DNA of 64,000 bases from Solobacterium sp. (lineage in GTDB: Bacteria > Bacillota_I > Bacilli_A > Erysipelotrichales > Erysipelotrichaceae), in the NCBI GenBank assembly GCA_017512725.1, contig JAFWEW010000035.1:1-64000 (forward strand). The letters run 5' to 3'. The stretch's first letter is position 1. Each line of letters begins with the position of its first letter. Below, piece by piece: positions 1 to 64,000 of the stretch. Both the position numbers and the translations under genes were made by a program. Under the pieces are notes generated by a model. That model made no database searches and had not been told where the DNA came from. It saw only the letters and a list, made by a program, of their open reading frames with translations.

Positions 1-144
1 AATCATCTGAATCGGATCCGGATCGGATTCGCTGTCAGATGGTTCTTCTGCACGAACCGGGAGAATCAGATTCGCGCATACAAACAGCACGGAAACCACT
101 GCCGCCAACCCGAATTTCAGGCTGTTATATTTCATATTTTTCAT
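1..144 (-). CDS. Secreted protein, N-terminal 48 residues only
   Basis: This reading frame starts with ATG at 144 and runs off the left edge of the window. The translation begins MKNMKYN, followed by a hydrophobic stretch (about residues 9-29) and a likely signal peptidase site after VRA, then an acidic Ser/Asp/Pro-rich mature start (EEPSDSESDPDP). This is a typical signal peptide followed by a linker. The rest lies outside the window, so no function can be given. It is on the same strand as the operon upstream but is separated from it by a terminator-like hairpin. Confidence 0.6.
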   Translation of the reverse strand, partial: MKNMKYNSLKFGLAAVVSVLFVCANLILPVRAEEPSDSESDPDPIQMI

Positions 145-284
145 TATAAGAGAATATTACCGGTCTGTTATAAAAACCGGGCTGTGCTGTTCTGTCACTT
201 CCCTGGCAGACCTGATTGCAAACGCATAATTTTGTTCATTGCTGTTCAGATAGTGCAAAAATACAGCAGTCATTTTTAAGTACA

Positions 285-324
285 GTTCGAAAAGAACGAC
301 CGGAGCGATGTACACCCGGCCGTT
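285..324 (-). terminator. Intrinsic terminator after the sensor-MFS operon
   Basis: On the minus strand, arms AACGGCCGG and CCGGTCGTT (one G-U pair) enclose an 12-base loop and are followed by CTTTTC. It lies about 50 bases past the stop of the MFS gene and would separate it from the partial secreted-protein gene. Confidence 0.55.
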
Positions 325-375
325 TCTTTCGTTATATGACATTTGATATTACTGGCTGTCATGCCTTCATTGCTG

Positions 376-2757
376 TTAAGCGCCCTGAGCTGTCTTTCGC
401 TTTCCGTAGAGGAAAACAGCCACAGCAGCAGCCGCATAGATTACAGCTCCCAGCAGCATCGGCGAGAATACACCACGATCCGGCAGCAGCATCAGTTCTG
501 CAATCACCGGCGCAATCGTCAGCAGGACATAAGACAAAACAATCGAGATGATAAGCGCAGTCGACTCATCTACTGAATTTCGGACAACGTTAAGTACCAT
601 AAACTGGTCGGTACACATTGGGGTACCAAAACCATCCAGGAACCCAAGTATCATGCTGGTGATCACGATCATCATAACCAGCGGCGGTACACGCAGAATA
701 AAGATGCTTACTGCGGTCAGGATAAATGCAAACGCAATGGAAACAGGAACTCCAAAATAGCGTTTCGCAGCACCGACCAGAGACGGTCCGATATAGATAC
801 CGGCAAGACCATTTGCAATATAGCAGTAACTCAGCAGAACGGAGGATAAACCATTCGTCTGGCAGATCGCCGGAATCAGAGTCACACAAAGCATGACACC
901 AATATTCAGCGGAATACCGATTACCAGGATATAAAACAGCATCTCTGAGGAGAAGACGATCTTTCTGATATCGCTGAACCGTACCGGCTTCGCTTCCTCT
1001 TCCGCTGCTTCTGTTTTCTGTTTCAGTGCATTCCACGGAAGCAGGAACACCGTAGCCGCCAGATAGATGGCAAACAGACAGGCTGAGAAAATGAACGTCA
1101 TGGAATAACTTGTATTGGCGGAAAGAATCGCACCGAGACCCGCTCCGCAGGTTGCGCCGGCCAGCAGGCCTGCATTATCCTGGGAAATATTCCTGCTTCT
1201 CCCGACTTCTGTCTCATAACCCTTCGTGATCAGGTAATTGGATACCTGCTTGAAGCCGGCATAAGCGAAACCTGCAACTGCTCTGCAGATAATAATGGTC
1301 AGCGCTCCGCCAATGGCAAACGCTGTCGCATTGCAGAAAACCATCAGCAGCGTTGATAAAATCAGGATTACTCTTACATTAAACTTTTTCACAAATCGGG
1401 GAAGAACCATCATTCCCACCATCTGCATCAGACCTTCCATGGTCAGCGGCAATGCGGCTGTCATACCAACCGACAGACCAAACAGTGCTTCTCCGCTGTC
1501 CCGGATCAACATGGCCGCGTATGGAACGCACATGTATTCTGCAGTCGAACACAGGAACCCGGTAAACCGCAGCGCTATTCCGACCTGTTTCTCTGAGAAA
1601 CCGTTATTGGTATTATCCAGTTTCTCTATTTTTGAAACAAACAGTTCAATCAGATTGTTCATTTCAAAGACGAAGATCATCAGGATGATCATGGTTGAGA
1701 GCAGCACGAGAAGAATGTTCGTCATTTCTCTCTCCGCAGCCTCTGTTGAAAGCTCTGCTTCAAGAAGGAGCTGGGTTCCTTCCTCTTCGTCAATATCAAT
1801 GACATAGGAAATCAGTTTCGATGCCTCATCGTTCCGCGTGTAGGACGAGATACGGTCCATGACACGTACCGAACGGACTACCGACAGAGTCGAAACCCGG
1901 TCTTCAATATAGCTCGCCAGACCTTGTACTTTCCGAAGATCCACACCCTGATTCTGAACACGGCGGATCGTATCTTCCAGGTTCACCATGGAAACTTCAA
2001 CCGAGTCTTCCATCTTCTTCATGTAATCTTCCTGGAACTTGCTGATCGTCAGTCCTGTGAGCAGTACGATCGAAACACCCATGATGATCAGAATAACGAT
2101 TCGCTCAAAGACACGGTCTGAAGCCCTCCGGTGGTTGGCTCTCCACTGATCGTCTTTGATAACCCGGACAAAGATTGCCAGCATCAAACCTTCCAGCAGA
2201 GCCGCAAGCAAGGATACAAATACGATATTTCTCTTTACTTCCCGGAAACTGTCATCAAAAATACGGACGGAATACAGACACCCATAATAACCGATGACAT
2301 TATCGTCCTGGTGAATCGGCGTCAGGATCATTCGCATCGTATCTTTTTTCGCAGTTCCGTTTTCACTTTCTGCCATTTCCGAAAAGAGTTTACGGAACTC
2401 ACGGGTACTCAGAAACTTTTGAATCGTGCTTTCCGCTTCCGTGTCATTTGAGGAATCATAATACATCAGTTCCCCGTCCGCTCCCAGAATAAACGGGATC
2501 GTGTCGTGAATCTGATTGTTGAATGACGCAAAGACTTCCTCCATTCCATAGAAGTTCTCAAAGCTTTTTCCGAATCCGATGGCGGTTTCCAGATCCGATA
2601 CGGAATCCTTTTCGATCTTGGTAACAACCTGTTCTTCCAGTTCCAGGGCAGATGTCCGATAGTTCAGATAACCCATCACTGAAATGAAAATTACAGACAG
2701 TCCTGCCACCACCAGCAGGATCATCAGATAAATCAGAGACTCTTTTCTGTTTTTCAT
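376..2757 (-). CDS. MFS transporter fused to an N-terminal extracytoplasmic sensor region
   Basis: The protein has 793 residues, about twice a normal MFS carrier. The first ~375 residues hold a TM anchor (about 8-29), an external Cache-like segment, a second TM pair (about 180-250), another external segment and a further TM. From about residue 385 there is a 12-TM MFS body ending in a short basic tail (YGKRK). The start codon overlaps the stop of the binding-protein gene by four bases, so translation is probably coupled. I infer ligand-gated transport or export, with the N-terminal part sensing outside the cell. The substrate is unknown, but the neighbouring racemase-fold enzyme suggests an amino acid or its derivative. 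The two-part architecture is seen directly; the Cache label is a judgement from topology, not a profile match. Confidence 0.8.
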   Translation of the reverse strand: MKNRKESLIYLMILLVVAGLSVIFISVMGYLNYRTSALELEEQVVTKIEKDSVSDLETAIGFGKSFENFYGMEEVFASFNNQIHDTIPFILGADGELMYYDSSNDTEAESTIQKFLSTREFRKLFSEMAESENGTAKKDTMRMILTPIHQDDNVIGYYGCLYSVRIFDDSFREVKRNIVFVSLLAALLEGLMLAIFVRVIKDDQWRANHRRASDRVFERIVILIIMGVSIVLLTGLTISKFQEDYMKKMEDSVEVSMVNLEDTIRRVQNQGVDLRKVQGLASYIEDRVSTLSVVRSVRVMDRISSYTRNDEASKLISYVIDIDEEEGTQLLLEAELSTEAAEREMTNILLVLLSTMIILMIFVFEMNNLIELFVSKIEKLDNTNNGFSEKQVGIALRFTGFLCSTAEYMCVPYAAMLIRDSGEALFGLSVGMTAALPLTMEGLMQMVGMMVLPRFVKKFNVRVILILSTLLMVFCNATAFAIGGALTIIICRAVAGFAYAGFKQVSNYLITKGYETEVGRSRNISQDNAGLLAGATCGAGLGAILSANTSYSMTFIFSACLFAIYLAATVFLLPWNALKQKTEAAEEEAKPVRFSDIRKIVFSSEMLFYILVIGIPLNIGVMLCVTLIPAICQTNGLSSVLLSYCYIANGLAGIYIGPSLVGAAKRYFGVPVSIAFAFILTAVSIFILRVPPLVMMIVITSMILGFLDGFGTPMCTDQFMVLNVVRNSVDESTALIISIVLSYVLLTIAPVIAELMLLPDRGVFSPMLLGAVIYAAAAVAVFLYGKRKTAQGA

Positions 2758-3974
2758 GACTGTTCACTCCCTGCTGTAAAAATCCGATCGCATACTGCCA
2801 GGAACTCAAACGATAAGGGATACTGAATCTCGATGGCAACATCATAATTCACATAAATACTTGGAGCACTCGTATAAACACAGGGAAGACTGCCTGCTTC
2901 AGTTCCGTTCAGCGTTTTCGCAATTACATCTGCTACAAAGCGCCCTACATTTTCCATATCATTGGCGGATATCAACATCAGTGCGCCTGCCTCTACAACC
3001 GAGACATCATCCATCAGATAGACCGGTATGTTTTTCTCGTAGAAATAGGAAAGCAGCGGCATCAGGTATTCCATATCATTAATCAGGTCGACCGTGAGGA
3101 AAAAGGCGTCAATATTTTCCCCGGCCATCTGCTGGACCTTCTCTTCAACCAGTTTGTAGTATGCTTCTTTTTCTTCTTCGGTTTCCCGCGGCTGCTCGTC
3201 AATGTTGTATTTGATCAGTGAGAACCCGATCTCTTCCGCAGACTGTTTGATATCAGGCACACCGGAAATGGTCTCATCTCCATAGATAATCACACCCAGG
3301 CGGTTAAACGGTTTGATCGAGTGATAATACTTCAGCTGACGCAGAGGAAGGGATGGTTCAACCTGGGCCCACACATAGGGGTTCCCGCTTCCTTCGGTCG
3401 CAGAATCGATAATTCCGGAAGCTACCGGATCAGTCGCGGAATAATCAATCATGGGAACCTTCAGATTCAGATCTTTTACAAATACACCCGCACTGGTTCC
3501 GGTTGTAATGATCAGATCGATATCCCCTTCTCCTGCTCTTTTCCTAAGATCTTCCGCGATTTCCGTTTCGTCTTCATAGGCGAGGTAATAGCAGGCACCC
3601 GGAGAAAATTCAATGTACGGGCCGAGATCGGTTTTCTCCAGGATTGCATACATCTCATCGATATAGATTTTCTTCTTTTCGATTTCATCCGCGGTAAAAG
3701 GAATACTGCCTTCTTTGATCCATCCGTTCTCCTCAAGTCCGGCCAGGATGTAATACAGCTGCCGGCTGAACGGAATGTATTCGTCATAAGACACCACACA
3801 TAACCGCTTTTTGGGTTCTCCCGCTTTCAAATTCGGGGCTGTTTCGCTGGTGTTTGAAGTTTCCGTCTGAGTATTTTCCTCCGCCTGTACACGGCATACT
3901 GCCGGCAGCAGAAACAGGAGTGCCGCAAGGAGCACTGCAGTCCCTTTCCTTTTTTGTCTTCTAAAAGCTCTCAT
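2754..3974 (-). CDS. Secreted ABC-type substrate-binding protein (ABC_sub_bind-like)
   Basis: 406 residues with a basic N-terminus, a hydrophobic core (about 13-31) and an AxA-type cleavage site near VQA; there is no lipobox Cys. The mature part resembles the ABC_sub_bind (TrpX-like) periplasmic-binding fold: KRLCVVSYDEY at the start of lobe 1, LIITTGTSAGV, the 'P-x-DYSATDPVASG' segment, and a second lobe beginning FNRLGVIIYGD. No ABC permease or ATPase is nearby. It is instead sandwiched with four-base overlaps between the racemase-like enzyme and the sensor-MFS gene, so it probably serves as a soluble ligand sensor or delivers substrate to the MFS sensor rather than feeding an ABC importer. 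That role is inference. Confidence 0.75.
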   Translation of the reverse strand: MRAFRRQKRKGTAVLLAALLFLLPAVCRVQAEENTQTETSNTSETAPNLKAGEPKKRLCVVSYDEYIPFSRQLYYILAGLEENGWIKEGSIPFTADEIEKKKIYIDEMYAILEKTDLGPYIEFSPGACYYLAYEDETEIAEDLRKRAGEGDIDLIITTGTSAGVFVKDLNLKVPMIDYSATDPVASGIIDSATEGSGNPYVWAQVEPSLPLRQLKYYHSIKPFNRLGVIIYGDETISGVPDIKQSAEEIGFSLIKYNIDEQPRETEEEKEAYYKLVEEKVQQMAGENIDAFFLTVDLINDMEYLMPLLSYFYEKNIPVYLMDDVSVVEAGALMLISANDMENVGRFVADVIAKTLNGTEAGSLPCVYTSAPSIYVNYDVAIEIQYPLSFEFLAVCDRIFTAGSEQS

Positions 3975-5104
3975 ACATACACCTTTTCCAATCTTTCCGC
4001 GGTCATGCTTAACCAGTCCGAATGAATGTAATCCATATTATTTCTGCAGATAATCTGTTCATCCGTTACACCTGGTTCTCCCAGTAAAACAGCTGTGTCA
4101 CCGACAGCCACATCATCACTGTCTGTCACATCAATGCAGAGGTTGTCCATGCAGATATCATCGGCCAGTGGATATATCCGGTCGCCGATCCGCACACGTA
4201 CGTCCTTTTGTGTCAGCAGCAGAGGACAGTCGCAGTAACCGATCATAGCCCGGGCAATTTTCCGCCTGCTGGTACTGCTGTCTCTGTGCTGATAGGACAA
4301 TGGGGTATCGGCATCGATCTCCCGGACATCGAAGATCCGTGCACAGATTTTCATGACCGGCTTCAGGCATCCGCCGTCACCGCACATCAGCCCGTACATG
4401 GCTGTTCCCACCCGGACCATGTCATAGGAGTATTCCGGAAAACGGAATACCATGGAAGAATTCATGACATGGACAATCATCTTCTTCCGATGATCGTCAC
4501 GAATGCTGTTTATCAGGCTGTCAAATTTCAGCAGCTCTCTTCTGGTTTCTTCCCGGCTCTCGTCATAGTACGCAGAATACAGATGTCCATAGAGTCCGCA
4601 GATATCAATGCCTTCTGCTGAAAACAGTTCTTCTTCCTTCTGCTGAAACTGTTGAAAGCCAAGTCCCATTCCGGAATCCCAGATATCCACCCGGATATGA
4701 ACCCGGATCTTCTGTCTGCGCCTGATTCCCAGGGCATTCAGACTGCGAAAGTGATTCAGGCTGTAGACCGAAAATACCGCTCTCTTTGCCTTGTCTCCCG
4801 CCCGTTTCAGCAATGACTCGATTTCTTTGTCATCTGCCATTCCAAGAAGCAGGACATCGCATCCGTCATCTTCCGTCTTTCTCAGGATGCGCAGCAGCTC
4901 ACTGCCTTTGCCGACCGCTGTCATTTCCGCCAGTCCTCGTTCCGTTAACAGGTTTTTGACACCCGTCAGTCCGTGCCCATATGCATTCCCCTTGATCACT
5001 GCGCATATCCGGGTTCCTTCTTTTACCCTGCTTCGCACAGTTTCCAGATTATATGCAAGTGCGTCTCCGGATATTTCCACCCATGCCGCTTTATTTACGT
5101 TCAT
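3971..5104 (-). CDS. Divergent alanine racemase family enzyme (fold-type III, PLP)
   Basis: 377 residues from the ATG at 5104 (MNVNKAAW); an in-frame ATG at 5116 sits right against a GGAGA and is less likely. Family landmarks: IKGNAYGHG with the PLP lysine K38, YDMVRVG with R231, GYCDC with the tyrosine Y290 where racemases have GYADG, and ICMD at 317-320. The segment that is normally V-H-I-K-x-D-T-G-M-x-R reads VHIRVDIWDSGMGLG (136-149), so the lysine and the arginine of that motif are replaced. Chemistry is probably PLP-dependent amino acid racemisation, but the substrate need not be alanine. The ends overlap both neighbours, placing it in a five-gene operon with sensors and a carrier rather than with cell-wall genes. 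Confidence 0.8.
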   Translation of the reverse strand: MNVNKAAWVEISGDALAYNLETVRSRVKEGTRICAVIKGNAYGHGLTGVKNLLTERGLAEMTAVGKGSELLRILRKTEDDGCDVLLLGMADDKEIESLLKRAGDKAKRAVFSVYSLNHFRSLNALGIRRRQKIRVHIRVDIWDSGMGLGFQQFQQKEEELFSAEGIDICGLYGHLYSAYYDESREETRRELLKFDSLINSIRDDHRKKMIVHVMNSSMVFRFPEYSYDMVRVGTAMYGLMCGDGGCLKPVMKICARIFDVREIDADTPLSYQHRDSSTSRRKIARAMIGYCDCPLLLTQKDVRVRIGDRIYPLADDICMDNLCIDVTDSDDVAVGDTAVLLGEPGVTDEQIICRNNMDYIHSDWLSMTAERLEKVYV

Positions 5105-6551
5105 CTGCCACCACATTCTCCGGATAATCCCGGAACAGCTCTTCTGCTATTTTCCGGTACCAGTCCGGTTCCCTCTCTTCTCTTACGGTAAGGTCAAAGT
5201 ACATCTCCGACAAACCGATCCTGTGTCCATCCCACAGGGATGTCTGTTTCGCCAGCTGCCGTATCCGTTCAAATGAAACCGGGTTATGCCACAGTTCAAC
5301 CGGACCGGCAGTCGTCGCAAATCCATCACCCCGATAAAGCATCATCATCGGCCCGCATATATATCCACTGCAGTCATACGCCCGGATCAGATCCGCCTGT
5401 TCCTCACAGCGTGCTTCCTCCAGCACTGCACACAGAGCACTCTGCCATTGCGGAAGATACGAAGCCTGAAACATTCCGCCCATCCAGGTGATCCCCCGTT
5501 CAAAAAACAGCAGCAGGCACTCGGTAAACACTCCGGGGAATACTTTCTTTTCCTGCAGCAGAGACGACAGTTCCGCAGGATCCGTTCCAAAACTGACCGG
5601 TTCCTTTCGCCAGTCCATGCCGGTCAGACTTCCGTCTTCCCTCAGGCTGAGCATTACCTTGCGTCCTTTTTCATCCGCAGCGCGGAAGAGAAGATCCCCG
5701 AGAGACAATCCGTCCGGCAGCTTTTTCCGGACGATCCGCTCTCTCATATCCTTGTCATATAAAAACTTATAGAGAAGCGAACGTTCATCCGACAGTTCCT
5801 TCAGTAAGAGCGGCAGGATCACCGATTCCATTTCCAGATACACGATCGAAGGAGCCTCCCCGGAAAACAGATGACCGGTAAGCTTTTTCCCGAGTATCGT
5901 TGTCTGCTCGGAGAAAGACCCCGCTTTTTTCAGATCTTCTTCGTTATAGACAGCACTGCATAGTTCCTGGAGCACCTGCCGAAGGGACCGGTCTTCCCCT
6001 TCCGAAACGAACCGTTTCCGGAACCGGTCCACCATTTCCGGAGAAACAGGATCTGCATGTGATGCGAGCTGCACACTGTACTTTGCCGGAAACAACGGCA
6101 GGAACTGTTTGTTATCTCTGGAAAAATACGCACTGATGCCTCTTGAATACGTGGAGTTTTCCAATTCCACCTGTCCGGCAGCCAGTACCGGAACAACCGG
6201 GCTCTGACGCCCCAGCTTTTCCAGAATCAGCGCAAACAGGATGTCTCCCTGCAGAAACTGTGAACAGTAAAGAGAGCCGTGATGGTCTGCCGTACAGATG
6301 ACGTTTTCGTTCAAAACATCCCGAATTCTGGCAGCGTCTTCTTCTCCAAGCAGCCTGCAGGTCAAAGCGGCGGCAGATTCTATAAAATCTTCCGGATCCC
6401 GAAGGGAACCGATCTGCCGGTTGTGCTTCACCTTCTGTGCCTGTACTTCCGCAAAGGAATCGAGATTCATCGGACCAAATGCATAGCTGGCCATAACCGT
6501 TCCATTGCGCTCTCTGCACAGTTCTGCCATTCTGTTCACACGATGCGCCAT
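5091..6551 (-). CDS. Uncharacterised 486-residue protein of the sensor/racemase operon
   Basis: I do not recognise this protein. It has no signal peptide or obvious TM segment and is probably cytosolic. Conserved-looking motifs are CTADHHG (residues 86-92), a following QGDILFALILEKLG segment, AGQVELENSTYSRGIS (125-140), and a late GGMFQASYLPQWQ region. The His/Asp-rich motif would suit a metal or catalytic site, but that is speculation. It begins four bases after the phosphatase stop and overlaps the start of the racemase-like gene by about 14 bases, so it is made in step with both. It might make or consume the compound that the racemase-like enzyme handles, or act as the phosphatase's partner. 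Confidence 0.65.
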   Translation of the reverse strand: MAHRVNRMAELCRERNGTVMASYAFGPMNLDSFAEVQAQKVKHNRQIGSLRDPEDFIESAAALTCRLLGEEDAARIRDVLNENVICTADHHGSLYCSQFLQGDILFALILEKLGRQSPVVPVLAAGQVELENSTYSRGISAYFSRDNKQFLPLFPAKYSVQLASHADPVSPEMVDRFRKRFVSEGEDRSLRQVLQELCSAVYNEEDLKKAGSFSEQTTILGKKLTGHLFSGEAPSIVYLEMESVILPLLLKELSDERSLLYKFLYDKDMRERIVRKKLPDGLSLGDLLFRAADEKGRKVMLSLREDGSLTGMDWRKEPVSFGTDPAELSSLLQEKKVFPGVFTECLLLFFERGITWMGGMFQASYLPQWQSALCAVLEEARCEEQADLIRAYDCSGYICGPMMMLYRGDGFATTAGPVELWHNPVSFERIRQLAKQTSLWDGHRIGLSEMYFDLTVREEREPDWYRKIAEELFRDYPENVVADERK

Positions 6552-6554
6552 TTA

Positions 6555-8339
6555 TTATTCAGCCTTTCCGTAATAGATGAAACCAAGCATGGTAATATCA
6601 TCAAACTGCGGTGCGTCACCGACAAAGTCATCGATTTCTTTTTTCACGCTCGGCAGCAGTTTCGCCGGCAATGCGTCCGGATCTCTGTTCAGAGCTTCCA
6701 GCATCCGTTTTTCACCAAACAGTTCATTCTGTGCATTTGTCGCTTCCATTACGCCGTCCGTATAGACAAAGAGTCGGTCTCCCGGATCCAGATGGATTTC
6801 ATTCTGACGGTACTTCAGTCCTTCCATAGCCGCAACTGCCATCGAATGCTTGGACTTAATGAGTGTATAAGGCTTGTTTCCTCTGCGGATCGCAGGATGT
6901 TCATGTCCGGCATTCACCTCATAGCCATCCCCTGTTTTGAGATCAATGACAGCCAGCCATACCGTTACGAAGAACTGTGATTCATTTCCTTCACAGAGCT
7001 GGTTGTTCACGTTTGTTACAGCTTCGGCAGGAGACTCTCCGGACTGGAGCCGGTTCTTAATCAGTGCCTTGGCGATAACCATGAACAGAGCAGCCGGAAC
7101 ACCCTTTCCGGAAACATCCGCAATGACAAGTGCCAGATGCGTATCATCCACCAGGAAGAAGTCATAGAAGTCACCGCCGACTTCTTTTGCCGGTGTCATG
7201 GAGGCAAAGATGCCAACTTCTTTTCTCTCCGGGAATGCCGGGAAGATCTTTGGCAGCATATCGGACTGGATCTGGGTAGCGACATTCAGATCTGCGTCAA
7301 TGCGTTCCTTCTCTGCCGTGATCTTCTGAAGATTGATCATGTAATTCTCCAGTTCGAGAATCATATTTCCAAAACTTCTTGCCAGAACGCCGATTTCATC
7401 CTGCGGACCGGCTTTAGCGATGATTTCATTTGCGATCTGCGGATCTTTCTTATCCGAGTAGTCCTTAATCTCACATTCAATCTGCACGATCCGGTTCAGA
7501 ACCTCTTTGCGCAGGAGGAAATAGAGAACTGCAGTCATCACAATCAGCACCAGCGCTGTCACCAGTGCCTGTTTGATAACACTCTGCATGATCTCTGTAT
7601 TGACATAGTCCACGCTGATTTCCGAACACATGAGACCTACCTTCTCTCCGTTGATCAGCACCGGCATGCAGTAGGTATATACATGGCCAAATTCATTATT
7701 CAGGGTATCAAATCCATTCTGGACTTCTCCTGTTTTCCAGGCTTCCCACATATACTTATGGATCTCAGGATCCTCATAAACAACGTCTCCGAGTTTGAGG
7801 ATCTCTTTTCCGTCTTCCGTCGTTGTCGTTTCCATCGTAGGATCGAACATGTAATTCATCTTCAGATCCGCTTCGCTTTCCGGATAGATGAAATAGACAT
7901 AACTCAGATTAAAATCCTCGCATGCATCAAAAAAGGCAGAAAACCAGTAATCAAACGAATAATTAACATAAAGGCGCTGACCTTCCAGATCCAGATCGTC
8001 AAAATCGAAATCCGTCCCATAAACTTTTCCGGGATAATGATCTGCGATATAACGATTGAACGCTTTCTCAGCCTCCGGCAGATCCGAACGGAAATCCACC
8101 GGAACCTGTACCAGATCCGGATGTTCCTGGAACCACTTTTTCAGGTGAACAAATTCATTTCCTTCCGATTGAATCTGTCTGGTCAGATTGGTTGTCAGTC
8201 TTCTCAGATCCGCCACAGCATCTTTATGATAGGCGTCCGTCTGAGCGGCATACGTCATTGTTCCGTTAATGATGATCGTCACTGCCGCAAACAGAATGAA
8301 GACAATCGCGAACAATTTCATCAAGCTTCTTTTTTTCAT
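6555..8339 (-). CDS. Membrane-bound PP2C (SpoIIE-type) serine/threonine phosphatase with external sensor
   Basis: 594 residues. TM1 is about 9-28; an extracytoplasmic sensor (about 30-250, Cache-like) is followed by TM2 (about 255-276), a HAMP-like stretch (277-335), a coiled linker and a PP2C catalytic domain. Phosphatase motifs: GGDFYD (388-393), IADVSGKG (406-413), YTDGVMEATN and the terminal DDITML, with the metal-binding aspartates present. In this family such enzymes dephosphorylate anti-anti-sigma (STAS) proteins or similar; no STAS or anti-sigma gene is encoded nearby. It is the first gene of a five-gene operon, with an AAAGGT ribosome site. It probably converts an external signal into dephosphorylation of a distant or novel partner. 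Confidence 0.9.
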   Translation of the reverse strand: MKKRSLMKLFAIVFILFAAVTIIINGTMTYAAQTDAYHKDAVADLRRLTTNLTRQIQSEGNEFVHLKKWFQEHPDLVQVPVDFRSDLPEAEKAFNRYIADHYPGKVYGTDFDFDDLDLEGQRLYVNYSFDYWFSAFFDACEDFNLSYVYFIYPESEADLKMNYMFDPTMETTTTEDGKEILKLGDVVYEDPEIHKYMWEAWKTGEVQNGFDTLNNEFGHVYTYCMPVLINGEKVGLMCSEISVDYVNTEIMQSVIKQALVTALVLIVMTAVLYFLLRKEVLNRIVQIECEIKDYSDKKDPQIANEIIAKAGPQDEIGVLARSFGNMILELENYMINLQKITAEKERIDADLNVATQIQSDMLPKIFPAFPERKEVGIFASMTPAKEVGGDFYDFFLVDDTHLALVIADVSGKGVPAALFMVIAKALIKNRLQSGESPAEAVTNVNNQLCEGNESQFFVTVWLAVIDLKTGDGYEVNAGHEHPAIRRGNKPYTLIKSKHSMAVAAMEGLKYRQNEIHLDPGDRLFVYTDGVMEATNAQNELFGEKRMLEALNRDPDALPAKLLPSVKKEIDDFVGDAPQFDDITMLGFIYYGKAE

Positions 8340-8489
8340 AGTTTTTTACCTTTTATACAAATAAAAACAGTACCATTATCAGTAACAAATTCCGTAAAAT
8401 CAATCTTTAAAAACAATTCATCCTACGTATCGAAACGATCTGCAGAATACGGTTTTTCCCCTGTTTCGTATCTGCGGCAATTCGTTTGC

Positions 8490-9458
8490 TCAGGTGTTCA
8501 GGAATTTCAGAAGCCGGTTCTGAAAATCGTGATAATACGGTTTTTCCATGTACACCATGTGGGATCCCCCTTCAATCATTTCCAGCGAAGATCCCTCCGG
8601 CAGCCGGTCCAGACTTGCTTGGACAAACTCATAGTTCAGATAAGGGTCCTGATCCCCGCAGATCACGAGTGTCTGGTTTTGGATCTTCGAAAGATCGATC
8701 AGTTCTTCGGACCGGTCGACACAGATATCTCTTCTGCCGCCATTGGGACTTGATTCTCCGTCATAACGCCAGCAGCTTGAGCACCAGTATTCCACAACCG
8801 CCGGATCCGTCACCGTCTGATCAAAAGAGCCGTCTTCCGTCCGCTGAAAATCATCGACGGCATGTTCCCACGTATTATGATGGAACGGCTCATTCACCTC
8901 GTATTCCCCGATGCCGCTCAGGATCGGCGCATACAGCACCACTTTATTGACAAGCTCAGGATGGGCAGCCACAAACCGGCTGACCGTTACCGTTCCCCAG
9001 CTCCACCCGAGAATGTCAATCTTATCCTGACCGGTTTCCGCAATGATAGTTTCTGCCGCCGCATGAATGTCTTCTGCGGCATAATCGGAATCCGGCAGAA
9101 ATCCATCCGGAACCGATTCCGACTGCCCGAAACCGGCAATATCAAGAAGCCACGTCCGGTATCCTTCCCCTGCCAGTTTCCGGGCAAGACTGTAATCTTC
9201 ATAATTAATATCAAATTCCTGTGATGAATAGGTTACACCATGAATCAGCAGGATATTTCTGTCCGGGTCTGTTCCGGCCACATGAATTTCCCGCAGATGC
9301 AGGGCCAGTCCGTTTCGCTTCAGTGAATGGTCCGCTGCGTCGTATTCTGTCCGGACAGTATTGTTCCCTGATCTCTGCCAGATCCCGCCGCAGCCGGATA
9401 AAACGCTGATTACCAGCAAACCAATCCATATCGTTCTGAAAATACGCTTCTTTTTCAT
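8490..9458 (-). CDS. Alpha/beta-hydrolase lipoprotein
   Basis: 322 residues. A lipobox LSGC near residue 22 after a basic-hydrophobic start predicts a surface-anchored lipoprotein. Alpha/beta-hydrolase landmarks are the HG motif after a beta strand (NILLIHGVTYSS), the nucleophile elbow GWSWG, an acid in VICGDQDPYL, and the histidine in GGSHMVY near the C-terminus, which completes a Ser-Asp-His triad. The substrate is unknown; similar proteins are esterases or peptidase-like hydrolases. It is a single gene on the minus strand, diverging from the GH13 gene across a 240-base intergenic region. Confidence 0.85.
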   Translation of the reverse strand: MKKKRIFRTIWIGLLVISVLSGCGGIWQRSGNNTVRTEYDAADHSLKRNGLALHLREIHVAGTDPDRNILLIHGVTYSSQEFDINYEDYSLARKLAGEGYRTWLLDIAGFGQSESVPDGFLPDSDYAAEDIHAAAETIIAETGQDKIDILGWSWGTVTVSRFVAAHPELVNKVVLYAPILSGIGEYEVNEPFHHNTWEHAVDDFQRTEDGSFDQTVTDPAVVEYWCSSCWRYDGESSPNGGRRDICVDRSEELIDLSKIQNQTLVICGDQDPYLNYEFVQASLDRLPEGSSLEMIEGGSHMVYMEKPYYHDFQNRLLKFLNT

Positions 9459-9699
9459 ATCCCTGTTGATTCCTCAGTTTGTGCCGGAGCCCGATTCACC
9501 GGTCCCCGATCCACACAGTATATAAATATACATAACGATATACGTTAAAAAAAACAAAACCGCCATAAAGCAGTGCCATCCTGTCACAGTGTTTCTGCTT
9601 ATTGAACTGTTTCTGTTCCGATTGATAGAATAATTTCATGTTTTCAGAACATCACAGCTGTTTTTTTATGCGGCTGAAGTACTGCAGGGGGTCAGAATT

Positions 9700-11379
9700 A
9701 TGACATGGTACGATGAAGCAGTTTTCTATCATATTTATCCGCTCGGACTGACTGGAGCGCCAAAAAAGAATGATTACGGGGACCCGGTGCACCGGCTGAA
9801 CACCTTGTTGCCCTGGATCGATCATCTGAAGAAACTCGGATTTACCGCCCTCTATATCGGCCCGCTGTTTGAGTCCGCCGGACATGGATATGAAACTGCC
9901 GATTATAAAAAGCTCGACAGCCGCCTTGGAACCAATGATGATCTGAAGGCGTTTGTCAAAGCCTGTCATGACAATGGCCTGAAGGTGATTTTTGACGGTG
10001 TATTCAATCATACCGGCAGAGACTTTTTCGCATTCAAAGACATTCAGAAAAACCGTGAAAACTCCCGGTACCGGGACTGGTACTGCAATGTGAATTTCTG
10101 GGGAAATAACGAGTACAACGACGGCTTCTGCTACGACAACTGGGGCGGATTTAATCTGCTGGTCAAACTGAATCAGAGAAATCCGGAAGTACAGGATTAT
10201 ATCGCAGATGTGATCCGCTTCTGGGTCCATGAATTTGATGTGGACGGCATTCGCCTCGATGCGGCGGATGTACTGGATTTCGAATTCATGAAAATACTGC
10301 GGCGGGTCGCCGACTCCGTCAAACCCGAGTTCTGGCTCATGGGTGAAGTCATTCACGGAGATTATTCCCGATGGGCAAATGCGAGCACACTCCACAGTGT
10401 TACAAACTATGCGCTCCATAAAGCGCTCTACAGCAGCCATAACGATCACAACTACTTTGAGCTTGCCCACACGATCCGCTATATCGGCAATATGATCTCT
10501 CCTGCCGTCCGGCTGTATAACTTTGCCGACAACCATGATGTGGAGCGGATCTATACCAGACTGACAGACAAGGCGCACTATTTCCCGGTTCATGTTCTTC
10601 TTTACACGCTGCCGGGCATCCCTTCTGTCTATTACGGAAGTGAGTTTGGCATGGAAGGAAAAAAAGAACGCTGGTCGGATGATTCTCTGCGCCCATGCAT
10701 ACATATCGAAGATTACAAAACGGATTACACGGATAACCCATGTACCGTACTGATTGCTTCTCTCGGGGCAATCCGCAGGGATTATCAGGAAGAGCTTTCT
10801 TATGGCAGCTATCAGGAACTGGCGCTTACCAACCGGCAGTTTGCCTATACGCGGGGATCCCTTCTTATCGCAGTCAACAACGACGATCATTCCGCACCGT
10901 TATCACTCAGTGCACCGGACGGCATGTACCGGGGACTGCTTTCGAACACGACGGTTTCCGCATCCGGCGGAAAACTGAATCTCACGCTGGATGCCTGCAG
11001 CGGTGAGATCTTTGCGCCGGTCCGCACCGGAGAAACAGTTATCCGGAAGGAAACCGAACCGCATCCCGCAAAACCCGTGACTTCCGAAGCGTTTGTTTCC
11101 AAAACGGGCGAAGCAGCGAACAAGGAACCGGACTCCGATTCTCCAAAGAAGCCGCATACCAAACCCAATATCAAACCGGAAAAACCAGCAGAACCGGCAC
11201 CGAAAGCTCCTGTTACGATTCCGGATATTCCCTATTCCGAGATGACCGTAGAACAGCTTCAGGCGGTCATCCTGACCAAACTGGCGAAGAACGGACCAGT
11301 TACCGATCAGATGCGCAAAGATGTGGAGAACAATATCTGGCACGATTCTCTGGTCAACTGGGCAAACAGTTTCCGCTGA
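9700..11379 (+). CDS. GH13 alpha-amylase family glycosidase with C-terminal linker and helical tail
   Basis: 559 residues. The (beta/alpha)8 core carries the four GH13 regions: DGVFNH (99-104), GIRLDAAD with nucleophile D187, GEVIH with acid/base E216, and FADNHD with D280. It lacks a signal peptide, so it is probably intracellular and acts on maltodextrins or alpha-glucans. After a C-terminal beta domain (to about residue 440) come a Lys/Pro/Glu-rich linker (about 455-515) and a short helical module (SEMTVEQLQAVILTKL...), which is unusual for the family. A GGGGG ribosome site precedes the ATG. It is monocistronic and followed by a strong terminator. Confidence 0.9.
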   Translation: MTWYDEAVFYHIYPLGLTGAPKKNDYGDPVHRLNTLLPWIDHLKKLGFTALYIGPLFESAGHGYETADYKKLDSRLGTNDDLKAFVKACHDNGLKVIFDGVFNHTGRDFFAFKDIQKNRENSRYRDWYCNVNFWGNNEYNDGFCYDNWGGFNLLVKLNQRNPEVQDYIADVIRFWVHEFDVDGIRLDAADVLDFEFMKILRRVADSVKPEFWLMGEVIHGDYSRWANASTLHSVTNYALHKALYSSHNDHNYFELAHTIRYIGNMISPAVRLYNFADNHDVERIYTRLTDKAHYFPVHVLLYTLPGIPSVYYGSEFGMEGKKERWSDDSLRPCIHIEDYKTDYTDNPCTVLIASLGAIRRDYQEELSYGSYQELALTNRQFAYTRGSLLIAVNNDDHSAPLSLSAPDGMYRGLLSNTTVSASGGKLNLTLDACSGEIFAPVRTGETVIRKETEPHPAKPVTSEAFVSKTGEAANKEPDSDSPKKPHTKPNIKPEKPAEPAPKAPVTIPDIPYSEMTVEQLQAVILTKLAKNGPVTDQMRKDVENNIWHDSLVNWANSFR

Positions 11380-11403
11380 CCTGAAACGTATTTCTCTCTT
11401 TCA

Positions 11404-11437
11404 AAAGATCGTTCCTGCCGGCGAACGATCTTTTTTT
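11404..11437 (+). terminator. Intrinsic terminator after GH13 gene
   Basis: Perfect 11-bp arms AAAGATCGTTC/GAACGATCTTT with an 8-base loop and a run of seven T. Confidence 0.9.
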
Positions 11438-11558
11438 CAGAGTTTAGACCGGGCAGTGTCGAAACCCATATATGTTCCGATTCGTTACACTCCTGAACTT
11501 CATCTTCTTGTTCTGTGTTTCGTGATTCGCTATGATGACTTTTAAGGAATATCTCTTC

Positions 11559-12149
11559 ATGACCTTTGGTGAAACATTAAGAAAGCTGCGCCAGGAAAAG
11601 GGATTGTCCCAACAGCAGCTTGCAAAAATGGTATTTGTGGACCGGACCAGCGTCACAAGATGGGAGTCCGGGAACCGGCTTCCGGACGCAATGATGATCA
11701 TGCGCCTTTCCGAATGTCTTGGAGCGGATGTGACCGATCTTCTCAGTGCGGCCAAAGGACTGGACGGCGTGCCGAATGTGATTCTTGTGGATGATGAAAA
11801 AATCATTCTGAGAGGCGGTCTGCCGATTCTTGAAAGAGCATTTCCCAACGCAGCCGTGACCGGATTTACTCGGCCGCTTCAGGCCATCTCCTTTGCCAGA
11901 GAGAACCGGGTTGATCTTGCGTTTCTCGATATCGAAACTGGTTCGCTGAACGGGATTGAACTCTGCCGGCAGCTTCTCGACATTCATTCCCGTACCAACA
12001 TCATCTTCCTGACCGCATTCCCGGACTATTCTCTGGACGCATGGTCCACCGGCGCATGCGGCTTTCTGATCAAGCCGCTGTCTGTTGAAGCAGTACGCAG
12101 GCAGCTTCCTTTTCTGCGCTATCCCGTCCGAGGGCTGAACAATGAATGA
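11559..12149 (+). CDS. XRE helix-turn-helix fused to a receiver domain
   Basis: 196 residues from ATG 11559, chosen because AAGGA lies 10 bases upstream; the longer frame from 11532 has no ribosome site. Residues 1-60 are an XRE-type HTH (FGETLRKLRQEKGLSQQQLA), and the rest is a CheY-like receiver: acidic pair DDE after VILV, phospho-acceptor Asp in AFLDIE, Thr in FLTAFP and Lys in IKPLS. The usual order in response regulators is receiver first and DNA-binding domain last, so this is reversed. The last eight bases overlap the start of the kinase gene, so the two form a two-component pair. Confidence 0.85.
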   Translation: MTFGETLRKLRQEKGLSQQQLAKMVFVDRTSVTRWESGNRLPDAMMIMRLSECLGADVTDLLSAAKGLDGVPNVILVDDEKIILRGGLPILERAFPNAAVTGFTRPLQAISFARENRVDLAFLDIETGSLNGIELCRQLLDIHSRTNIIFLTAFPDYSLDAWSTGACGFLIKPLSVEAVRRQLPFLRYPVRGLNNE

Positions 12150-13404
12150 CCTGCTGTTTACCATCAATTTTTCGGTTAACGTCGCTGCGTTTCTGATTGC
12201 CCTGAACAGTCTGTTTGCCTGCATCGTCGCGAAAAATGTCGAGCTGGAGACCCGGCGCTTTTTTACGGTTTTTTTCAGCATCCTGATCCTGTATGCGTTC
12301 TTCAGTACGGTCAGTCAGATTACAGGGACGTATTTCCATAATGTCGGACTATTGCGCTTCACTATCTTCATGCATTCTTTACTGTCTTCTCTGCTGATCC
12401 CGATGCTGACGATATACCTGCTGCATACCTGCAGGGAAGACTGGAAGACAAGTCCTCTGTTCAAAACGACCTTCGGACTCTGGATCATCTATCTTCTTCT
12501 TTTGATTTATACACAGTTCACAAACCAGATTTATTACGTTACTCCGAACGGTGAATATCTCCGGGGTCCTTATTATCCGGTTCTTCTGGTTCCGCCGGTG
12601 CTGATCATGGCTGTGAATATCATTGGCCTGATCCGCCGGAAAGACAAGCTCCCTTCCCGCTATTTCTTCGCCTTCCTGATCTACTTTCTGATTCCGATGA
12701 TTTCCATGCTCATTCAGATGGTCTCATACGGTCTGCTGACAATCACGCTCGGAACGACGCTTGGCGCGGTTATCCTGTATTTCTTCATCGTTAATTCACA
12801 GGCTGAAAAAGCCATGCTTCAGCAGGAAGAAAACAACCGTCTTCAGGCTGCCAATACCGTACTTCAGATGCGCCCGCACTTCATTTACAATACGATGACA
12901 AGTATCTATTACCTGATTCAGCAGAATCCGGAAAAAGCACAGCAGGTCACCCTCGATTTCACAACATATCTGCGCAAGAATTTTGCGGCAATCGCCAAGG
13001 ATTCTCCGATTCCCTTCACTTCCGAACTCGAGCATACCAAAGCCTATCTTGCGGTAGAACAGGTCCGGTTTGAAGGAGATCTCTTTGTAACCTTCGACAC
13101 GCCGCACACCTCGTTTCTGATTCCGCCGCTGACGCTTCAGCCGATTGTTGAGAATGCCGTTAAGTATGGCGTTGACCCGGAACTTGAGCCGATGCATCTC
13201 ACAATCATCACCAGAAAAACCGATCACGCCAGTGAGATCACGGTGAAAGATACCGGCCCCGGATTTCGTACCGTCGAAAACGGAGAACCGCATATTGCAC
13301 TGGAGAATATCGCAGAGCGCCTTCAGTCGATGTGCAGAGGCAGCCTGACCATCGAATCGCAGAACGAGAAAGGAACAACCGTACGGATTGTGATCCCGGA
13401 CTGA
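12142..13404 (+). CDS. LytS/NatK-type sensor histidine kinase
   Basis: 420 residues. The N-terminal half is an integral membrane sensor with about six hydrophobic helices (roughly 5-225). A HisKA_7TM/LytS-type kinase core follows: RPHFIYN with the phospho-acceptor histidine near residue 246, then PIVENAVKYG (N box) and KDTGPGF (G1 box), ending in an ATPase fold (EKGTTVRIVI). It overlaps the XRE-receiver gene by eight bases and is its obvious partner. The signal is unknown; the sensor region is all membrane helices with only short loops. Confidence 0.88.
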   Translation: MNDLLFTINFSVNVAAFLIALNSLFACIVAKNVELETRRFFTVFFSILILYAFFSTVSQITGTYFHNVGLLRFTIFMHSLLSSLLIPMLTIYLLHTCREDWKTSPLFKTTFGLWIIYLLLLIYTQFTNQIYYVTPNGEYLRGPYYPVLLVPPVLIMAVNIIGLIRRKDKLPSRYFFAFLIYFLIPMISMLIQMVSYGLLTITLGTTLGAVILYFFIVNSQAEKAMLQQEENNRLQAANTVLQMRPHFIYNTMTSIYYLIQQNPEKAQQVTLDFTTYLRKNFAAIAKDSPIPFTSELEHTKAYLAVEQVRFEGDLFVTFDTPHTSFLIPPLTLQPIVENAVKYGVDPELEPMHLTIITRKTDHASEITVKDTGPGFRTVENGEPHIALENIAERLQSMCRGSLTIESQNEKGTTVRIVIPD

Positions 13405-13644
13405 TCCTCCCGGCAACACGAATGTTCCGGAAGCTCAAATGATGTGTCGCTTCTGTAACGGACAAACGTATTTAATGAAAAAGACAGAGTTCTTTTAACT
13501 GCCCGCCATTGAGTATTCGGACAGTTTTTTACAAAGTATGACATATCGATTTATGCATGCAGCAGCGGTTTGTCAAAACAAAAAACGGTCCGCATGTATA
13601 TTGGTACTGACAGACAGCAGATAACGAACGGAGATAATGAGACT

Positions 13645-15150
13645 GTGAAAAACTATTACAGGCGTCTGAAAGAAGCGCTTAATCATATTGGCCTTAGATC
13701 CATTGCGACCGCACTGACGGTTTTCATCATTACTGCCGGCATTGCAGGCTATGTCGGCATTCGCTATTACGAAGCAGAAAAAGAAGTTTTGCTGCTGCAG
13801 GGTGAACTGAACGCCAGAGAATCGGCAATCGAATATAACAGCTGCCTTCTGACACGTGTCAATATTGTGACGCTGGTAGGCCGGGCCGTCGATGAAATGC
13901 TCTCCAGGAACACAGGCGGCGATCAGATTGAAGCTTATCTCACACAACAGACGGAATACATCATCTCCACTCTCGATCCGCATACCACAGGTCTTTATGG
14001 CTGGATCGCCGGAGAATATCTTGATGGATCAGGATGGGTTCCGGATGCGGGCTATGTTGCGACCGAACGCCCCTGGTATCTTCAGACACTGCAGTCGGAA
14101 GATGAGATTACGTTTGTTGAACCCTATCTGGACGTACAGACAAACACGGTCATGATGACGGTTTCCGAGCTCTTAAGCGATGGGAAAAGTGTCCTTGCCA
14201 TGGACGTCAGTCTGGATCCCATCCAGAACATTGTTGAACAGGTCTCTTCCGAGACCGAAGGCAGTCAGGCACTTGTGATCGATACCAACGGAATTGTTGT
14301 TGCCCATTCCGACAAGACCATGCTCGGCAGGAACTTTCTGGAAATGCCGGACAGTGCTGGCAGCCGCATTGCGAAGAAAATCCTCATCGAAAAGCAGATG
14401 AACTTTGATATCGATACTCCCGAAGGCAGTTATTCCGTTTATGCGGATCAGCTTATGGGCGGATGGTACAGTGTCAGTCTGATCAACTCGGATAACTGGT
14501 ACCGGCCGCTGCGGCGCACAATGAATACCTTTGCGGTGATCCTGATTCTGATCATGGCATTCCTTGTTGTGGTATTTCTGCATCTGAATGAGAAAAACCA
14601 GGCACTTCAGAAACTTCATACCATTATCGATCAGGAAGAGAAACGCGGCGAAGAACTTCAGCTGCTTTCTGAAACCGACCGCATGACCGGACTTTTTGAC
14701 CGGGTAACCGGAAAACGGAAAGTCGATGATCTTCTCGCTTCCAGCAGCAACGGCATGTTTCTGGAGCTGGATATCGACCAGTTCAAGCATATTAATGATA
14801 CCTTCGGTCATCAGACCGGAGACCGTGTGATCCTTGCACTGACAGACGCACTGCGCAGCACCTTCCGCTCCAATGACATCCTTATGCGGCTTGGCGGCGA
14901 TGAATTTGGTGTTTTCGCAGTCGGAATCGTCGATCCGGAAATGGGTGCGGCAATTGTCAGCCGGCTGTTTACACTACTTGACCGGCTTGAACTGCCGGAG
15001 CTGAATGGCGGAACATTCCATGTCAGTATCGGTGCCGCTCTCTCCGGCGGAACAAACGCAAATACATTTAACAGCCTGTATGCGCTCGCTGACAGTGCGC
15101 TGTATGACAGTAAAAAGACACCCGGAAACAGCCTGACATTTAACAGCTGA
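13645..15150 (+). CDS. Diguanylate cyclase with external dCache sensor
   Basis: About 501 residues from GTG 13645, which has CGGAGA ten bases upstream; alternative in-frame starts are TTG 13570 and ATG 13594, both without a ribosome site. TM1 (GLRSIATALTVFIITAGIAG) is followed by an extracytoplasmic dCache-like domain (PWYL, DVSLDPIQNIV, DTNGIVVAH), a second TM (FAVILILIMAFLVVVF), and a GGDEF domain. The domain holds DxxTGLxxR-like DRMTGLFDR, LDIDQFKHIND, and an intact RLGGDEF active site, so it should make cyclic di-GMP from GTP. The C-terminal half of the domain is somewhat short. It lies downstream of the two-component pair but is separated by about 240 bases. Confidence 0.9.
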   Translation: MKNYYRRLKEALNHIGLRSIATALTVFIITAGIAGYVGIRYYEAEKEVLLLQGELNARESAIEYNSCLLTRVNIVTLVGRAVDEMLSRNTGGDQIEAYLTQQTEYIISTLDPHTTGLYGWIAGEYLDGSGWVPDAGYVATERPWYLQTLQSEDEITFVEPYLDVQTNTVMMTVSELLSDGKSVLAMDVSLDPIQNIVEQVSSETEGSQALVIDTNGIVVAHSDKTMLGRNFLEMPDSAGSRIAKKILIEKQMNFDIDTPEGSYSVYADQLMGGWYSVSLINSDNWYRPLRRTMNTFAVILILIMAFLVVVFLHLNEKNQALQKLHTIIDQEEKRGEELQLLSETDRMTGLFDRVTGKRKVDDLLASSSNGMFLELDIDQFKHINDTFGHQTGDRVILALTDALRSTFRSNDILMRLGGDEFGVFAVGIVDPEMGAAIVSRLFTLLDRLELPELNGGTFHVSIGAALSGGTNANTFNSLYALADSALYDSKKTPGNSLTFNS

Positions 15151-15222
15151 ACGGTCTTCTGCCGCATGACAATTGAAAAGATTGCTTTGAAAGAGAACTG
15201 TCAGTCATCATAGAATAAATAC

Positions 15223-15867
15223 ATGAAAAAGAATCGTTTTATTATTCCGATCGCTGCTGTCGTAATCGTGCTGGTTTGCCTGTACCTGTTCCGGCCGTTT
15301 TCGTCGGCTCCGTCTCCAACTCCTGCGCCGGATACGCCGGTACCGTCTCAGACTCCCGCTGTAGACACACCTGCTCCTTCTGCTTCCCCAGCGCCTTTGC
15401 CGACGCCGAGTGAAGAACCGGCTGCACCAGTGTATACAACGGAAGATCTGAAGCATCTTAAGCATACCGAGCACTTCCTTAACTCCACTCTGGAGCATCT
15501 GTTTCTCGGCACCCTGAAAGATAATAATACGAGGGCTACCGGGTACCATTACGACGGCATCGTCGATTCTCCGGGATCCATCGTTCCCGGAACAAAATCA
15601 GAACCGGATTCCCATGGGGTTTACCTCGGAAAGGTAGTGGTTAACGGGGTAGCGAAGAAATCGTATAACGGGTATTCTTCCTTTTTCCCCGAATCCTATT
15701 CCCCGCAGGATGTAATCGATGCGGTCAACGATGTTTATGATCACTGCGAACTGATTGGTGATTCGCTGTATTCCGGACTGACCGAAGATGGGATGGAAAT
15801 TGAACTGGTGATCCGGGAAAATGACGGCAAGATTGTCACTGCTTATCCGGTGATGGAGGAAGAATGA
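15223..15867 (+). CDS. Membrane-anchored EndoU-like nuclease (putative toxin)
   Basis: 214 residues: a single N-terminal TM (about 6-22), a Pro/Thr/Ser/Ala-rich linker (28-70), and a C-terminal domain matching the bacterial EndoU pattern. Features seen are HLFLGTL (H92), GYHYDG (H109), GVYLGKVVVNG followed by KK (145-146), and SSFFPESYS with DVIDAVNDVY. In EndoU nucleases two histidines and a lysine are catalytic, and these are candidates. It would cleave RNA; whether it is released outside or faces a competitor is unknown. The next gene starts inside its last codons (ATGA overlap), the arrangement expected of a toxin with its immunity gene. Assignment rests on the motif pattern, not on a profile search. 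Confidence 0.7.
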   Translation: MKKNRFIIPIAAVVIVLVCLYLFRPFSSAPSPTPAPDTPVPSQTPAVDTPAPSASPAPLPTPSEEPAAPVYTTEDLKHLKHTEHFLNSTLEHLFLGTLKDNNTRATGYHYDGIVDSPGSIVPGTKSEPDSHGVYLGKVVVNGVAKKSYNGYSSFFPESYSPQDVIDAVNDVYDHCELIGDSLYSGLTEDGMEIELVIRENDGKIVTAYPVMEEE

Positions 15868-16187
15868 TAGAACATACGATAAAAGTAATTACACTGCGCC
15901 GCGGCAGATATGAAAAAAAACGGAAGGTGATCCGTTTTGAAGATCCGTACTATAAGCTGGTTGGAGTTTTTCTCAACTCTGAAGCAACGATGTTCCGTTC
16001 ACAGATCGCATCAGCGTTCAAAATGGCGGAGGAAACAGGAGAAGGATTCTTCGCCGGGAACCTGATGACCCTTGTCATTCAGGACGGCACCGCTGTAATC
16101 AGCAGCCAGCTTGATGCGGAGTCCGAACCGGTCAGCCTTCCTGCCGAAGAACTGAAAGCACTTCTGAATGAATGGTACTCCAATTGA
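15864..16187 (+). CDS. Small cytosolic protein, candidate EndoU immunity protein
   Basis: 107 residues with no signal peptide or TM and no family that I recognise. The N-terminus is basic (LRRGRYEKKRKVIRF), and the C-terminus is acidic and helical (LPAEELKALLNEWYSN). Its ATG overlaps the stop of the EndoU-like gene by four bases, and a strong terminator follows, so the two genes form a closed transcription unit. The position and size fit an immunity protein that would bind the nuclease domain in the producer's cytoplasm. This is inference from context. Confidence 0.6.
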   Translation: MIEHTIKVITLRRGRYEKKRKVIRFEDPYYKLVGVFLNSEATMFRSQIASAFKMAEETGEGFFAGNLMTLVIQDGTAVISSQLDAESEPVSLPAEELKALLNEWYSN

Positions 16188-16200
16188 ATCACAGCCAAAA

Positions 16201-16253
16201 AAACACCCTGTCGGTTACCGGTTCCCTTAAGAACCGGAAAGGACAGGGTTTTC
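16201..16253. terminator. Bidirectional terminator
   Basis: Outer arms ACCCTGTC (16205-16212) and GACAGGGT (16242-16249) enclose inner arms CCGGTTC/GAACCGG. A-rich sequence lies on the left and T-rich on the right. It ends the EndoU unit on the plus strand and the polymerase Y cassette on the minus strand. Confidence 0.8.
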
Positions 16254-16310
16254 ATTTGGTCTTACGGCTTTTTCTGAACGAACCTGTTTGTAAAATGCGC
16301 ACCTGCGTTC

Positions 16311-16568
16311 TCATTTCATCGTTTCAATGAACCAGCGGTCTTTCTCCAGAAACAGATTTCGTCTGCTTTTTCCAATCAGCACCTGATAGCGTTTGCCGAC
16401 ACCGCCTGCAGAACTTGCCATAGAACGCGGGCCGGAAAGAACCTGATCGATCTCGTACTTTTCAATTCCGTTTTCCGTCTCCCAGTATAATGCGTTCGGG
16501 ACGATCGCTCCGTCTTTCTTCCACCTGACATCCACGTCTACATAACGCTTTCCAAAAGCTGCTCTCAT
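16311..16568 (-). CDS. Small protein of the polymerase Y cassette
   Basis: 85 residues, predicted beta-rich and basic (VDVRWKKDG, YQVLIGKSRRNLFLE). I recognise no named domain. Its start overlaps the stop of the YolD-like gene by four bases, so it is translationally coupled to it and belongs to the translesion-polymerase operon. A role as a polymerase accessory or DNA-binding subunit is possible but unproven. Confidence 0.6.
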   Translation of the reverse strand: MRAAFGKRYVDVDVRWKKDGAIVPNALYWETENGIEKYEIDQVLSGPRSMASSAGGVGKRYQVLIGKSRRNLFLEKDRWFIETMK

Positions 16569-17071
16569 GGTTTCTTCCCGCAGTCTGTTTCGATCCGGTA
16601 AAGATTGGAAAATGCGATCCGCCTGCCGCTGATCCGGATAACCTGCTGTTCCGGATCCACCTTTTCCACAATGCCTTCCGCCGTAAGATATCTTCCCTTC
16701 TTCCGATAGAACTCGCTGTTTTCATCTTCACACCGGGCATAATATTCAATCACTGCCTTCACCGGATTCTGTTTTGCGTCATGACCGTTGAACGTCCGTT
16801 CATAGAGCTGATTCAGCTGTTCGTTCAGTTCATACCGTTCATCTTCGTCCACTTCCCGTTTTTCTTCATAACGGACTTCCTTTGAACCGACTTCCTCTTC
16901 AAATCCTTTCAGTGCCGCAAATGGTGCGAAAATCTTTGCCCGTTTCGCGTAATCCATCTTTGGATGGCATCTCGAAAAGGCATCTCCGCAATGGCGCTGC
17001 TTTCCGTTTCTCAGAACTTCCAGATACTTGAATTCTTCCGGAAGATCCATTTTTCCAATTTCCGTTTTCAT
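16565..17071 (-). CDS. YolD-like protein
   Basis: 168 residues. The segment MDYAKRAKIFAPFAALKGFEE (about 38-59) is the hallmark of YolD-like proteins, which accompany Y-family polymerases in Bacillota. The C-terminal half (VIEYYARCEDENSEFYR, then a beta-rich YLTAEGIVEKVD segment) resembles the family's SH3-like tail. It starts 14 bases after the polymerase Y gene stop and overlaps the next gene by four bases. Known YolD-like proteins have been linked to error-prone polymerase or phage functions; the mechanism is unclear. Confidence 0.8.
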   Translation of the reverse strand: MKTEIGKMDLPEEFKYLEVLRNGKQRHCGDAFSRCHPKMDYAKRAKIFAPFAALKGFEEEVGSKEVRYEEKREVDEDERYELNEQLNQLYERTFNGHDAKQNPVKAVIEYYARCEDENSEFYRKKGRYLTAEGIVEKVDPEQQVIRISGRRIAFSNLYRIETDCGKKP

Positions 17072-17085
17072 AACTGGTCCCTGCC

Positions 17086-18507
17086 TCAGGCACGGTGCCC
17101 GCCAATCTGTCCGTTGCGTTCCCGGGCAGTTCCGCCTTCCATAAAGTTTGTTCCCTTCAGCACGGCATTTGTTCCATACCGCTTCCGGATCTCCCGTACC
17201 GCTTCCTGAACCCGCTTCTCCTTTTCCTGTGCTTCATAATCGGTAAACAGATCCAGCTGAATGCAGGTCTCCCCTTCTGCCGTATCGGCAGCGGAAATGC
17301 CAAACCGCCGGACATAGAATCTGCGGTTCACCTTCCGGTCAAATTCTTCCAGCATTGCTTTCACAACCATGGCCGGACTGTTTGTCCGGTTATGGAACCG
17401 TACCGTACCTGCCGTATATTTCGGAAACATCCGCCCATAGAAATCAATGCACATCGGTCCGTTGTACCAGGGATTCATCTCCAGCGACTTTGCGTCATAA
17501 CTGATCCAGTAAGTAAACAGTCTGCTCGTAAGATTCTTCCGGAACATATCCGCACAGAGATCATCGATCATTTCTGTAAACACGATCCGGGCCTCATCAA
17601 AACCGTACGGCCGGGAGAGCACCTGTCCGGAATTCAGGCTGTGTGAAGAGGCGTGGTAACCCTTGATATCCTTCATGCATACCGGTTCAATTCCCCAGGC
17701 ATGATCGATCAGAATTTCCGCATCAATGCCAAACGTTTTGTAGAACCACTCTTCATCCTTCTGGGAACGCATCGCCACCTGTCCCATTGTGAACATGCCG
17801 CCCTTATTCAGTCTGCTGCACTTCCCCGGACCAATCTGCCAGAAATCCGTCAGCGGCTGATGATCCCACAGCAGATACTTATAGCTTTCTTCATTCAGTT
17901 CTGCGATCCGCACACCGTCTTTATCTGCCGGTGCTTTCTTGGCAACGATATCCATCGCCACCTTGGCAAGATACATGTTGGTTCCGATTCCGACGGTTGC
18001 GGTGATTCCGGTTGTTGCCAGCACATCCCGGATCATTGTGACTGCCATCAGATGCGGCGCAGAGATTCCCTTCTTCTCTGCCTCTTCTTCATAAAAATGC
18101 AGATAGGAAGTGACATCGATAAAGCATTCATCGATGCTGTAGACATGGACATCTTCCGGAGCGGTATACCGGAGATAGATGGAATAGATCTCTGCCGAGA
18201 TCTTCTCATACTCCGCCATGCGCGGTACCGCCACGATGTAAGGCACTTTGCAGTGATGGCCCCATTCATATTCCCGGATCTTCTGCTTTGCCTCAAACAG
18301 TCTGGGCCTGGACGGTACTCCGATCGCTTTGAGGCTTGGAGAGACCGCAAGACAGATTGTTTTATCCGAACGGCTCTCATCCGCCACCAGCAGATTTGCC
18401 TTCAGCGGATCAAGTCCCCGGTAAACACATTCGACCGAAGCGTAATAAGACTTCAGATCGATACAGATATAAATACGATGAAATCGGTCATAGGTCTCCG
18501 CCGTCAT
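17086..18507 (-). CDS. Y-family (UmuC/DinB-like) translesion DNA polymerase
   Basis: 473 residues from ATG 18507 (MTAETYD), selected because AAAGGAG lies nine bases upstream; an open frame continues to 18615. Motifs: ICIDLKSYYASVE (palm, first metal Asp), CLAVSPSLKAIGV, YSIDECFIDVT (catalytic Asp-Glu pair), GIGTNMYLAKVAMD, and a C-terminal little-finger region ending before a long tail (ALKGTNFMEGGTARERNGQ). This is the UvrX/YqjW type that bypasses DNA lesions with low fidelity. It is first in a three-gene cassette with a YolD-like protein and a small partner, and lies beside an ImmA/XRE pair. Confidence 0.93.
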   Translation of the reverse strand: MTAETYDRFHRIYICIDLKSYYASVECVYRGLDPLKANLLVADESRSDKTICLAVSPSLKAIGVPSRPRLFEAKQKIREYEWGHHCKVPYIVAVPRMAEYEKISAEIYSIYLRYTAPEDVHVYSIDECFIDVTSYLHFYEEEAEKKGISAPHLMAVTMIRDVLATTGITATVGIGTNMYLAKVAMDIVAKKAPADKDGVRIAELNEESYKYLLWDHQPLTDFWQIGPGKCSRLNKGGMFTMGQVAMRSQKDEEWFYKTFGIDAEILIDHAWGIEPVCMKDIKGYHASSHSLNSGQVLSRPYGFDEARIVFTEMIDDLCADMFRKNLTSRLFTYWISYDAKSLEMNPWYNGPMCIDFYGRMFPKYTAGTVRFHNRTNSPAMVVKAMLEEFDRKVNRRFYVRRFGISAADTAEGETCIQLDLFTDYEAQEKEKRVQEAVREIRKRYGTNAVLKGTNFMEGGTARERNGQIGGHRA

Positions 18508-18544
18508 TGGTTTTTTCTCCTTTCTGCGCATAAGAAAAACATCT

Positions 18545-18560
18545 TCAAAGATTTCTTTGA
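18545..18560. promoter_or_regulatory. Inverted repeat upstream of the polymerase Y gene
   Basis: TCAAAG and CTTTGA separated by four bases, 38 bases before the start codon. It could be a repressor site, for example for LexA-like or XRE control. It does not match the operator in front of the XRE gene, and no clear -35/-10 pair is seen near it. Confidence 0.3.
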
Positions 18561-18666
18561 TTTCAAATTGATTTTCATCCGATTGTATCCGGATATCGGT
18601 TCCGGAATTCTGCACAGGACCGCCCGCCCTGCAGTTCCTTCCGGTTCAGACCAGAATCATTTCCCG

Positions 18667-19200
18667 TCAATTCACAGAATCCGCACGGTCATCGATTTTC
18701 CCGAGAAATTCCTTACTTGGCCGGAACGGTGCGTTTAATGCTTTTCCTTCTTTCTGCATCTCCAGGATCCGGATCATCAGAAGGTTGACGTTGATGTTCA
18801 TCGCCGAGGCAATCTCCACCATATCTCTGCCTTCCTTCATCAGGTTCAGAAGTTCTTCTTCGTCGATCAGAAGATTTGCCGCAAAAACATTTGCCTCATA
18901 TTCCGCAGAACTGTGAATATCAAACAGTTCATACTCCAGAAGCGGAATGTTTCCGGACAGGATATCTTTGTGAAGCAGAATATGACCAAGCTCATGCGCA
19001 CAGGTCATTCGCCGCATCTCTTCACTGAGATTCTGATTGATAAAGATAAACGGAATGTCATCAAAGACCGCACACAGTCCTTTCTGCCGCTTTGTATCGA
19101 TATACTTCACTGCGATGTCCAGCAGAAACGCAATCCGGAACGGATCCCGTGTTTCAAATTCCGCAATCAGTTTTTCCGCAAGTGCCGCGTCCGCTTTCAT
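18667..19200 (-). CDS. ImmA/IrrE-type metallopeptidase
   Basis: 177 residues. The zinc motif is AHELGHILLH (HExxH, about residues 69-78) with a downstream acidic EYEANVFAANLLI helix that supplies the third ligand, as in the ImmA/IrrE family (Peptidase_M78). Such proteins cleave a partner XRE repressor after DNA damage. The start overlaps the stop of the XRE gene by four bases, so the two are co-translated. Together with the neighbouring polymerase Y cassette this suggests a damage-induced derepression switch; this link is inference. Confidence 0.88.
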   Translation of the reverse strand: MKADAALAEKLIAEFETRDPFRIAFLLDIAVKYIDTKRQKGLCAVFDDIPFIFINQNLSEEMRRMTCAHELGHILLHKDILSGNIPLLEYELFDIHSSAEYEANVFAANLLIDEEELLNLMKEGRDMVEIASAMNINVNLLMIRILEMQKEGKALNAPFRPSKEFLGKIDDRADSVN

Positions 19201-19592
19201 CTGTCCTTCTTCCTCTTTACGCTTTTATGCTTCGCTTCCATATAAGCTTCCTGAAGCGCATGCATGATCTCATCCACGTCCGCTTCTTCCATCTCTCCGC
19301 CAGCCCACAGCGCCTTGACGTCTGCGACAAGATCCATTGCCTGCCGCATTGCCGCACTGCCGTACTGTTCATTGGCACGCAGTACAAAATCGATATTCTG
19401 ATCCAGAAGAACCGGTTCCTCCACACCCAGTGTTTCTGCCAGAACCGTGTAGGAAGAACGTTTCTTCGGCATCACGCTGCCGCTTTCATAGTTCTGAATC
19501 GTACGTTCGGAAATGCCGGACTTTTCGGCAAGTTCCCGCTGCGACCATCCTTTTGAGATACGGATATTTCTCAGTTTTTCGCTGAATTCCAT
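19197..19592 (-). CDS. XRE-family repressor (ImmR/DdrO-like)
   Basis: 131 residues. The N-terminal HTH (MEFSEKLRNIRISKGWSQ... SGISERTIQNYESG) occupies residues 1-62, followed by a helical region and a short basic tail (HKSVKRKKDR). It is the first gene of the pair with the ImmA-type protease. Its promoter carries a consensus -35/-10 and a downstream palindrome, a likely autoregulatory operator. By analogy with ImmR and DdrO it represses target genes until cleaved by its partner. Confidence 0.85.
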   Translation of the reverse strand: MEFSEKLRNIRISKGWSQRELAEKSGISERTIQNYESGSVMPKKRSSYTVLAETLGVEEPVLLDQNIDFVLRANEQYGSAAMRQAMDLVADVKALWAGGEMEEADVDEIMHALQEAYMEAKHKSVKRKKDR

Positions 19593-19612
19593 CGTTCACA
19601 CTCTTTTCTATC

Positions 19613-19629
19613 TTGCGTGTTTCACGCAA
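19613..19629. promoter_or_regulatory. Palindromic operator of the XRE repressor
   Basis: TTGCGTG and CACGCAA with a three-base spacer form a perfect 7-3-7 inverted repeat, about 21 bases upstream of the repressor's start codon and just downstream of the predicted transcription start. It is most simply read as an autoregulatory site. Confidence 0.6.
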
Positions 19630-19640
19630 CTTGCAAATTC

Positions 19641-19669
19641 ATATTAACCGCCGATTGCCCTCTTGTCAA
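19641..19669 (-). promoter_or_regulatory. Sigma-A promoter of the XRE-ImmA operon
   Basis: On the minus strand TTGACA (19664-19669) and TAATAT (19641-19646) are separated by 17 bases. The -10 is about 50 bases from the repressor ATG. Confidence 0.7.
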
Positions 19670-19792
19670 AGACCTTCCGGTAAGTTTTTGAATTCACAAT
19701 CCGTGAAGTTCCCGCCGTACCTTTTTGAAATACGGTTCCGGCACGTTAAAAACCGGCCTTCTGGATCAAGATCAGAATCAGCCGGTTCCCGA

Positions 19793-20476
19793 TTATTTTC
19801 TGCAGCAGAAGATGCCTTCTGAACGTACGGTCTGTACCTGTACTTCCGAATACTGTTTCTTCAGCCGTTCCTCCAGACTCGCTTTTGTCTCAAACGGCGG
19901 GGTGAAGAATCCTTTCGGCACATAGAGCTTCTCAACAAAGAAATCCGTACGTTTGAATTCCTCCGAGAGATAGAAACAACCGCAGAAGGTACCGCCTTTC
20001 TTCAGTACCCGATGCGTCTCGCGAAATGCCGCATCCTTATCCGGAAATGCATGGAACCCATTCAGTGACAAAACAATATCAAACTGTTCATCTTCAAACG
20101 GCAGTGCCCCGACATCTCCCTGCACAAACGTAATGTTTGAAAGCTTCATCGCTTCCGCCCGTTTCTGTGCATTTCGCATCATGTCTGCCGAATAATCCAG
20201 ACAGGTAATATCCGCATCCGGCAAAGACGCATACAGCGGCATCGTCAGTACACCCGTTCCGACCGGTACTTCCAGCAGGCGGCCGGAGAACTGTTCCGGG
20301 ATCGGATCCAGTGCATCATTGATCCATTTTTCGGCCAGTGTTTTATCCAGGCCCCATACCGTACTGTCGATGATCTTTCCAATCAGCGTGGACCTGGTAA
20401 TGATTCCGTCATATACCGTCCCAATATCTCCCAGCTGCCGGTAGGAGTCCTGAATCGCCTTCTTTCGATTTTTCAT
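19793..20476 (-). CDS. Class I SAM-dependent methyltransferase
   Basis: 227 residues from ATG 20476, preceded by AGGAGG eight bases upstream; the frame extends to 20503. Motif I is LLEVPVGTGVLTMPL (G-x-G variant with VGTG), motif II an acidic CLDYSADMM, and there is QGDVGALPFEDEQFDIVLSL (motif post-II/III), as in Methyltransf_11 enzymes. The substrate is unknown; a small molecule is more likely than nucleic acid. It appears monocistronic between the XRE-ImmA operon and the feo operon. Confidence 0.85.
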   Translation of the reverse strand: MKNRKKAIQDSYRQLGDIGTVYDGIITRSTLIGKIIDSTVWGLDKTLAEKWINDALDPIPEQFSGRLLEVPVGTGVLTMPLYASLPDADITCLDYSADMMRNAQKRAEAMKLSNITFVQGDVGALPFEDEQFDIVLSLNGFHAFPDKDAAFRETHRVLKKGGTFCGCFYLSEEFKRTDFFVEKLYVPKGFFTPPFETKASLEERLKKQYSEVQVQTVRSEGIFCCRK

Positions 20477-20560
20477 ATGGGACGCCTCCTGTTGTCTGCT
20501 CATTCTTCACATAAGCCATAATACCTCTGATCCCCCGGCTTATGCTCATTTCCTGTCTTC

Positions 20561-20589
20561 AAAAAGAGTGCCGGTTCAGAGGCACTCTT
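20561..20589 (-). terminator. Terminator of the feo operon
   Basis: Arms AAGAGTGCC/GGCACTCTT with an 8-base loop, followed on the minus strand by TTTTT-rich sequence, just past the feoB stop. Confidence 0.85.
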
Positions 20590-20601
20590 GAAATGCATTG
20601 T

Positions 20602-22758
20602 TTACACGTTTACGTTTTCCAGCTTTGTCGCTTCTTTATACGGACGGAACAGCAGCCAGATCACTGCAGCCAGCAGTACCAGCGCAATTGCCGGGAAGAT
20701 TCCAAACGGCACTTCTCCGGTCATCAGGCCGCCAAGCTGATAGACCAGCATTGCGGCAACATACGCAAATCCGCATTCATAGCCGATCGCAAACCACGTC
20801 CATCCGCGGTTGTTCATCTCCCGCTTGATTGCGCCGATTGCCGCAAAGCAGGGAGCACACAGCAGATTGAATACCATGAAGGAGTATGCGGAAAGCGCAG
20901 TGTAATCTGCCCTCAGATTTGCCCAGATTTCCTCGCCAGCTTCGGATACTTCACCGCCGTATTTATACAGAACACCAAATGTTCCGACGACATTCTCTTT
21001 CGCAATCAGACCGGTAACGGTTGCCACTGCCGGTTTCCAGGAACCCCAGCCCAGCGGAATGAACAGCCATGCGAACAGGTTTCCGATTGCCGCAAGCAGA
21101 GAGTGCTCCATGAAGTCTTCTTCCGGCAGCATTCCAAACGAACCTTCATATACACCGAAGTTGGAGAGGAACCACACCAGGATCGTTGCCAGCAGGATGA
21201 TCGTTCCTGCCTTCTTCACAAAGGAAGAAGCACGTTCCCACATGGAATGCAGTACCGATGACAGTGTCGGCATATGGTACTCCGGAAGTTCCATGACAAA
21301 CGGAGCCGGATCTCCTGCGAACCGTTTTGTTTTCTTCAGGATGATGCCGGAGATCACGATGGCCGCAACCCCAATGAAGTAAGCACTCCAGCCAACCATT
21401 GCAGAGTTATTGAACATCGCACCTGCGATCAGGGAAATGATCGGCAGTTTTGCACCGCACGGAATAAAGGTTGTAGTCATGACGGTCATCCTGCGGTCAC
21501 GTTCATTTTCGATCGTACGGCTTGCCATGATGCCCGGAACCCCGCATCCGGTTCCGATCATCATCGGAATAAAGGATTTGCCGGACAGGCCGAACTTCCG
21601 GAAGATACGGTCCATGATGAATGCGATTCGTGCCATATAGCCGCATCCTTCCAGAAATGCCAGGAAGAAGAACAGGACAAGCATCTGCGGCAGGAAGCCG
21701 ATAACTGCGCCAACACCGGCAATGATGCCGTTAATGATCAGGCCGTACAGCCAGCTGCCTTCCGCTACTCCGACCGCAGTCAGAAGGTTTCCGACCGCTC
21801 CCGGTACGATCTCACCAAACAGCACATCGTTCGACCAGTCTGTGCCCCAGGTACCGACCGTGGAAATGGATACATAGTACACCAGCCACATGACAAGCAT
21901 GAAGATCGGAAGGGCCAGCCAGCGGTTGGTCACGATCCGGTCAATCTTGTCTGAGGTGCTCATCTGACCTGCATTCTGTTTCTTATAGTTGCCTTTCAGC
22001 AGCTTTTCGATAACTTCATACCGGTTATTTGTGATGATCGATTCCGCATCATCGTCGTATTCCTTCTCGACCGCTTTTGTTAACGCATCTGCAGAGGCAG
22101 TCGTATCTGCACTGAGCTTCAGTTTCTCAATTGCCTTTTCATCCCGTTCAAATACTTTTACGGCATAGAAGCGTTTCTGATTCTCTGGTACATTGAGCAG
22201 TTTTGCGATCTTCTGAACGGCATCTTCGATCTTTGCGTCATAGGTGATCGGATCCGGTTTCTCACGGTTCTTTGCCGCAGTCAGTGCTGCTTCCGCAGCT
22301 TCCATCGTTCCTTCGCCCTTCAAAGCAGAGAGATTCACAACCCTGCAGTTCAGCGCTTTGCCGATGGCTTCAAAATCAATCTGATCTCCCCGCTTACTGA
22401 CAAGATCCATCATATTCACGGCAATGATCATCGGAATACCGGTTTCTGCGAGCTGGGTCGTAAGATACAGGTTCCGCTCAAGATTGGTTCCGTCAACGAT
22501 ATTCAGGATCGCATCCGGCTTTTCTTCGATCAGATAGTTTCGGGAAACCACTTCCTCCAGCGTATACGGAGAAAGGGAATAAATACCCGGAAGGTCTTCA
22601 ATGATCACATCCGGATGACCCTTAAGTTTTCCTTCTTTCTTTTCAACGGTAACACCCGGCCAGTTTCCGACAAACTGATTTGCGCCCGTCAGCGCATTAA
22701 ATAATGTTGTTTTGCCGCAGTTCGGGTTGCCCGCAAGGGCAATAACGGTTTTGCTCAT
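20602..22758 (-). CDS. feoB: Ferrous iron transporter FeoB
   Basis: 718 residues. The N-terminal G domain has GNPNCGKTTLFNAL (G1, residues 9-22), a DLPG (G3) and AVNMMD (G4). A helical spacer follows, and then the membrane core with Gate motifs and Cys residues (PQMLVLFFFLAFLEGCGYMAR, GTGCGVPGIMASR). It imports Fe2+ across the cytoplasmic membrane, gated by GTP. It ends the operon feoA-feoA-feoB; the start lies 17 bases after the second feoA. The N-terminus and length are normal for the family. Confidence 0.97.
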   Translation of the reverse strand: MSKTVIALAGNPNCGKTTLFNALTGANQFVGNWPGVTVEKKEGKLKGHPDVIIEDLPGIYSLSPYTLEEVVSRNYLIEEKPDAILNIVDGTNLERNLYLTTQLAETGIPMIIAVNMMDLVSKRGDQIDFEAIGKALNCRVVNLSALKGEGTMEAAEAALTAAKNREKPDPITYDAKIEDAVQKIAKLLNVPENQKRFYAVKVFERDEKAIEKLKLSADTTASADALTKAVEKEYDDDAESIITNNRYEVIEKLLKGNYKKQNAGQMSTSDKIDRIVTNRWLALPIFMLVMWLVYYVSISTVGTWGTDWSNDVLFGEIVPGAVGNLLTAVGVAEGSWLYGLIINGIIAGVGAVIGFLPQMLVLFFFLAFLEGCGYMARIAFIMDRIFRKFGLSGKSFIPMMIGTGCGVPGIMASRTIENERDRRMTVMTTTFIPCGAKLPIISLIAGAMFNNSAMVGWSAYFIGVAAIVISGIILKKTKRFAGDPAPFVMELPEYHMPTLSSVLHSMWERASSFVKKAGTIILLATILVWFLSNFGVYEGSFGMLPEEDFMEHSLLAAIGNLFAWLFIPLGWGSWKPAVATVTGLIAKENVVGTFGVLYKYGGEVSEAGEEIWANLRADYTALSAYSFMVFNLLCAPCFAAIGAIKREMNNRGWTWFAIGYECGFAYVAAMLVYQLGGLMTGEVPFGIFPAIALVLLAAVIWLLFRPYKEATKLENVNV

Positions 22759-22775
22759 AAATAGAATCCCCTTTT

Positions 22776-23000
22776 CTACTCTTCGATTTCAATCATTTCG
22801 GCATCGTATTTCCGAATCGACAGCTCATAGTTCCGAACTGTCACCTCCACCGGATCTCCCAGCGGCGCAACCTTGCGCACATAGACTGAAACTCCTTTTG
22901 TAATTCCCATGTCCATGATTCTGCGCTTAACAGCTCCTTCCCCATGGAGCTTGATCACTTTGACCGTTTCACCGATCTTTGCGTCACGCAATGTTCTCAT
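22776..23000 (-). CDS. feoA: FeoA domain protein (second copy)
   Basis: 74 residues from ATG 23000, preceded by GGGGGAG; upstream in-frame starts have no ribosome site. The SH3-like FeoA fold is seen: GETVKVIKLHGEGAVKRRIMDMGITKGVSVYVRKVAPLGDPVEVTVRNYELSIRK. FeoA proteins bind and modulate FeoB. It is the middle gene of the operon and directly precedes feoB. Confidence 0.92.
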   Translation of the reverse strand: MRTLRDAKIGETVKVIKLHGEGAVKRRIMDMGITKGVSVYVRKVAPLGDPVEVTVRNYELSIRKYDAEMIEIEE

Positions 23001-23013
23001 ATTCTCCCCCTTT

Positions 23014-23226
23014 TTAAACACTGATCTTGGAGGCAAGCTGCCGGTCCAGTGCGATCCGTGTCTCCTTAACATTTACAATCACGTTCCCGCTGATCTCTGA
23101 GACCACGGTCACTGCACCGCCGACATGGAAGCCAAGATCTTCCAGATGTTTCTTGGTTTCGGCATTTCCGCCGATATGAACGATTGTCTGTTCAACGCCT
23201 GGTTCTGAAAGCATTAACGGCATCAT
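23014..23226 (-). CDS. feoA: FeoA domain protein (first copy)
   Basis: 70 residues with a FeoA-like pattern: GGNAETKKHLEDLGFHVGGAVTVVSEISGNVIVNVKETRIALD. The ATG has AGGAGGA nearby. It leads the iron-uptake operon and is directly downstream of the palindromic operator. Two tandem FeoA proteins before FeoB is a common Bacillota arrangement. Confidence 0.9.
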   Translation of the reverse strand: MMPLMLSEPGVEQTIVHIGGNAETKKHLEDLGFHVGGAVTVVSEISGNVIVNVKETRIALDRQLASKISV

Positions 23227-23240
23227 CGATTCCTCCTTTG

Positions 23241-23295
23241 CTAGTTATTACTAACTAACTATAGTTAGTTTACATATACTAACTCGAAAATGCAA
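23241..23295 (-). promoter_or_regulatory. feo promoter with overlapping metalloregulator operator
   Basis: The perfect 18-bp palindrome AACTAACTATAGTTAGTT occupies 23253-23270. A second overlapping inverted repeat, TAGTTA-ttac-TAACTA, lies at 23242-23257. A plausible minus-strand promoter is TTGCAT (23290-23295) and TAAACT (23267-23272), spacer 17. The -10 overlaps the palindrome. The layout fits repression by a DtxR/MntR/IdeR-like metal regulator, although that protein is not in the window. Confidence 0.65.
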
Positions 23296-23428
23296 ATCTT
23301 TTTCGACTTTTGAAAACGGTGCACTTCCCCTGTGTCAGCCATTCGTTTTCTTGTCAGATCAGACAAAAATTGAACCTTTCTTGCAACACTTCGACCAGTT
23401 AAACTGTTTCTAAAGCGGAGGGATAATT

Positions 23429-25045
23429 ATGAAACACAAAAAATTCGTGGCTCTCGCCATGGCACTGTCTTTGCTGACCACCGGATGCGGCCAGGAAGAC
23501 AGTCAGACAACTTATCAGTTTGACGGAATATCCGTCACTTTATCCGGAAAGATGAACGAGATCGTTTCGCAGCGGGCAGGGTTTTCCATACAGTATGACA
23601 GTGTATTTACCGCAAACGAAGATCCGGAAGACGGTATCTATATCTATACCGCCTATGACGGATCCATTCCTTATGTAATGGTTGATTACTATGACAGTCC
23701 TCGCGCGACTATAGAAGAGTATCAGGAATTCAACCGGGAATCCATGGAAAACCGTTATGGGGAGGATCTGATTGAGCTGTCCGAACTGAAAGAATATACC
23801 TTTGGAGATAAAAAACTGACCGGATTTGAATATACATTCCGCCAAGGGGACGGCAGAACCAATGCTCTCTGGATCTGTGAGCCGATCGGAACCGGTTTCT
23901 CAGAATATATCATCAAATACATGGATCCCCAGAAATCCATCACAATGGATGCGTTTGAAGCAATTCACAGAAGCTTCAAGCTTCCGGACGAAGCTGCTTC
24001 TGCGGATTCAAAAGCGGAACAAAAAACAGAGTCTTCTTCGGCTGCTGCTCTGCAGATCGAACCAACCTACGCACAGAAGCTTGAACAGACACTGAAACAG
24101 AAAGAATTCGGCGGTGCGTTCACCATCAACATTCCGGATAACTGGGTCGTCACCACCGGCGGATATAATATGCATCTCTGGATCCGGGCATATGATCCCG
24201 CAGATCCGACCCTGCAGGTATTCTCCCTGCTTAAGGCAGATATGATGCTGAAGAATTACAATGCAAAGAGCTATTACCAGAAAGCGTATCAGATGGACGG
24301 AAGCCCTGCGCTCGCGAGCTGGGCAGAGGCAGTGGTACTTGAAAATCCTACACTTGAAGAGTTCTTCAAGAACAAATACGCCGACTACTGTAATTATTGC
24401 AGTAAGTGGGTATCTGCCTATACCGGATTTGACTATCCGCAGATCGGATCCTTTGAATCCATCGAGAGCTGGGACATAACGGATAATCTGTTCGCTTCTG
24501 TCGCACTGGATGATAAGGCAATCCACGCGCAATTTACCGAAACGCTTTCCCAGAAAAAAGCAGAAGGCATGTTCACCGGATCCGTTGTTAATCTTCTGAC
24601 CATGATGGATCCCGGCTATGACTGCGGTGTATACGGTATCTACAGTCTGGCTGGCATCACGGCTCCCTATGGCATGCTCAATGAATATTCCACTGTACTT
24701 GCCAAAATCCTCGGAAGCATCCAGTATACCGACGCATTCCTTCAGGCGGTTGCTTCGGAAGAAAATACCACAATCCAAAATGCCCGTCAGATCAATCAGA
24801 TGATGCAGGAAAGCATGAACATCGTGACAAACGGCTGGAATTCCCGTCAGAAAACCTATGATATTCTCTCGCAGGAATACTCCGACTCCACCATGGGCTT
24901 TGACCGCTATCTCGATACCGAGACCAACGAAGTATACCGGGTCGAACTTGGAGCGCTCGATCACTATGACGGAAGCCGCTATCAGAAAATCGAGCAGGGT
25001 TCAAACTACTATACCGAACCGATATCCGGTTATATCTACAACTGA
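23429..25045 (+). CDS. Lipoprotein of unknown function
   Basis: 538 residues. A basic-hydrophobic start with lipobox LTTGC (Cys near residue 21) predicts lipid anchoring. The mature region holds two similar halves: about 45-190 and 210-370, each with an alpha/beta pattern (FSIQYDSVFTANEDPEDG; GAFTINIPDNWVVTTGGY). A third region carries a Gln/Asn-rich helix (QNARQINQMMQESMN). I recognise no named family. A ribosome site GGAGGGAT precedes the ATG. The gene is monocistronic, diverging from feoA and followed by a bidirectional terminator. Confidence 0.8.
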   Translation: MKHKKFVALAMALSLLTTGCGQEDSQTTYQFDGISVTLSGKMNEIVSQRAGFSIQYDSVFTANEDPEDGIYIYTAYDGSIPYVMVDYYDSPRATIEEYQEFNRESMENRYGEDLIELSELKEYTFGDKKLTGFEYTFRQGDGRTNALWICEPIGTGFSEYIIKYMDPQKSITMDAFEAIHRSFKLPDEAASADSKAEQKTESSSAAALQIEPTYAQKLEQTLKQKEFGGAFTINIPDNWVVTTGGYNMHLWIRAYDPADPTLQVFSLLKADMMLKNYNAKSYYQKAYQMDGSPALASWAEAVVLENPTLEEFFKNKYADYCNYCSKWVSAYTGFDYPQIGSFESIESWDITDNLFASVALDDKAIHAQFTETLSQKKAEGMFTGSVVNLLTMMDPGYDCGVYGIYSLAGITAPYGMLNEYSTVLAKILGSIQYTDAFLQAVASEENTTIQNARQINQMMQESMNIVTNGWNSRQKTYDILSQEYSDSTMGFDRYLDTETNEVYRVELGALDHYDGSRYQKIEQGSNYYTEPISGYIYN

Positions 25046-25061
25046 TTATCTCCTTCTTCGC

Positions 25062-25097
25062 AAAGCAGGACAGCCATCGTGACTGTCCTGCTTTTTT
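25062..25097. terminator. Bidirectional terminator between lipoprotein and lactonase genes
   Basis: Perfect 11-bp arms AAGCAGGACAG/CTGTCCTGCTT around a 9-base loop, with T6 on the plus strand and an A/T-rich run on the other side. Confidence 0.92.
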
Positions 25098-25121
25098 CCA
25101 TGTTATGAGATTGAATCCCGA

Positions 25122-26066
25122 TCAGGATTCGGTTTCTGAGAGTACCGCAAGGCTGACTGCCTGCGGCACGATGATGCGGCTCATCTCCGGACCAATCGTC
25201 CCGTCTCCGTCCAGTGAATAACATATGATCGTATCGCTGTAGCGGTTGGCGGTGATCAGATATCCGTTGACGATAATGAAGTCCCGCGGATGCTTGCCGC
25301 CGCTGTAGGTTCCCTGGCACACTCTGCGCTTTGCGGGATCAATGACCGAGATCGTATCGACCTTGCGCGTACTGGTATAGACCAGCTTTTCATCTCTCCC
25401 AAAGCGGATCGCCGCAGAACCTCTCTGATAAGTCCTGCCATCCGGCAGTACCGGGATGACGGAACGCAGCTTCCATTCATCCGTATCAAGCACATACAGT
25501 TCGTTGCTGAGCTCCGTCAGCACATACAGTGTTTTGCCGTCTTTTGTGAACAGGCCATGGCGCGGACCGGTTCCCTGCGGGAAGTTGATACATCCCTGGT
25601 ACTCGAGATCCATATTGAAGATCATGATCTTGTCCAGGAACAGTGTCGGCACATAAATCAGATCCTGATGGAACAGTACCTGATGGCAGCCTGCCCCTTC
25701 CCGGATTTCCACCTTCTTGTCCACATGAAGTTTTTCATTTTTGAATGTCAGTCTTGTGAAGGTTCCCAGATGATAATTGGCAGTATAGATTTTGCCTTCA
25801 TGCCAGGTAATGTAACAGGAGGTCTTCTCTTCAAACGAAATCTGATCCAGCATTTTGCCGTCTTTATCAAATACCGCTGCACCGCATCCGTTTTCGAACT
25901 TTCCGATCGATGCCGTCAGGCCATCACAGACGCTGATGTACTTCGGACTGTTGATCTCCGCGAAAACCCGCGGATTCTTCAGCTCTCCGCCTTCCAGATC
26001 AAATGCATATATGCCTTTGCTGCCGGTGTCTGTATAGGTTCCGGCCAGAATGGTTCTTGTGATCAT
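25122..26066 (-). CDS. Lactonase family beta-propeller protein (6-phosphogluconolactonase-like)
   Basis: 314 residues from ATG 26066, which has GGGAGGA upstream; the longer open frame to 26252 has no ribosome site and an unlikely sequence. The repeated beta-strand pattern (LAGTYTDTGSKGIYAFDL, KYISVCDG, SCYITWHEGKIYTANY, GCHQVLFHQDLIYVPTLF, GPRHGLFTKDGKTLYVLTELS) fits the seven-bladed YkgB/Pgl-type lactonase propeller. It is cytosolic and may hydrolyse a sugar lactone, but no pentose-phosphate gene is near. Confidence 0.85.
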   Translation of the reverse strand: MITRTILAGTYTDTGSKGIYAFDLEGGELKNPRVFAEINSPKYISVCDGLTASIGKFENGCGAAVFDKDGKMLDQISFEEKTSCYITWHEGKIYTANYHLGTFTRLTFKNEKLHVDKKVEIREGAGCHQVLFHQDLIYVPTLFLDKIMIFNMDLEYQGCINFPQGTGPRHGLFTKDGKTLYVLTELSNELYVLDTDEWKLRSVIPVLPDGRTYQRGSAAIRFGRDEKLVYTSTRKVDTISVIDPAKRRVCQGTYSGGKHPRDFIIVNGYLITANRYSDTIICYSLDGDGTIGPEMSRIIVPQAVSLAVLSETES

Positions 26067-26192
26067 GCGTATTCCTCCCGTATGCGTGCATTCAGAAACA
26101 CGTCGGTGTCTCTTTAAGCATTGTACCAAAACGAAGCAGATGCGGGAATCCTGCTGACGCCCCGGCAGGAGAAGTGCCAGAGGGCAATGCAG

Positions 26193-26239
26193 AAAAAAAG
26201 AGCTGTACGCGCTGTATTGGAATACAGACGGCACAGCTC
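26193..26239 (-). terminator. Terminator of the HU gene
   Basis: Stem GAGCTGT/ACAGCTC with an inner CTGTATT/AATACAG extension and a run of seven T on the minus strand, just after the HU stop. Confidence 0.85.
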
Positions 26240-26261
26240 CTGTAATTGACAATCTCCCGGA

Positions 26262-26558
26262 TTACTTAACCAGATCTTTGAGAGTCTTGGAAGCCTTGAA
26301 TGCAGGAACCTTGGAAGCTTTGATCTTGATGGTTTCTTTTGTACGAGGGTTGATACCGGTACGTGCAGCTCTCTTCTTAACGGAGAACTTACCGAAACCG
26401 TTGATATCAACGACTCCGCCCTTTTTCAGTGTCTTCGCTGCTTCTTCGAAAACATAGTTGACTACTTCAGCAGCTGCCTTCTTTGTGATGTTCTCGTGTT
26501 TAGCTGCGATTTCATCAGCGAGAACCTTCTTTGTCAGAATCTTTGCTTCTTTTGCCAT
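26262..26558 (-). CDS. hup: HU family DNA-binding protein
   Basis: 98 residues with the HU arrangement: helices (VLADEIAAKHENITKKAAAEVVNYVFEEAAKTLKKG), then GFGKFSVKKRAARTGINPRTKETIKI, including the beta-arm RxGxNPxT motif that inserts into the DNA minor groove. It is a nucleoid architectural protein. It has its own promoter and terminator, so it is monocistronic. Confidence 0.97.
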   Translation of the reverse strand: MAKEAKILTKKVLADEIAAKHENITKKAAAEVVNYVFEEAAKTLKKGGVVDINGFGKFSVKKRAARTGINPRTKETIKIKASKVPAFKASKTLKDLVK

Positions 26559-26597
26559 AAACTTCTTCTTATCTCCTTCTCGTCAAAACTGACAGTT

Positions 26598-26626
26598 ATA
26601 TTTTACATCACCCATCAAAAAAGCAA
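26598..26626 (-). promoter_or_regulatory. Promoter of the HU gene
   Basis: On the minus strand TTGCTT (26621-26626) and AAATAT (26598-26603) with a 17-base spacer, upstream of an AGAAGGAG ribosome site. Confidence 0.5.
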
Positions 26627-26639
26627 CTCTAAAAATGCT

Positions 26640-26667
26640 AAAAAACCGCATTTTTCTGCGGTTTTTT
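26640..26667. terminator. Terminator between HU and CBS-domain genes
   Basis: A6CCGCA/TGCGGT6 symmetric hairpin with a short loop; on the minus strand it ends the CBS-amidase-HAD operon. Confidence 0.88.
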
Positions 26668-26697
26668 GCACTTGGTGCACCAATTTAAGCCATTTTC

Positions 26698-27396
26698 TTA
26701 TACAAGAGCTGCCAAAATCCTTGATAAATCGTGGGTTGAGAGGATTCCGATCGGCTTGTCTGCGTCATCTCCGGACTCCGTGATCAGGATGACCGGAGCG
26801 TCTCCTGTGTCCTTCACCGTCCGGTCAAAGAACAGCACTGCGTCCATAATGGATTCATTTTTTCCCATGAATAATGTCTGCGTTCCGTCGTCCCGAACCA
26901 GATTAATGATCGGAACAGTATCCGGATTGTCATCCACCAGCCACCCGGCGATCTGATCCATCGTGACGATTCCAACAAACGCATCATTGCGGTAAACCGG
27001 AAGCTTGTCGCCGCCGATTCCATGAAGCAGATGATAGCCTTCTTCCACAGTCGTTGTCTCGTCTGCACACCGTACCGGCGTTGTTGCGTAGTTCAGCACA
27101 CATTCATCCTCGTTGAGAAGATCTGCGATCCGCTCAATATTCTCCACAACGGAATCCAGCGGTTCGGCAATGAATTCTTCATTGCGGGGACGCTGATGAA
27201 CGATTGCGTTCCGCAGATCTGAGTATTCTTTCAGAGTCTCCTCGTTTTTGGCGACGATCCGGTTGTTTCTTGCCGCAAGATGAACAAGCCTTTTGAATGG
27301 AACGTAGTCGTTTTTGCACAGCATCTGATTCAGGCTCCGTTCAATCGAGGCATACGCATTCAGGAACCGAACTCCATTTTCCGTCTTTTCTGCCAT
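26698..27396 (-). CDS. CBS domain-containing protein
   Basis: 232 residues. The N-terminal ~75 residues form a helical region ending in SDLRNAIVHQRPRNEE, reminiscent of HEPN-like or Abi-type helical domains. Two CBS-like repeats follow (VEEGYHLLHGIGGDKLPVYRNDAFVGIVT; SIMDAVLFFDRTVKDTGDAPVILITESGD... GILSTHDL). CBS pairs bind adenosine nucleotides and regulate partner proteins. It starts six bases after the amidase-like gene, so it is the last member of that operon. Its regulated partner is unknown. Confidence 0.8.
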   Translation of the reverse strand: MAEKTENGVRFLNAYASIERSLNQMLCKNDYVPFKRLVHLAARNNRIVAKNEETLKEYSDLRNAIVHQRPRNEEFIAEPLDSVVENIERIADLLNEDECVLNYATTPVRCADETTTVEEGYHLLHGIGGDKLPVYRNDAFVGIVTMDQIAGWLVDDNPDTVPIINLVRDDGTQTLFMGKNESIMDAVLFFDRTVKDTGDAPVILITESGDDADKPIGILSTHDLSRILAALV

Positions 27397-27402
27397 ATCT
27401 CC

Positions 27403-28149
27403 TCACTTGAACATACTGCGGATCGCCTTGCTGTAAACGTTTGCCGCATTCTCGTATCCTTCCTCACTGGTCCAGATATCGGTTTCTTCCTGTGAATTCA
27501 CATTAAAGGATGAAACGATGACTACCGGCGCATTGGCACTCATCAGCTCGTAGGTTTCTTCTCCGTAATCCGTCTCATCATCCAGTCCGACAATCCGTTC
27601 CTGATAGTAGCCCTTCTTAATCGGATGGTTATAGAAGTAGCCGGTGAAGCACGGCACGCTGAGACTGATGAAACCCTCTTCGATCAGCTTTGCAAATGCA
27701 ACGCTGTCCCCATGAGTTTTGAAGGCTGCGGGCTGCGCATAAATCATTGTCTGTGTTACATTCGGACTCATTCCGTCATGACATCTTACCGAAAGCACGA
27801 GATCCGCATGCGCATCATTGATTTCCTGCACACGGGTAGATACTGCCATCGCCTGACCGTCCTGATGGGTGCGTATCACCCGGATGCCCGGCACATTCTC
27901 CAGCTTTGCATACAGAAGATCGATGACTTTCTCGTTGTATTCATCTTCACTGACAATTCCCTGAATCCCGGAGGCATCACCGCCATGGGCATTGTCGAGA
28001 ACAATGACGATATCTCTTCCCTTCTTATTCTGTTCCGTTACGATCTGATAGGTCACGAGTCCTGCGATCAGAAGCACCAGAAACAGTATTGCGAATGCAA
28101 GTATTTTCGTCTCTTTCCGAAGCTTGCGTTTTGATTTTCGTTTTGTCAT
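27403..28149 (-). CDS. N-acetylmuramoyl-L-alanine amidase-like protein with degenerate active site
   Basis: 248 residues: a basic N-terminus, a TM (about 15-33), then an Amidase_3-like fold. The usual DxGHGG appears as DNAHGG, the usual SIHxN region reads SVRCHDG, and the C-terminal catalytic Glu (normally in ...VExGFxxN) is replaced (VIVSSFNVN). It is therefore probably impaired as a peptidoglycan hydrolase and may be a structural or binding homolog. It overlaps the HAD gene by four bases and precedes the CBS gene. Confidence 0.75.
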   Translation of the reverse strand: MTKRKSKRKLRKETKILAFAILFLVLLIAGLVTYQIVTEQNKKGRDIVIVLDNAHGGDASGIQGIVSEDEYNEKVIDLLYAKLENVPGIRVIRTHQDGQAMAVSTRVQEINDAHADLVLSVRCHDGMSPNVTQTMIYAQPAAFKTHGDSVAFAKLIEEGFISLSVPCFTGYFYNHPIKKGYYQERIVGLDDETDYGEETYELMSANAPVVIVSSFNVNSQEETDIWTSEEGYENAANVYSKAIRSMFK

Positions 28150-28982
28150 TGTATGATCCCCTCAAGATCCTCCAGCTGCGCATGCGCGCTCATTTCCAGA
28201 AGAATCTTTCTGACCAGCTTTTCCATTGCGCTGTCTTTCGTATAGTCGCAGCCTGCCATGAAGTTTGCCCGGCCTTCTCTCAGAAGCCGTTCAGCGGTCA
28301 GTGCCGCTTTTGCGCTCTGCGGATTATAAACCGCAATCGATCTTCCGCCGTTCATTTTCACAAGACGCATACACGGGACATCCGTGATCCCGTCGGCGAT
28401 ATAAATCATCCGTTCAAACGGAATCGGCCGCTGCTTCATCGGCACCCAGGCGTTCAGATCCGCTTCATTGTCTTCATCCAGCACCTGCTTATTAATGCGG
28501 AAAATATACTGGGTTTTGGTCGTATAGTTTACGATCCTGCCCGGCCATACCGCATAGCCGTTTTCATCATAGTAATATCTGCACGCATAGATCTTCCGGA
28601 ATTCCCTGGCGATCGGCGTATCTTCCAGGATCTCCAGCATGCCGGAAGAAATGATGTAATGTTCTGCCTCAAGCCCGCATTCGCTCGCAGCAGCGTTTAT
28701 CCTGGAAAACCAGGTATCCACACCGGGATACAGATTAATGGAACTTCCGATTCCATCAAATGCTGCTCTGGTCAGAGGTCTGCCGGACTCCGCAAACTTC
28801 CGCATGAGCATATACAGATAGGCCCCGATATGATCCATATGCTGAGAAGAAGCGATCTCATTCACCTCACCCCAGAACAGACCGGGTGAATCATACCCGA
28901 GTTCCGGAATCAGGCTGTACTCCTGCATATCACGGTCACACAGTGTTTTGTCAAAATCATAGATTAATGCGACTTTTTTCAT
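28146..28982 (-). CDS. HAD superfamily phosphatase-like protein
   Basis: 278 residues. The N-terminal HAD motif I is LIYDFDKTLCDRD (nucleophile Asp), with a long helical cap (about 25-120), then IISSGMLEI (motif II Ser) and YIADGITDVPCMRLV (motif IV acidic pair). Such enzymes hydrolyse small phosphates. It leads the operon HAD-amidase-CBS, with an overlapping stop/start downstream. The substrate cannot be inferred. Confidence 0.85.
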   Translation of the reverse strand: MKKVALIYDFDKTLCDRDMQEYSLIPELGYDSPGLFWGEVNEIASSQHMDHIGAYLYMLMRKFAESGRPLTRAAFDGIGSSINLYPGVDTWFSRINAAASECGLEAEHYIISSGMLEILEDTPIAREFRKIYACRYYYDENGYAVWPGRIVNYTTKTQYIFRINKQVLDEDNEADLNAWVPMKQRPIPFERMIYIADGITDVPCMRLVKMNGGRSIAVYNPQSAKAALTAERLLREGRANFMAGCDYTKDSAMEKLVRKILLEMSAHAQLEDLEGIIQ

Positions 28983-28999
28983 ATCACGCTCATTATATC

Positions 29000-29023
29000 A
29001 AAAGAGGCACGCATCCACGTGCC
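29000..29023 (-). terminator. Terminator after the dipeptidase gene
   Basis: GGCACG/CGTGCC hairpin with TCTTTTG on the minus strand, about 14 bases after the stop codon. Confidence 0.7.
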
Positions 29024-29035
29024 ATCCTGAGGTTT

Positions 29036-30397
29036 TCAAAGTTCCAGAAGCTTCAGAAGCGCCTTTACATAGATTTCTGTCTGTAAAAGCAGTTCATCAA
29101 TACCGACAAATTCGTTTGCGTCATGAATATGATAATCCCTGCCCAAGAAGGCACATCCGAATGCAATCGTATTGTTGATTCCCTTGGCGTATGTTCCGCC
29201 GCCCATTGTCATCGGTTTTGATTTTGTATCGCCGGTAACTTCCGCATACGCATCGACAAGACTCGATACCAGCGGAGAGTCGGTCGGGAAGAAAATCGGT
29301 TCTACGGCAGACAGGATTTCAATCTTACCGTTGGCATCCTCCATCCGGTCTTTCATTGCCTTGAGCACAGACTTTGTGCTCATGGTAACCGGGAAGCGGA
29401 TATCGATGGAACCGACAATCTCATCGTTATCGGTTTCGATCACGCCGACATTCAGCGTCAGTACGCCGAATTCATCTTCCAGCTTGGCATTCAGGCCGCT
29501 TCCGTCGGTTGTCAGCCCGAAATGGGTCCAGTAATAATCCACAAACGGATCCTGCATGCCCGCTTCCTTCAGTGCGGTCAGCAGACAGGAGATCGCATTG
29601 ATACCAAGTTCCGGCGTCGATGCGTGTGCCGCTTTTCCATAAACCGTGATCTGATTGCAGTCATCCTTTTCCTCAACATCAAAGTCAATGTTCAGATTAT
29701 GGAACCAGTCACTCAGTTTCTTGGAAGAATAGCTGTTCTTGATGACCTTTGCAGTGCACTTGGCAGCCACGACATTCTTTGCCGAACCGCCGCGGATCTC
29801 AAGAATATTATGAGACCTGCTGCGGAAGACCCCTCCCAGCATGCCTTTTTCGCCATGCACACCCGGGAAGTCGCCGTCCGGCGTAAACCCGTAATCCACA
29901 TGTCCTTCCTGTTCCACATAATGCGCCAGACATCTCGAACCAGTCTCTTCATTGGTTCCCATGATCAGGCGGATCCGTTTTTTGATTGGAACATTCATAT
30001 CCCGCAGAACCTTCAGTGCGATCATACTGGCAACGACAGCGCCCTTATCATCCGCCACACCGCGTCCATACAGGATTCCTTCCTGTTCCGTCATGACGAA
30101 CGGATCGGTGTTCCATCCGTCTTCGCGGATCGCCGGAACAACATCCAGGTGTCCGATCACACCGATCACCTGATCGCCTTCACCAAGTTCCGCATATCCA
30201 ATATAGTTCTGAAGATTCACGGTTTTGAAACCGTCCTCTTCCAGCATATCCAGTGCCGCATGAAGCGCATCACGCGGTCCCGGTCCAAATGGTGCTCCGT
30301 CTTCCGGTCTGCCTTCCACGCTTGGAATCGCAACCAGTCTGCCGAGCCGCTCTACCAGTTCATCACGATAACCGGTAACCATTGTTTTTACATTCAT
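29036..30397 (-). CDS. pepV: PepV-type M20 dipeptidase (Sapep)
   Basis: 453 residues. Zinc-ligand motifs of the M20 family are seen: VIGVIGHLDVVP (His-Asp), YGRGVADDKGA (bridging Asp), MGTNEETGSRC (catalytic Glu and ligand), a lid domain (about 180-330) and a C-terminal GGGTYAKGINNTIAFG segment. PepV-like enzymes hydrolyse dipeptides, preferring hydrophobic residues, in the cytoplasm. Length and motif order match the family. It is monocistronic, with terminator following. Confidence 0.93.
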   Translation of the reverse strand: MNVKTMVTGYRDELVERLGRLVAIPSVEGRPEDGAPFGPGPRDALHAALDMLEEDGFKTVNLQNYIGYAELGEGDQVIGVIGHLDVVPAIREDGWNTDPFVMTEQEGILYGRGVADDKGAVVASMIALKVLRDMNVPIKKRIRLIMGTNEETGSRCLAHYVEQEGHVDYGFTPDGDFPGVHGEKGMLGGVFRSRSHNILEIRGGSAKNVVAAKCTAKVIKNSYSSKKLSDWFHNLNIDFDVEEKDDCNQITVYGKAAHASTPELGINAISCLLTALKEAGMQDPFVDYYWTHFGLTTDGSGLNAKLEDEFGVLTLNVGVIETDNDEIVGSIDIRFPVTMSTKSVLKAMKDRMEDANGKIEILSAVEPIFFPTDSPLVSSLVDAYAEVTGDTKSKPMTMGGGTYAKGINNTIAFGCAFLGRDYHIHDANEFVGIDELLLQTEIYVKALLKLLEL

Positions 30398-30445
30398 ACA
30401 AAGCCTCCGCTACGAGTCCGACAATATATCGATATTTTACCAAAA

Positions 30446-31207
30446 TCAGATTTCAAAATCGACCAGAAGCCCAACAGGGCAGTGATCGCTGCCTTCCACT
30501 TCGTTCCAGATCAGACTGTCTTTCACATGTTCCATCAGCCGCTTCGAAACAACGAAGTAGTCGATCCGCCAGCCGGCATTGTTCTTTCTGGCATTGAACC
30601 GGTAGCTCCACCAGCTGTACTTAACCGTATCCGGATAACACTGACGGAACGTATCGGAGAACCCTTCCTTCAGAAGAATGCCAAACGCTTCCCGCTCCTC
30701 ATCGGAGAAACCGGCGTTTTTATGGTTGGTTGCCGGGTTCTTGATATCGATCTCTTCATGGGCGACATTGAGGTCCCCGCAGTAGATGACCGGCTTGGAG
30801 GCATCCAGCTTTTTCAGGTGCGCACGCAGATACCCTTCCCATTCCATACGGTACGGAAGGCGGGCAAGCCCATCCTTGGAATTAGGAACATAGGCACATA
30901 CAAACCAGAAGTCCGGGTACTCCAGCGTGATGACTCTCCCTTCCTTCGTATCATCTCCTTCAATGTCATACAGGACATTGAGCGGCTCTTTCTTCGCATA
31001 TACCAGCGTTCCGCTGTAGCCCTTGCGTTCGGCACTGTTCATATAGAGATGATAGCCATCAAAACGCAGTGCATCCTCCAGCTGATCTTCCTGCATCTTG
31101 GTTTCCTGAACCGCAAACAGATCCGCATCCTGTTCCAGGAAGAAATCCGCAAATCCCTTTTTTGCGCAGGCTCTTAAGCCGTTGACATTCCACGATATGA
31201 GTTTCAT
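30446..31207 (-). CDS. xth: Exodeoxyribonuclease III
   Basis: 253 residues from ATG 31207 (MKLISWNVNGLRA), the standard ExoIII N-terminus; it overlaps the upstream aminopeptidase stop by four bases. Motifs: LISWNVNGLRACAKKG, AVQETKMQEDQ (metal Glu), YCGDLNVAHEEIDIKNP (Asp-Asn), and SDHCPVGL (catalytic Asp-His) at the C-terminus. It removes AP sites and 3'-blocking groups in base excision repair. Confidence 0.95.
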   Translation of the reverse strand: MKLISWNVNGLRACAKKGFADFFLEQDADLFAVQETKMQEDQLEDALRFDGYHLYMNSAERKGYSGTLVYAKKEPLNVLYDIEGDDTKEGRVITLEYPDFWFVCAYVPNSKDGLARLPYRMEWEGYLRAHLKKLDASKPVIYCGDLNVAHEEIDIKNPATNHKNAGFSDEEREAFGILLKEGFSDTFRQCYPDTVKYSWWSYRFNARKNNAGWRIDYFVVSKRLMEHVKDSLIWNEVEGSDHCPVGLLVDFEI

Positions 31208-32997
31208 TTCTTTAATGCCTTCGTAACCTGTTTCAGCCACGCTTTATCCTTTCGGTCCAGATACGGACTGAGTGTCTCGTATACGGTCTTATGATATGCG
31301 TTCAGGAAGTCCAGTTCCGCATCCTCCAGCAGCGATGGTTCGATTGCCTCAATCTCATACGGACAGAACGTCAGATTCTGGAATTCCATCCACTGCCCGT
31401 AGAAGTTCTTTCCGGCAGTTACCACAAGCAGTTCGTTTTCAATCCGGATCCCCAGTTTATCCGGTAGGTAAACGCCCGGCTCATCCGTTACGATCATGCC
31501 CGGCTCAAGCACAGCCGCACCGCGTTTGCCCCAGGCTACAGACTGCGGGCCTTCATGTACAGAAAGCACATAACCTACGCCGTGGCCGGTTCCGCACTGA
31601 TAATCAATTTCTTCGTTCCAGAGCGGACGGCGGGCCAGAATATCCAGGTTATTCCCGCAGCTGCCATACAGGAACTTTGCCATTGCAAGATCCAGATGTC
31701 CCTTGAGCACCTTGGTATACAGGCGACGTTCCTCTGCCGTCAGTTTACCGACTGCAATTGTCCGGGTGATATCGGTCGTACCGTCTTTATAGGTACCTCC
31801 CGAATCAACCAGCAGAAATCCCTTCGGCTTTACTGCCGCATGATTCTCTTCTGTTGCACTGTAGTGCATCATAGCGGCATTCCCCTGATACGCACAGATT
31901 GTCGGGAACGACGGTTCGATATAGTCGCTTCCCTGTGCACGCAGTTCATACAGATAATTCTGCGCACTGACTTCCGTCATGCCGCCTTCCGCAACGGTTT
32001 CCTTTACCCAGCGGATAAAGCGCACCATTGCAGTGCCGTCCTTGATATGTGCATTCAGGTTGTTGCGGATCTCGACCCGATTCTTCATCGCCCGCATCTT
32101 CAGGATCGGAGACGGTTCCGAAAGAACGGTATTTGAACGGTCCAGACGCGCATACAGCGCCGCATTAAGCTTGTTCAGATCCGCCCAGATCACCCGCTCA
32201 CGCAGTGTTTCCAGGTCCTTTGCCAGCATTGCATAAGGCCGGATATTGATATTGTTCTGCGCAAAGTGATTTTTCACTTCGGTGCTGATCTTTTCATAGT
32301 CAATGTAATAGAACACCTTTGTACGGGTAACCATCGCAAACGCATATGCCACCGGCAGGCATTCAATATCATTCCCGCGGATATTCAGCATCCAGCAGGG
32401 ATCTTCCAGACTGGTCAGGATCAGGGTATCCGCACCCTTATTCTTCATTTCCGCACGGACTCTTGCGATCCGCTCAGAAGCCTCCTCCCCGGTATACTTT
32501 GTCTCCAGCACGTACAGTTTATCCGCAGGCATATGCGGGCGTTCTTTGCCCCATACCTCTCCGGCAAAATCTTCATTCATGCGGATCTTTGCGTTCTTTT
32601 CCTTCAGTGCCTCCGAAAGCTTTCTTGCGGTTTCTGCACTGACGACCCTTCCGTCAAATCCAAGCGTACCGTTCTTCGGTGTTTTCTGGATCAGAAAATC
32701 CACCGGATCCGGCACTCCTTCCTGCCGCAGACGCATCAGCGTTATGCAGGTGCCTTCCAGCTCTTTCTCCGCCTGGGTAAAATAACGTCCGTCGGTCCAG
32801 AGTCCTGCGAACCCTTTTGTGACGATCAGACATCCGTATTCTCCGGTAAAGCCGGAGAGGAACGATTTACACCGGAAATAGGGTGCTGTATATTCATCGG
32901 AAAGATGATCATCTTCATTTGGAACATAATAGATATCGATGTTCCGCTCCTTCATCTTTTTCCGTACCAGTTTGATTCGCTCGTTAACACTTACCAT
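31204..32997 (-). CDS. pepP: Aminopeptidase P family metallopeptidase (M24B, long form)
   Basis: 597 residues, the long three-domain form. Two creatinase-like N-terminal domains (to about residue 305) are followed by the M24 catalytic domain, with metal ligands in LVDSGGTYKDGTTDITRTI (Asp, Asp), GTGHGVGYVLSVHEGPQ (His), MIVTDEPGVYL (Glu) and GIRIENELLV (Glu). It cleaves the N-terminal residue before proline. It is translated from GAGGAG just after a terminator hairpin and a long structured leader, and its last codons overlap exodeoxyribonuclease III. Confidence 0.93.
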   Translation of the reverse strand: MVSVNERIKLVRKKMKERNIDIYYVPNEDDHLSDEYTAPYFRCKSFLSGFTGEYGCLIVTKGFAGLWTDGRYFTQAEKELEGTCITLMRLRQEGVPDPVDFLIQKTPKNGTLGFDGRVVSAETARKLSEALKEKNAKIRMNEDFAGEVWGKERPHMPADKLYVLETKYTGEEASERIARVRAEMKNKGADTLILTSLEDPCWMLNIRGNDIECLPVAYAFAMVTRTKVFYYIDYEKISTEVKNHFAQNNINIRPYAMLAKDLETLRERVIWADLNKLNAALYARLDRSNTVLSEPSPILKMRAMKNRVEIRNNLNAHIKDGTAMVRFIRWVKETVAEGGMTEVSAQNYLYELRAQGSDYIEPSFPTICAYQGNAAMMHYSATEENHAAVKPKGFLLVDSGGTYKDGTTDITRTIAVGKLTAEERRLYTKVLKGHLDLAMAKFLYGSCGNNLDILARRPLWNEEIDYQCGTGHGVGYVLSVHEGPQSVAWGKRGAAVLEPGMIVTDEPGVYLPDKLGIRIENELLVVTAGKNFYGQWMEFQNLTFCPYEIEAIEPSLLEDAELDFLNAYHKTVYETLSPYLDRKDKAWLKQVTKALKK

Positions 32998-33031
32998 GAT
33001 TCAATACTCCTCGCTGCTGTTTATTATATAT

Positions 33032-33092
33032 AAAAAAAGATTCCGATGCAGTTCTGCTGTTTCCTTCGACAACTGCGTTTTTCCGGAATCTT
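33032..33092 (-). terminator. Terminator hairpin in the pepP leader
   Basis: Outer arms AAGATTCCG/CGGAATCTT and inner GCAGTT/AACTGC, with a run of seven T on the minus strand. Its position just before pepP suggests conditional termination. Confidence 0.75.
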
Positions 33093-33309
33093 TCTAGTTA
33101 TGCTTTTTTATTACCGCGGTGTCCGTGGTGCCCTCACCGCATTTCAGGTTTTGGTACCTGTTTTTGTTTCGGGTTTCCCCGAATCATAAGCTATTCAGTT
33201 TTTAACTAAAATTTGCCATTGGTCTGTCCTCTACGCAGACGCTTTCTTCCTTTTTCAGAGGATTTTTTTCCGTTCCCTGAACTTTCTGCCTGATCCAGAG
33301 AACTCGAAT

Positions 33310-33336
33310 TAATATTCGAGAAGCACCTTCTTCATA
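33310..33336 (-). CDS. Eight-codon leader peptide MKKVLLEY
   Basis: ATG 33336 to TAA 33310, with the near-perfect site AGGAGG eight bases upstream. The peptide has no cluster of one amino acid typical of classical attenuation. A longer reading frame in the same phase starts at 33417, but its site is weak. A +1 shift near TAT-TAA would open about 35 further codons, rich in Lys/Gly/Arg. Confidence 0.4.
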
Positions 33337-33450
33337 TGATGTACCTCCTTTTGAGAGCTACTTCTGTTTACACCTTCAATATAACCGCTGCAGATAACAT
33401 TACCAGTCTTTAAATTCATTTTTTTATTCCTTATAATAGATTTGTTGGGA

Positions 33451-33472
33451 CCCGGACGAACCGGGATTTTTT
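33451..33472 (+). promoter_or_regulatory. Terminator-like hairpin in the nudC leader
   Basis: CCCGG-ACGAA-CCGGG followed by ATTTTTT, eight bases before the nudC start codon and downstream of a TATAAT at 33432-33437. No gene lies upstream on this strand, so it may attenuate nudC. Confidence 0.4.
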
Positions 33473-33479
33473 GTAGCTT

Positions 33480-34298
33480 ATGATACATGATATTTATCCG
33501 CATCATTTCGACAACCGATGGGAACCGCGGAACCCGAAAATGACCGACATTGTGTTCGGCTATGACGGCAACAATGTCATCCTGAAGCCGGACCAGACCT
33601 TTTTCCATTACCGTGATCTCGACCACCGGCATTCGTTTGTCTATCTGTTCTCCATCGATGATACCGCATTTTTCCTGACGGAGATTCCACAGGAAAATGC
33701 AATTTCACTCAACATCAACATTGCCAGGAACTATGAGCCAAAGGTTCTCGGGTATGCCTGCGTAACCGGATGGCAGCTCTATACCTGGCGGAGAACTTCC
33801 AGATTCTGCGGATCCTGTGGGACCCGCATGATCGAGGATCAGAAGGAACGGGCGATGCGCTGCCCCTCCTGCGGCAGTCTTGTCTATCCGCGGATCAACC
33901 CCGCAGTTATTGTAGGGATCATCAGTAAGGATAACGAGATCCTGGTCACACAGTATGCGATCCGTCATGGAGAATACCGCCATGATGCGCTGGTCGCCGG
34001 CTATGCCGAGATCGGTGAGACCATTGAAGACTGTGTCTGCCGTGAAGTGATGGAAGAGACCGGTCTTACCGTTCATAACCTGCGTTATTACAAATCACAG
34101 CCATGGTCCTTTTCCGGATCACTGCTGTTTGGATTTTTCTGTGATACCGATGAGAAGACGATCCGCCTCGACCGCGATGAACTCAAATCTGCAGTATGGA
34201 AGAAACCGGAGGATTCCTTCGATGTCCCGGGGACCGCTTCCCTCACTTCTGAAATGATCCATGTCTTCCGTGAAGGCGGCGTAAAATACGGACACTGA
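33480..34298 (+). CDS. nudC: NADH pyrophosphatase NudC-like Nudix hydrolase
   Basis: 272 residues. A central zinc ribbon (CGSCGTRM... CPSCG, residues about 113-136) precedes a Nudix box GYAEIGETIEDCVCREVMEETGL that fits GX5EX7REUXEEXGU. It is followed by SQPWSFSGS, a variant of the SQPWPFPxS motif that marks the NudC group. The enzyme cleaves NAD(H) and can remove NAD caps from RNA. The ATG has no clear Shine-Dalgarno, and a terminator-like hairpin precedes it. Confidence 0.93.
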   Translation: MIHDIYPHHFDNRWEPRNPKMTDIVFGYDGNNVILKPDQTFFHYRDLDHRHSFVYLFSIDDTAFFLTEIPQENAISLNINIARNYEPKVLGYACVTGWQLYTWRRTSRFCGSCGTRMIEDQKERAMRCPSCGSLVYPRINPAVIVGIISKDNEILVTQYAIRHGEYRHDALVAGYAEIGETIEDCVCREVMEETGLTVHNLRYYKSQPWSFSGSLLFGFFCDTDEKTIRLDRDELKSAVWKKPEDSFDVPGTASLTSEMIHVFREGGVKYGH

Positions 34299-34373
34299 CC
34301 GTTCAGAAAAAAAACGGATGCCTCATGCGGCTCCGCCTTCCTGTCAGATTCTCTGTGTATTAATCAATTCCGT

Positions 34374-36851
34374 TCATTCGTTGAAGTATTCTGCAGCTTT
34401 GTCCTGAGACATCTCTGCATAGGTTTCTCCCGCAACTTCATAACCGATTGCGAAGATCCAGCTCGCCTTGCGGGCACCTTCTTCCGTATTCGGACAGGCT
34501 CTTAACTGTGCCGTTGTATTTGGATAATACAGCGGCATTTCATATTGAAGAAAATGAAGCTGCCCATCGAGCGTCGTATAATCGTAGCCGTTCTCTTCGC
34601 ACCAGGAGATGAGACTGTCTTTCCGCTCATTCCCCCACTGGCACAGCCCATAATAACCAATACCGTTATCCGCCGTCGGGCTGAAGCGGGATTCTCTGTG
34701 CATATTCGACAGAACACCGCAGGCCTGGGCGCGGTTGAGCCCCATTGCGGAAGTCAGGAAACTGTAGATCGTATCTTTTGCGCTGCCGCCGGAACTGACG
34801 GTTACAGGAGCGGGTGTCGGTTTGGACTTTACGGTCACTGCCGCAGTTTCTTCACTCTGGTTCCCTGCCTTGTCGATCGCCTTAATCAGAACGCTGTATT
34901 CACCCGGTTTCGTACTGTCGACATTGGATACCACGGTATACGATCCCGGCACAAGGGATTCCGTATACGGAAGATCCCCGTCAGTATCGTCCGTTACCGA
35001 TCCGATCAGGCTCCCGGCACTGAAGCTGTCTCCTTCTGAAAGAGAAACCGACATGGCGTTGAGCGTGATAACCGGCTTTTTGGAATCAGCGGCAGTTACC
35101 GCAGCAGGCGTTGCGGAAGGCTCGGGTGTCTTCACCGCCGGGCTTTCTTCCGGCGTCACGACAACCCGGAACTTCTTTACCGTTTCATTGCCGTTTTTAT
35201 CCGACGCAGTCACCGTAACCGTATAGGTGCCGGCCGTTTCGGCCGTAAAGTCTCCGGTATCTACGGTATACTTCAGCTTTCCGTCAACCGGATCTTCCGC
35301 AAGTTCCACATTGTCTTTCGGATCAAACGCTTCATTCAGCGACACGGTGACGTTTTCTTCCTTCAGCGTGATGATCGGCTCAATAGTGTCTTTTACTTCA
35401 AAGGTCTGTACGAAGTCCCGGCTGACGAGCGTACCATCTTCGGTCACGCCGCTTACGGTATATGTCACATCCTGAGTGCCGAGCTTTCGGGTATCTACCG
35501 AACCGCTGACTGTGAGTTCTCCCTCTGCGGATTCAACATAATCATTCGGATGAAAATCACCGCCGTATTCCACCGTCACGCCTTTTTTAAATTCAACCCT
35601 CAGGGTGCTGTACAGTTCCTCTGCCTCTTCCCTGCGGACTGTTGTGTGATAATGGCTGAATGCGATGACTGCGGCAATAATTGCGATCAGAAGAATCGCC
35701 GCAATGATCAGAACCGGAACGAGTTTGATTCTCCTTCGGGTCTTTTTTTCATATCCCGAAGAAACCGCAGGTTCCTCAACTTCCGTCAGTTCGGAAGTCT
35801 GTTTCAAAGACGCAAGGATCTTTTCCCCGGCATCACTGTATTCCGGTTCCGGCATTTTTTCTTCTGGTTCCGGTATTTCCTCTTCCGGTTCCGGCTGCGG
35901 GGGGTCTTCTTCAGGTTCCGGATCTTCCAGATGAATCTCCTCCGGATGTTCTACAAGCTGTTTCAGATCTGCCGGCAGCGGCGCGTCCGCTTCCAGTTCC
36001 GTTCGTTCAAACGGTGTCAGAAACAGTACCTTTGCGCAGTGCAGTGCCGGCCGTTTCATCAGCTTCATATCGCCGCCGTACAGTTCATCCCCAAGAAGCG
36101 GATGCCCGATCGACGCAAGATGGAAACGAATCTGATGGGTCCGTCCGGTTTCAATCTCAACTGCCAGCACGGAGATCGATTCTTCTCCGACATGGAACTC
36201 ATGCGTTACCTGATAGTAGGTAGATGCCGGTTTCCCGTCTTCTTCTCCGCTGACCCGCCGGCGCTGTCCCTCCACCTTTGCGATCGGAATGTCAATAATG
36301 CCGCGTTTTGCCTCGAGTACGCCCATGACAAACGCCGTGTAGTATTTCCGCAGCTTGCCGTCTTCCCGGTCTTTGGAAAGCCGGGATGCCGCGAGCCGGT
36401 TCTTCGCATAGATGATTGCGCCGCTGACATCCTTATCCAGCCTTCCGACCGGGCGGATCACAAAGTCATAGCCCTGTTTCCGGTAATAGGATGCCAGAAT
36501 CGTTCCCATGGAATCATTGATGTGATTGTGTACCGGATGACACGGGATGCCCGCCGGCTTGTTCACAATGACCATGTCTTCGTTTTCGTACAGAATCTCC
36601 GGCTCTGCTTCCAGAATCGGGATCCTGCCGGTTTCCGCTTCCGGAAATCTCAGAGTCAAGGTATCTCCGACCCGCATCCGGTCATTGACCCTGGTCCGTT
36701 CCCCGTTCAAAAGAATCTCACCGTCAAATTTCAGACGGGAGATTTCTTTGCGGGACAGATTCAGTTCCCGGGTCATGACTTCTTTAATATTGCCATTGCC
36801 GGTTACCGACCAGTCCTTCAGATTCATCTGGTAGGTAATTTCTTTTTCCAT
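34374..36851 (-). CDS. RluA-family pseudouridine synthase fused to TM, Ig-like repeats and lysozyme-like domain
   Basis: 825 residues in one open frame. Residues about 25-70 are an S4-like RNA-binding domain, and 85-280 an RluA catalytic domain (GRLDKDVSG with the catalytic D139; RTHQIRFHLASIGHPLLGD). An acidic Pro/Glu linker (301-340) leads to a basic anchor (KKTRRRIK) and a TM (376-398). Outside, there are Ig/HYR-like repeats (about 420-565 and 592-675), a Thr/Pro linker, and a phage-tail-lysozyme-like domain (690-825; HRES with E720, YYGLCQWGNERK). An internal ATG at codon 333 could give the membrane part alone. RNA modification and cell-wall cutting in one chain is unusual; the frame is intact. 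Confidence 0.75.
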   Translation of the reverse strand: MEKEITYQMNLKDWSVTGNGNIKEVMTRELNLSRKEISRLKFDGEILLNGERTRVNDRMRVGDTLTLRFPEAETGRIPILEAEPEILYENEDMVIVNKPAGIPCHPVHNHINDSMGTILASYYRKQGYDFVIRPVGRLDKDVSGAIIYAKNRLAASRLSKDREDGKLRKYYTAFVMGVLEAKRGIIDIPIAKVEGQRRRVSGEEDGKPASTYYQVTHEFHVGEESISVLAVEIETGRTHQIRFHLASIGHPLLGDELYGGDMKLMKRPALHCAKVLFLTPFERTELEADAPLPADLKQLVEHPEEIHLEDPEPEEDPPQPEPEEEIPEPEEKMPEPEYSDAGEKILASLKQTSELTEVEEPAVSSGYEKKTRRRIKLVPVLIIAAILLIAIIAAVIAFSHYHTTVRREEAEELYSTLRVEFKKGVTVEYGGDFHPNDYVESAEGELTVSGSVDTRKLGTQDVTYTVSGVTEDGTLVSRDFVQTFEVKDTIEPIITLKEENVTVSLNEAFDPKDNVELAEDPVDGKLKYTVDTGDFTAETAGTYTVTVTASDKNGNETVKKFRVVVTPEESPAVKTPEPSATPAAVTAADSKKPVITLNAMSVSLSEGDSFSAGSLIGSVTDDTDGDLPYTESLVPGSYTVVSNVDSTKPGEYSVLIKAIDKAGNQSEETAAVTVKSKPTPAPVTVSSGGSAKDTIYSFLTSAMGLNRAQACGVLSNMHRESRFSPTADNGIGYYGLCQWGNERKDSLISWCEENGYDYTTLDGQLHFLQYEMPLYYPNTTAQLRACPNTEEGARKASWIFAIGYEVAGETYAEMSQDKAAEYFNE

Positions 36852-36868
36852 TGAATGTCTTTCGTTCG

Positions 36869-37970
36869 TTATGAAATCTGAGAGCGGAGATAGCTGTAGA
36901 TAAAGTCATCCAGATCTCCATCCATGACTCCCTGAATATTGCCGACTTCGTGTCCGGTTCTGAGATCCTTGACCATGGTATACGGCTGGAAGACATACGA
37001 GCGGATCTGGGATCCCCATTCGTTCGCCTTGACTTCACCCTTGATCTCCGCCATCTTCTTTGCCTGTTCCTGGATCCGGATCTGAAGCAGTTTGCTCTTG
37101 AGCATGTTCAGGCACGCTTCACGGTTCTGAAGCTGGGAACGCTGTGTCTGACAGAAGACGGTAATGTTGAGCGGCTTATAAGTCATTCTTACCGCTGAGT
37201 CAGTTTTGTTGATGTGCTGTCCGCCGGCACCGGAAGAACGCATGGTGATCGTTTCAAGATCCTTTTCATCGATCTCGATATCCAGATCATCTTCAAACTC
37301 CGGCATAACTTCGACGCTTGCGAAGCTGGTATGACGACGGGCATTGGAATCAAACGGTGAGATGCGTACCAGACGGTGCACACCGTTTTCCGCTTTTAAG
37401 TATCCATATGCCATCGGGCCTTCGATCTGCAAACTGCAGGATTTCATGCCGGCTTCTTCACCGTCCTGATAATCCAGCACCGTAACCTTGAAGCCGCGGC
37501 GTTCCGCCCATCGGACATACATCCGGTACAGCATGCTTGCCCAGTCCATCGCTTCCGTTCCGCCGGCTCCCGGATGGATTTCCAGAATCGCCGCATGGTT
37601 GTCATACGGGCCGCTCAGGAGCACCTGAATTTCAAATGCGTCAAAGTCGGTCATGACCGTGCGGTATTCTTCTTCCACCAGCGATGCCAGATCTTCGTCA
37701 AATGAATTGTTCAGTTCATTGACCGATTCCGCAAGATCGCTGAGCGCTGTCTGCAGTTTCTCGTGGTTCTCAACGAGAGACTTCAGCGAGTTGTTGTTTC
37801 GAATAAGTGCCTGTGCCTTCTTCTGGTCGTTCCAGAAGTCCGGCGCATTCATCGCTTCTTCGTTTTCTCTGATTTGTTCTCTTTTGCCGTCCAGGTCAAA
37901 GAGAGGAGCCAAGCTGCTCCAATTTGGCCTGGCAGCGGGCAACGCCCTGTTTCATTTCATAAAGTTCCAT
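36869..37970 (-). CDS. prfB: Peptide chain release factor 2 with programmed +1 frameshift
   Basis: 366 residues: 24 codons from ATG 37970 (MELYEMKQGVARCQAKLEQLG...), then CTT TGA C at 37901-37895, where a +1 shift (the TGA spans 37898-37896) joins the main frame that ends at 36869. The main frame carries GGQ (RSSGAGGQHINKTDSAVR) and the SPF-type anticodon loop (RISPFDSNARRHTSFA). RF2 releases peptides at UGA/UAA and this UGA makes its own synthesis autoregulated. Unlike the classic site, I see no AGGGGG just upstream; GGAGC/GCTCC can form a small hairpin there. It follows secA by 14 bases. Confidence 0.95.
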
Positions 37971-37984
37971 CTGTGTTACTCCTC

Positions 37985-40378
37985 TTATGCCTTCTGTTCT
38001 TCACCCTGTTTTATGACCTTGATATTCATGCAGTAGGCAACAATATCCTGGGCAATGTTATGCATCATGTTTTCAAACATCTGGAACCCTTCGGTTACAT
38101 ATGCCTGCAGGGGGTTGTCTGACGCATAGCTTCTCAGTCCGATTCCGTCACGCAGCTTTGACATCATGTCGATGTGGTCGACCCATGCCCGGTCAATGAC
38201 CTCCAGCGACATATTGCGCTCAAAGCTCCTGATCTGTTCCCGGACCGGATCGATCTTCTGATCGTAGGCATTCCACGCCCGCTCCTCAATCACGGAAATC
38301 GCATCCTCTGCCGATTTACCGGTCAGTTCACCCTCGGTAAACAGACCGTCAAATCCGAGTTTCTTGAGAGAGCTGATCAGAGCCGGCACATTCAGATCAC
38401 CGTTTCTGGATTCCGGATCGATGTTGGCACCGACGGTATCGGAAATCACACGGCTGAACATCTGCCGGATGACTGCTGAGTGTACATCTTCATTGTCGAG
38501 AATGAAGTTGCGCTGATCATACATGACTTCACGCTGCTGACGCAGCACGTCATCGTACTGCAGCAGCTGTTTGCGGGCGTCGAAGTTAACACCTTCTACA
38601 CGCCGCTGAGCGGAGTTGATCGATTTGGTCACGGTCTTGGATTCAACTGCGGTATCGCCAAGTGACTTGAAGATTCCTTCGAGACGCTCGCTGCCGAACC
38701 GGATCATCAGATCATCCTGAACACTGACATAGAAACGGGATTCACCCGGATCGCCCTGACGGCCGGAACGTCCTCTCAGCTGGTTATCAATACGGCGTGA
38801 TTCATGACGTTCACTGCCAAGCACACAGAGACCGCCGAGTTCCCGGACTCCTTCTCCAAGCTTGATATCGGTTCCTCGGCCGGCCATGTTGGTTGCGATC
38901 GTAACCGCACCTTTCTGACCTGCCTTGGCAATGATATCTGCTTCTCTGGCATGGTTCTTGGCGTTGAGTACTTCGTGGCGGATCTTTTCCTTTTTCAGCA
39001 TGTCATGGATGAGTTCGGAAGTTTCAACCGCAATGGTACCGACAAGCACCGGCTGTCCCTTCTCATGCCGTTCCTTCACTTCACTGACCAGCGCCGCAAA
39101 CTTGGCAGCCTTGGTACCGTAGATCGCATCCGGATAGTCGATACGTGCTACCGGACGGTTTGTCGGAATCTCATATACCAGCATATTGTAGATTTCAACG
39201 AATTCTTCTTCCTCGGTCTTCGCCGTACCGGTCATGCCGGCCAGCTTGTTGTACAGACGGAAGAAATTCTGATAGGTGATTGTCGCAAGGATCGTTGTCT
39301 CCTGACGGATCGAGATGCCTTCCTTCGCACAGACTGCCTGATGAAGACCGTCGGACCATTCGCGTCCCTTCATGAGACGTCCGGTATTCGGATCGACAAT
39401 GTTGATCTCATCGTTTTCGGTATCAACGACATATTCAACATCCTTCGCCATGATATAGTTGGCCTTCAGCGCCTGTCCGATACGGTGCAGCAGCTGCGTA
39501 TGTTCAAGGTTATAAAGGTTGTCGATGCGGAATACCCGCTCTGCCTTTGCGACACCTGCTTCGGTCAGCTGTACGGTGCGTGCCTTGACATCAACTTCAT
39601 ATTCACCGGGCTTGACGACTTCCTCGCCCTCCGTAATCTGTTCCTTCAGGCTTTTGGCAAAACGGTCTGCCTGCAGGTAAAGGTTTGCGGTCTGGCGCAT
39701 GCCGCCGGAAATAATCAACGGTGTGCGGGACTCATCGATCAGGATCGAGTCCACTTCATCGACAAGCGCAAAGTTCAGGCCGCGCTGTACACGGTCTTTC
39801 GAAGACTTGACCATGTTGTCGCGCAGATAGTCGAAACCAAGCTCTGAGTTGGTCGTATACGTAATGTCACAGTTATAGGCAGCACGCTTCTGAGCCGGGG
39901 TCAGCTGCCGGAGATTCAGACCGACGGTCAGACCCATGAAACGGTGAATCGCGCCCATCCATTCACTGTCTCGCTGAGACAGATATTCATTGACGGTAAC
40001 GACATGTACGCCTTTTCCTTCCAGTGCATTGAGATAGACCGCCATGACCGAAGTCAGTGTCTTACCTTCACCGGTCTTCATTTCCGCGATATCACCGCCC
40101 TGCATGACAGCTGCACCCATCACCTGAACCGGATACGGGAATTCTCCGATCACTCTGCGGCAGGCTTCACGGGAAGCGGCGAATGCCTCGGGAAGAATAT
40201 CATCCGTTGTCTTTCCCTCTTCCAGCAGTTTGCGGAAGCGCGGCGTTTCCGCCTGCAGTTCTTCATCGCTCATTGCGGCATATTTTTCTTCCAGTGCCAG
40301 CACCGGTTTGATCTTTCGTTCAATCTCTTTGAGACGACGTCCGTCCACATTGAGAATCTTGTCAAATATTCCAGCCAT
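37985..40378 (-). CDS. secA: Preprotein translocase ATPase SecA
   Basis: 797 residues. Motor motifs: MQGGDIAEMKTGEGKTLTSV (Walker A), a DEVDSILIDESRTPLIISG DEAD-like segment, ATNMAGRGTDIKLGEGV, and GSERHESRRIDNQLRGRSGRQGDPG (motif VI). It ends at NIKVIKQGEEQKA without the C-terminal zinc-binding SEC-C tail found in many SecAs, so it is a slightly short form. It drives Sec-dependent export. prfB follows closely, as in many Bacillota. Confidence 0.97.
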   Translation of the reverse strand: MAGIFDKILNVDGRRLKEIERKIKPVLALEEKYAAMSDEELQAETPRFRKLLEEGKTTDDILPEAFAASREACRRVIGEFPYPVQVMGAAVMQGGDIAEMKTGEGKTLTSVMAVYLNALEGKGVHVVTVNEYLSQRDSEWMGAIHRFMGLTVGLNLRQLTPAQKRAAYNCDITYTTNSELGFDYLRDNMVKSSKDRVQRGLNFALVDEVDSILIDESRTPLIISGGMRQTANLYLQADRFAKSLKEQITEGEEVVKPGEYEVDVKARTVQLTEAGVAKAERVFRIDNLYNLEHTQLLHRIGQALKANYIMAKDVEYVVDTENDEINIVDPNTGRLMKGREWSDGLHQAVCAKEGISIRQETTILATITYQNFFRLYNKLAGMTGTAKTEEEEFVEIYNMLVYEIPTNRPVARIDYPDAIYGTKAAKFAALVSEVKERHEKGQPVLVGTIAVETSELIHDMLKKEKIRHEVLNAKNHAREADIIAKAGQKGAVTIATNMAGRGTDIKLGEGVRELGGLCVLGSERHESRRIDNQLRGRSGRQGDPGESRFYVSVQDDLMIRFGSERLEGIFKSLGDTAVESKTVTKSINSAQRRVEGVNFDARKQLLQYDDVLRQQREVMYDQRNFILDNEDVHSAVIRQMFSRVISDTVGANIDPESRNGDLNVPALISSLKKLGFDGLFTEGELTGKSAEDAISVIEERAWNAYDQKIDPVREQIRSFERNMSLEVIDRAWVDHIDMMSKLRDGIGLRSYASDNPLQAYVTEGFQMFENMMHNIAQDIVAYCMNIKVIKQGEEQKA

Positions 40379-40433
40379 AATAAAAACCTCCTGATTGCCT
40401 TTGAATCAGCTTACTCATTATAACTATATTAAT

Positions 40434-41054
40434 TTAGGCGTTCAAGAAATCTTCTGAAGTGCGGGACGGGGTCAGGGCACAGGCAAAGATCCGAAGATCC
40501 AGACCCTCCGGCAGCACCGAAAGAGCCCCTCTCATCGTTGATCCGGTCGTGATCACATCATCTGCCAGCACACAGCGGTGCGGCAACGCAATACCCGGTT
40601 TCAGGAGAATCCCTCTCGACATCTTCCGGCGCTCCTTCCGACCCAGTGACTTCTGCGACTGCTCTCCGGTTTTGAGAAACGGTTCCATCATCGGAAGTCC
40701 GACCCCTTCGAATAATTCTTTGAGATGCGAGAATCCCCGTTCCCGTTCCTTTTCTTCCGAGCTTGGCATCAGAAGCAGCGTCCGGCCGTGATACATCCTT
40801 CTCAGCATTCTGCGGTCCGGATACAGAAACGCGGTTTTCAATGCCTCGTCCCCGCATTCCTTAAACTGCAGCAGGCAGGATGAAAATGCCGCATTGTACT
40901 CATACAGCACGAATGCCTTTTTCCCCTGAAACCGGAAGTTCCGGCGGATCCGTTTCCATCCGTCTCTGCAGTCCGCACACAGCACATCCTCTTCCCGGAA
41001 CAGATCTGCGAAGGTCTCTTTCGACATCGGTTTTCCGCACATCAGACAGCGCAT
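40434..41054 (-). CDS. comFC: ComF family phosphoribosyltransferase-like protein (ComFC)
   Basis: 206 residues: N-terminal zinc motif CLMC... CADC (residues 3-30), and a PRTase domain with VLADDVITTGSTMRGAL, the PRPP-binding loop (about 165-180). ComFC is needed for DNA uptake in competent cells. Its start overlaps the comFA stop by 13 bases, forming the classical comFA-comFC pair; other competence genes are not in the window. Confidence 0.9.
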   Translation of the reverse strand: MRCLMCGKPMSKETFADLFREEDVLCADCRDGWKRIRRNFRFQGKKAFVLYEYNAAFSSCLLQFKECGDEALKTAFLYPDRRMLRRMYHGRTLLLMPSSEEKERERGFSHLKELFEGVGLPMMEPFLKTGEQSQKSLGRKERRKMSRGILLKPGIALPHRCVLADDVITTGSTMRGALSVLPEGLDLRIFACALTPSRTSEDFLNA

Positions 41055-42184
41055 CGGTTAGCCTCCAGGATTTCTTTCCGGCACTTCCGTACAAGCGCAC
41101 TGCGGGATGATTCCAGAAACAGTACATCTCCATCCGGATACTGAAAGCTCCGGCCTGCACGTCCTGCCATCTGGATCAGCCCGGCTTCATCAAAGACCCC
41201 GTGATCCGCATGGAACACACAGACATCGGAACCGGGAATCGTGACCCCTCGTTCCAGCACGGTAGTACTGATGATGATCCCGTCTTTCTTCTGCCGGAAC
41301 GCCTCGATGACTTCATCCCGGTTTTCGGTTTTTGAAGTACAGACAGAACAGGAAACAAACCGGCTCAGAAACGTATGAAGCAGATGTGCCTGACGGATCG
41401 TCGGCACAAAAATCATCCGGGGAGTCGACCGTTTTTTCAGCCAGTACAGAAGGATCCCCAGCAGAATCACGGTCGGCGCTGTCTTAATCACCGGAACCGG
41501 AAGATCATGGCCATGCGGTCTGCGGTTCAGTTTCAGGCAGATCAGTTCCCCGCGTTTTTCTTTTTCCTTCAGCCAGGCATCCGGTGTCGCCGTCAGATAA
41601 ATCGTTCTGCCCCGGCATGCCGTTTCAGCAATTCCATGAAGGACCGCATTGCCGCGGAACGGAAAGGCATCCGGTTCATCCAGTATCAGCAGATCAAATG
41701 TTCCATAGTACCGATATAACTGATGGGTCGTACAGATCACGATATCCCCCGTCAGTTTTTCCGTATGTCCGCCGCAGACCGCAGTCACCTCCGCGTTCGG
41801 GAAGTACTGCCGCAGACGGTTTTCCAGTTCCAGCACCACCTGCCGGCGCGGAATCGCAAAGCAGACATTTTTCCGGGCTTTCAGCATCTTTGAAATACTT
41901 TCGACAACCAGTTCTGTTTTCCCGGCTCCGCACACACAGTGCAGAAGGACACTGGTGGTATCAATCGCTTCTGCGCACTGATGGGAGACTCTGGCCTGCG
42001 CCTCGGTCAGAGGATACTGCAGTACATATTCTTCGCTTCCCGCCCGTACCGGCTCCAGTACTGCCGCTTCCCGGTCTTCTTCCAGCATTGCCCTTCCAAA
42101 GGAAATACACTTCCGGCAGTACCAGCCGTTTGAACCGCGATAAAAGAACTCCCGGTCGGTATTCAGACATCTTGGACACTTCAT
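41042..42184 (-). CDS. comFA: ComFA-like DNA helicase
   Basis: 380 residues: four-cysteine zinc finger (CPRCLN... CRKCI) at the N-terminus, Walker A CVCGAGKTEL, DEAD-box variant LDEPDAFPF, SAT-like YLTATPD, and motif VI MAGRAGRS. The family uses ATP to pull single-stranded DNA into competent cells. It is shorter than the B. subtilis ComFA, and the N-terminal region is compact. It is transcribed together with comFC. Confidence 0.9.
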   Translation of the reverse strand: MKCPRCLNTDREFFYRGSNGWYCRKCISFGRAMLEEDREAAVLEPVRAGSEEYVLQYPLTEAQARVSHQCAEAIDTTSVLLHCVCGAGKTELVVESISKMLKARKNVCFAIPRRQVVLELENRLRQYFPNAEVTAVCGGHTEKLTGDIVICTTHQLYRYYGTFDLLILDEPDAFPFRGNAVLHGIAETACRGRTIYLTATPDAWLKEKEKRGELICLKLNRRPHGHDLPVPVIKTAPTVILLGILLYWLKKRSTPRMIFVPTIRQAHLLHTFLSRFVSCSVCTSKTENRDEVIEAFRQKKDGIIISTTVLERGVTIPGSDVCVFHADHGVFDEAGLIQMAGRAGRSFQYPDGDVLFLESSRSALVRKCRKEILEANRCAV

Positions 42185-42241
42185 CTTCTGCCTCCTGATT
42201 TACTCATTTCCCGGTGAACCGTGATTTCCTCAGAATGACAG

Positions 42242-42275
42242 AAAAAAAAACATGGATCCGGTTTGGAATCCATGT
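42242..42275 (-). terminator. Terminator of the mtnN gene
   Basis: Stem ACATGGATCC/GGAATCCATGT with a short loop and a run of nine T on the minus strand, immediately after the mtnN stop. Confidence 0.9.
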
Positions 42276-42300
42276 CGTTCTGTTTTCAATTCTCTGTTTC

Positions 42301-43002
42301 TCAGTGTCCTTCCACCATCGTCTTTACAATGGCTGCACAGTGCTGACCCGCTGTTTCGGCAAACTGTTCAAAGGAAACCTCCTCCGAATGATCTGCCTTG
42401 TCCGAAATTGCCCGGATAATCACATAGGGTGTCTGGTTGAGATAACAGGCCTGTGCAATCGCCGCTCCTTCCATCTCACAGCAAAGTCCTCCGAAGTTTT
42501 CAATGATGGTATTCTTCTGTTCGGAAGAAGCGATGAACTGATCCCCGGAACATACCCGGCCTTCAAATACCTTCACATCCGGAGCGGTATCCTTAACCGC
42601 CTTTACCGCCGCTTCTCTTAAGGACGGATCTGCCGGAAATGCATAGAGACCGGTGTAGGGAATCTCTCCTTTTTGAAAACCGATAATACTGACATCATAG
42701 TCATGCTGGACCGCATCGGCGGAAACAACAATATCCCCGATATCGATCCGGTTATCAAGCGAACCGCCGACACCGGTATTGATCACTTCTGAAACTCCAT
42801 AACGATTGATCAGCGTATGCGCACAGATTCCTGCATTTACTTTTCCCATACCGCATTTCACAACGACCGCTTCCGTGCTGCCCAGTTTTCCGGATACAAA
42901 CTCCATCTGAGCGATCACTTCTTTTTTCTGGTCCGTCATGGCCGCTTTCAGTAGGGATACTTCTGCGTCCATCGCTCCGATAATACCGATTCGTTTCGTC
43001 AA
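42301..43002 (-). CDS. mtnN: 5'-methylthioadenosine/S-adenosylhomocysteine nucleosidase
   Basis: 233 residues. Diagnostic elements: IGIIGAMDAEVSLL (Glu near residue 12), the nucleoside-binding region INTGVGGSLD, ME-G (CCEMEGAAIAQ) and RAISDKADHS with the catalytic Asp. It hydrolyses MTA and SAH, recycling methionine and making the precursor of autoinducer 2. The gene lies 29 bases after the Na/Pi transporter gene; the pair may be an operon. Confidence 0.95.
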   Translation of the reverse strand: MTKRIGIIGAMDAEVSLLKAAMTDQKKEVIAQMEFVSGKLGSTEAVVVKCGMGKVNAGICAHTLINRYGVSEVINTGVGGSLDNRIDIGDIVVSADAVQHDYDVSIIGFQKGEIPYTGLYAFPADPSLREAAVKAVKDTAPDVKVFEGRVCSGDQFIASSEQKNTIIENFGGLCCEMEGAAIAQACYLNQTPYVIIRAISDKADHSEEVSFEQFAETAGQHCAAIVKTMVEGH

Positions 43003-43031
43003 AATAGATACCTCCTGTGTTCTGTTGATTT

Positions 43032-44696
43032 TTATGCCATAACCTCATCCGGCGAAACATCGCTGGTTCCGCCGGTCACAGCAGATTTGCCGACATTAAG
43101 GCAGTGGTCTCCCATACGTTCAAGTGTACCGAGAATGTCAGAATAAACAGATTCTGCCACCGGAGAGTTGCAGACCTTGTCGGTCATTCGCTCGAAGTGC
43201 TTTCTGCGCGCTTCTTCTTCCATCGCATCCAGCTCATTCTCCAGTATCAGCAACCGTTCATAGGTATCTGCGTTTCTTGTAACAAAGGTTTCTGCCGAGA
43301 GATCAAACATGTCAAGAAGTTTTGCATGCATGCCGTCAATATCTGCAATCGCCGCATCCGAGAACTTCTCATTCTTTTCGAAAACCATCAGGTAGAACTC
43401 GATGAGGTTGCTCGCAAGATCACCGACACGCTCATAGTTCTTTACTGCATCAAACATGAACCGGACATCGTTCTTGTCCTGACCGGTCAGGTTGCGCTGC
43501 ATATTAAGATTGATCAGGTATGCCGTAATCTGCTGATCAAATGTATTGACGATTGCTTCCCGGCTGTCAAACGCTTCTTTGTCTTCCTCGCCTCCCGGCT
43601 TATGCAGGAATTCATCCACCTTAACGATATTCAGCCGTACCATATCGATCAGCTTGAGGGTCGCATTTTCAGAAGCTTTAACTGCAGCAGACGGAAGAAT
43701 CTTCGTCAGATCCTCATCCAGCTCTTCCAGCAGAACCTTATGTTCTTCAGATACTTTATCCGGTATGAGCTTGCAGACAAAGGCAACCAGCTTCTTTACA
43801 AATGGCAGGAACAGCAGCGTCGTGACAACCTTAAATATAATGTTGGCTACTGCAATCTGCATCATCGGATTCAGATTACCTGCAACACTCTGTATAAAGT
43901 TGGAATACGGCACCAGCACCAACATTCCGATAATCGTTGAGATTACATTGATCGTCGTATGCAGTGCGGCGGTTCGTTTTCCTTCCGTGGATCCGCCGAT
44001 GGCTGCCAGGATTCCGGTCATGGTCGTTCCGATATTCGCACCGAACATAAACGGAAGCGATGCGGAGAATGTAATCGCTCCGGCCTGATACAGTTTCTGT
44101 GCAACACCGATTGTTGCGGCAGAAGACTGAACCAGCGCGGTCAGCAGCACACCCGTTAACATCGCAAGGATCGGGTTCCGGCTCATCGCCAGCGCAACTG
44201 CCTCAAACTCGGGAAGTTCCTTCAGTGCCGCCAGCGAATCGCCCATTCCCGCCATACCAAAGAAAATCAGACCAAATCCAAGGATGACGTTTCCGACATA
44301 GACATACTGTCGTTTCTTTCCGAAACAGATCAGCATCGTTCCAACGAAAATAATGAACATCGCATACTTCTCGATGTTTACCGAAATCAGGAAAGACGTA
44401 ACCGTAGTTCCGATCGTCGCACCGAGAATAATCCCCGCGGCCTGTTCCAGTGTCATGAGACCAGCCCGGACAAGTCCGATTGAAATCGCGGATGTCGCAG
44501 AACTCGACTGCATGATTACCGTCATAATGATTCCGATGAACAGTCCGGACACCGGATTTGATGTGTACTTTTCGATGTAGTCCCTGAGGCGGTCACCTGC
44601 GGTAGCCTTCAGTCCGTCTCCCATGAATTTGATTCCAAACATGAAGAGTCCGAAACCGCCTAGCACCATTCCCCAGTCCAATGATGAAATTCCCAT
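43032..44696 (-). CDS. Na+/phosphate cotransporter (NptA/YjbB type) with PhoU tail
   Basis: 554 residues. Two repeated membrane halves (residues about 1-140 and 165-310) each carry the QSSSAT/QSSAATIG motif typical of Na_Pi_cotrans, and the C-terminal third (about 335-540) is a helical PhoU-like cytosolic domain (VKNYERVGDLASN, ERMGDHCLNV). It transports phosphate with sodium, and the PhoU tail probably regulates it. It is a normal family architecture. Confidence 0.92.
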   Translation of the reverse strand: MGISSLDWGMVLGGFGLFMFGIKFMGDGLKATAGDRLRDYIEKYTSNPVSGLFIGIIMTVIMQSSSATSAISIGLVRAGLMTLEQAAGIILGATIGTTVTSFLISVNIEKYAMFIIFVGTMLICFGKKRQYVYVGNVILGFGLIFFGMAGMGDSLAALKELPEFEAVALAMSRNPILAMLTGVLLTALVQSSAATIGVAQKLYQAGAITFSASLPFMFGANIGTTMTGILAAIGGSTEGKRTAALHTTINVISTIIGMLVLVPYSNFIQSVAGNLNPMMQIAVANIIFKVVTTLLFLPFVKKLVAFVCKLIPDKVSEEHKVLLEELDEDLTKILPSAAVKASENATLKLIDMVRLNIVKVDEFLHKPGGEEDKEAFDSREAIVNTFDQQITAYLINLNMQRNLTGQDKNDVRFMFDAVKNYERVGDLASNLIEFYLMVFEKNEKFSDAAIADIDGMHAKLLDMFDLSAETFVTRNADTYERLLILENELDAMEEEARRKHFERMTDKVCNSPVAESVYSDILGTLERMGDHCLNVGKSAVTGGTSDVSPDEVMA

Positions 44697-44794
44697 TCAA
44701 TCACCCCTTCTTTACAAACAGTGGTTATCCAGTTCTATATATTATTTATCTTATCGTATATTCTGCCGAGATACGAAACAGAAAAAGAAGATCG

Positions 44795-45433
44795 CTACTG
44801 CAGATCTTCCTTTGTCGTGATTTTTTTATTTGCGTAACTTCCGGTAATTACCCGGATCCCGGATTTCGAATACCGTTCCCAGATCGAACAGTCGTCGGTT
44901 GCCTGAAAGCCCTCTGCCTCTGCCTTCTTCATATATCTCAGCAGAGCTTCGGTGCGGAATGCCTGCGGTGTCTGGGCTGCCATCAGTTTTTCCCGGGGCA
45001 GGGTTTCGACGATATAGCCATTCTCTGTGATCTTGATCGTATCCTTGCAGGGAACCATCAGACAGGCCGCTTCTTCCTTCACCATTGCCTGTTTGATTTC
45101 TTCCAGACTGTCCTTGCTCAGAAATGGTCTTGCGCCGTCATGAATCAATACCGTTTCGCTGATTACCGCCTGCAGACCATGGAACACACTTTCCTGACGG
45201 GTCGCTCCACCCTGGACCAGAACGATCCTGCCGACCCCTTCTGAACTGATCTCTCTGCGGTAGTCATCCGCATCGGTCACTACAATCACCAGTTCACAGT
45301 CGCTGTCATCAAGAAACAGCGCCATACTGTGCTCGAGGATTGTCTTTCCTTCAAGCCGGTAATACGCCTTGTTGTATCCGAGTCCCATGCGGCTGCCGGA
45401 ACCTGCCGCAACTATCAGTGCCGTATACTTCAC
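44795..45433 (-). CDS. ispD: 2-C-methyl-D-erythritol 4-phosphate cytidylyltransferase
   Basis: 212 residues from GTG 45433, which has AAGGAGATG upstream. The CTP-binding motif (ALIVAAGSGSRMGLGYNKAYYRLEGK), VLIHDGARPF and the C-terminal ATDDCSIWERY region match IspD. It makes CDP-ME in the non-mevalonate isoprenoid pathway. The other pathway genes are elsewhere. The protein is a bit short at the C-terminus. Confidence 0.9.
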   Translation of the reverse strand: MKYTALIVAAGSGSRMGLGYNKAYYRLEGKTILEHSMALFLDDSDCELVIVVTDADDYRREISSEGVGRIVLVQGGATRQESVFHGLQAVISETVLIHDGARPFLSKDSLEEIKQAMVKEEAACLMVPCKDTIKITENGYIVETLPREKLMAAQTPQAFRTEALLRYMKKAEAEGFQATDDCSIWERYSKSGIRVITGSYANKKITTKEDLQ

Positions 45434-45663
45434 GCAGTGATCATCTCCTTCTGTAATTCCGCTTCATTATATCCGGAAAGAAAAAACCGCTCTACCACAA
45501 GCAGCTTTTCCCCATTGCAATTATTATCATTCAGGCGTTCTTCTTTGCATGTTTCTCCGGAAGTTGTACGGATCCTGCCTGTACGGTCACCGGTGAATCT
45601 CTGCCTGCGAACACTCTAACAAGCTTCAGAATCTGTTCTGTCAGCCTGTTACCAGTACTATAG

Positions 45664-45703
45664 CCGCTAAATGGAATGAATTCTTCCCTTTTTAGCGGTT
45701 TTT
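45664..45703 (+). terminator. Terminator-like hairpin in the ispD intergenic region
   Basis: CCGCTAAA...TTTAGCGG with an inner GGAA/TTCC pair and T-run (TTTTT) on the plus strand. No plus-strand gene is visible upstream. Confidence 0.5.
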
Positions 45704-45846
45704 CGCCAGGAATCAGGAATGAATTTTGTTGTTTTGCAAATATTTCATAATTCATCCTCTGAATTCATGGCTTTCTATAAGGTTATCTCCTGATTTTCGG
45801 AAATTCTCCGCAAGTCATCCCATCGCAGATTTGTTCTATTTTTAAC

Positions 45847-45870
45847 AAAAAAAGACAGGTTTCCCTGTCG
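45847..45870 (-). terminator. Terminator of the COG2426-like gene
   Basis: GACAGG-GAAA-CCTGTC hairpin with a run of seven T on the minus strand. Confidence 0.88.
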
Positions 45871-45872
45871 AA

Positions 45873-46367
45873 TCACATCACCTGACCAAGTGCACCATAC
45901 GATACGGCGGTCATGATCACTGCCGCAAGAAGGATTCCAAGCAGGATGGAAATACTTGCGCGTTTCAGGTCCATATCAAACAGCGCCGCAACCAGCGCAC
46001 CGGTCCATGCGCCGGTTCCCGGCAGCGGGATGCCGACAAACAAGATCAGCCCCAGAGCACCGTAACGGTCGATCTTCGGTTTATTCTTCCTCGCCTTTTC
46101 TTCCATCTTTTCAACAACTCTTGACATGTGATGATCTGCCATCCAGTGAAAGATTTTTTTAATAAAAAGAAGAATAAACGGTATCGGTAAAATGTTTCCA
46201 AGCACACAGAACACAATTGCGCGCCACATCGGAATTCCCAACATGCGTGCAAGCAGCAGTCCGCCTCTCTCTTCGATCAGCGGAATCATACTTACAAGAA
46301 AGACAGACCACTCCGGAGAGATGTACTGTCCGATCGTATTCATAAACCAGGTAATAAAACCTTCCAT
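45873..46367 (-). CDS. Small membrane protein of the COG2426 (small multidrug export) family
   Basis: 164 residues with a conserved PLIEERGGLLLARMLGIP segment near residue 30, a central basic loop (MEEKARKNKPKIDRYG) and the motif FVGIPLPGTGAWTGALVA, as in COG2426 membrane proteins. Four or five TM helices. The 'multidrug export' label in databases is weakly supported, so transport function is uncertain. It is a single gene with its own terminator. Confidence 0.8.
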   Translation of the reverse strand: MEGFITWFMNTIGQYISPEWSVFLVSMIPLIEERGGLLLARMLGIPMWRAIVFCVLGNILPIPFILLFIKKIFHWMADHHMSRVVEKMEEKARKNKPKIDRYGALGLILFVGIPLPGTGAWTGALVAALFDMDLKRASISILLGILLAAVIMTAVSYGALGQVM

Positions 46368-46476
46368 AATATCCTCACAATCTTCGGATACCCATTGTAC
46401 AGGAACACCCCTTCCCCATAAACCACCCGTCCGAAACCCTGCCTGAAAAAATATTGAAAAAAAATTACTTTTTGTG

Positions 46477-46505
46477 TTGACATGGGTTTTACCTCGAGGT
46501 ATTAT
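46477..46505 (+). promoter_or_regulatory. Promoter of the tRNA-Ile/Ala unit
   Basis: TTGACA (46477-46482) and TATTAT (46500-46505) with a 17-base spacer, 23 bases before the tRNA-Ile start. Confidence 0.75.
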
Positions 46506-46527
46506 AACTGAGCATCTGGAGAAAGTT

Positions 46528-46604
<77 letters not shown>

Positions 46605-46631
46605 TCGTTTCTCTTCAGATTAAACATATAT

Positions 46632-46704
46632 GGGGTTATAGCTCAGCTGGGAGAGCACCTGCTTTGCAAGCAGGGGGTCAGGAGTTCGATCCTCCTTAGC
46701 TCCA
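46632..46704 (+). tRNA. tRNA-Ala (anticodon TGC)
   Basis: Acceptor GGGGTTA/TAGCTCC with G-U pairs, D-arm TAGCTCAGCTGG, anticodon loop TTTGCAA with TGC, T-arm GGAGTTCGATCC. The sequence ends at the discriminator A; no CCA is encoded, so CCA addition is required. In many bacteria this Ile-Ala pair lies inside rRNA operons; here no rRNA is nearby. Confidence 0.97.
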
Positions 46705-46715
46705 CGAAATGATTG

Positions 46716-46743
46716 GGGAATCAATGATTCCCTTTTCTTTTTT
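46716..46743 (+). terminator. Terminator of the tRNA unit
   Basis: GGGAATCA/TGATTCCC hairpin followed by TTTTC and TTTTTTT. Confidence 0.8.
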
Positions 46744-46941
46744 TATCTCAACTGTTTTTAAAGTATAGGAATTCTGTTTATTGATAGATAATATAAGATT
46801 ATAAAAATGCCATACAGAATCGTATCCGAAGAATACAACTGCCATTTCTTTCGACACCCGTCCGAAACCAAAACCAGCGAACCCTGATTGGATTATGATC
46901 CAGGAAAGGATACAATGGTTGGGTAGTAAGGAGTTCCTCTG

Positions 46942-47655
46942 ATGGATAACAACCTGATCTATTTACTGTTTCTGGCAGTTCCGTTTGTTACCGTACTGTT
47001 TTTACTTTTTGTGGCGTCATTCTACAAGGTTCAGAAAAAGGAGTCCATTATCCAGGATATCTTTCCCATTTTCAAGGGAATCTGGAATTCGTTCCGGCCC
47101 AGTTCCGCTGACGGAAAGGAACCCTTCACCTCGAAGTTTCTGGATCTGTTTCAGAAGGCCTACAATGACGAAACCCTCCAAGTAAGTGAAAACAAGAACA
47201 AGTATTACCTGTACAAGATCCTGATCCTGGCTGTAGTTTCCTCCGTTCCTTTCCTGATGCTGGTAATGCTCAACGAAAAAGACCTGCTGTTGGGAGACAC
47301 CGAATGGAGTAATATCTATCTCTACACCATTGTCGCGGTTCCGCTCATCCTGGCCTATCTGCTGAACAAGTATATCAATGTCCGGCATTATCGCGATCTG
47401 TGGATTACCCATTCAAAGATCAAGTCCCATATCGACTGGCGGATGATGGTGTTCATCAAGGAATATGAAACCCAGAAGACGAAAATGAAGCCGGAAGAAT
47501 CGGAAGCCCTGCTGGAATCCCTGCAGAAAAGCTTCATTGATGATATGTGCGAATTCTACAACACCAGTTCCATTGAGGTTTCCGAAAAGGTCATGTCCAA
47601 AGACGAGAACATGTTTCAGGAAATCCTGTCGATTTTTTCAAAGGAAAATTCATGA
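46942..47655 (+). CDS. Unknown membrane protein
   Basis: 237 residues. N-terminal TM (about 5-28), a basic/acidic cytoplasmic stretch, then a TM pair (about 90-110 and 123-142), followed by a long helical C-terminal region (HYRDLWITHSKIKSHIDWRMMVFIKEYETQK...). The arrangement resembles membrane-plus-helical domains seen in SLATT-like effectors, but I cannot place it in a family. The ATG follows AAGGAG. It ends just before a strong terminator. Confidence 0.7.
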   Translation: MDNNLIYLLFLAVPFVTVLFLLFVASFYKVQKKESIIQDIFPIFKGIWNSFRPSSADGKEPFTSKFLDLFQKAYNDETLQVSENKNKYYLYKILILAVVSSVPFLMLVMLNEKDLLLGDTEWSNIYLYTIVAVPLILAYLLNKYINVRHYRDLWITHSKIKSHIDWRMMVFIKEYETQKTKMKPEESEALLESLQKSFIDDMCEFYNTSSIEVSEKVMSKDENMFQEILSIFSKENS

Positions 47656-47659
47656 GGAA

Positions 47660-47683
47660 CCGCCCTGCGTTGGGCGGTTTTTT
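47660..47683 (+). terminator. Terminator after the unknown membrane-protein gene
   Basis: AACCGCCC/GGGCGGTT hairpin with T6. Confidence 0.9.
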
Positions 47684-47858
47684 ATCCGCGGCAGGTTTTC
47701 CCTTTTTCTTCCGGCATGGCATAAAAAAACTGACACCTTCTGCGATGCCATGGCCTATGTATTCAGAGAAGGTTTCGGCACCGGCAGCCGGACTCACGAA
47801 ACATTGGTAGACGGGATCAAAGACCTGCTGTTTGGAAAGAACAAGTAATGCATTACAC

Positions 47859-47882
47859 GGGGAATCATGGATTCCTTTTTTC
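47859..47882 (+). terminator. Second terminator
   Basis: GGAATC/GATTCC hairpin with TTTTTT. Confidence 0.75.
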
Positions 47883-47957
47883 TGTATCGGCAGCGATATT
47901 CATCTTGGCTGAATACTTTTTCATCTAGTACTATGAAATGAGTGGAGGAAACGCTTT

Positions 47958-49520
47958 ATGGTTAAGCATTGGATCAAAACCATCCTGAGTCTTACATTGA
48001 TTCTTGTTCTGGGCGCATGCGGACAGGAAAATAAGAAAGACGTATCTCTTGTCGATTTCACAGGCATGAACAAAAATGATGTGGAAACCTGGAGAACCGA
48101 AAACAATATCAGCACCGATGAGGTGAAATATGCCTACGAATACAATGAAACAATTCCCAAGGATACCGTAATTTCACAGTCCATTCCGGCCGGTCAGCCG
48201 CTGGATGGCAGGAATCTTACGATTACGCTTTCCAACGGCGTCGATCCCCAGGCAGAGATTACCCTGATCGACTTTACCGGAATGAGCCTTGCGGATATCC
48301 AGCAGTGGTTCATCAACGAGCATTTCGAACAGGTCAGCGTGGAATATGTCTATGATCCCGCCATACCGGTCGGACAGTTTGTCGGCACAAGCGTAACGGA
48401 CGGAAAAGCCTGCCGTGATGAACCGATCGTCATTCAGATATCCGGGGATCCGGAACAGGCTGGTGTCGCAGTAACGGTACCGGATATGTCCGGCTGGACA
48501 CAGAGTCAGGCAGAACAGTGGGCAAATACCAACCAGATCACAATTGACTACAGCATTACGATGAGTGAAACCGTACCGCAGGGATGCGTCGCATCACAGT
48601 CTCCGGTTCCCAATTCTGAAATTGTCAAAGGCGATCACATGCAGGTTTCCATCTCGGGCGGCTCACAGGTACAGGCGATTGATCTTACCGGCATGAGCAG
48701 TGATGACATCAATGCCTGGGGTCAGCAGAATGATATCCAGATTTCCTGGATGCAGTGCTGGAATGCAGCTCCGAGCGGAACCGTGTACTGGAATCAGCCA
48801 AACAGCGGAACGATGCGCATGGGCGATATCATGAAGGTCTATATCTCCGTCGGCCCGATCCCGGTCGCAGATTATACCGGTCTTTCCTATCAGAACAATT
48901 TCATGGGCTGGCTGAATTCCATCAATGATCAGTATTATCAGTCCGCGAATCTCAATGTTACAGTTTCCACACAGGCAACCAGTGATGTGGCTGACGGTGT
49001 AATCATCAGTCAGCAGCCCAACAGCGGTTACCTTGATCCGGGAAGCACGATCAATCTGGTCATCGCTCAGCATGTCGACCCTCAGCCGACACCAACACCG
49101 GAACCGGGCGGACTGAAAGTCAACGTTCCGTCCATGACCGGATCCAGTGAATCTGACTTCCTTGGTGCACTGCAGGGTTACGGAATGGCGGCAGGAAACC
49201 GTACCGAACAGTATTCCAAAGTCATCGCACAGGGATACATTCTCTACAATGACACCGGAAGTTTTGATCCGGGAAGCTCGATCAACTATGTTGTAAGCCT
49301 CGGTCAGTTCAAAGTCATTCCGCAGTACTGGGCAGGAAAGAACTACACCGATCTTGTAAGCTACATCGACAGTGCCAACCGGATGGGCGCCAATGTATCA
49401 CTGGATACGTCCTACGAGAACACGAATGATGTGAACTCGGATAAACGGGTCAAGGATATCACCGGACCGCTGGATGACGGTGTGGTCCATGTCACGGTAT
49501 GGCGGTTAGTACTCTATTAA
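47958..49520 (+). CDS. PASTA-repeat lipoprotein
   Basis: 520 residues. The lipobox LGAC (Cys near residue 21) predicts a lipid anchor. About six tandem PASTA-like modules follow (each with a beta-alpha-beta pattern and xxxP-x-G or SGG/SLG ends, e.g. DVSLVDFTGMN, ITLIDFTGMS, VTVPDMSGWTQSQAEQW, QAIDLTGMSSDDIN), plus a Pro/Thr linker (QPTPTPEPGG). PASTA domains usually decorate penicillin-binding proteins and Ser/Thr kinases. Here no kinase or PBP domain is attached. It may bind cell-wall fragments or act as a decoy. The GTGGAGGAAA ribosome site precedes ATG. Confidence 0.85.
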   Translation: MVKHWIKTILSLTLILVLGACGQENKKDVSLVDFTGMNKNDVETWRTENNISTDEVKYAYEYNETIPKDTVISQSIPAGQPLDGRNLTITLSNGVDPQAEITLIDFTGMSLADIQQWFINEHFEQVSVEYVYDPAIPVGQFVGTSVTDGKACRDEPIVIQISGDPEQAGVAVTVPDMSGWTQSQAEQWANTNQITIDYSITMSETVPQGCVASQSPVPNSEIVKGDHMQVSISGGSQVQAIDLTGMSSDDINAWGQQNDIQISWMQCWNAAPSGTVYWNQPNSGTMRMGDIMKVYISVGPIPVADYTGLSYQNNFMGWLNSINDQYYQSANLNVTVSTQATSDVADGVIISQQPNSGYLDPGSTINLVIAQHVDPQPTPTPEPGGLKVNVPSMTGSSESDFLGALQGYGMAAGNRTEQYSKVIAQGYILYNDTGSFDPGSSINYVVSLGQFKVIPQYWAGKNYTDLVSYIDSANRMGANVSLDTSYENTNDVNSDKRVKDITGPLDDGVVHVTVWRLVLY

Positions 49521-49533
49521 TTTACACAGACAG

Positions 49534-49570
49534 AACAGGAGAGGCATGATTCTGCTTCTCCTGTTTTTTG
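49534..49570 (+). terminator. Terminator of the PASTA lipoprotein gene
   Basis: AACAGGAGA/TCTCCTGTT hairpin with TTTTTT. Confidence 0.88.
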
Positions 49571-49706
49571 TTATCTTTGTCTGCGATGCCGGATATCCGG
49601 TTCCGGGTTTGCCTTATGAGAAACACGAATCGAAAAAGGCGCACATTCAGCACCTTTCTGTATCTGTATTGATTCGGGATGCCCTGCTATCCGGGAGTCA
49701 CTGAAA

Positions 49707-50837
49707 TCAGTTCTGTCCCTCCGGAGCAGCCTCTTCCGCCGGTTCTTCTTCCGGCGGTTCTTTCTTTGCAATCCACTTTTCAAACTGCAGTTTGAGGAAC
49801 GCTCCAACCGGAACTGCCAGCAGCATCCCCAAGATTCCGCCTACCGCACCGCCTGCCAGCAGTGAGGCAACGACCAGAAGCGGATGGATCTGAATCGCAC
49901 CGGCGAGCAGTCTTGGATTCAGGATGTTACCGTCAATCAGCATTATTATTTCAAGCACAACAAGGCCGATGATGATCATTCTGAGATCGAACCCGTTAAT
50001 GACATTGGCAAGAATGACTGCGATATATCCCAGTGTCGGACCGACATACGGGATCAGATTACCAAAACCGGTAATAAAGCCGATTACTACGGCATACGGC
50101 ATTTTGATCAGAGAGAATACGATCGATACCGCCACACCAACAATAATCGCGTCTACCGACTGACCACGGATGTATCCGGAGAAGCACTTGTCCGCGTCCG
50201 CAATGAGTTCTTTCCACTTGGCAATCGCTCTGGAAGAAAGCAGCTTGTGCAGCACATTTCCCCAGTATTTGGCAAGATTCTCTCCGTCAATCAGGAAGTA
50301 AATCGAAAAGATAATGCCAAACAGCAGTGTTGAGAATACACTGGCAACGGATGAGATCGCACCGCTCACGGAACTTCCGATGTTCGGAATATTGATATTC
50401 AGTTTCTCAAGATATTCCCTAGCCTTTTCGATCATCGTATTCAGTTCACCGGAATAGGTCTCAAACAAGGAGGTGATACTGTCGAAATTGATATTCGTAA
50501 TCAGCTTTGAAGATACTAACGCAAAGAACAGTACAATTGCCGCAAAGATCAGAATCATGCACAGAAATACAGAAACCGCTCTTACCCATTTTGCTTTTGG
50601 GAACATCTTCTTAAACTGTTTTTCCGTGCTGTGAACCATCGGCAGAATCAGATAGGCAATCACACCGCCGATCACAATCGGCTTAAGGACTGCGTCAAGC
50701 AGTTTTTTTAATACGCCCAGAACCGGAAGTGACTTGTAGATCGCATATCCAAGAAATACCGTCACCAGTGCCGCAAGCCCTGCGTAGGTGGCAATTTTCA
50801 AGTACTTTCGATCCAGTTTTGCAAAAAAGTTTTTCAT
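49707..50837 (-). CDS. AI-2E family transporter
   Basis: 376 residues from ATG 50837, with GGGGAAAG upstream. Eight or so TM helices, with the family motifs FITGFGNLIPYVGPTLGYI near residue 250-270 and the terminal GILGMLLAVPVGA. The C-terminal tail is acidic (PPEEEPAEEAAPEG). The family (YdgG/TqsA-like) exports small molecules or forms Na/H antiporters; substrate unknown. Confidence 0.88.
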   Translation of the reverse strand: MKNFFAKLDRKYLKIATYAGLAALVTVFLGYAIYKSLPVLGVLKKLLDAVLKPIVIGGVIAYLILPMVHSTEKQFKKMFPKAKWVRAVSVFLCMILIFAAIVLFFALVSSKLITNINFDSITSLFETYSGELNTMIEKAREYLEKLNINIPNIGSSVSGAISSVASVFSTLLFGIIFSIYFLIDGENLAKYWGNVLHKLLSSRAIAKWKELIADADKCFSGYIRGQSVDAIIVGVAVSIVFSLIKMPYAVVIGFITGFGNLIPYVGPTLGYIAVILANVINGFDLRMIIIGLVVLEIIMLIDGNILNPRLLAGAIQIHPLLVVASLLAGGAVGGILGMLLAVPVGAFLKLQFEKWIAKKEPPEEEPAEEAAPEGQN

Positions 50838-51089
50838 ATTCTTTCCCCACAACGCTGCTGTTATTCTCTCCGGGTTCCAGAAGATTCACCCGGATGAATA
50901 TGTTCGCGTATTCTATCAAAACATTGTAAACCAACTTTTATAATTATCAGAAAATTCTTTTGTTCTTCCGATCGTTAACATGCAGGAAGAACGACCGCAT
51001 GACGGACCGTTCTTTTCCATCCTCCCAGTGCTGTTTCGGAGCGGGAAGTCCCTGCTCTGTGGCTTCCGCGCAGGCAGCGGAACCATACA

Positions 51090-52172
51090 TCAGGAATTGT
51101 ACAGAAAATAGTCTGCGCTGTGGGCAATACTCTGAACATCCGGATGCGGAAAAACAGATGTATCGATGCCGAGTTTTTCAGCGGTCATTGCCGCAAGCAG
51201 CTGCAGCGGGATGACAAAGCTGATCGGTGAGAGTTCCTCTGAAAAATCAATTCCCAGTTCCAGGTCATTCACCGAAGCGTTGAGATGCGGAGAAATCACA
51301 AACACATGATTTGTGATGGAACGGGCAAGGTTGATGATCTCAATATTCCGCTGAGGATGAGCAGAAGGATGCACCAGGGCAATACAGTAATCATCTTCCA
51401 GAAACGACAGATCAATCAGATGCGCAAACTCCTCTGCCTCATAGCTTCCAACGATCCGTTTCAGCGTTTCTCCGATCTTCAGAGCTCCTTCCATGGCAGT
51501 TACGCTGTTCAGTGCGCTGCCATAAATACTGAGTTTCGGAGCGTTCGCAAATTCCTCCAGATGTTCCTGTACCCAGTACCGGGAGCGTTCTATGATCACC
51601 GGGAGATCCGTCTTCAGGAACGCTTCGGTCGCCGCATCACAGTCTGCCGCTTTTCCGGCAAGCGTATATGCAAGCACATACAGTGTCAGCAGTGCTGCCG
51701 TATACCCCTGTGTTTCGGGCGGTACCATTTCCTTTTCACACAGCATCGGCAGCCAGACATCACTGATCCGCACCGCTTCACTGGTTTCGTCCTGAGAGAA
51801 GCACATCGTCAGACAGCCCTGCTGCTTTGCATACTTCAGAGCCTCAATCGTAGAGGTGCTGGTACCGGACTGTGAAACACCGACCGCCAGTACTTCTCCT
51901 GGCTGATAGACACCCGAAGGATTGACCGTTTCCGTATCACAGAACAATACCGGCTGTTGAGAAGAGGTCTCAATATTCAGATAGCGGGAAAAATACACTG
52001 CGCCAAGACAGGACACATGATAGCTGGTACCGGAACCGAAAAAGTAGATCCGTCTGATACTGTGATCCGCAAAGAGTTTCTGTACCGGCTGGAGAAATGT
52101 TTCCCGTTTCGAAAACACCTGCTGCAGGATCTGCGGCTGCCGCAGAATATAATCCATCATAGAAGGCTTCAT
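51090..52172 (-). CDS. Double-SIS-domain sugar isomerase/deglycase-like protein
   Basis: 360 residues with two SIS domains: FFGSGTSYHVSCLGA and SQSGTSTSTIEALKYAK in the first, and IYGSALNSVTAMEGALKIGETLKRIVGSYEAEEFAHL in the second. There is no glutaminase domain, unlike GlmS. It resembles fructosamine/glucoselysine 6-phosphate deglycases and amino-sugar isomerases. No PTS or sugar-kinase gene is adjacent. It diverges from trmD across an 87-base spacer. Confidence 0.85.
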   Translation of the reverse strand: MKPSMMDYILRQPQILQQVFSKRETFLQPVQKLFADHSIRRIYFFGSGTSYHVSCLGAVYFSRYLNIETSSQQPVLFCDTETVNPSGVYQPGEVLAVGVSQSGTSTSTIEALKYAKQQGCLTMCFSQDETSEAVRISDVWLPMLCEKEMVPPETQGYTAALLTLYVLAYTLAGKAADCDAATEAFLKTDLPVIIERSRYWVQEHLEEFANAPKLSIYGSALNSVTAMEGALKIGETLKRIVGSYEAEEFAHLIDLSFLEDDYCIALVHPSAHPQRNIEIINLARSITNHVFVISPHLNASVNDLELGIDFSEELSPISFVIPLQLLAAMTAEKLGIDTSVFPHPDVQSIAHSADYFLYNS

Positions 52173-52259
52173 GTTTCGTTTTCCTTTCCGTCTGCTTTCC
52201 TGTTTCCATCATACGCAGGAGCTGTTGTGCTTTGCCAGATATGTTTATAATTCATATGC

Positions 52260-53000
52260 ATGAATATTACAGTACTGACCATCTTTCCGGACCAGTTCAG
52301 CAGTTTTCTGGAACATCCGCTGGTGCGCCGTGCGGTTTCCAACCATCAGCTGAATCTGTGTATTCTGGATCTCAAAACGTATGCGGACGGCAGTTTCCGG
52401 CATATTGATGAAAGTCCGTATGGCGGAGGTACCGGAATGGTACTGCGGTGCGAACCGGTATACCGCTGTCTCGATTCGATCCGCACCCCTTCCAGCCATC
52501 TCATCGCTTTTACACCGTGCGGAAAACCATACACGCAGGAAGACGCGCACCGGCTTTCCAGAGAAACGGATCTGATCCTGTTATGCGGTCATTATGAAGG
52601 CTTTGATGAGCGGATCCTGAACACGGTTGATGAACAGCTTTCCGTCGGAGATTACATTCTCAGCGGCGGTGAACTGCCAGCCATGACCGTAACCGATTCC
52701 ATCGTCCGTCTGCTGGATGGGACACTGAAGGAAGACGCTTCTGCCAACGAGTCCTTCGAAACCGGTCTGCTGGAACATCCGCAGTATACCCGGCCGGAAG
52801 TCTACCGCGGAATGCGGGTCCCGGAAGTGCTGCTCAGCGGCCATGCGGAAAAGATCCGCATCTGGAAGCGAAAGGAATCCCTGCGCAAAACCCTGCACTG
52901 CCGGCCGGAAATGCTCGTCGCCCTGCCCAAAAGCGCAGAAGATGAGGCGCTGCTCGAAGAAATCCGCAATGAAGAAAATCAGCCGATCGATCCGGAATAA
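52260..53000 (+). CDS. trmD: tRNA (guanine37-N1)-methyltransferase
   Basis: 246 residues. The SPOUT knot signature is seen: MVLRCEPVYRCL, LILLCGHYEGFDERI, VGDYILSGGELPAM, and LEHPQYTRPEVYRG (C-terminal). It makes m1G37, preventing frameshifting. It stands alone, away from rimM/rplS. A TATAAT at 52246-52251 lies only eight bases before the ATG, and no ribosome site is seen, so the mRNA may be leaderless. The stop converges with a gene on the other strand. Confidence 0.93.
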   Translation: MNITVLTIFPDQFSSFLEHPLVRRAVSNHQLNLCILDLKTYADGSFRHIDESPYGGGTGMVLRCEPVYRCLDSIRTPSSHLIAFTPCGKPYTQEDAHRLSRETDLILLCGHYEGFDERILNTVDEQLSVGDYILSGGELPAMTVTDSIVRLLDGTLKEDASANESFETGLLEHPQYTRPEVYRGMRVPEVLLSGHAEKIRIWKRKESLRKTLHCRPEMLVALPKSAEDEALLEEIRNEENQPIDPE

Positions 53001-53028
53001 CCATTTCGGACCATCCGCTGATTTTTTC

Positions 53029-54045
53029 TTATCCAAACGAATGCTGGACTACCGTTTCGGAGGAAACAACCTCTTCGCTTTCCACCGTTGTCTCCGTGTA
53101 TTCGACAATGGTTCCGGAAGACGTTTCTTCATAGGAAGGCGGAGGCGGAACATATGCCGGCTCTGGTGCCGCTGCCATTGTGACAGGTTTCTTTACTGCC
53201 GGTGTTTCTGCCGGTTCTTCTGTTTCCTCTTGCCCGTCTGCGTAGTGAATTTCCAGCAGCTTTACCGTGCGGTTCCCGCTGTGATCCTGCACTGCATATT
53301 CAACCGACTGAGTCTCATCTTCTCCCAGCGCGTCGCTGCATTCCACCCGGTCTGTCAGATCCCCGTCCACATTGTCTTTCGCGCTTACCAGATAGGCAAG
53401 ACAGGAGAATTTCGTGACCCGAAGCAGTTCAATATGATCATTTGAAAGCGTGATTTCCGGAGCCGTTTCATCAACGATCCGGATCCGCATCAGTTTCCTG
53501 ACCGTGCCGTCTCTGGTCTGCAGTTCATAACAGACCAGGCGCTCTTCCGGTGTTTTCGCCGTAAAGGAATCCGGCAGGATGAGCCGGGCATCTTCTCCCT
53601 GATAGTCTTTCACATAAGCGGATGGTTCAAACGTCATTCCGCAGGCAAGCCGGATCTCATCCGATGTCAGCGTCAGCACCGGCACATCCGTTTCCGGTCT
53701 TGTGATCACGATCACAGCGGTTCCAAGCAGCGACAGGATCACTGCCCCAAGAATCAGTACCGGAACCGAACGCGGTTTCTTTGGGATGGGCGGTGATTTC
53801 CCGTCCTTCATCTCTTTTACCAGTTCTTCCATTTCATCCGAAGCGATCCAGGGTTTCGCAATCTGGCGCACCTGTTCCCGGCTCAGACCGGATCCAAGGG
53901 CGGAACGCAGTACGCCCATCTGCAGATAATTAAACTCCTGTCTGCTGAACAGCCTGAGTTCTTCCTCACTCAGTTCCTCCTGACGGCCTTTTTCAATCTC
54001 ACTGCGCTGAAGAAATGTCATCAGATCCGTACTGAAGTCGCTCAT
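53029..54045 (-). CDS. Membrane-anchored protein with Ig-like domains, partner of the sortase operon
   Basis: 338 residues. The N-terminal ~90 residues are cytoplasmic and helical (LRLFSRQEFNYLQMGVLRSALGSGLSREQVRQIA), followed by a TM (about 96-113). Two external beta domains follow: about 120-195 and 195-270 (PEITLSNDHIELL, DNVDGDLTDR, an Ig/HYR-like pattern). The C-terminal tail is Pro/Glu/Thr/Ser/Val-rich. It lacks LPXTG. The start overlaps the sortase stop by four bases. It may present or retain the giant surface protein. The N-terminal region resembles a regulator seen in no family that I know. Confidence 0.65.
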   Translation of the reverse strand: MSDFSTDLMTFLQRSEIEKGRQEELSEEELRLFSRQEFNYLQMGVLRSALGSGLSREQVRQIAKPWIASDEMEELVKEMKDGKSPPIPKKPRSVPVLILGAVILSLLGTAVIVITRPETDVPVLTLTSDEIRLACGMTFEPSAYVKDYQGEDARLILPDSFTAKTPEERLVCYELQTRDGTVRKLMRIRIVDETAPEITLSNDHIELLRVTKFSCLAYLVSAKDNVDGDLTDRVECSDALGEDETQSVEYAVQDHSGNRTVKLLEIHYADGQEETEEPAETPAVKKPVTMAAAPEPAYVPPPPSYEETSSGTIVEYTETTVESEEVVSSETVVQHSFG

Positions 54046-54764
54046 CCGGTTTCCCTCAGTGCCTGAATCACGATCCGGCTGTCTGTCTTTTCCATATCAC
54101 AGGTCACCAGTGTCACAAGCCCTCCGCCTTCATACACTTCTCCTTCCCGGCGCTGATCCAGATACGGAATGGAAGCTTTGATCATCTGCACAACTTCTTC
54201 TGTGTTCCCGGCATTCGGATCTGCCCATCCGATCTCGGTTTCTTCTTCCAGGTCATAGGTCGCAGAGGAAATGATCCGGCACGGAATCAGACCTGCCTGC
54301 GATTCCAGCAGAAACGACGGATGGGTTTGAAAATAGTCTTTCTCCCGGAACTGTTTCAGAAAGGTAAAGCACCAGTCTTTTGTTTTTGAAGAGTGGCCGT
54401 AGATCACCAGATTGACCGGATCTGCCGCACAGGGATCACAGAATACCGTCCCCATGGTGTCATATTCTCCCCGTACATTGTGTTTCAGCGCATATGCCGC
54501 ATCCGGGGTGCAGATGACCGGAATTGCCCGGTACCTGTCCCCGTCTGTGAACCGCAGCACATATTTCACACGCGGATTAATCTTCTGCCACGCTTCCAGC
54601 GTCAGCGGTTCCTCTTCCTGTGTATGGACATATTCTTCTGCCATGGAAGAATTCGGATCCCGCAGCTGCGGCAGATCTGTCGGATACTTCACCAGTGCAG
54701 CCGAACCCGCAAGCGGGAACAGCGTCAGCAGCGCTTTAACCCAGGGACGCAGTTTCCGTTTCAT
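54042..54764 (-). CDS. srtB: Class B sortase
   Basis: 240 residues: N-terminal hydrophobic anchor (about 10-25), IYGHSSKTKDWCF with the catalytic His, TLVTCDMEK with the nucleophilic Cys, and DSRIVIQA with the Arg near the C-terminus. Class B sortases anchor proteins to peptidoglycan or pili. It starts inside the last codons of the 2128-residue surface protein, which is its likely client although no LPXTG-like sorting motif is visible in it. Confidence 0.88.
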   Translation of the reverse strand: MKRKLRPWVKALLTLFPLAGSAALVKYPTDLPQLRDPNSSMAEEYVHTQEEEPLTLEAWQKINPRVKYVLRFTDGDRYRAIPVICTPDAAYALKHNVRGEYDTMGTVFCDPCAADPVNLVIYGHSSKTKDWCFTFLKQFREKDYFQTHPSFLLESQAGLIPCRIISSATYDLEEETEIGWADPNAGNTEEVVQMIKASIPYLDQRREGEVYEGGGLVTLVTCDMEKTDSRIVIQALRETG

Positions 54765-57700
54765 AGCGTTCTCCTGTCCGGCGTGAGATCAGGATTTTCC
54801 GGATCTCTTTTCTCCGGGTCACAATCTTCGCATTGGTCCGGGTATTCGTTACCGTATCGACGGTATATTCCGCTTTCGGCATAATGACCGCACAGGCTTC
54901 TCCAATCAGATAGCCAAGCGGTGACCGGGTCTCACAGATCCGTACGGAATGTCCGTATTTTACCTCCGGCAGAAGAATCATTCCCTTTTCCACATGCGCC
55001 GGCGTAACAACATCTTCTTTGCTTACCAGATAGTCTCCTTCAGCCAGATCTGCAAATACGATTCTTCCGTCTTCCCCGGTATAGCCGTCCAGTACCACAC
55101 CGTTTTCTCCCGTTACTTTCACATACACACCGGGTGTCCCCACCGTTACCGTTTCCTGAGTAATCGCTTTCGTCAGGTACCAGGTACTGCCGCGGGAATC
55201 CCGAATCGTCATAGCAGTGATTGCTTCTCCTTCCTGTTCAACAGCGATTACTTCAAGCGTGTCTTCTTCCTGCCAGCCGGCAGTTCCGGGAATTGTTGAT
55301 GGAGTAATCCGGTATTCCTGTTCCTGGATCCGGATGATGGCCTGATTTTCTCCGTCGGCCCGGATCGTCCAGGTTTCACCGCCGTAGGACAGCGTCTCCT
55401 TCTGTTCTTCCAGCGCCTGATGTACCATCTGCCATCCCGGCATTTCCGCCGTCCGGCTTACCATTCGTCTGATTGTGTCGCCCGGAGTTGAAAGACCTGC
55501 CTCAAGGGCTTCTTCTAGGGTAATCGGAAGGCGGTTTTCTTCATGTGTACTTCGCATCAGAATTCCGCCGCTGATATATTCTCCCAGCATCTCTGTACCA
55601 TAGGTTTCATCACTCTGCACTGCCCGTACCGTAAAAACGGTCTTTGAACTGTCGTCAAGATCGATCAGCTGGCACTCTGTGATTTTCCGCTTATCGGATA
55701 GTTCTCCAAACACATCCGGTACGGTATCCTTTTTCACCGATATCACCTGATACTGGCGTACCACACTGACCGGTTCCTTTTCAATCTGTTCAAACACTGC
55801 ACCAGCCCTTGGGTTCTTGAGCGAACGGGTGATATCGGTATACTGCATCGGTGCCGTTACGCTGTATCCCTTTATCGGCACATGATAGCTTCCCTTAAAT
55901 GCACCGTCTTCCAGTCTGGAAAGGATCACTTCTTCGTTCAGTACTTTTTCAATCCGGTAAATGTACTTTTTCCCGGAGGTCTTTGTCGGCCATACCGATA
56001 CAATATCCCCCGCATCCGTATTCTCCGGAATATCTGCGATTGTGATCTTTTCCCGGTAAGAGGAACTCTGTTTTTCATCAATCACCGTCGCTTCGTCGGT
56101 CACATCTTCCGCTGTGAACCATGCGTTGTTCAGCGGGATCCGATGATCGTCCTGATCCACTTTGTACACCTTAACGGCTATCCGCCGCAGTCTGTTCTCC
56201 AGAGAAGCCTGTATGGTATTTGTCTTGGCGTCTGCGTTCATGGTGAAAGAATGCGTCACTTCTGCAGTGCCGTAATCATATCCATCCGGAAGCTCCACTT
56301 CACAGGCAAGATAGGTTCTTCCCCATTTCAGTCCGTTTACAGAAAGCTGTCCTTTCACATGTTCCGGACTGACGGTATCAAACTTCACCGGCTCCCCGGT
56401 TATCGGATCCCGGTACCAGTAGGTTCCCGGTTCCAGATCGGAAACATCGACAGTGCCATACGAATCACTGATCATTTCCTTTACTTTTCTGGTCATTGAC
56501 TCATCGGAACAAATGACTACCTGTTTCCCGGCTATCGGCATATTGTGATTGGTACTGTCCGCAATGCGGATGTACTGATGCCCGGTGATTCCTGCGAAAA
56601 CCGGCAGACCGACCAGTTCTCCTTCGGGCTCTGTCCGTGAAAACACGATCCGTTCTGCCCGGATGACATCTCCTTCTGCGTCTGTTGTCTCAAGTACTGC
56701 CGTTGCGTTGGCATCGGAAGAAAGGGTCCAGGTTCCATCAATCTGTTCCAGAGTGATATGCGGATTTTCATTCCGCAGACGATAACTCCATTCACCCGGT
56801 TTCAGATGAAGACTGTAAGTATTGCCGGTGCGGTAATAATGCAGGGTCTCTGTTTCGTAGGTATTGAGGTCCGGGAATTCTTCTGCTGTTTCAACGGTAT
56901 GACTGTTCTGCTTTTTGACTTTCAGAATCGTTCCGTGCGTATCGTCATGATCAATCGAAAGAATACGGTATTGTTCACCCTGAACTTCGATTACATCTCC
57001 AATGACCCATTCCGCCGGGGTATTCCGGAATGTTTCCAGATTAAACGGAGTTTCTTCACTCGCTTCTTCTGTGATCACAAATACTTCCCCGTCCGTATTG
57101 CGGACGACTGCTTCATCGTTTTTTACCGACTGAATCGCATAAAGCACATCATTGATTCTTACATGCATGCCGGCTTTCTTTTCACCATAGCGTGCAAGAT
57201 CCGCATCTTCATACTGCAGACCCTCCGGTTTATCCACTTCGACCCGGAAGGAAGGTTCCTGCTGCTCATACGGGTCATGACTGTTTGAATCGGTCACCTC
57301 CTGTACAATACATACCTCTGCTGTTTTCCCATCTCCGGACTGCAGCCGGATCATTTCATAGCCGGACGCCGATTCCCGGATCACCTCATAGGATGTACCG
57401 TCGATTTCAACGGGTCCGCTCGTCTGTGTCAGTTCTTCTGCGGAAAGCAGCGCATCCGGATTCCATGCATAGACCAGTTTTTTCTGATACTCACGACCAT
57501 TGCGCAGCGTCATGGTTCCCCGTCCGTCATCCTCATAGTCCGTATTTACAACGAGATAGCGAATCCCGTCTTTTTCAAAAACATCTCCGCTGCTCAGCGT
57601 ATTGTCATACATTACCGAGAACGTATCACCAGGTTTATACACCGAACCCCGTTCGGTTTCCTGATCTACAACGGTATGCCAGGTGACCGGCATCACGCTT

Positions 57701-60700
57701 CTTACGGTTTCCGGAGTCACTTCATAGCGGCCGCGGAAGGATTCCACGACAGCTTTTTGATTAATCTGGTCTGCATAAAGAACGGTATACTCCACACCAT
57801 TGACATCGGTAAACCGGCTTCCCGCTCCTGCGTTATCCGGCAGGTTCTCCCAGCTGAGATCTCCCTGTGTTCCTTCCTCTGCATAGGCATAAAGATGAAG
57901 CGAAGCCTTTTCACTCAGACTGTTCTTTGGAACCTGGATCGTCTGCCAGTCCACGTCGATCTGTTTTTCATCCCGTTCTTCCACCGTAAAGGTCACCGGA
58001 ATCTTTGAGGTATGAAACGCCTTTTCCGTATGCCCTCCATCGGTTACTTCCGCAAGATATTCCATTCCGTTTACACCAAACGAAAGGATCAGAGACACTT
58101 CGTCAGCTTCCTTTACCCGGTAAACCGTTCCATCTTTTTGAATCTCTTTTCCGGCCTCCCGGTCTGCCGCATCGATCTCTTCGTACTGCGGGCCGGCATA
58201 GCTGACGGAATCTACTTTTGCCAGTTCTTTCTGACGGGTCAGTCCAACCGGGCAGCCTTTCGGATCATATGGATCCAGGCATGCGCCTCCTTCTGTTTCT
58301 TCCCCGCCGATCAGTTCCTGATAACTCAGATCGCTGCTCAGTCCGTCGTAAGGCCGGTTGTTCTCATCTTCTTCGGAAGCTCGGCGGATCACTTCCGTTG
58401 TCCGGTCCGTGATCCGGTATCGGTTCCCTCTGCTGTCACTGACGATATATACCGGATTCTGAACCGCAGTCACAATGAACTGCTCTTCTTTTGACACGGT
58501 TTCCGGAATGTCTTCATAGGAGATCCACTCCGGTGCCGTTATTATCATTTCATTGCCGTCCGCTTCCACCTTCATGGCATACGGACCGTTCTGCAGTACG
58601 GTGAATTTCATTTCCCGCATCTGATAAAAACTGCCGTCTTCGGAATACGGATAGCTCAGTACAAACTGATCGCCCGGCATCAGGTTCCTGGCATCCGGAA
58701 TATCGCTCCATTCCGGACGGGGATCCTGCAGACTGATCGTGTATTCCCGGTCCGGGCTTGCGATCAGACTTTTCGCATTAACGGATTTGAGCGTATAGAC
58801 CGTGCGTCCAACTTCAAGACGGTTCCCCCGCTGCAGCGGAACGTTCTGTTCTCGCGAAGCTGCTTCAAATGCCGCAAAATCCGGTTCACTGGTTTCATTG
58901 ACCAGAATGTTGGCTTTCTGTTCCGTTTCGCTTACGAAAACCGTCACAAAACCGCCGTCCGCCATAATATCCCTAATCACAGCCTTCCGCACACAGGCGC
59001 TGTCATCTTCCGGATCAAAGGTTCCATGCATGGAACGGACTTCTCTTACCTCGATCTCATCTCCGATCTTCGGAGCTTCCGTCAGCTGATATCTGGAGAA
59101 ACAGTTCGTATCAGCCGGCTGGTATTCACTGGCTTTCACCGCATTCAGGATGTACTGACTGTCTGTTATCTCCCGGATCTCATACAGGAACCCGTTGAAG
59201 ACGAAGCTGTCACCAGTCTTCAGATCACTCCGTTCCTTCAGCTGCCGGTACGTAATTGCCGGTGTCCTCGTTCGCCCGAGATTGACTTCGGTTCCATAGT
59301 CCGTCGGATCTTTCGAAAGATCGAGATCACCGGTCTCATAGAATACAAACTTCGCACCGTTGATCTTGGTTACCGGATCTTCTTCATCCTGTTTCGTCAG
59401 TTCAAGCGTTATATCACGGAGCCGGTTCACAAACGAGTAAACTGCCGAGGCACCGGTCGATGTTGTTTCGACGGACCATGGACGGTCGTCCGTATCAAAT
59501 GGATCCGCACCTTTCACTTCCCGAATCCACCATTTCTTCCCCTGCGGGAGGAATCCGTTGATCCGCAGGGTCCCGTCCGGATCAACCGGAAATCTTCGGA
59601 TCGCAGAACCGTCTTCTGTCAGGATCGGATAATACATGCGGGTCGTGTTATCGATATTTGAATTGCCGTCTTCGTCGTTGCGTGTGATGCGGTCCGGATC
59701 GTGGTATTCCGTCCAGTTCATATCATTCCCGCCGGTTTTCTGATACTGCGTTTCCGGGTCTTCATACCAGCCGACACAAAACTCTGTTCCGACCGCAAAG
59801 CTTCCCCGGGTATGGTACTCATCCAGTTTGCGCACGACCACTGCACTGGTACGCAGTTTAAATGACAGCTGATACTGCGGCGTCGGATCACTCCCGGTCG
59901 CAGCCATCAGTTTCTGCTGGTCCCCGGCTTCATACAGCAGAACCCCATTCAGCATGTTTTCCCACTGATCGGCTTTCCGTTTGAATGTCAGGACCTTCCC
60001 GCCTGAGATATTCCAGCCGTCGTAATACAGATCGTCAATATCGATCAGCAGCTTGTTATCCTCCACCCGCAGATGCATTCCTTTGTGTTCTTCTTCGCTG
60101 TAGTCATTGAACCAGGAAAGCACATTTTTCGTGTCGGTCAGCGTCAGTGTAGTTCCCCAGTCGACATAATTAAAACGGGGTCTGTGATACGAATCCGAAA
60201 AACTCGGAACCGTATCATAGTTTTCCACAAGAAACGTGATCTGGTTCATGAGGCTCTCAACCGGAGCCTTGCTGTTGTAACAGGCTTTGTAATCAAAATG
60301 CGGTGCAGGGCACATATGCAGGGAATTACTGATTGTTTCATAGTATTCCGGTGCAACGATCTGCCAGATCAGCAGCTGGGTCGCAACATACGCTTCTTTT
60401 GAGGTTCCGATTGACGGGAACCCATACCCGAAATAAGAAATCCGTTTCAGAAGATTTCTTGTATCCTCATCCAGGCTTTCCCAGGTACGGCCGCTGTAAT
60501 CTGCGCCATAGCCGTTTACCAGCGATACCTGTACCGTCGGCTCCACGCAGTAGCACACTTTATCGCCCAGAAAAAACAGGGAAATGTACTCATACTGCCC
60601 CGGGCTGATGACCGAATCAAACTGTGCAACCCGTCCTTTCGAGATCAGCTGTCCGGCATCGGTCTGGATGATTCCGCCCCGCCGGTTTCCGGCTGATGTA

Positions 60701-61122
60701 TCGAACGGACTGCTGTTCATGAGTCTTGCGGCCGCATGCGGCAGGGTCTCATGCAGGTCGATCACATCGTCTCCCCCGGTTCCTTCCACGGTTTCGCTCT
60801 CGGTAATCTCCGGTTCTTCCGGCGTTTCTTCTTCCGGAACATCCGGCGTCGGCTCTGGTGTTTCTGCTTCCGCAGAATCACTCTCTGGCGTTGGAGCTGG
60901 CTCTTCGGAAGACTCTGCCGACGAAGGCTCTTCGGTTGAAACGGGATCTTCCGGATTGGATGATTCTTCCGGTTCTTCGGGTACCTGTTCCTCCTTTTCT
61001 TCCTCCGCCGCAGCAGGCTGTGAAATTTCCGGCGGCAGCGGAGTCTCTTCGCCGGAAATGGGCACACTGAACAGACTGAAGACTGTCAGGAATGCCAGTA
61101 ATACGTTCTTGCATTTCAACAT
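54736..61122 (-). CDS. Giant thioester-domain surface adhesin
   Basis: 2128 residues. Signal peptide (residues 1-25), a Pro/Glu/Ser-rich stalk (26-115), then a thioester domain (about 150-330) with YCVEP (C192) and ATQLLIW (Q249), the pair expected to form the Cys-Gln thioester bond. A Cna_B-like module (starting ELTKQDEEDPVTKINGAKFVFYETGD) is followed by a long array of about ten short beta-repeats, each with a GDxFxxxGxxYxVxxxxxxx pattern. Two further Cna_B-like segments precede the C-terminus, which ends basic (VTRRKEIRKILISRRTGERYETETASLG) with no LPXTG, TM or charged-tail combination. The end overlaps the sortase start by 29 bases. It may attach covalently to host proteins. Confidence 0.82.
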   Translation of the reverse strand: MLKCKNVLLAFLTVFSLFSVPISGEETPLPPEISQPAAAEEEKEEQVPEEPEESSNPEDPVSTEEPSSAESSEEPAPTPESDSAEAETPEPTPDVPEEETPEEPEITESETVEGTGGDDVIDLHETLPHAAARLMNSSPFDTSAGNRRGGIIQTDAGQLISKGRVAQFDSVISPGQYEYISLFFLGDKVCYCVEPTVQVSLVNGYGADYSGRTWESLDEDTRNLLKRISYFGYGFPSIGTSKEAYVATQLLIWQIVAPEYYETISNSLHMCPAPHFDYKACYNSKAPVESLMNQITFLVENYDTVPSFSDSYHRPRFNYVDWGTTLTLTDTKNVLSWFNDYSEEEHKGMHLRVEDNKLLIDIDDLYYDGWNISGGKVLTFKRKADQWENMLNGVLLYEAGDQQKLMAATGSDPTPQYQLSFKLRTSAVVVRKLDEYHTRGSFAVGTEFCVGWYEDPETQYQKTGGNDMNWTEYHDPDRITRNDEDGNSNIDNTTRMYYPILTEDGSAIRRFPVDPDGTLRINGFLPQGKKWWIREVKGADPFDTDDRPWSVETTSTGASAVYSFVNRLRDITLELTKQDEEDPVTKINGAKFVFYETGDLDLSKDPTDYGTEVNLGRTRTPAITYRQLKERSDLKTGDSFVFNGFLYEIREITDSQYILNAVKASEYQPADTNCFSRYQLTEAPKIGDEIEVREVRSMHGTFDPEDDSACVRKAVIRDIMADGGFVTVFVSETEQKANILVNETSEPDFAAFEAASREQNVPLQRGNRLEVGRTVYTLKSVNAKSLIASPDREYTISLQDPRPEWSDIPDARNLMPGDQFVLSYPYSEDGSFYQMREMKFTVLQNGPYAMKVEADGNEMIITAPEWISYEDIPETVSKEEQFIVTAVQNPVYIVSDSRGNRYRITDRTTEVIRRASEEDENNRPYDGLSSDLSYQELIGGEETEGGACLDPYDPKGCPVGLTRQKELAKVDSVSYAGPQYEEIDAADREAGKEIQKDGTVYRVKEADEVSLILSFGVNGMEYLAEVTDGGHTEKAFHTSKIPVTFTVEERDEKQIDVDWQTIQVPKNSLSEKASLHLYAYAEEGTQGDLSWENLPDNAGAGSRFTDVNGVEYTVLYADQINQKAVVESFRGRYEVTPETVRSVMPVTWHTVVDQETERGSVYKPGDTFSVMYDNTLSSGDVFEKDGIRYLVVNTDYEDDGRGTMTLRNGREYQKKLVYAWNPDALLSAEELTQTSGPVEIDGTSYEVIRESASGYEMIRLQSGDGKTAEVCIVQEVTDSNSHDPYEQQEPSFRVEVDKPEGLQYEDADLARYGEKKAGMHVRINDVLYAIQSVKNDEAVVRNTDGEVFVITEEASEETPFNLETFRNTPAEWVIGDVIEVQGEQYRILSIDHDDTHGTILKVKKQNSHTVETAEEFPDLNTYETETLHYYRTGNTYSLHLKPGEWSYRLRNENPHITLEQIDGTWTLSSDANATAVLETTDAEGDVIRAERIVFSRTEPEGELVGLPVFAGITGHQYIRIADSTNHNMPIAGKQVVICSDESMTRKVKEMISDSYGTVDVSDLEPGTYWYRDPITGEPVKFDTVSPEHVKGQLSVNGLKWGRTYLACEVELPDGYDYGTAEVTHSFTMNADAKTNTIQASLENRLRRIAVKVYKVDQDDHRIPLNNAWFTAEDVTDEATVIDEKQSSSYREKITIADIPENTDAGDIVSVWPTKTSGKKYIYRIEKVLNEEVILSRLEDGAFKGSYHVPIKGYSVTAPMQYTDITRSLKNPRAGAVFEQIEKEPVSVVRQYQVISVKKDTVPDVFGELSDKRKITECQLIDLDDSSKTVFTVRAVQSDETYGTEMLGEYISGGILMRSTHEENRLPITLEEALEAGLSTPGDTIRRMVSRTAEMPGWQMVHQALEEQKETLSYGGETWTIRADGENQAIIRIQEQEYRITPSTIPGTAGWQEEDTLEVIAVEQEGEAITAMTIRDSRGSTWYLTKAITQETVTVGTPGVYVKVTGENGVVLDGYTGEDGRIVFADLAEGDYLVSKEDVVTPAHVEKGMILLPEVKYGHSVRICETRSPLGYLIGEACAVIMPKAEYTVDTVTNTRTNAKIVTRRKEIRKILISRRTGERYETETASLG

Positions 61123-61180
61123 TCTTTTCTCTCCTCACTGTTCTTATTTCCCTTGAAAACAGAATTCCCTCAGAATTCAG

Positions 61181-61207
61181 AAAAAAAATCCGGCCTGATC
61201 CGGCCGG
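61181..61207 (-). terminator. Second terminator after rpsI
   Basis: CCGGCC/GGCCGG with a run of eight T on the minus strand. Confidence 0.8.
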
Positions 61208-61214
61208 CAGAGAT

Positions 61215-61247
61215 AAAAAAAAGACACAGCGGAATAAACTGTGTCTT
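61215..61247 (-). terminator. Terminator after rpsI
   Basis: AAGACACAG/CTGTGTCTT hairpin with a run of eight T on the minus strand. Confidence 0.92.
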
Positions 61248-61260
61248 GGTGATGCCCAGA

Positions 61261-61668
61261 TTAACGCTTGGAGTACTGCGGAGCGCGTCTTGCACCCTTT
61301 AAGCCGTACTTCTTCCGTTCCTTTTCACGTGCATCGCGAGTCAGGAATCCAGCCTTCTTAAGAACCGGTCTGTAGTCTTCGCTTGCCTCAATCAGCGCAC
61401 GTGCGATACCGTGGCGCATCGCACCTGCCTGGCCGGCATAACCGCCGCCTACGACGTTGATCTTAATGTCGAACTGACCCTGTGTCTCGGTTGTTACGAG
61501 CGGGCTGTTTACGATCATACGCAGTGTTGCCTGCGGGAGATACTCTTCCAGAGTCTTTCCGTTGACCGTGATTGTGCCTGTGCCGGGAGTCATAAAGACA
61601 CGGGCTGTGGACTGTTTGCGGCGTCCTGTACCGATGTAGGTAACTGCCGCTTTCTTCTTCGTTGCCAT
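61261..61668 (-). CDS. rpsI: 30S ribosomal protein S9
   Basis: 135 residues with [37 protein letters not shown] and the C-terminal [17 protein letters not shown] that contacts P-site tRNA. Cotranscribed with rplM upstream. Confidence 0.98.
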
Positions 61669-61684
61669 TGTCTATTCTCCTCTC

Positions 61685-62125
61685 TTAGTCTTTGATCTTC
61701 AGCTCTACAGGCTTCTGAGCTGCATGTGGATGATCCGGGCCTTCGTAAACGAAGACATGACGGCGCATCTCATTTCCGAGTTTGTTATGCGGAAGCATTC
61801 CCTTGATTGCCTTCTCGACCCATTCAACGGTGTACTTTTCGCGCATTTCCTTTGTGGAACGTACACGGAGTCCTCCCGGATACATCGAGTGGCTGTAGTA
61901 GAACTTCTTCGCATCCTGATCTCCGGAAATCTTTACCTTGTCCGCATTTACAACGATTACATAATCGCCGCAGTCAACATGCGGAGTGTAGGTCGGCTTG
62001 TTCTTACCGCGAAGAACAGAGGCTACCTGAGACGCAAGACGTCCGAGTGTGCAGTCAGTCGCATCAACGACATACCATGTGCGCTTGACTTCGCTCGGCT
62101 TGATCATCGTAGTTTGACGCATCAT
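61685..62125 (-). CDS. rplM: 50S ribosomal protein L13
   Basis: 146 residues (two adjacent ATGs at 62125 and 62122; GGAGG upstream). RTWYVVDATDCTLGRLASQVASVLRGK, VIVVNADKVKISGD and AIKGMLPHNKLG match L13. It is the first gene of the rplM-rpsI operon, with its own promoter and leader. Confidence 0.98.
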   Translation of the reverse strand: MMRQTTMIKPSEVKRTWYVVDATDCTLGRLASQVASVLRGKNKPTYTPHVDCGDYVIVVNADKVKISGDQDAKKFYYSHSMYPGGLRVRSTKEMREKYTVEWVEKAIKGMLPHNKLGNEMRRHVFVYEGPDHPHAAQKPVELKIKD

Positions 62126-62142
62126 TTCAATATTCCTCCATA

Positions 62143-62182
62143 TGTGGTTTTACCGGGGCCACATTTGGCTGAAAAGAGCCAA
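62143..62182 (-). promoter_or_regulatory. L13 leader
   Basis: Between the rplM promoter and ribosome site, two hairpins are seen on the minus strand: TTGGCT-CTTTTC-AGCCAA (62165-62182) and TGTGG-...-CCACA (62143-62163). This fits the Firmicutes L13 leader, at which L13 is thought to repress its own mRNA. Confidence 0.6.
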
Positions 62183-62187
62183 GTTCA

Positions 62188-62216
62188 ATTTTATGCAATG
62201 GCCGGATGGGCGTCAA
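62188..62216 (-). promoter_or_regulatory. rplM promoter
   Basis: On the minus strand TTGACG (62211-62216) and TAAAAT (62188-62193) with a 17-base spacer, close to the sigma-A consensus. Confidence 0.75.
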
Positions 62217-62244
62217 TGCTTTTTTATGCCGTTTTTCGGCATTT

Positions 62245-63288
62245 TTATGCCTTTATTGCAATTTTCAGCGTTTCCGGAAGTCCGCGTTTCTTCTGCGCGT
62301 CCCGGATCTGTTCTGCCAGGTTCTCCAGATCTGCTTCCTTCAGTTCTTTTTCAAGCCGGAGTTCCCCTCCGGTTTCCTCCAGATAATAACTTCCGTACGG
62401 TTCGTTGGTATGACGGTCCGCAATGACATATTCCTGCGGATACGTATTGTTTCTTACTGCTTCTTCCACTTCCGAGAGAACCATGCCTTCGTTCAGCGTA
62501 TCTTCCGGCAGATATTCCCGGACTGCTGTTGTTTCGGTGAGTGCCAGCGTTTCATAATAGTCGATTTCCATGAGCGTCAGTCCTTCCGGATGCGCATTTC
62601 TTCGGGCAATCGTCTTGGACTTCGCTTCCAGGATCCGCTGAATATCCTCCGGTTCCAGTTTTCCTCTTCCGACATCCAGCAGCTGCGCGGTCATCATCCG
62701 TACCATATAACGAAGGAACCCTCTGCCCCGGTAGGAGATCGTAAGCAGATTGTTTTTCAGAATGAAATCAATGGATTCAATCGTACGCACCTGATCCGGT
62801 GTCTCCTTCAGGCTGTTGGAATTAAAGGAGGTAAAGTCGTGTGTGCCGATCAGATACTGTGCCCCCTGTTTCATCCGTTCGATATCGACGGGATATGGGC
62901 ACTGATACGCCTGTGTCCGGGTGAATACGTCATATTCTCCCAGGTTGATGCGATAGTCATAGCGCTTGGAGCGGACACAATAGCGGGCATGAAAAAGACG
63001 GTCTTTCTTTTCGACTTTCCGGATATGGATATCGCCGGGAAGATGGCCGTTGATTGCGCCCATCATCTTCCGTTCACTGACATCCATTTCCGTGTCAAAC
63101 TGAAAAACCTGTCCCCATGCGTTGACACCGGCATCGGTTCTGCCTGCCGCAAGAACCCTTACCGGCCGGTTCATAATATGTGAAACCGCAGCTTCAATCT
63201 GTTCCTGTACCGAAGCTCCGGTATTCTGTGTCTGCCATCCGCAGTAAGCACTGCCGTCATAGGCAACGGTGCATTTATAACGGATCAT
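62245..63288 (-). CDS. truA: tRNA pseudouridine synthase A with C-terminal extension
   Basis: 347 residues from ATG 63288, overlapping the ecfT stop by four bases (ATGA). Residues 1-245 are TruA: AAGRTDAGVNAWGQ with catalytic D52, RYDYRINLG, and RGRGFLRYMVRMM. TruA normally ends near here; 100 extra residues follow (246-347) with a beta/alpha pattern (EYVIADRHTNEPYGSYYLEETGG). I do not recognise this added domain. The enzyme makes pseudouridine at tRNA positions 38-40. Confidence 0.93.
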   Translation of the reverse strand: MIRYKCTVAYDGSAYCGWQTQNTGASVQEQIEAAVSHIMNRPVRVLAAGRTDAGVNAWGQVFQFDTEMDVSERKMMGAINGHLPGDIHIRKVEKKDRLFHARYCVRSKRYDYRINLGEYDVFTRTQAYQCPYPVDIERMKQGAQYLIGTHDFTSFNSNSLKETPDQVRTIESIDFILKNNLLTISYRGRGFLRYMVRMMTAQLLDVGRGKLEPEDIQRILEAKSKTIARRNAHPEGLTLMEIDYYETLALTETTAVREYLPEDTLNEGMVLSEVEEAVRNNTYPQEYVIADRHTNEPYGSYYLEETGGELRLEKELKEADLENLAEQIRDAQKKRGLPETLKIAIKA

Positions 63289-64000
63289 GCGAAATACGCG
63301 AGATAGATCATTCCCGCAAGCAGCAGGCACGCCCCGAGCAGAAGCGCCCAGTCCGGTCCTTTCATCTTCAGAATTTTATAGCGTGTGCGCGGTTCCCCCG
63401 GCTGATAGCCTCTGGCTTCCATCGCATTGGCAAGGTCATCCGCACGCTGGAACGCACTGACAAACAGCGGAACGATCAGTGACAGGATCGCCATGATCCG
63501 TTCACTGAGCTTTCCTTCCTTCAGGTCAACACCGCGGCTCTCCTGTGCCTTGATGATCCGGTTGGTCTCATCAATGAGATCCGGAATAAAGCGGAGTGCA
63601 ATCGATATCAGCATTGCGATCTCATGAGAGGGAACTCCGATCTTCTTGAACGGACCCAGAAGATCTTCAATGCCCAGCGTCATGTCCAGCGGCTTTGTCG
63701 TCGCCGTAAGACAGGTGGTGATCATGATCATCAGAAGCAGTCTTACGATGATGTACAGCGTCTGCATAACGGCATCCGAGTAAATAGAAAGCGGGCCGAT
63801 TTTAAGCCACACCTGTCCGGTATGGATCACAAGAATGTTGATGACCAGCAGAAATACCATCATCAGCAGCATCGGCTTCATCGATTTCCAGATATAAACC
63901 GGACTCAGTTTCGAAAGAATGATTACCGTGCTGACTGCCGTAAAAATGATTCCATAGCCGATCCAGCCGGCCGGGAAAAAGATTGCGATAAGCGTTATGA
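63285..64000 (-). CDS. ecfT: EcfT transmembrane subunit of an energy-coupling-factor transporter (partial)
   Basis: The C-terminal ~238 residues are in the window; the 5' end is beyond 64000 and no in-window ATG is the real start, because the upstream in-frame codons still encode a TM helix (LIAIFFPAGWIGYGIIFTAVST). Several TM helices and the two coupling motifs, AQESRGVD and AMEARGYQP (Ala-Arg-Gly type), are seen near the C-terminus; these contact the EcfA ATPases. It imports vitamins with S components. The upstream ecfA genes are expected just outside the window. Confidence 0.92.
   Translation of the reverse strand, partial: ITLIAIFFPAGWIGYGIIFTAVSTVIILSKLSPVYIWKSMKPMLLMMVFLLVINILVIHTGQVWLKIGPLSIYSDAVMQTLYIIVRLLLMIMITTCLTATTKPLDMTLGIEDLLGPFKKIGVPSHEIAMLISIALRFIPDLIDETNRIIKAQESRGVDLKEGKLSERIMAILSLIVPLFVSAFQRADDLANAMEARGYQPGEPRTRYKILKMKGPDWALLLGACLLLAGMIYLAYFA

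Follow-up and report, generated by a model that had tools for sequence, protein, structure and literature searches.

A pseudouridine synthase and a membrane-anchored phage-type lysozyme domain encoded in one reading frame in Solobacterium and its relatives

A single gene of Solobacterium sp. was found to encode an RluA-family pseudouridine synthase, a transmembrane helix, Ig-like domains and a phage-type lysozyme domain, and, of the 70 species genomes in the genus, 20 contained the same fusion. The gene lies in the first 64,000 nucleotides of contig JAFWEW010000035.1 (the window). Its product is probably a bifunctional membrane protein of type II, the outcome of a gene fusion, with both enzymes likely to be active, each on its own side of the membrane.

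Architecture of the fused gene

An earlier note on this DNA had described a pseudouridine synthase at 34374-36851 that was continuous with a membrane segment, Ig-like repeats and a peptidoglycan-hydrolase-like domain. Matches to Pfam and NCBIfam families, the transmembrane segment and an AlphaFold2 model all bore this architecture out, but the strand had to be corrected: the 825 codons are read without a stop on the minus strand, from 36851 down to 34374. The features of the gene are as follows.

34374-36851, minus strand: whole fused gene, 825 aa, from ATG (36851-36849) to TGA (34376-34374)
35946-36851, minus strand: RluA-family pseudouridine synthase domain, residues 1-302 (TIGR00005, PF00849, 1v9f and 2ist matches)
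35718-35945, minus strand: acidic, proline-rich, disordered linker, predicted cytosolic, residues 303-378 (pLDDT below 50)
35658-35714, minus strand: transmembrane helix, residues 380-398 (hydrophobicity; helix 379-416 in the model)
35391-35597, minus strand: Ig-like domain 1, residues 419-487 (PF16403/PF07523; model)
35154-35375, minus strand: Ig-like domain 2, residues 493-566 (PF19077; model)
34827-35072, minus strand: Ig-like domain 3, residues 594-675 (PF18981/PF15418; model)
34380-34781, minus strand: Phage_lysozyme2 domain of the phi29 gp13 type, residues 691-824 (PF18013 and 3csr matches)

The protein has a single strongly hydrophobic segment, residues 380-398, with a mean Kyte-Doolittle value of 3.42. 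It is preceded by the sequence RRRIK, and the charge is +6/-1 in the 15 residues on its N-terminal side versus +2/-4 after it. Because the basic residues are on the N-terminal side, the positive-inside rule predicts an N-in/C-out orientation, which fits a single-pass type II protein. Ig-like families were matched by hmmscan against Pfam over residues 423-675, the best being Bact_surface_Ig-like (E 4e-13).

The AlphaFold2 model (mean pLDDT 82, built with 23 aligned sequences) contained a confident RluA fold and a disordered linker, followed by a helix spanning 379-416, the three Ig domains and a lysozyme domain made up of helices, and its Foldseek matches were, in order, RluD, RluA, RluC and then Ig/cadherin-type domains. 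The linker had a pLDDT below 50 over most of residues 312-379, and residues 341-350 formed a short helix. The sequence of this helix, AGEKILASL (35802-35831 of the window, minus strand), follows a motif, AGxxILAxL, that was repeated in the linkers of G000, G010, G028, G001, G007 and G068, while the rest of the linker was variable.

The two enzyme domains

The synthase domain matched PseudoU_synth_2 (PF00849) at residues 92-247 with an E value of 8e-31 (107.8 bits against a cut-off of 26.8) and the NCBIfam model TIGR00005 rluA at residues 21-301 with an E value of 9e-63 (212.3 bits against 192.7). By sequence, the closest solved structure for the N-terminal part was E. coli RluD (1v9f, E 8e-33), and by Foldseek the RluA domain matched 2ist (E 2e-20). 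The score against the RluD equivalog model for 23S positions 1911/1915/1917 (NF008385) was 123.7 bits, below the cut-off of 351, and the RluC and RluA equivalog cut-offs were likewise not reached. The RNA target would be rRNA or tRNA, and the scores below the three equivalog cut-offs do not assign it to a site of RluD, RluC or RluA.

The catalytic aspartate, D139 (codon at 36435-36437), is in the motif GRLDKDVSG, and this motif and KYYTA, GRTHQIR and GDELYGG were all intact in the window protein. At the prfB locus, no fused copy lacked D139; in G008 and G071, phenylalanine replaces the conserved tyrosine of KxYxA. Five other PF00849 proteins are encoded in the genome that contains the window gene, and these would make membrane tethering of the fused synthase tolerable.

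The C-terminal domain matched Phage_lysozyme2 (PF18013) at residues 693-824 with an E value of 8e-25 (88.2 bits against a gathering cut-off of 28.2), and its closest solved structure was phi29 gp13 (3csr, E 6e-4), in which E45 was aligned to E720 of the fused protein. E720 is in the sequence MHRES, at 34692-34694. This glutamate was kept in all of the fused copies that have the domain, including G093 and G080, which were checked by eye. No second PF18013 gene was found in the window genome.

Conservation of the fusion and its locus

The fusion was located by a 60-genome search, a genus-wide search and DNA patterns in named genomes; in the 20 species the lysozyme domain was in an open frame of at least 770 aa that also contained RluA. 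All 20 fusions were at the same locus, secA-prfB-[fusion], directly 3' of prfB. The carriers identified by the DNA-pattern search of named genomes were MAGs labelled 'Solobacterium sp.' or Erysipelotrichaceae, and most of them came from the ruminant gut. In PrfB+SecA trees the fused species were in one clade, which also contained the non-fused G018, G019, G020 and G064; support for the clade was 1.0 in FastTree. Ultrafast bootstrap values at the split were 93 on one side and 100 on the other, and those at the deep nodes were 59-88.

Pairwise NG86 omega values were 0.03-0.14 for the RluA domain, 0.03-0.09 for the lysozyme domain and 0.15-0.58 for the linker. The lysozyme values include only pairs for which the domain split was clean; the Ig and lysozyme values for G072/G089 were dropped, as the lysozyme boundary there was mis-set. 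These values indicate that both enzyme domains are under strong purifying selection. The linker varied from 29 to 101 aa among the 20 species, its gaps were always multiples of three, and the alternative frames over it were open in only 2 of 42 cases. Identity among the fusion species was as low as approximately 40%, and the persistence of the fusion over such a large divergence may point to a greater importance of the physical link than our preferred explanation allows. Against that explanation, the linker may also be cut by proteases.

Outside the genus, no fusion was found in the 23 other genomes with PF18013 among 395 genomes of the class, as judged by match to the RluA of the window. Among 54 genome-contig loci the fusion was found nowhere besides the genus clade and L115, a Bacteroidales MAG (RUG14395) in which RluA is joined to part of a lysozyme of the type found in this genus (L115:3434-4204). 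This joint is at the very end of its contig, with the two parts joined over a shared NPDG/YYG-like stretch, and was read as a probable assembly chimera. In two Clostridia, G469 (L109:1903-4127) and G476 (L196:4887-8058), rluA is either immediately upstream of a gene for a secreted Phage_lysozyme2 protein, which it overlaps by 4 nt, or 160 nt from such a gene. A further conserved large gene of surface type follows at both loci, and rluA is absent there in the relatives G470, G472 and G474. This adjacency appears to be a parallel neighborhood, with too few cases to build on.

The conserved gene order comFA-comFC-secA-prfB-rluA includes the fused locus, and the upstream neighbor in the window is as follows.

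36869-37970, minus strand: prfB (RF2), directly upstream of the fusion with a gap of 17 nt, ATG at 37970

A Shine-Dalgarno sequence was present before the prfB ATG but not clearly before the start of the fused gene, and no minus-strand promoter-like site was found inside the fused gene. At 37895-37970 prfB also contains CTT TGA C, the classic site of programmed +1 frameshifting in RF2 genes (37901-37895, codon 25 being TGA), and ORF callers place the prfB start too late. Elsewhere in the window, 54736-61122 on the minus strand encodes a 2128-aa adhesin-like surface protein that contains domains of the thioester (TED) and SpaA types.

Relatives with separate halves

The earlier note had asked whether the fusion is conserved in relatives and had taken separate genes there as evidence against it. 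Both states were found: the fusion stands in the 20 species, but some relatives have the halves apart. In non-fused species of the genus, rluA encodes approximately 290-350 aa and is mostly at the same place. In G064 (L099/L140), rluA and a gene for the TM-lysozyme part are two genes at this locus with an overlap of 8 nt, and the start of the lysozyme gene is preceded by a Shine-Dalgarno sequence (AAGGAG...ATGAGTGA). G019, G020, G006 and G065 have a free-standing TM-Ig-lysozyme gene of approximately 500 aa away from rluA. In G018 rluA ends at 307 aa, no lysozyme gene was found, and the locus contained no remnant of the other parts. At other loci, species outside the clade have TM-Ig-lysozyme genes that are separate and mostly shorter.

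Because the halves occur apart in relatives, fusion of neighboring genes would be the simplest origin. The ancestral state may have been the fused gene, or it may have been two overlapping genes that were fused more than once; with a support of 59-88 at the deep nodes, G064 may be either ancestral or a later split. The natural split versions in G064, G019, G020 and G018 are ready-made controls for the fused protein.

A further arrangement was found in G003, which has a second copy (L061:6095-8401, minus strand; 768 aa) with the RluA-TM-Ig layout but without a lysozyme domain. Its RluA fold is kept, RLD is changed to SLG, the linker is long and helical-looking, and the gene adjoins comFC. No second copy of this type was found in the other species searched.

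Proposed mechanism and alternatives

In the mechanism that we propose, the RluA-type synthase would fold in the cytosol and modify rRNA or tRNA there, anchored by the flexible acidic linker and the single TM helix. The three Ig-like domains would carry the gp13-type lysozyme out to the wall, where it would cleave the cell's own peptidoglycan in its glycan strands. Most likely, a TM-Ig-lysozyme gene, of the kind that encodes a free-standing type II membrane protein elsewhere in the genus, came to lie directly 3' of rluA (prfB-rluA-lys, an order in which G064 still has two overlapping genes), and the two frames would then have been joined. The likely gain would be a constant ratio of the two enzymes, expressed together from the secA-prfB operon, and membrane tethering of the synthase, more than a signal from one enzyme to the other; most likely, dose and location are coupled rather than chemistry.

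Four other explanations were weighed against this one. An assembly chimera or a missed frameshift joining two genes has a negligible probability. Such chimeras do occur, as the Bacteroidales joint shows for RluA and this very lysozyme, and the earlier note had proposed looking for an indel at the junction in read data. However, the same junction, synteny and reading frame were found in the 20 species from independent MAG assemblies, with in-frame indels only. An artefact is excluded because the linker gaps are in threes, the other frames are nearly always closed and the fusion is conserved, and a check of reads over the junction is unneeded because of this conservation across independent assemblies. 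It is doubtful that one mRNA yields two proteins, that is, a full-length or N-terminal product and a short TM-Ig-lysozyme product that would come from an internal start or from cleavage in the linker. The G064 lysozyme does have a start of its own, which overlaps the stop of rluA, the free-standing proteins of relatives start shortly ahead of the TM, and words resembling a Shine-Dalgarno sequence precede in-frame starts in G013 (ATG319), G080 (TTG343) and G093 (ATG355). The ATG at codon 333 (35853-35855), which the earlier note had put forward as the second start, is not favored because it is not conserved and lacks a Shine-Dalgarno sequence; G028, whose protein is 75% identical, has no counterpart and no ATG in its linker. 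Candidate starts vary in place and codon between species. Since no clear Shine-Dalgarno sequence precedes the start of the fused gene either, this test is weak, and the unbroken frame is the stronger argument: were a separate start sufficient, frameshifts or stops would be expected in the linker, and there were none in the 20 species.

The other two alternatives concern what the synthase domain does. That it has no enzymatic role and is a mere cytosolic anchor of the wall hydrolase seems very improbable. The loss of the catalytic aspartate from the second G003 copy and the presence of other RluA paralogs in the genome would agree with an anchor, but the catalytic motifs of the window protein are intact, D139 is universal among the fused copies at the prfB locus, and omega is low (0.03-0.14) over the RluA domain. 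A functional coupling, in which the RluA domain would dock on pre-50S particles or on ribosomes at the membrane and thereby place wall cutting at sites of active translation and export, or time it with them, and link modification to hydrolysis, is unlikely. Retention of the fusion in 20 species is consistent with it, as are the position next to secA and prfB, the occurrence of RluD in a pre-50S particle and of proteins like RluA in assembly intermediates of the mitoribosome (7bl5 and 6yxx matches), and the second G003 copy, which keeps RluA fold, TM and Ig domains despite the SLG change and the missing lysozyme. Against it, G064, G019, G020, G006 and G018 manage without the link, the linker is fast-evolving and disordered and would be poor at passing a signal, and the inactive copy was seen in a single genome. 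In a more specific and rather improbable form, the RluA domain would be a module that binds ribosomes or pre-50S particles at the membrane, tying the state of ribosome assembly or of translation to the place or time of wall cutting, and the G003 copy without the aspartate would be a pure docking version. We retain the bifunctional membrane protein, with its enzymes presumably working without cross-talk, as the preferred explanation.

Relation to known systems

In kinases of the PknB/StkP type, a cytosolic enzyme is joined through a TM to extracellular wall-binding modules, and signaling is established. The layout of the fused protein is alike, but its outside part is itself an enzyme and the evidence for signaling is confined to the kinases. 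The synthase half has the same N-terminal and catalytic domains, motifs and aspartate as the RluA/RluD family (TIGR00005, PF00849), whose members are soluble, whereas the fusion adds a linker, a TM and predicted extracellular domains. The lysozyme half is in the same sequence family as Phage_lysozyme2/phi29 gp13, with the same catalytic glutamate; unlike gp13, it is chromosomal, membrane-anchored, carried on an Ig stalk and joined to an RNA-modifying enzyme. The free-standing TM-Ig-Phage_lysozyme2 proteins of the genus (G019, G020, G006, G061, G075 and others) are homologous over the TM-Ig-lysozyme part, but have no synthase and are at another locus. Known RluA fusions combine two domains that act on RNA; one of them, TrcP of Vibrio cholerae, contains a deaminase domain and an RluA-type synthase, both cytosolic and acting on the same tRNA base (PMC9553926). 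An RluA-type domain is joined to a second domain in both TrcP and the fused protein, but the second enzyme of the latter would be outside the membrane and act on another polymer. The earlier note knew of no described example, and in the full-text literature searched we likewise found no description of an RluA-lysozyme fusion; the families are known and the domain architecture is new.

In this conserved chain, an enzyme that modifies RNA is joined to one that hydrolyzes the wall, and the two are predicted to lie on either side of a single membrane. Many species may tolerate a membrane-tethered modifier of rRNA or tRNA, or they may benefit from the link. In the latter case, ribosome maturation and growth of the wall would be bridged directly and physically.
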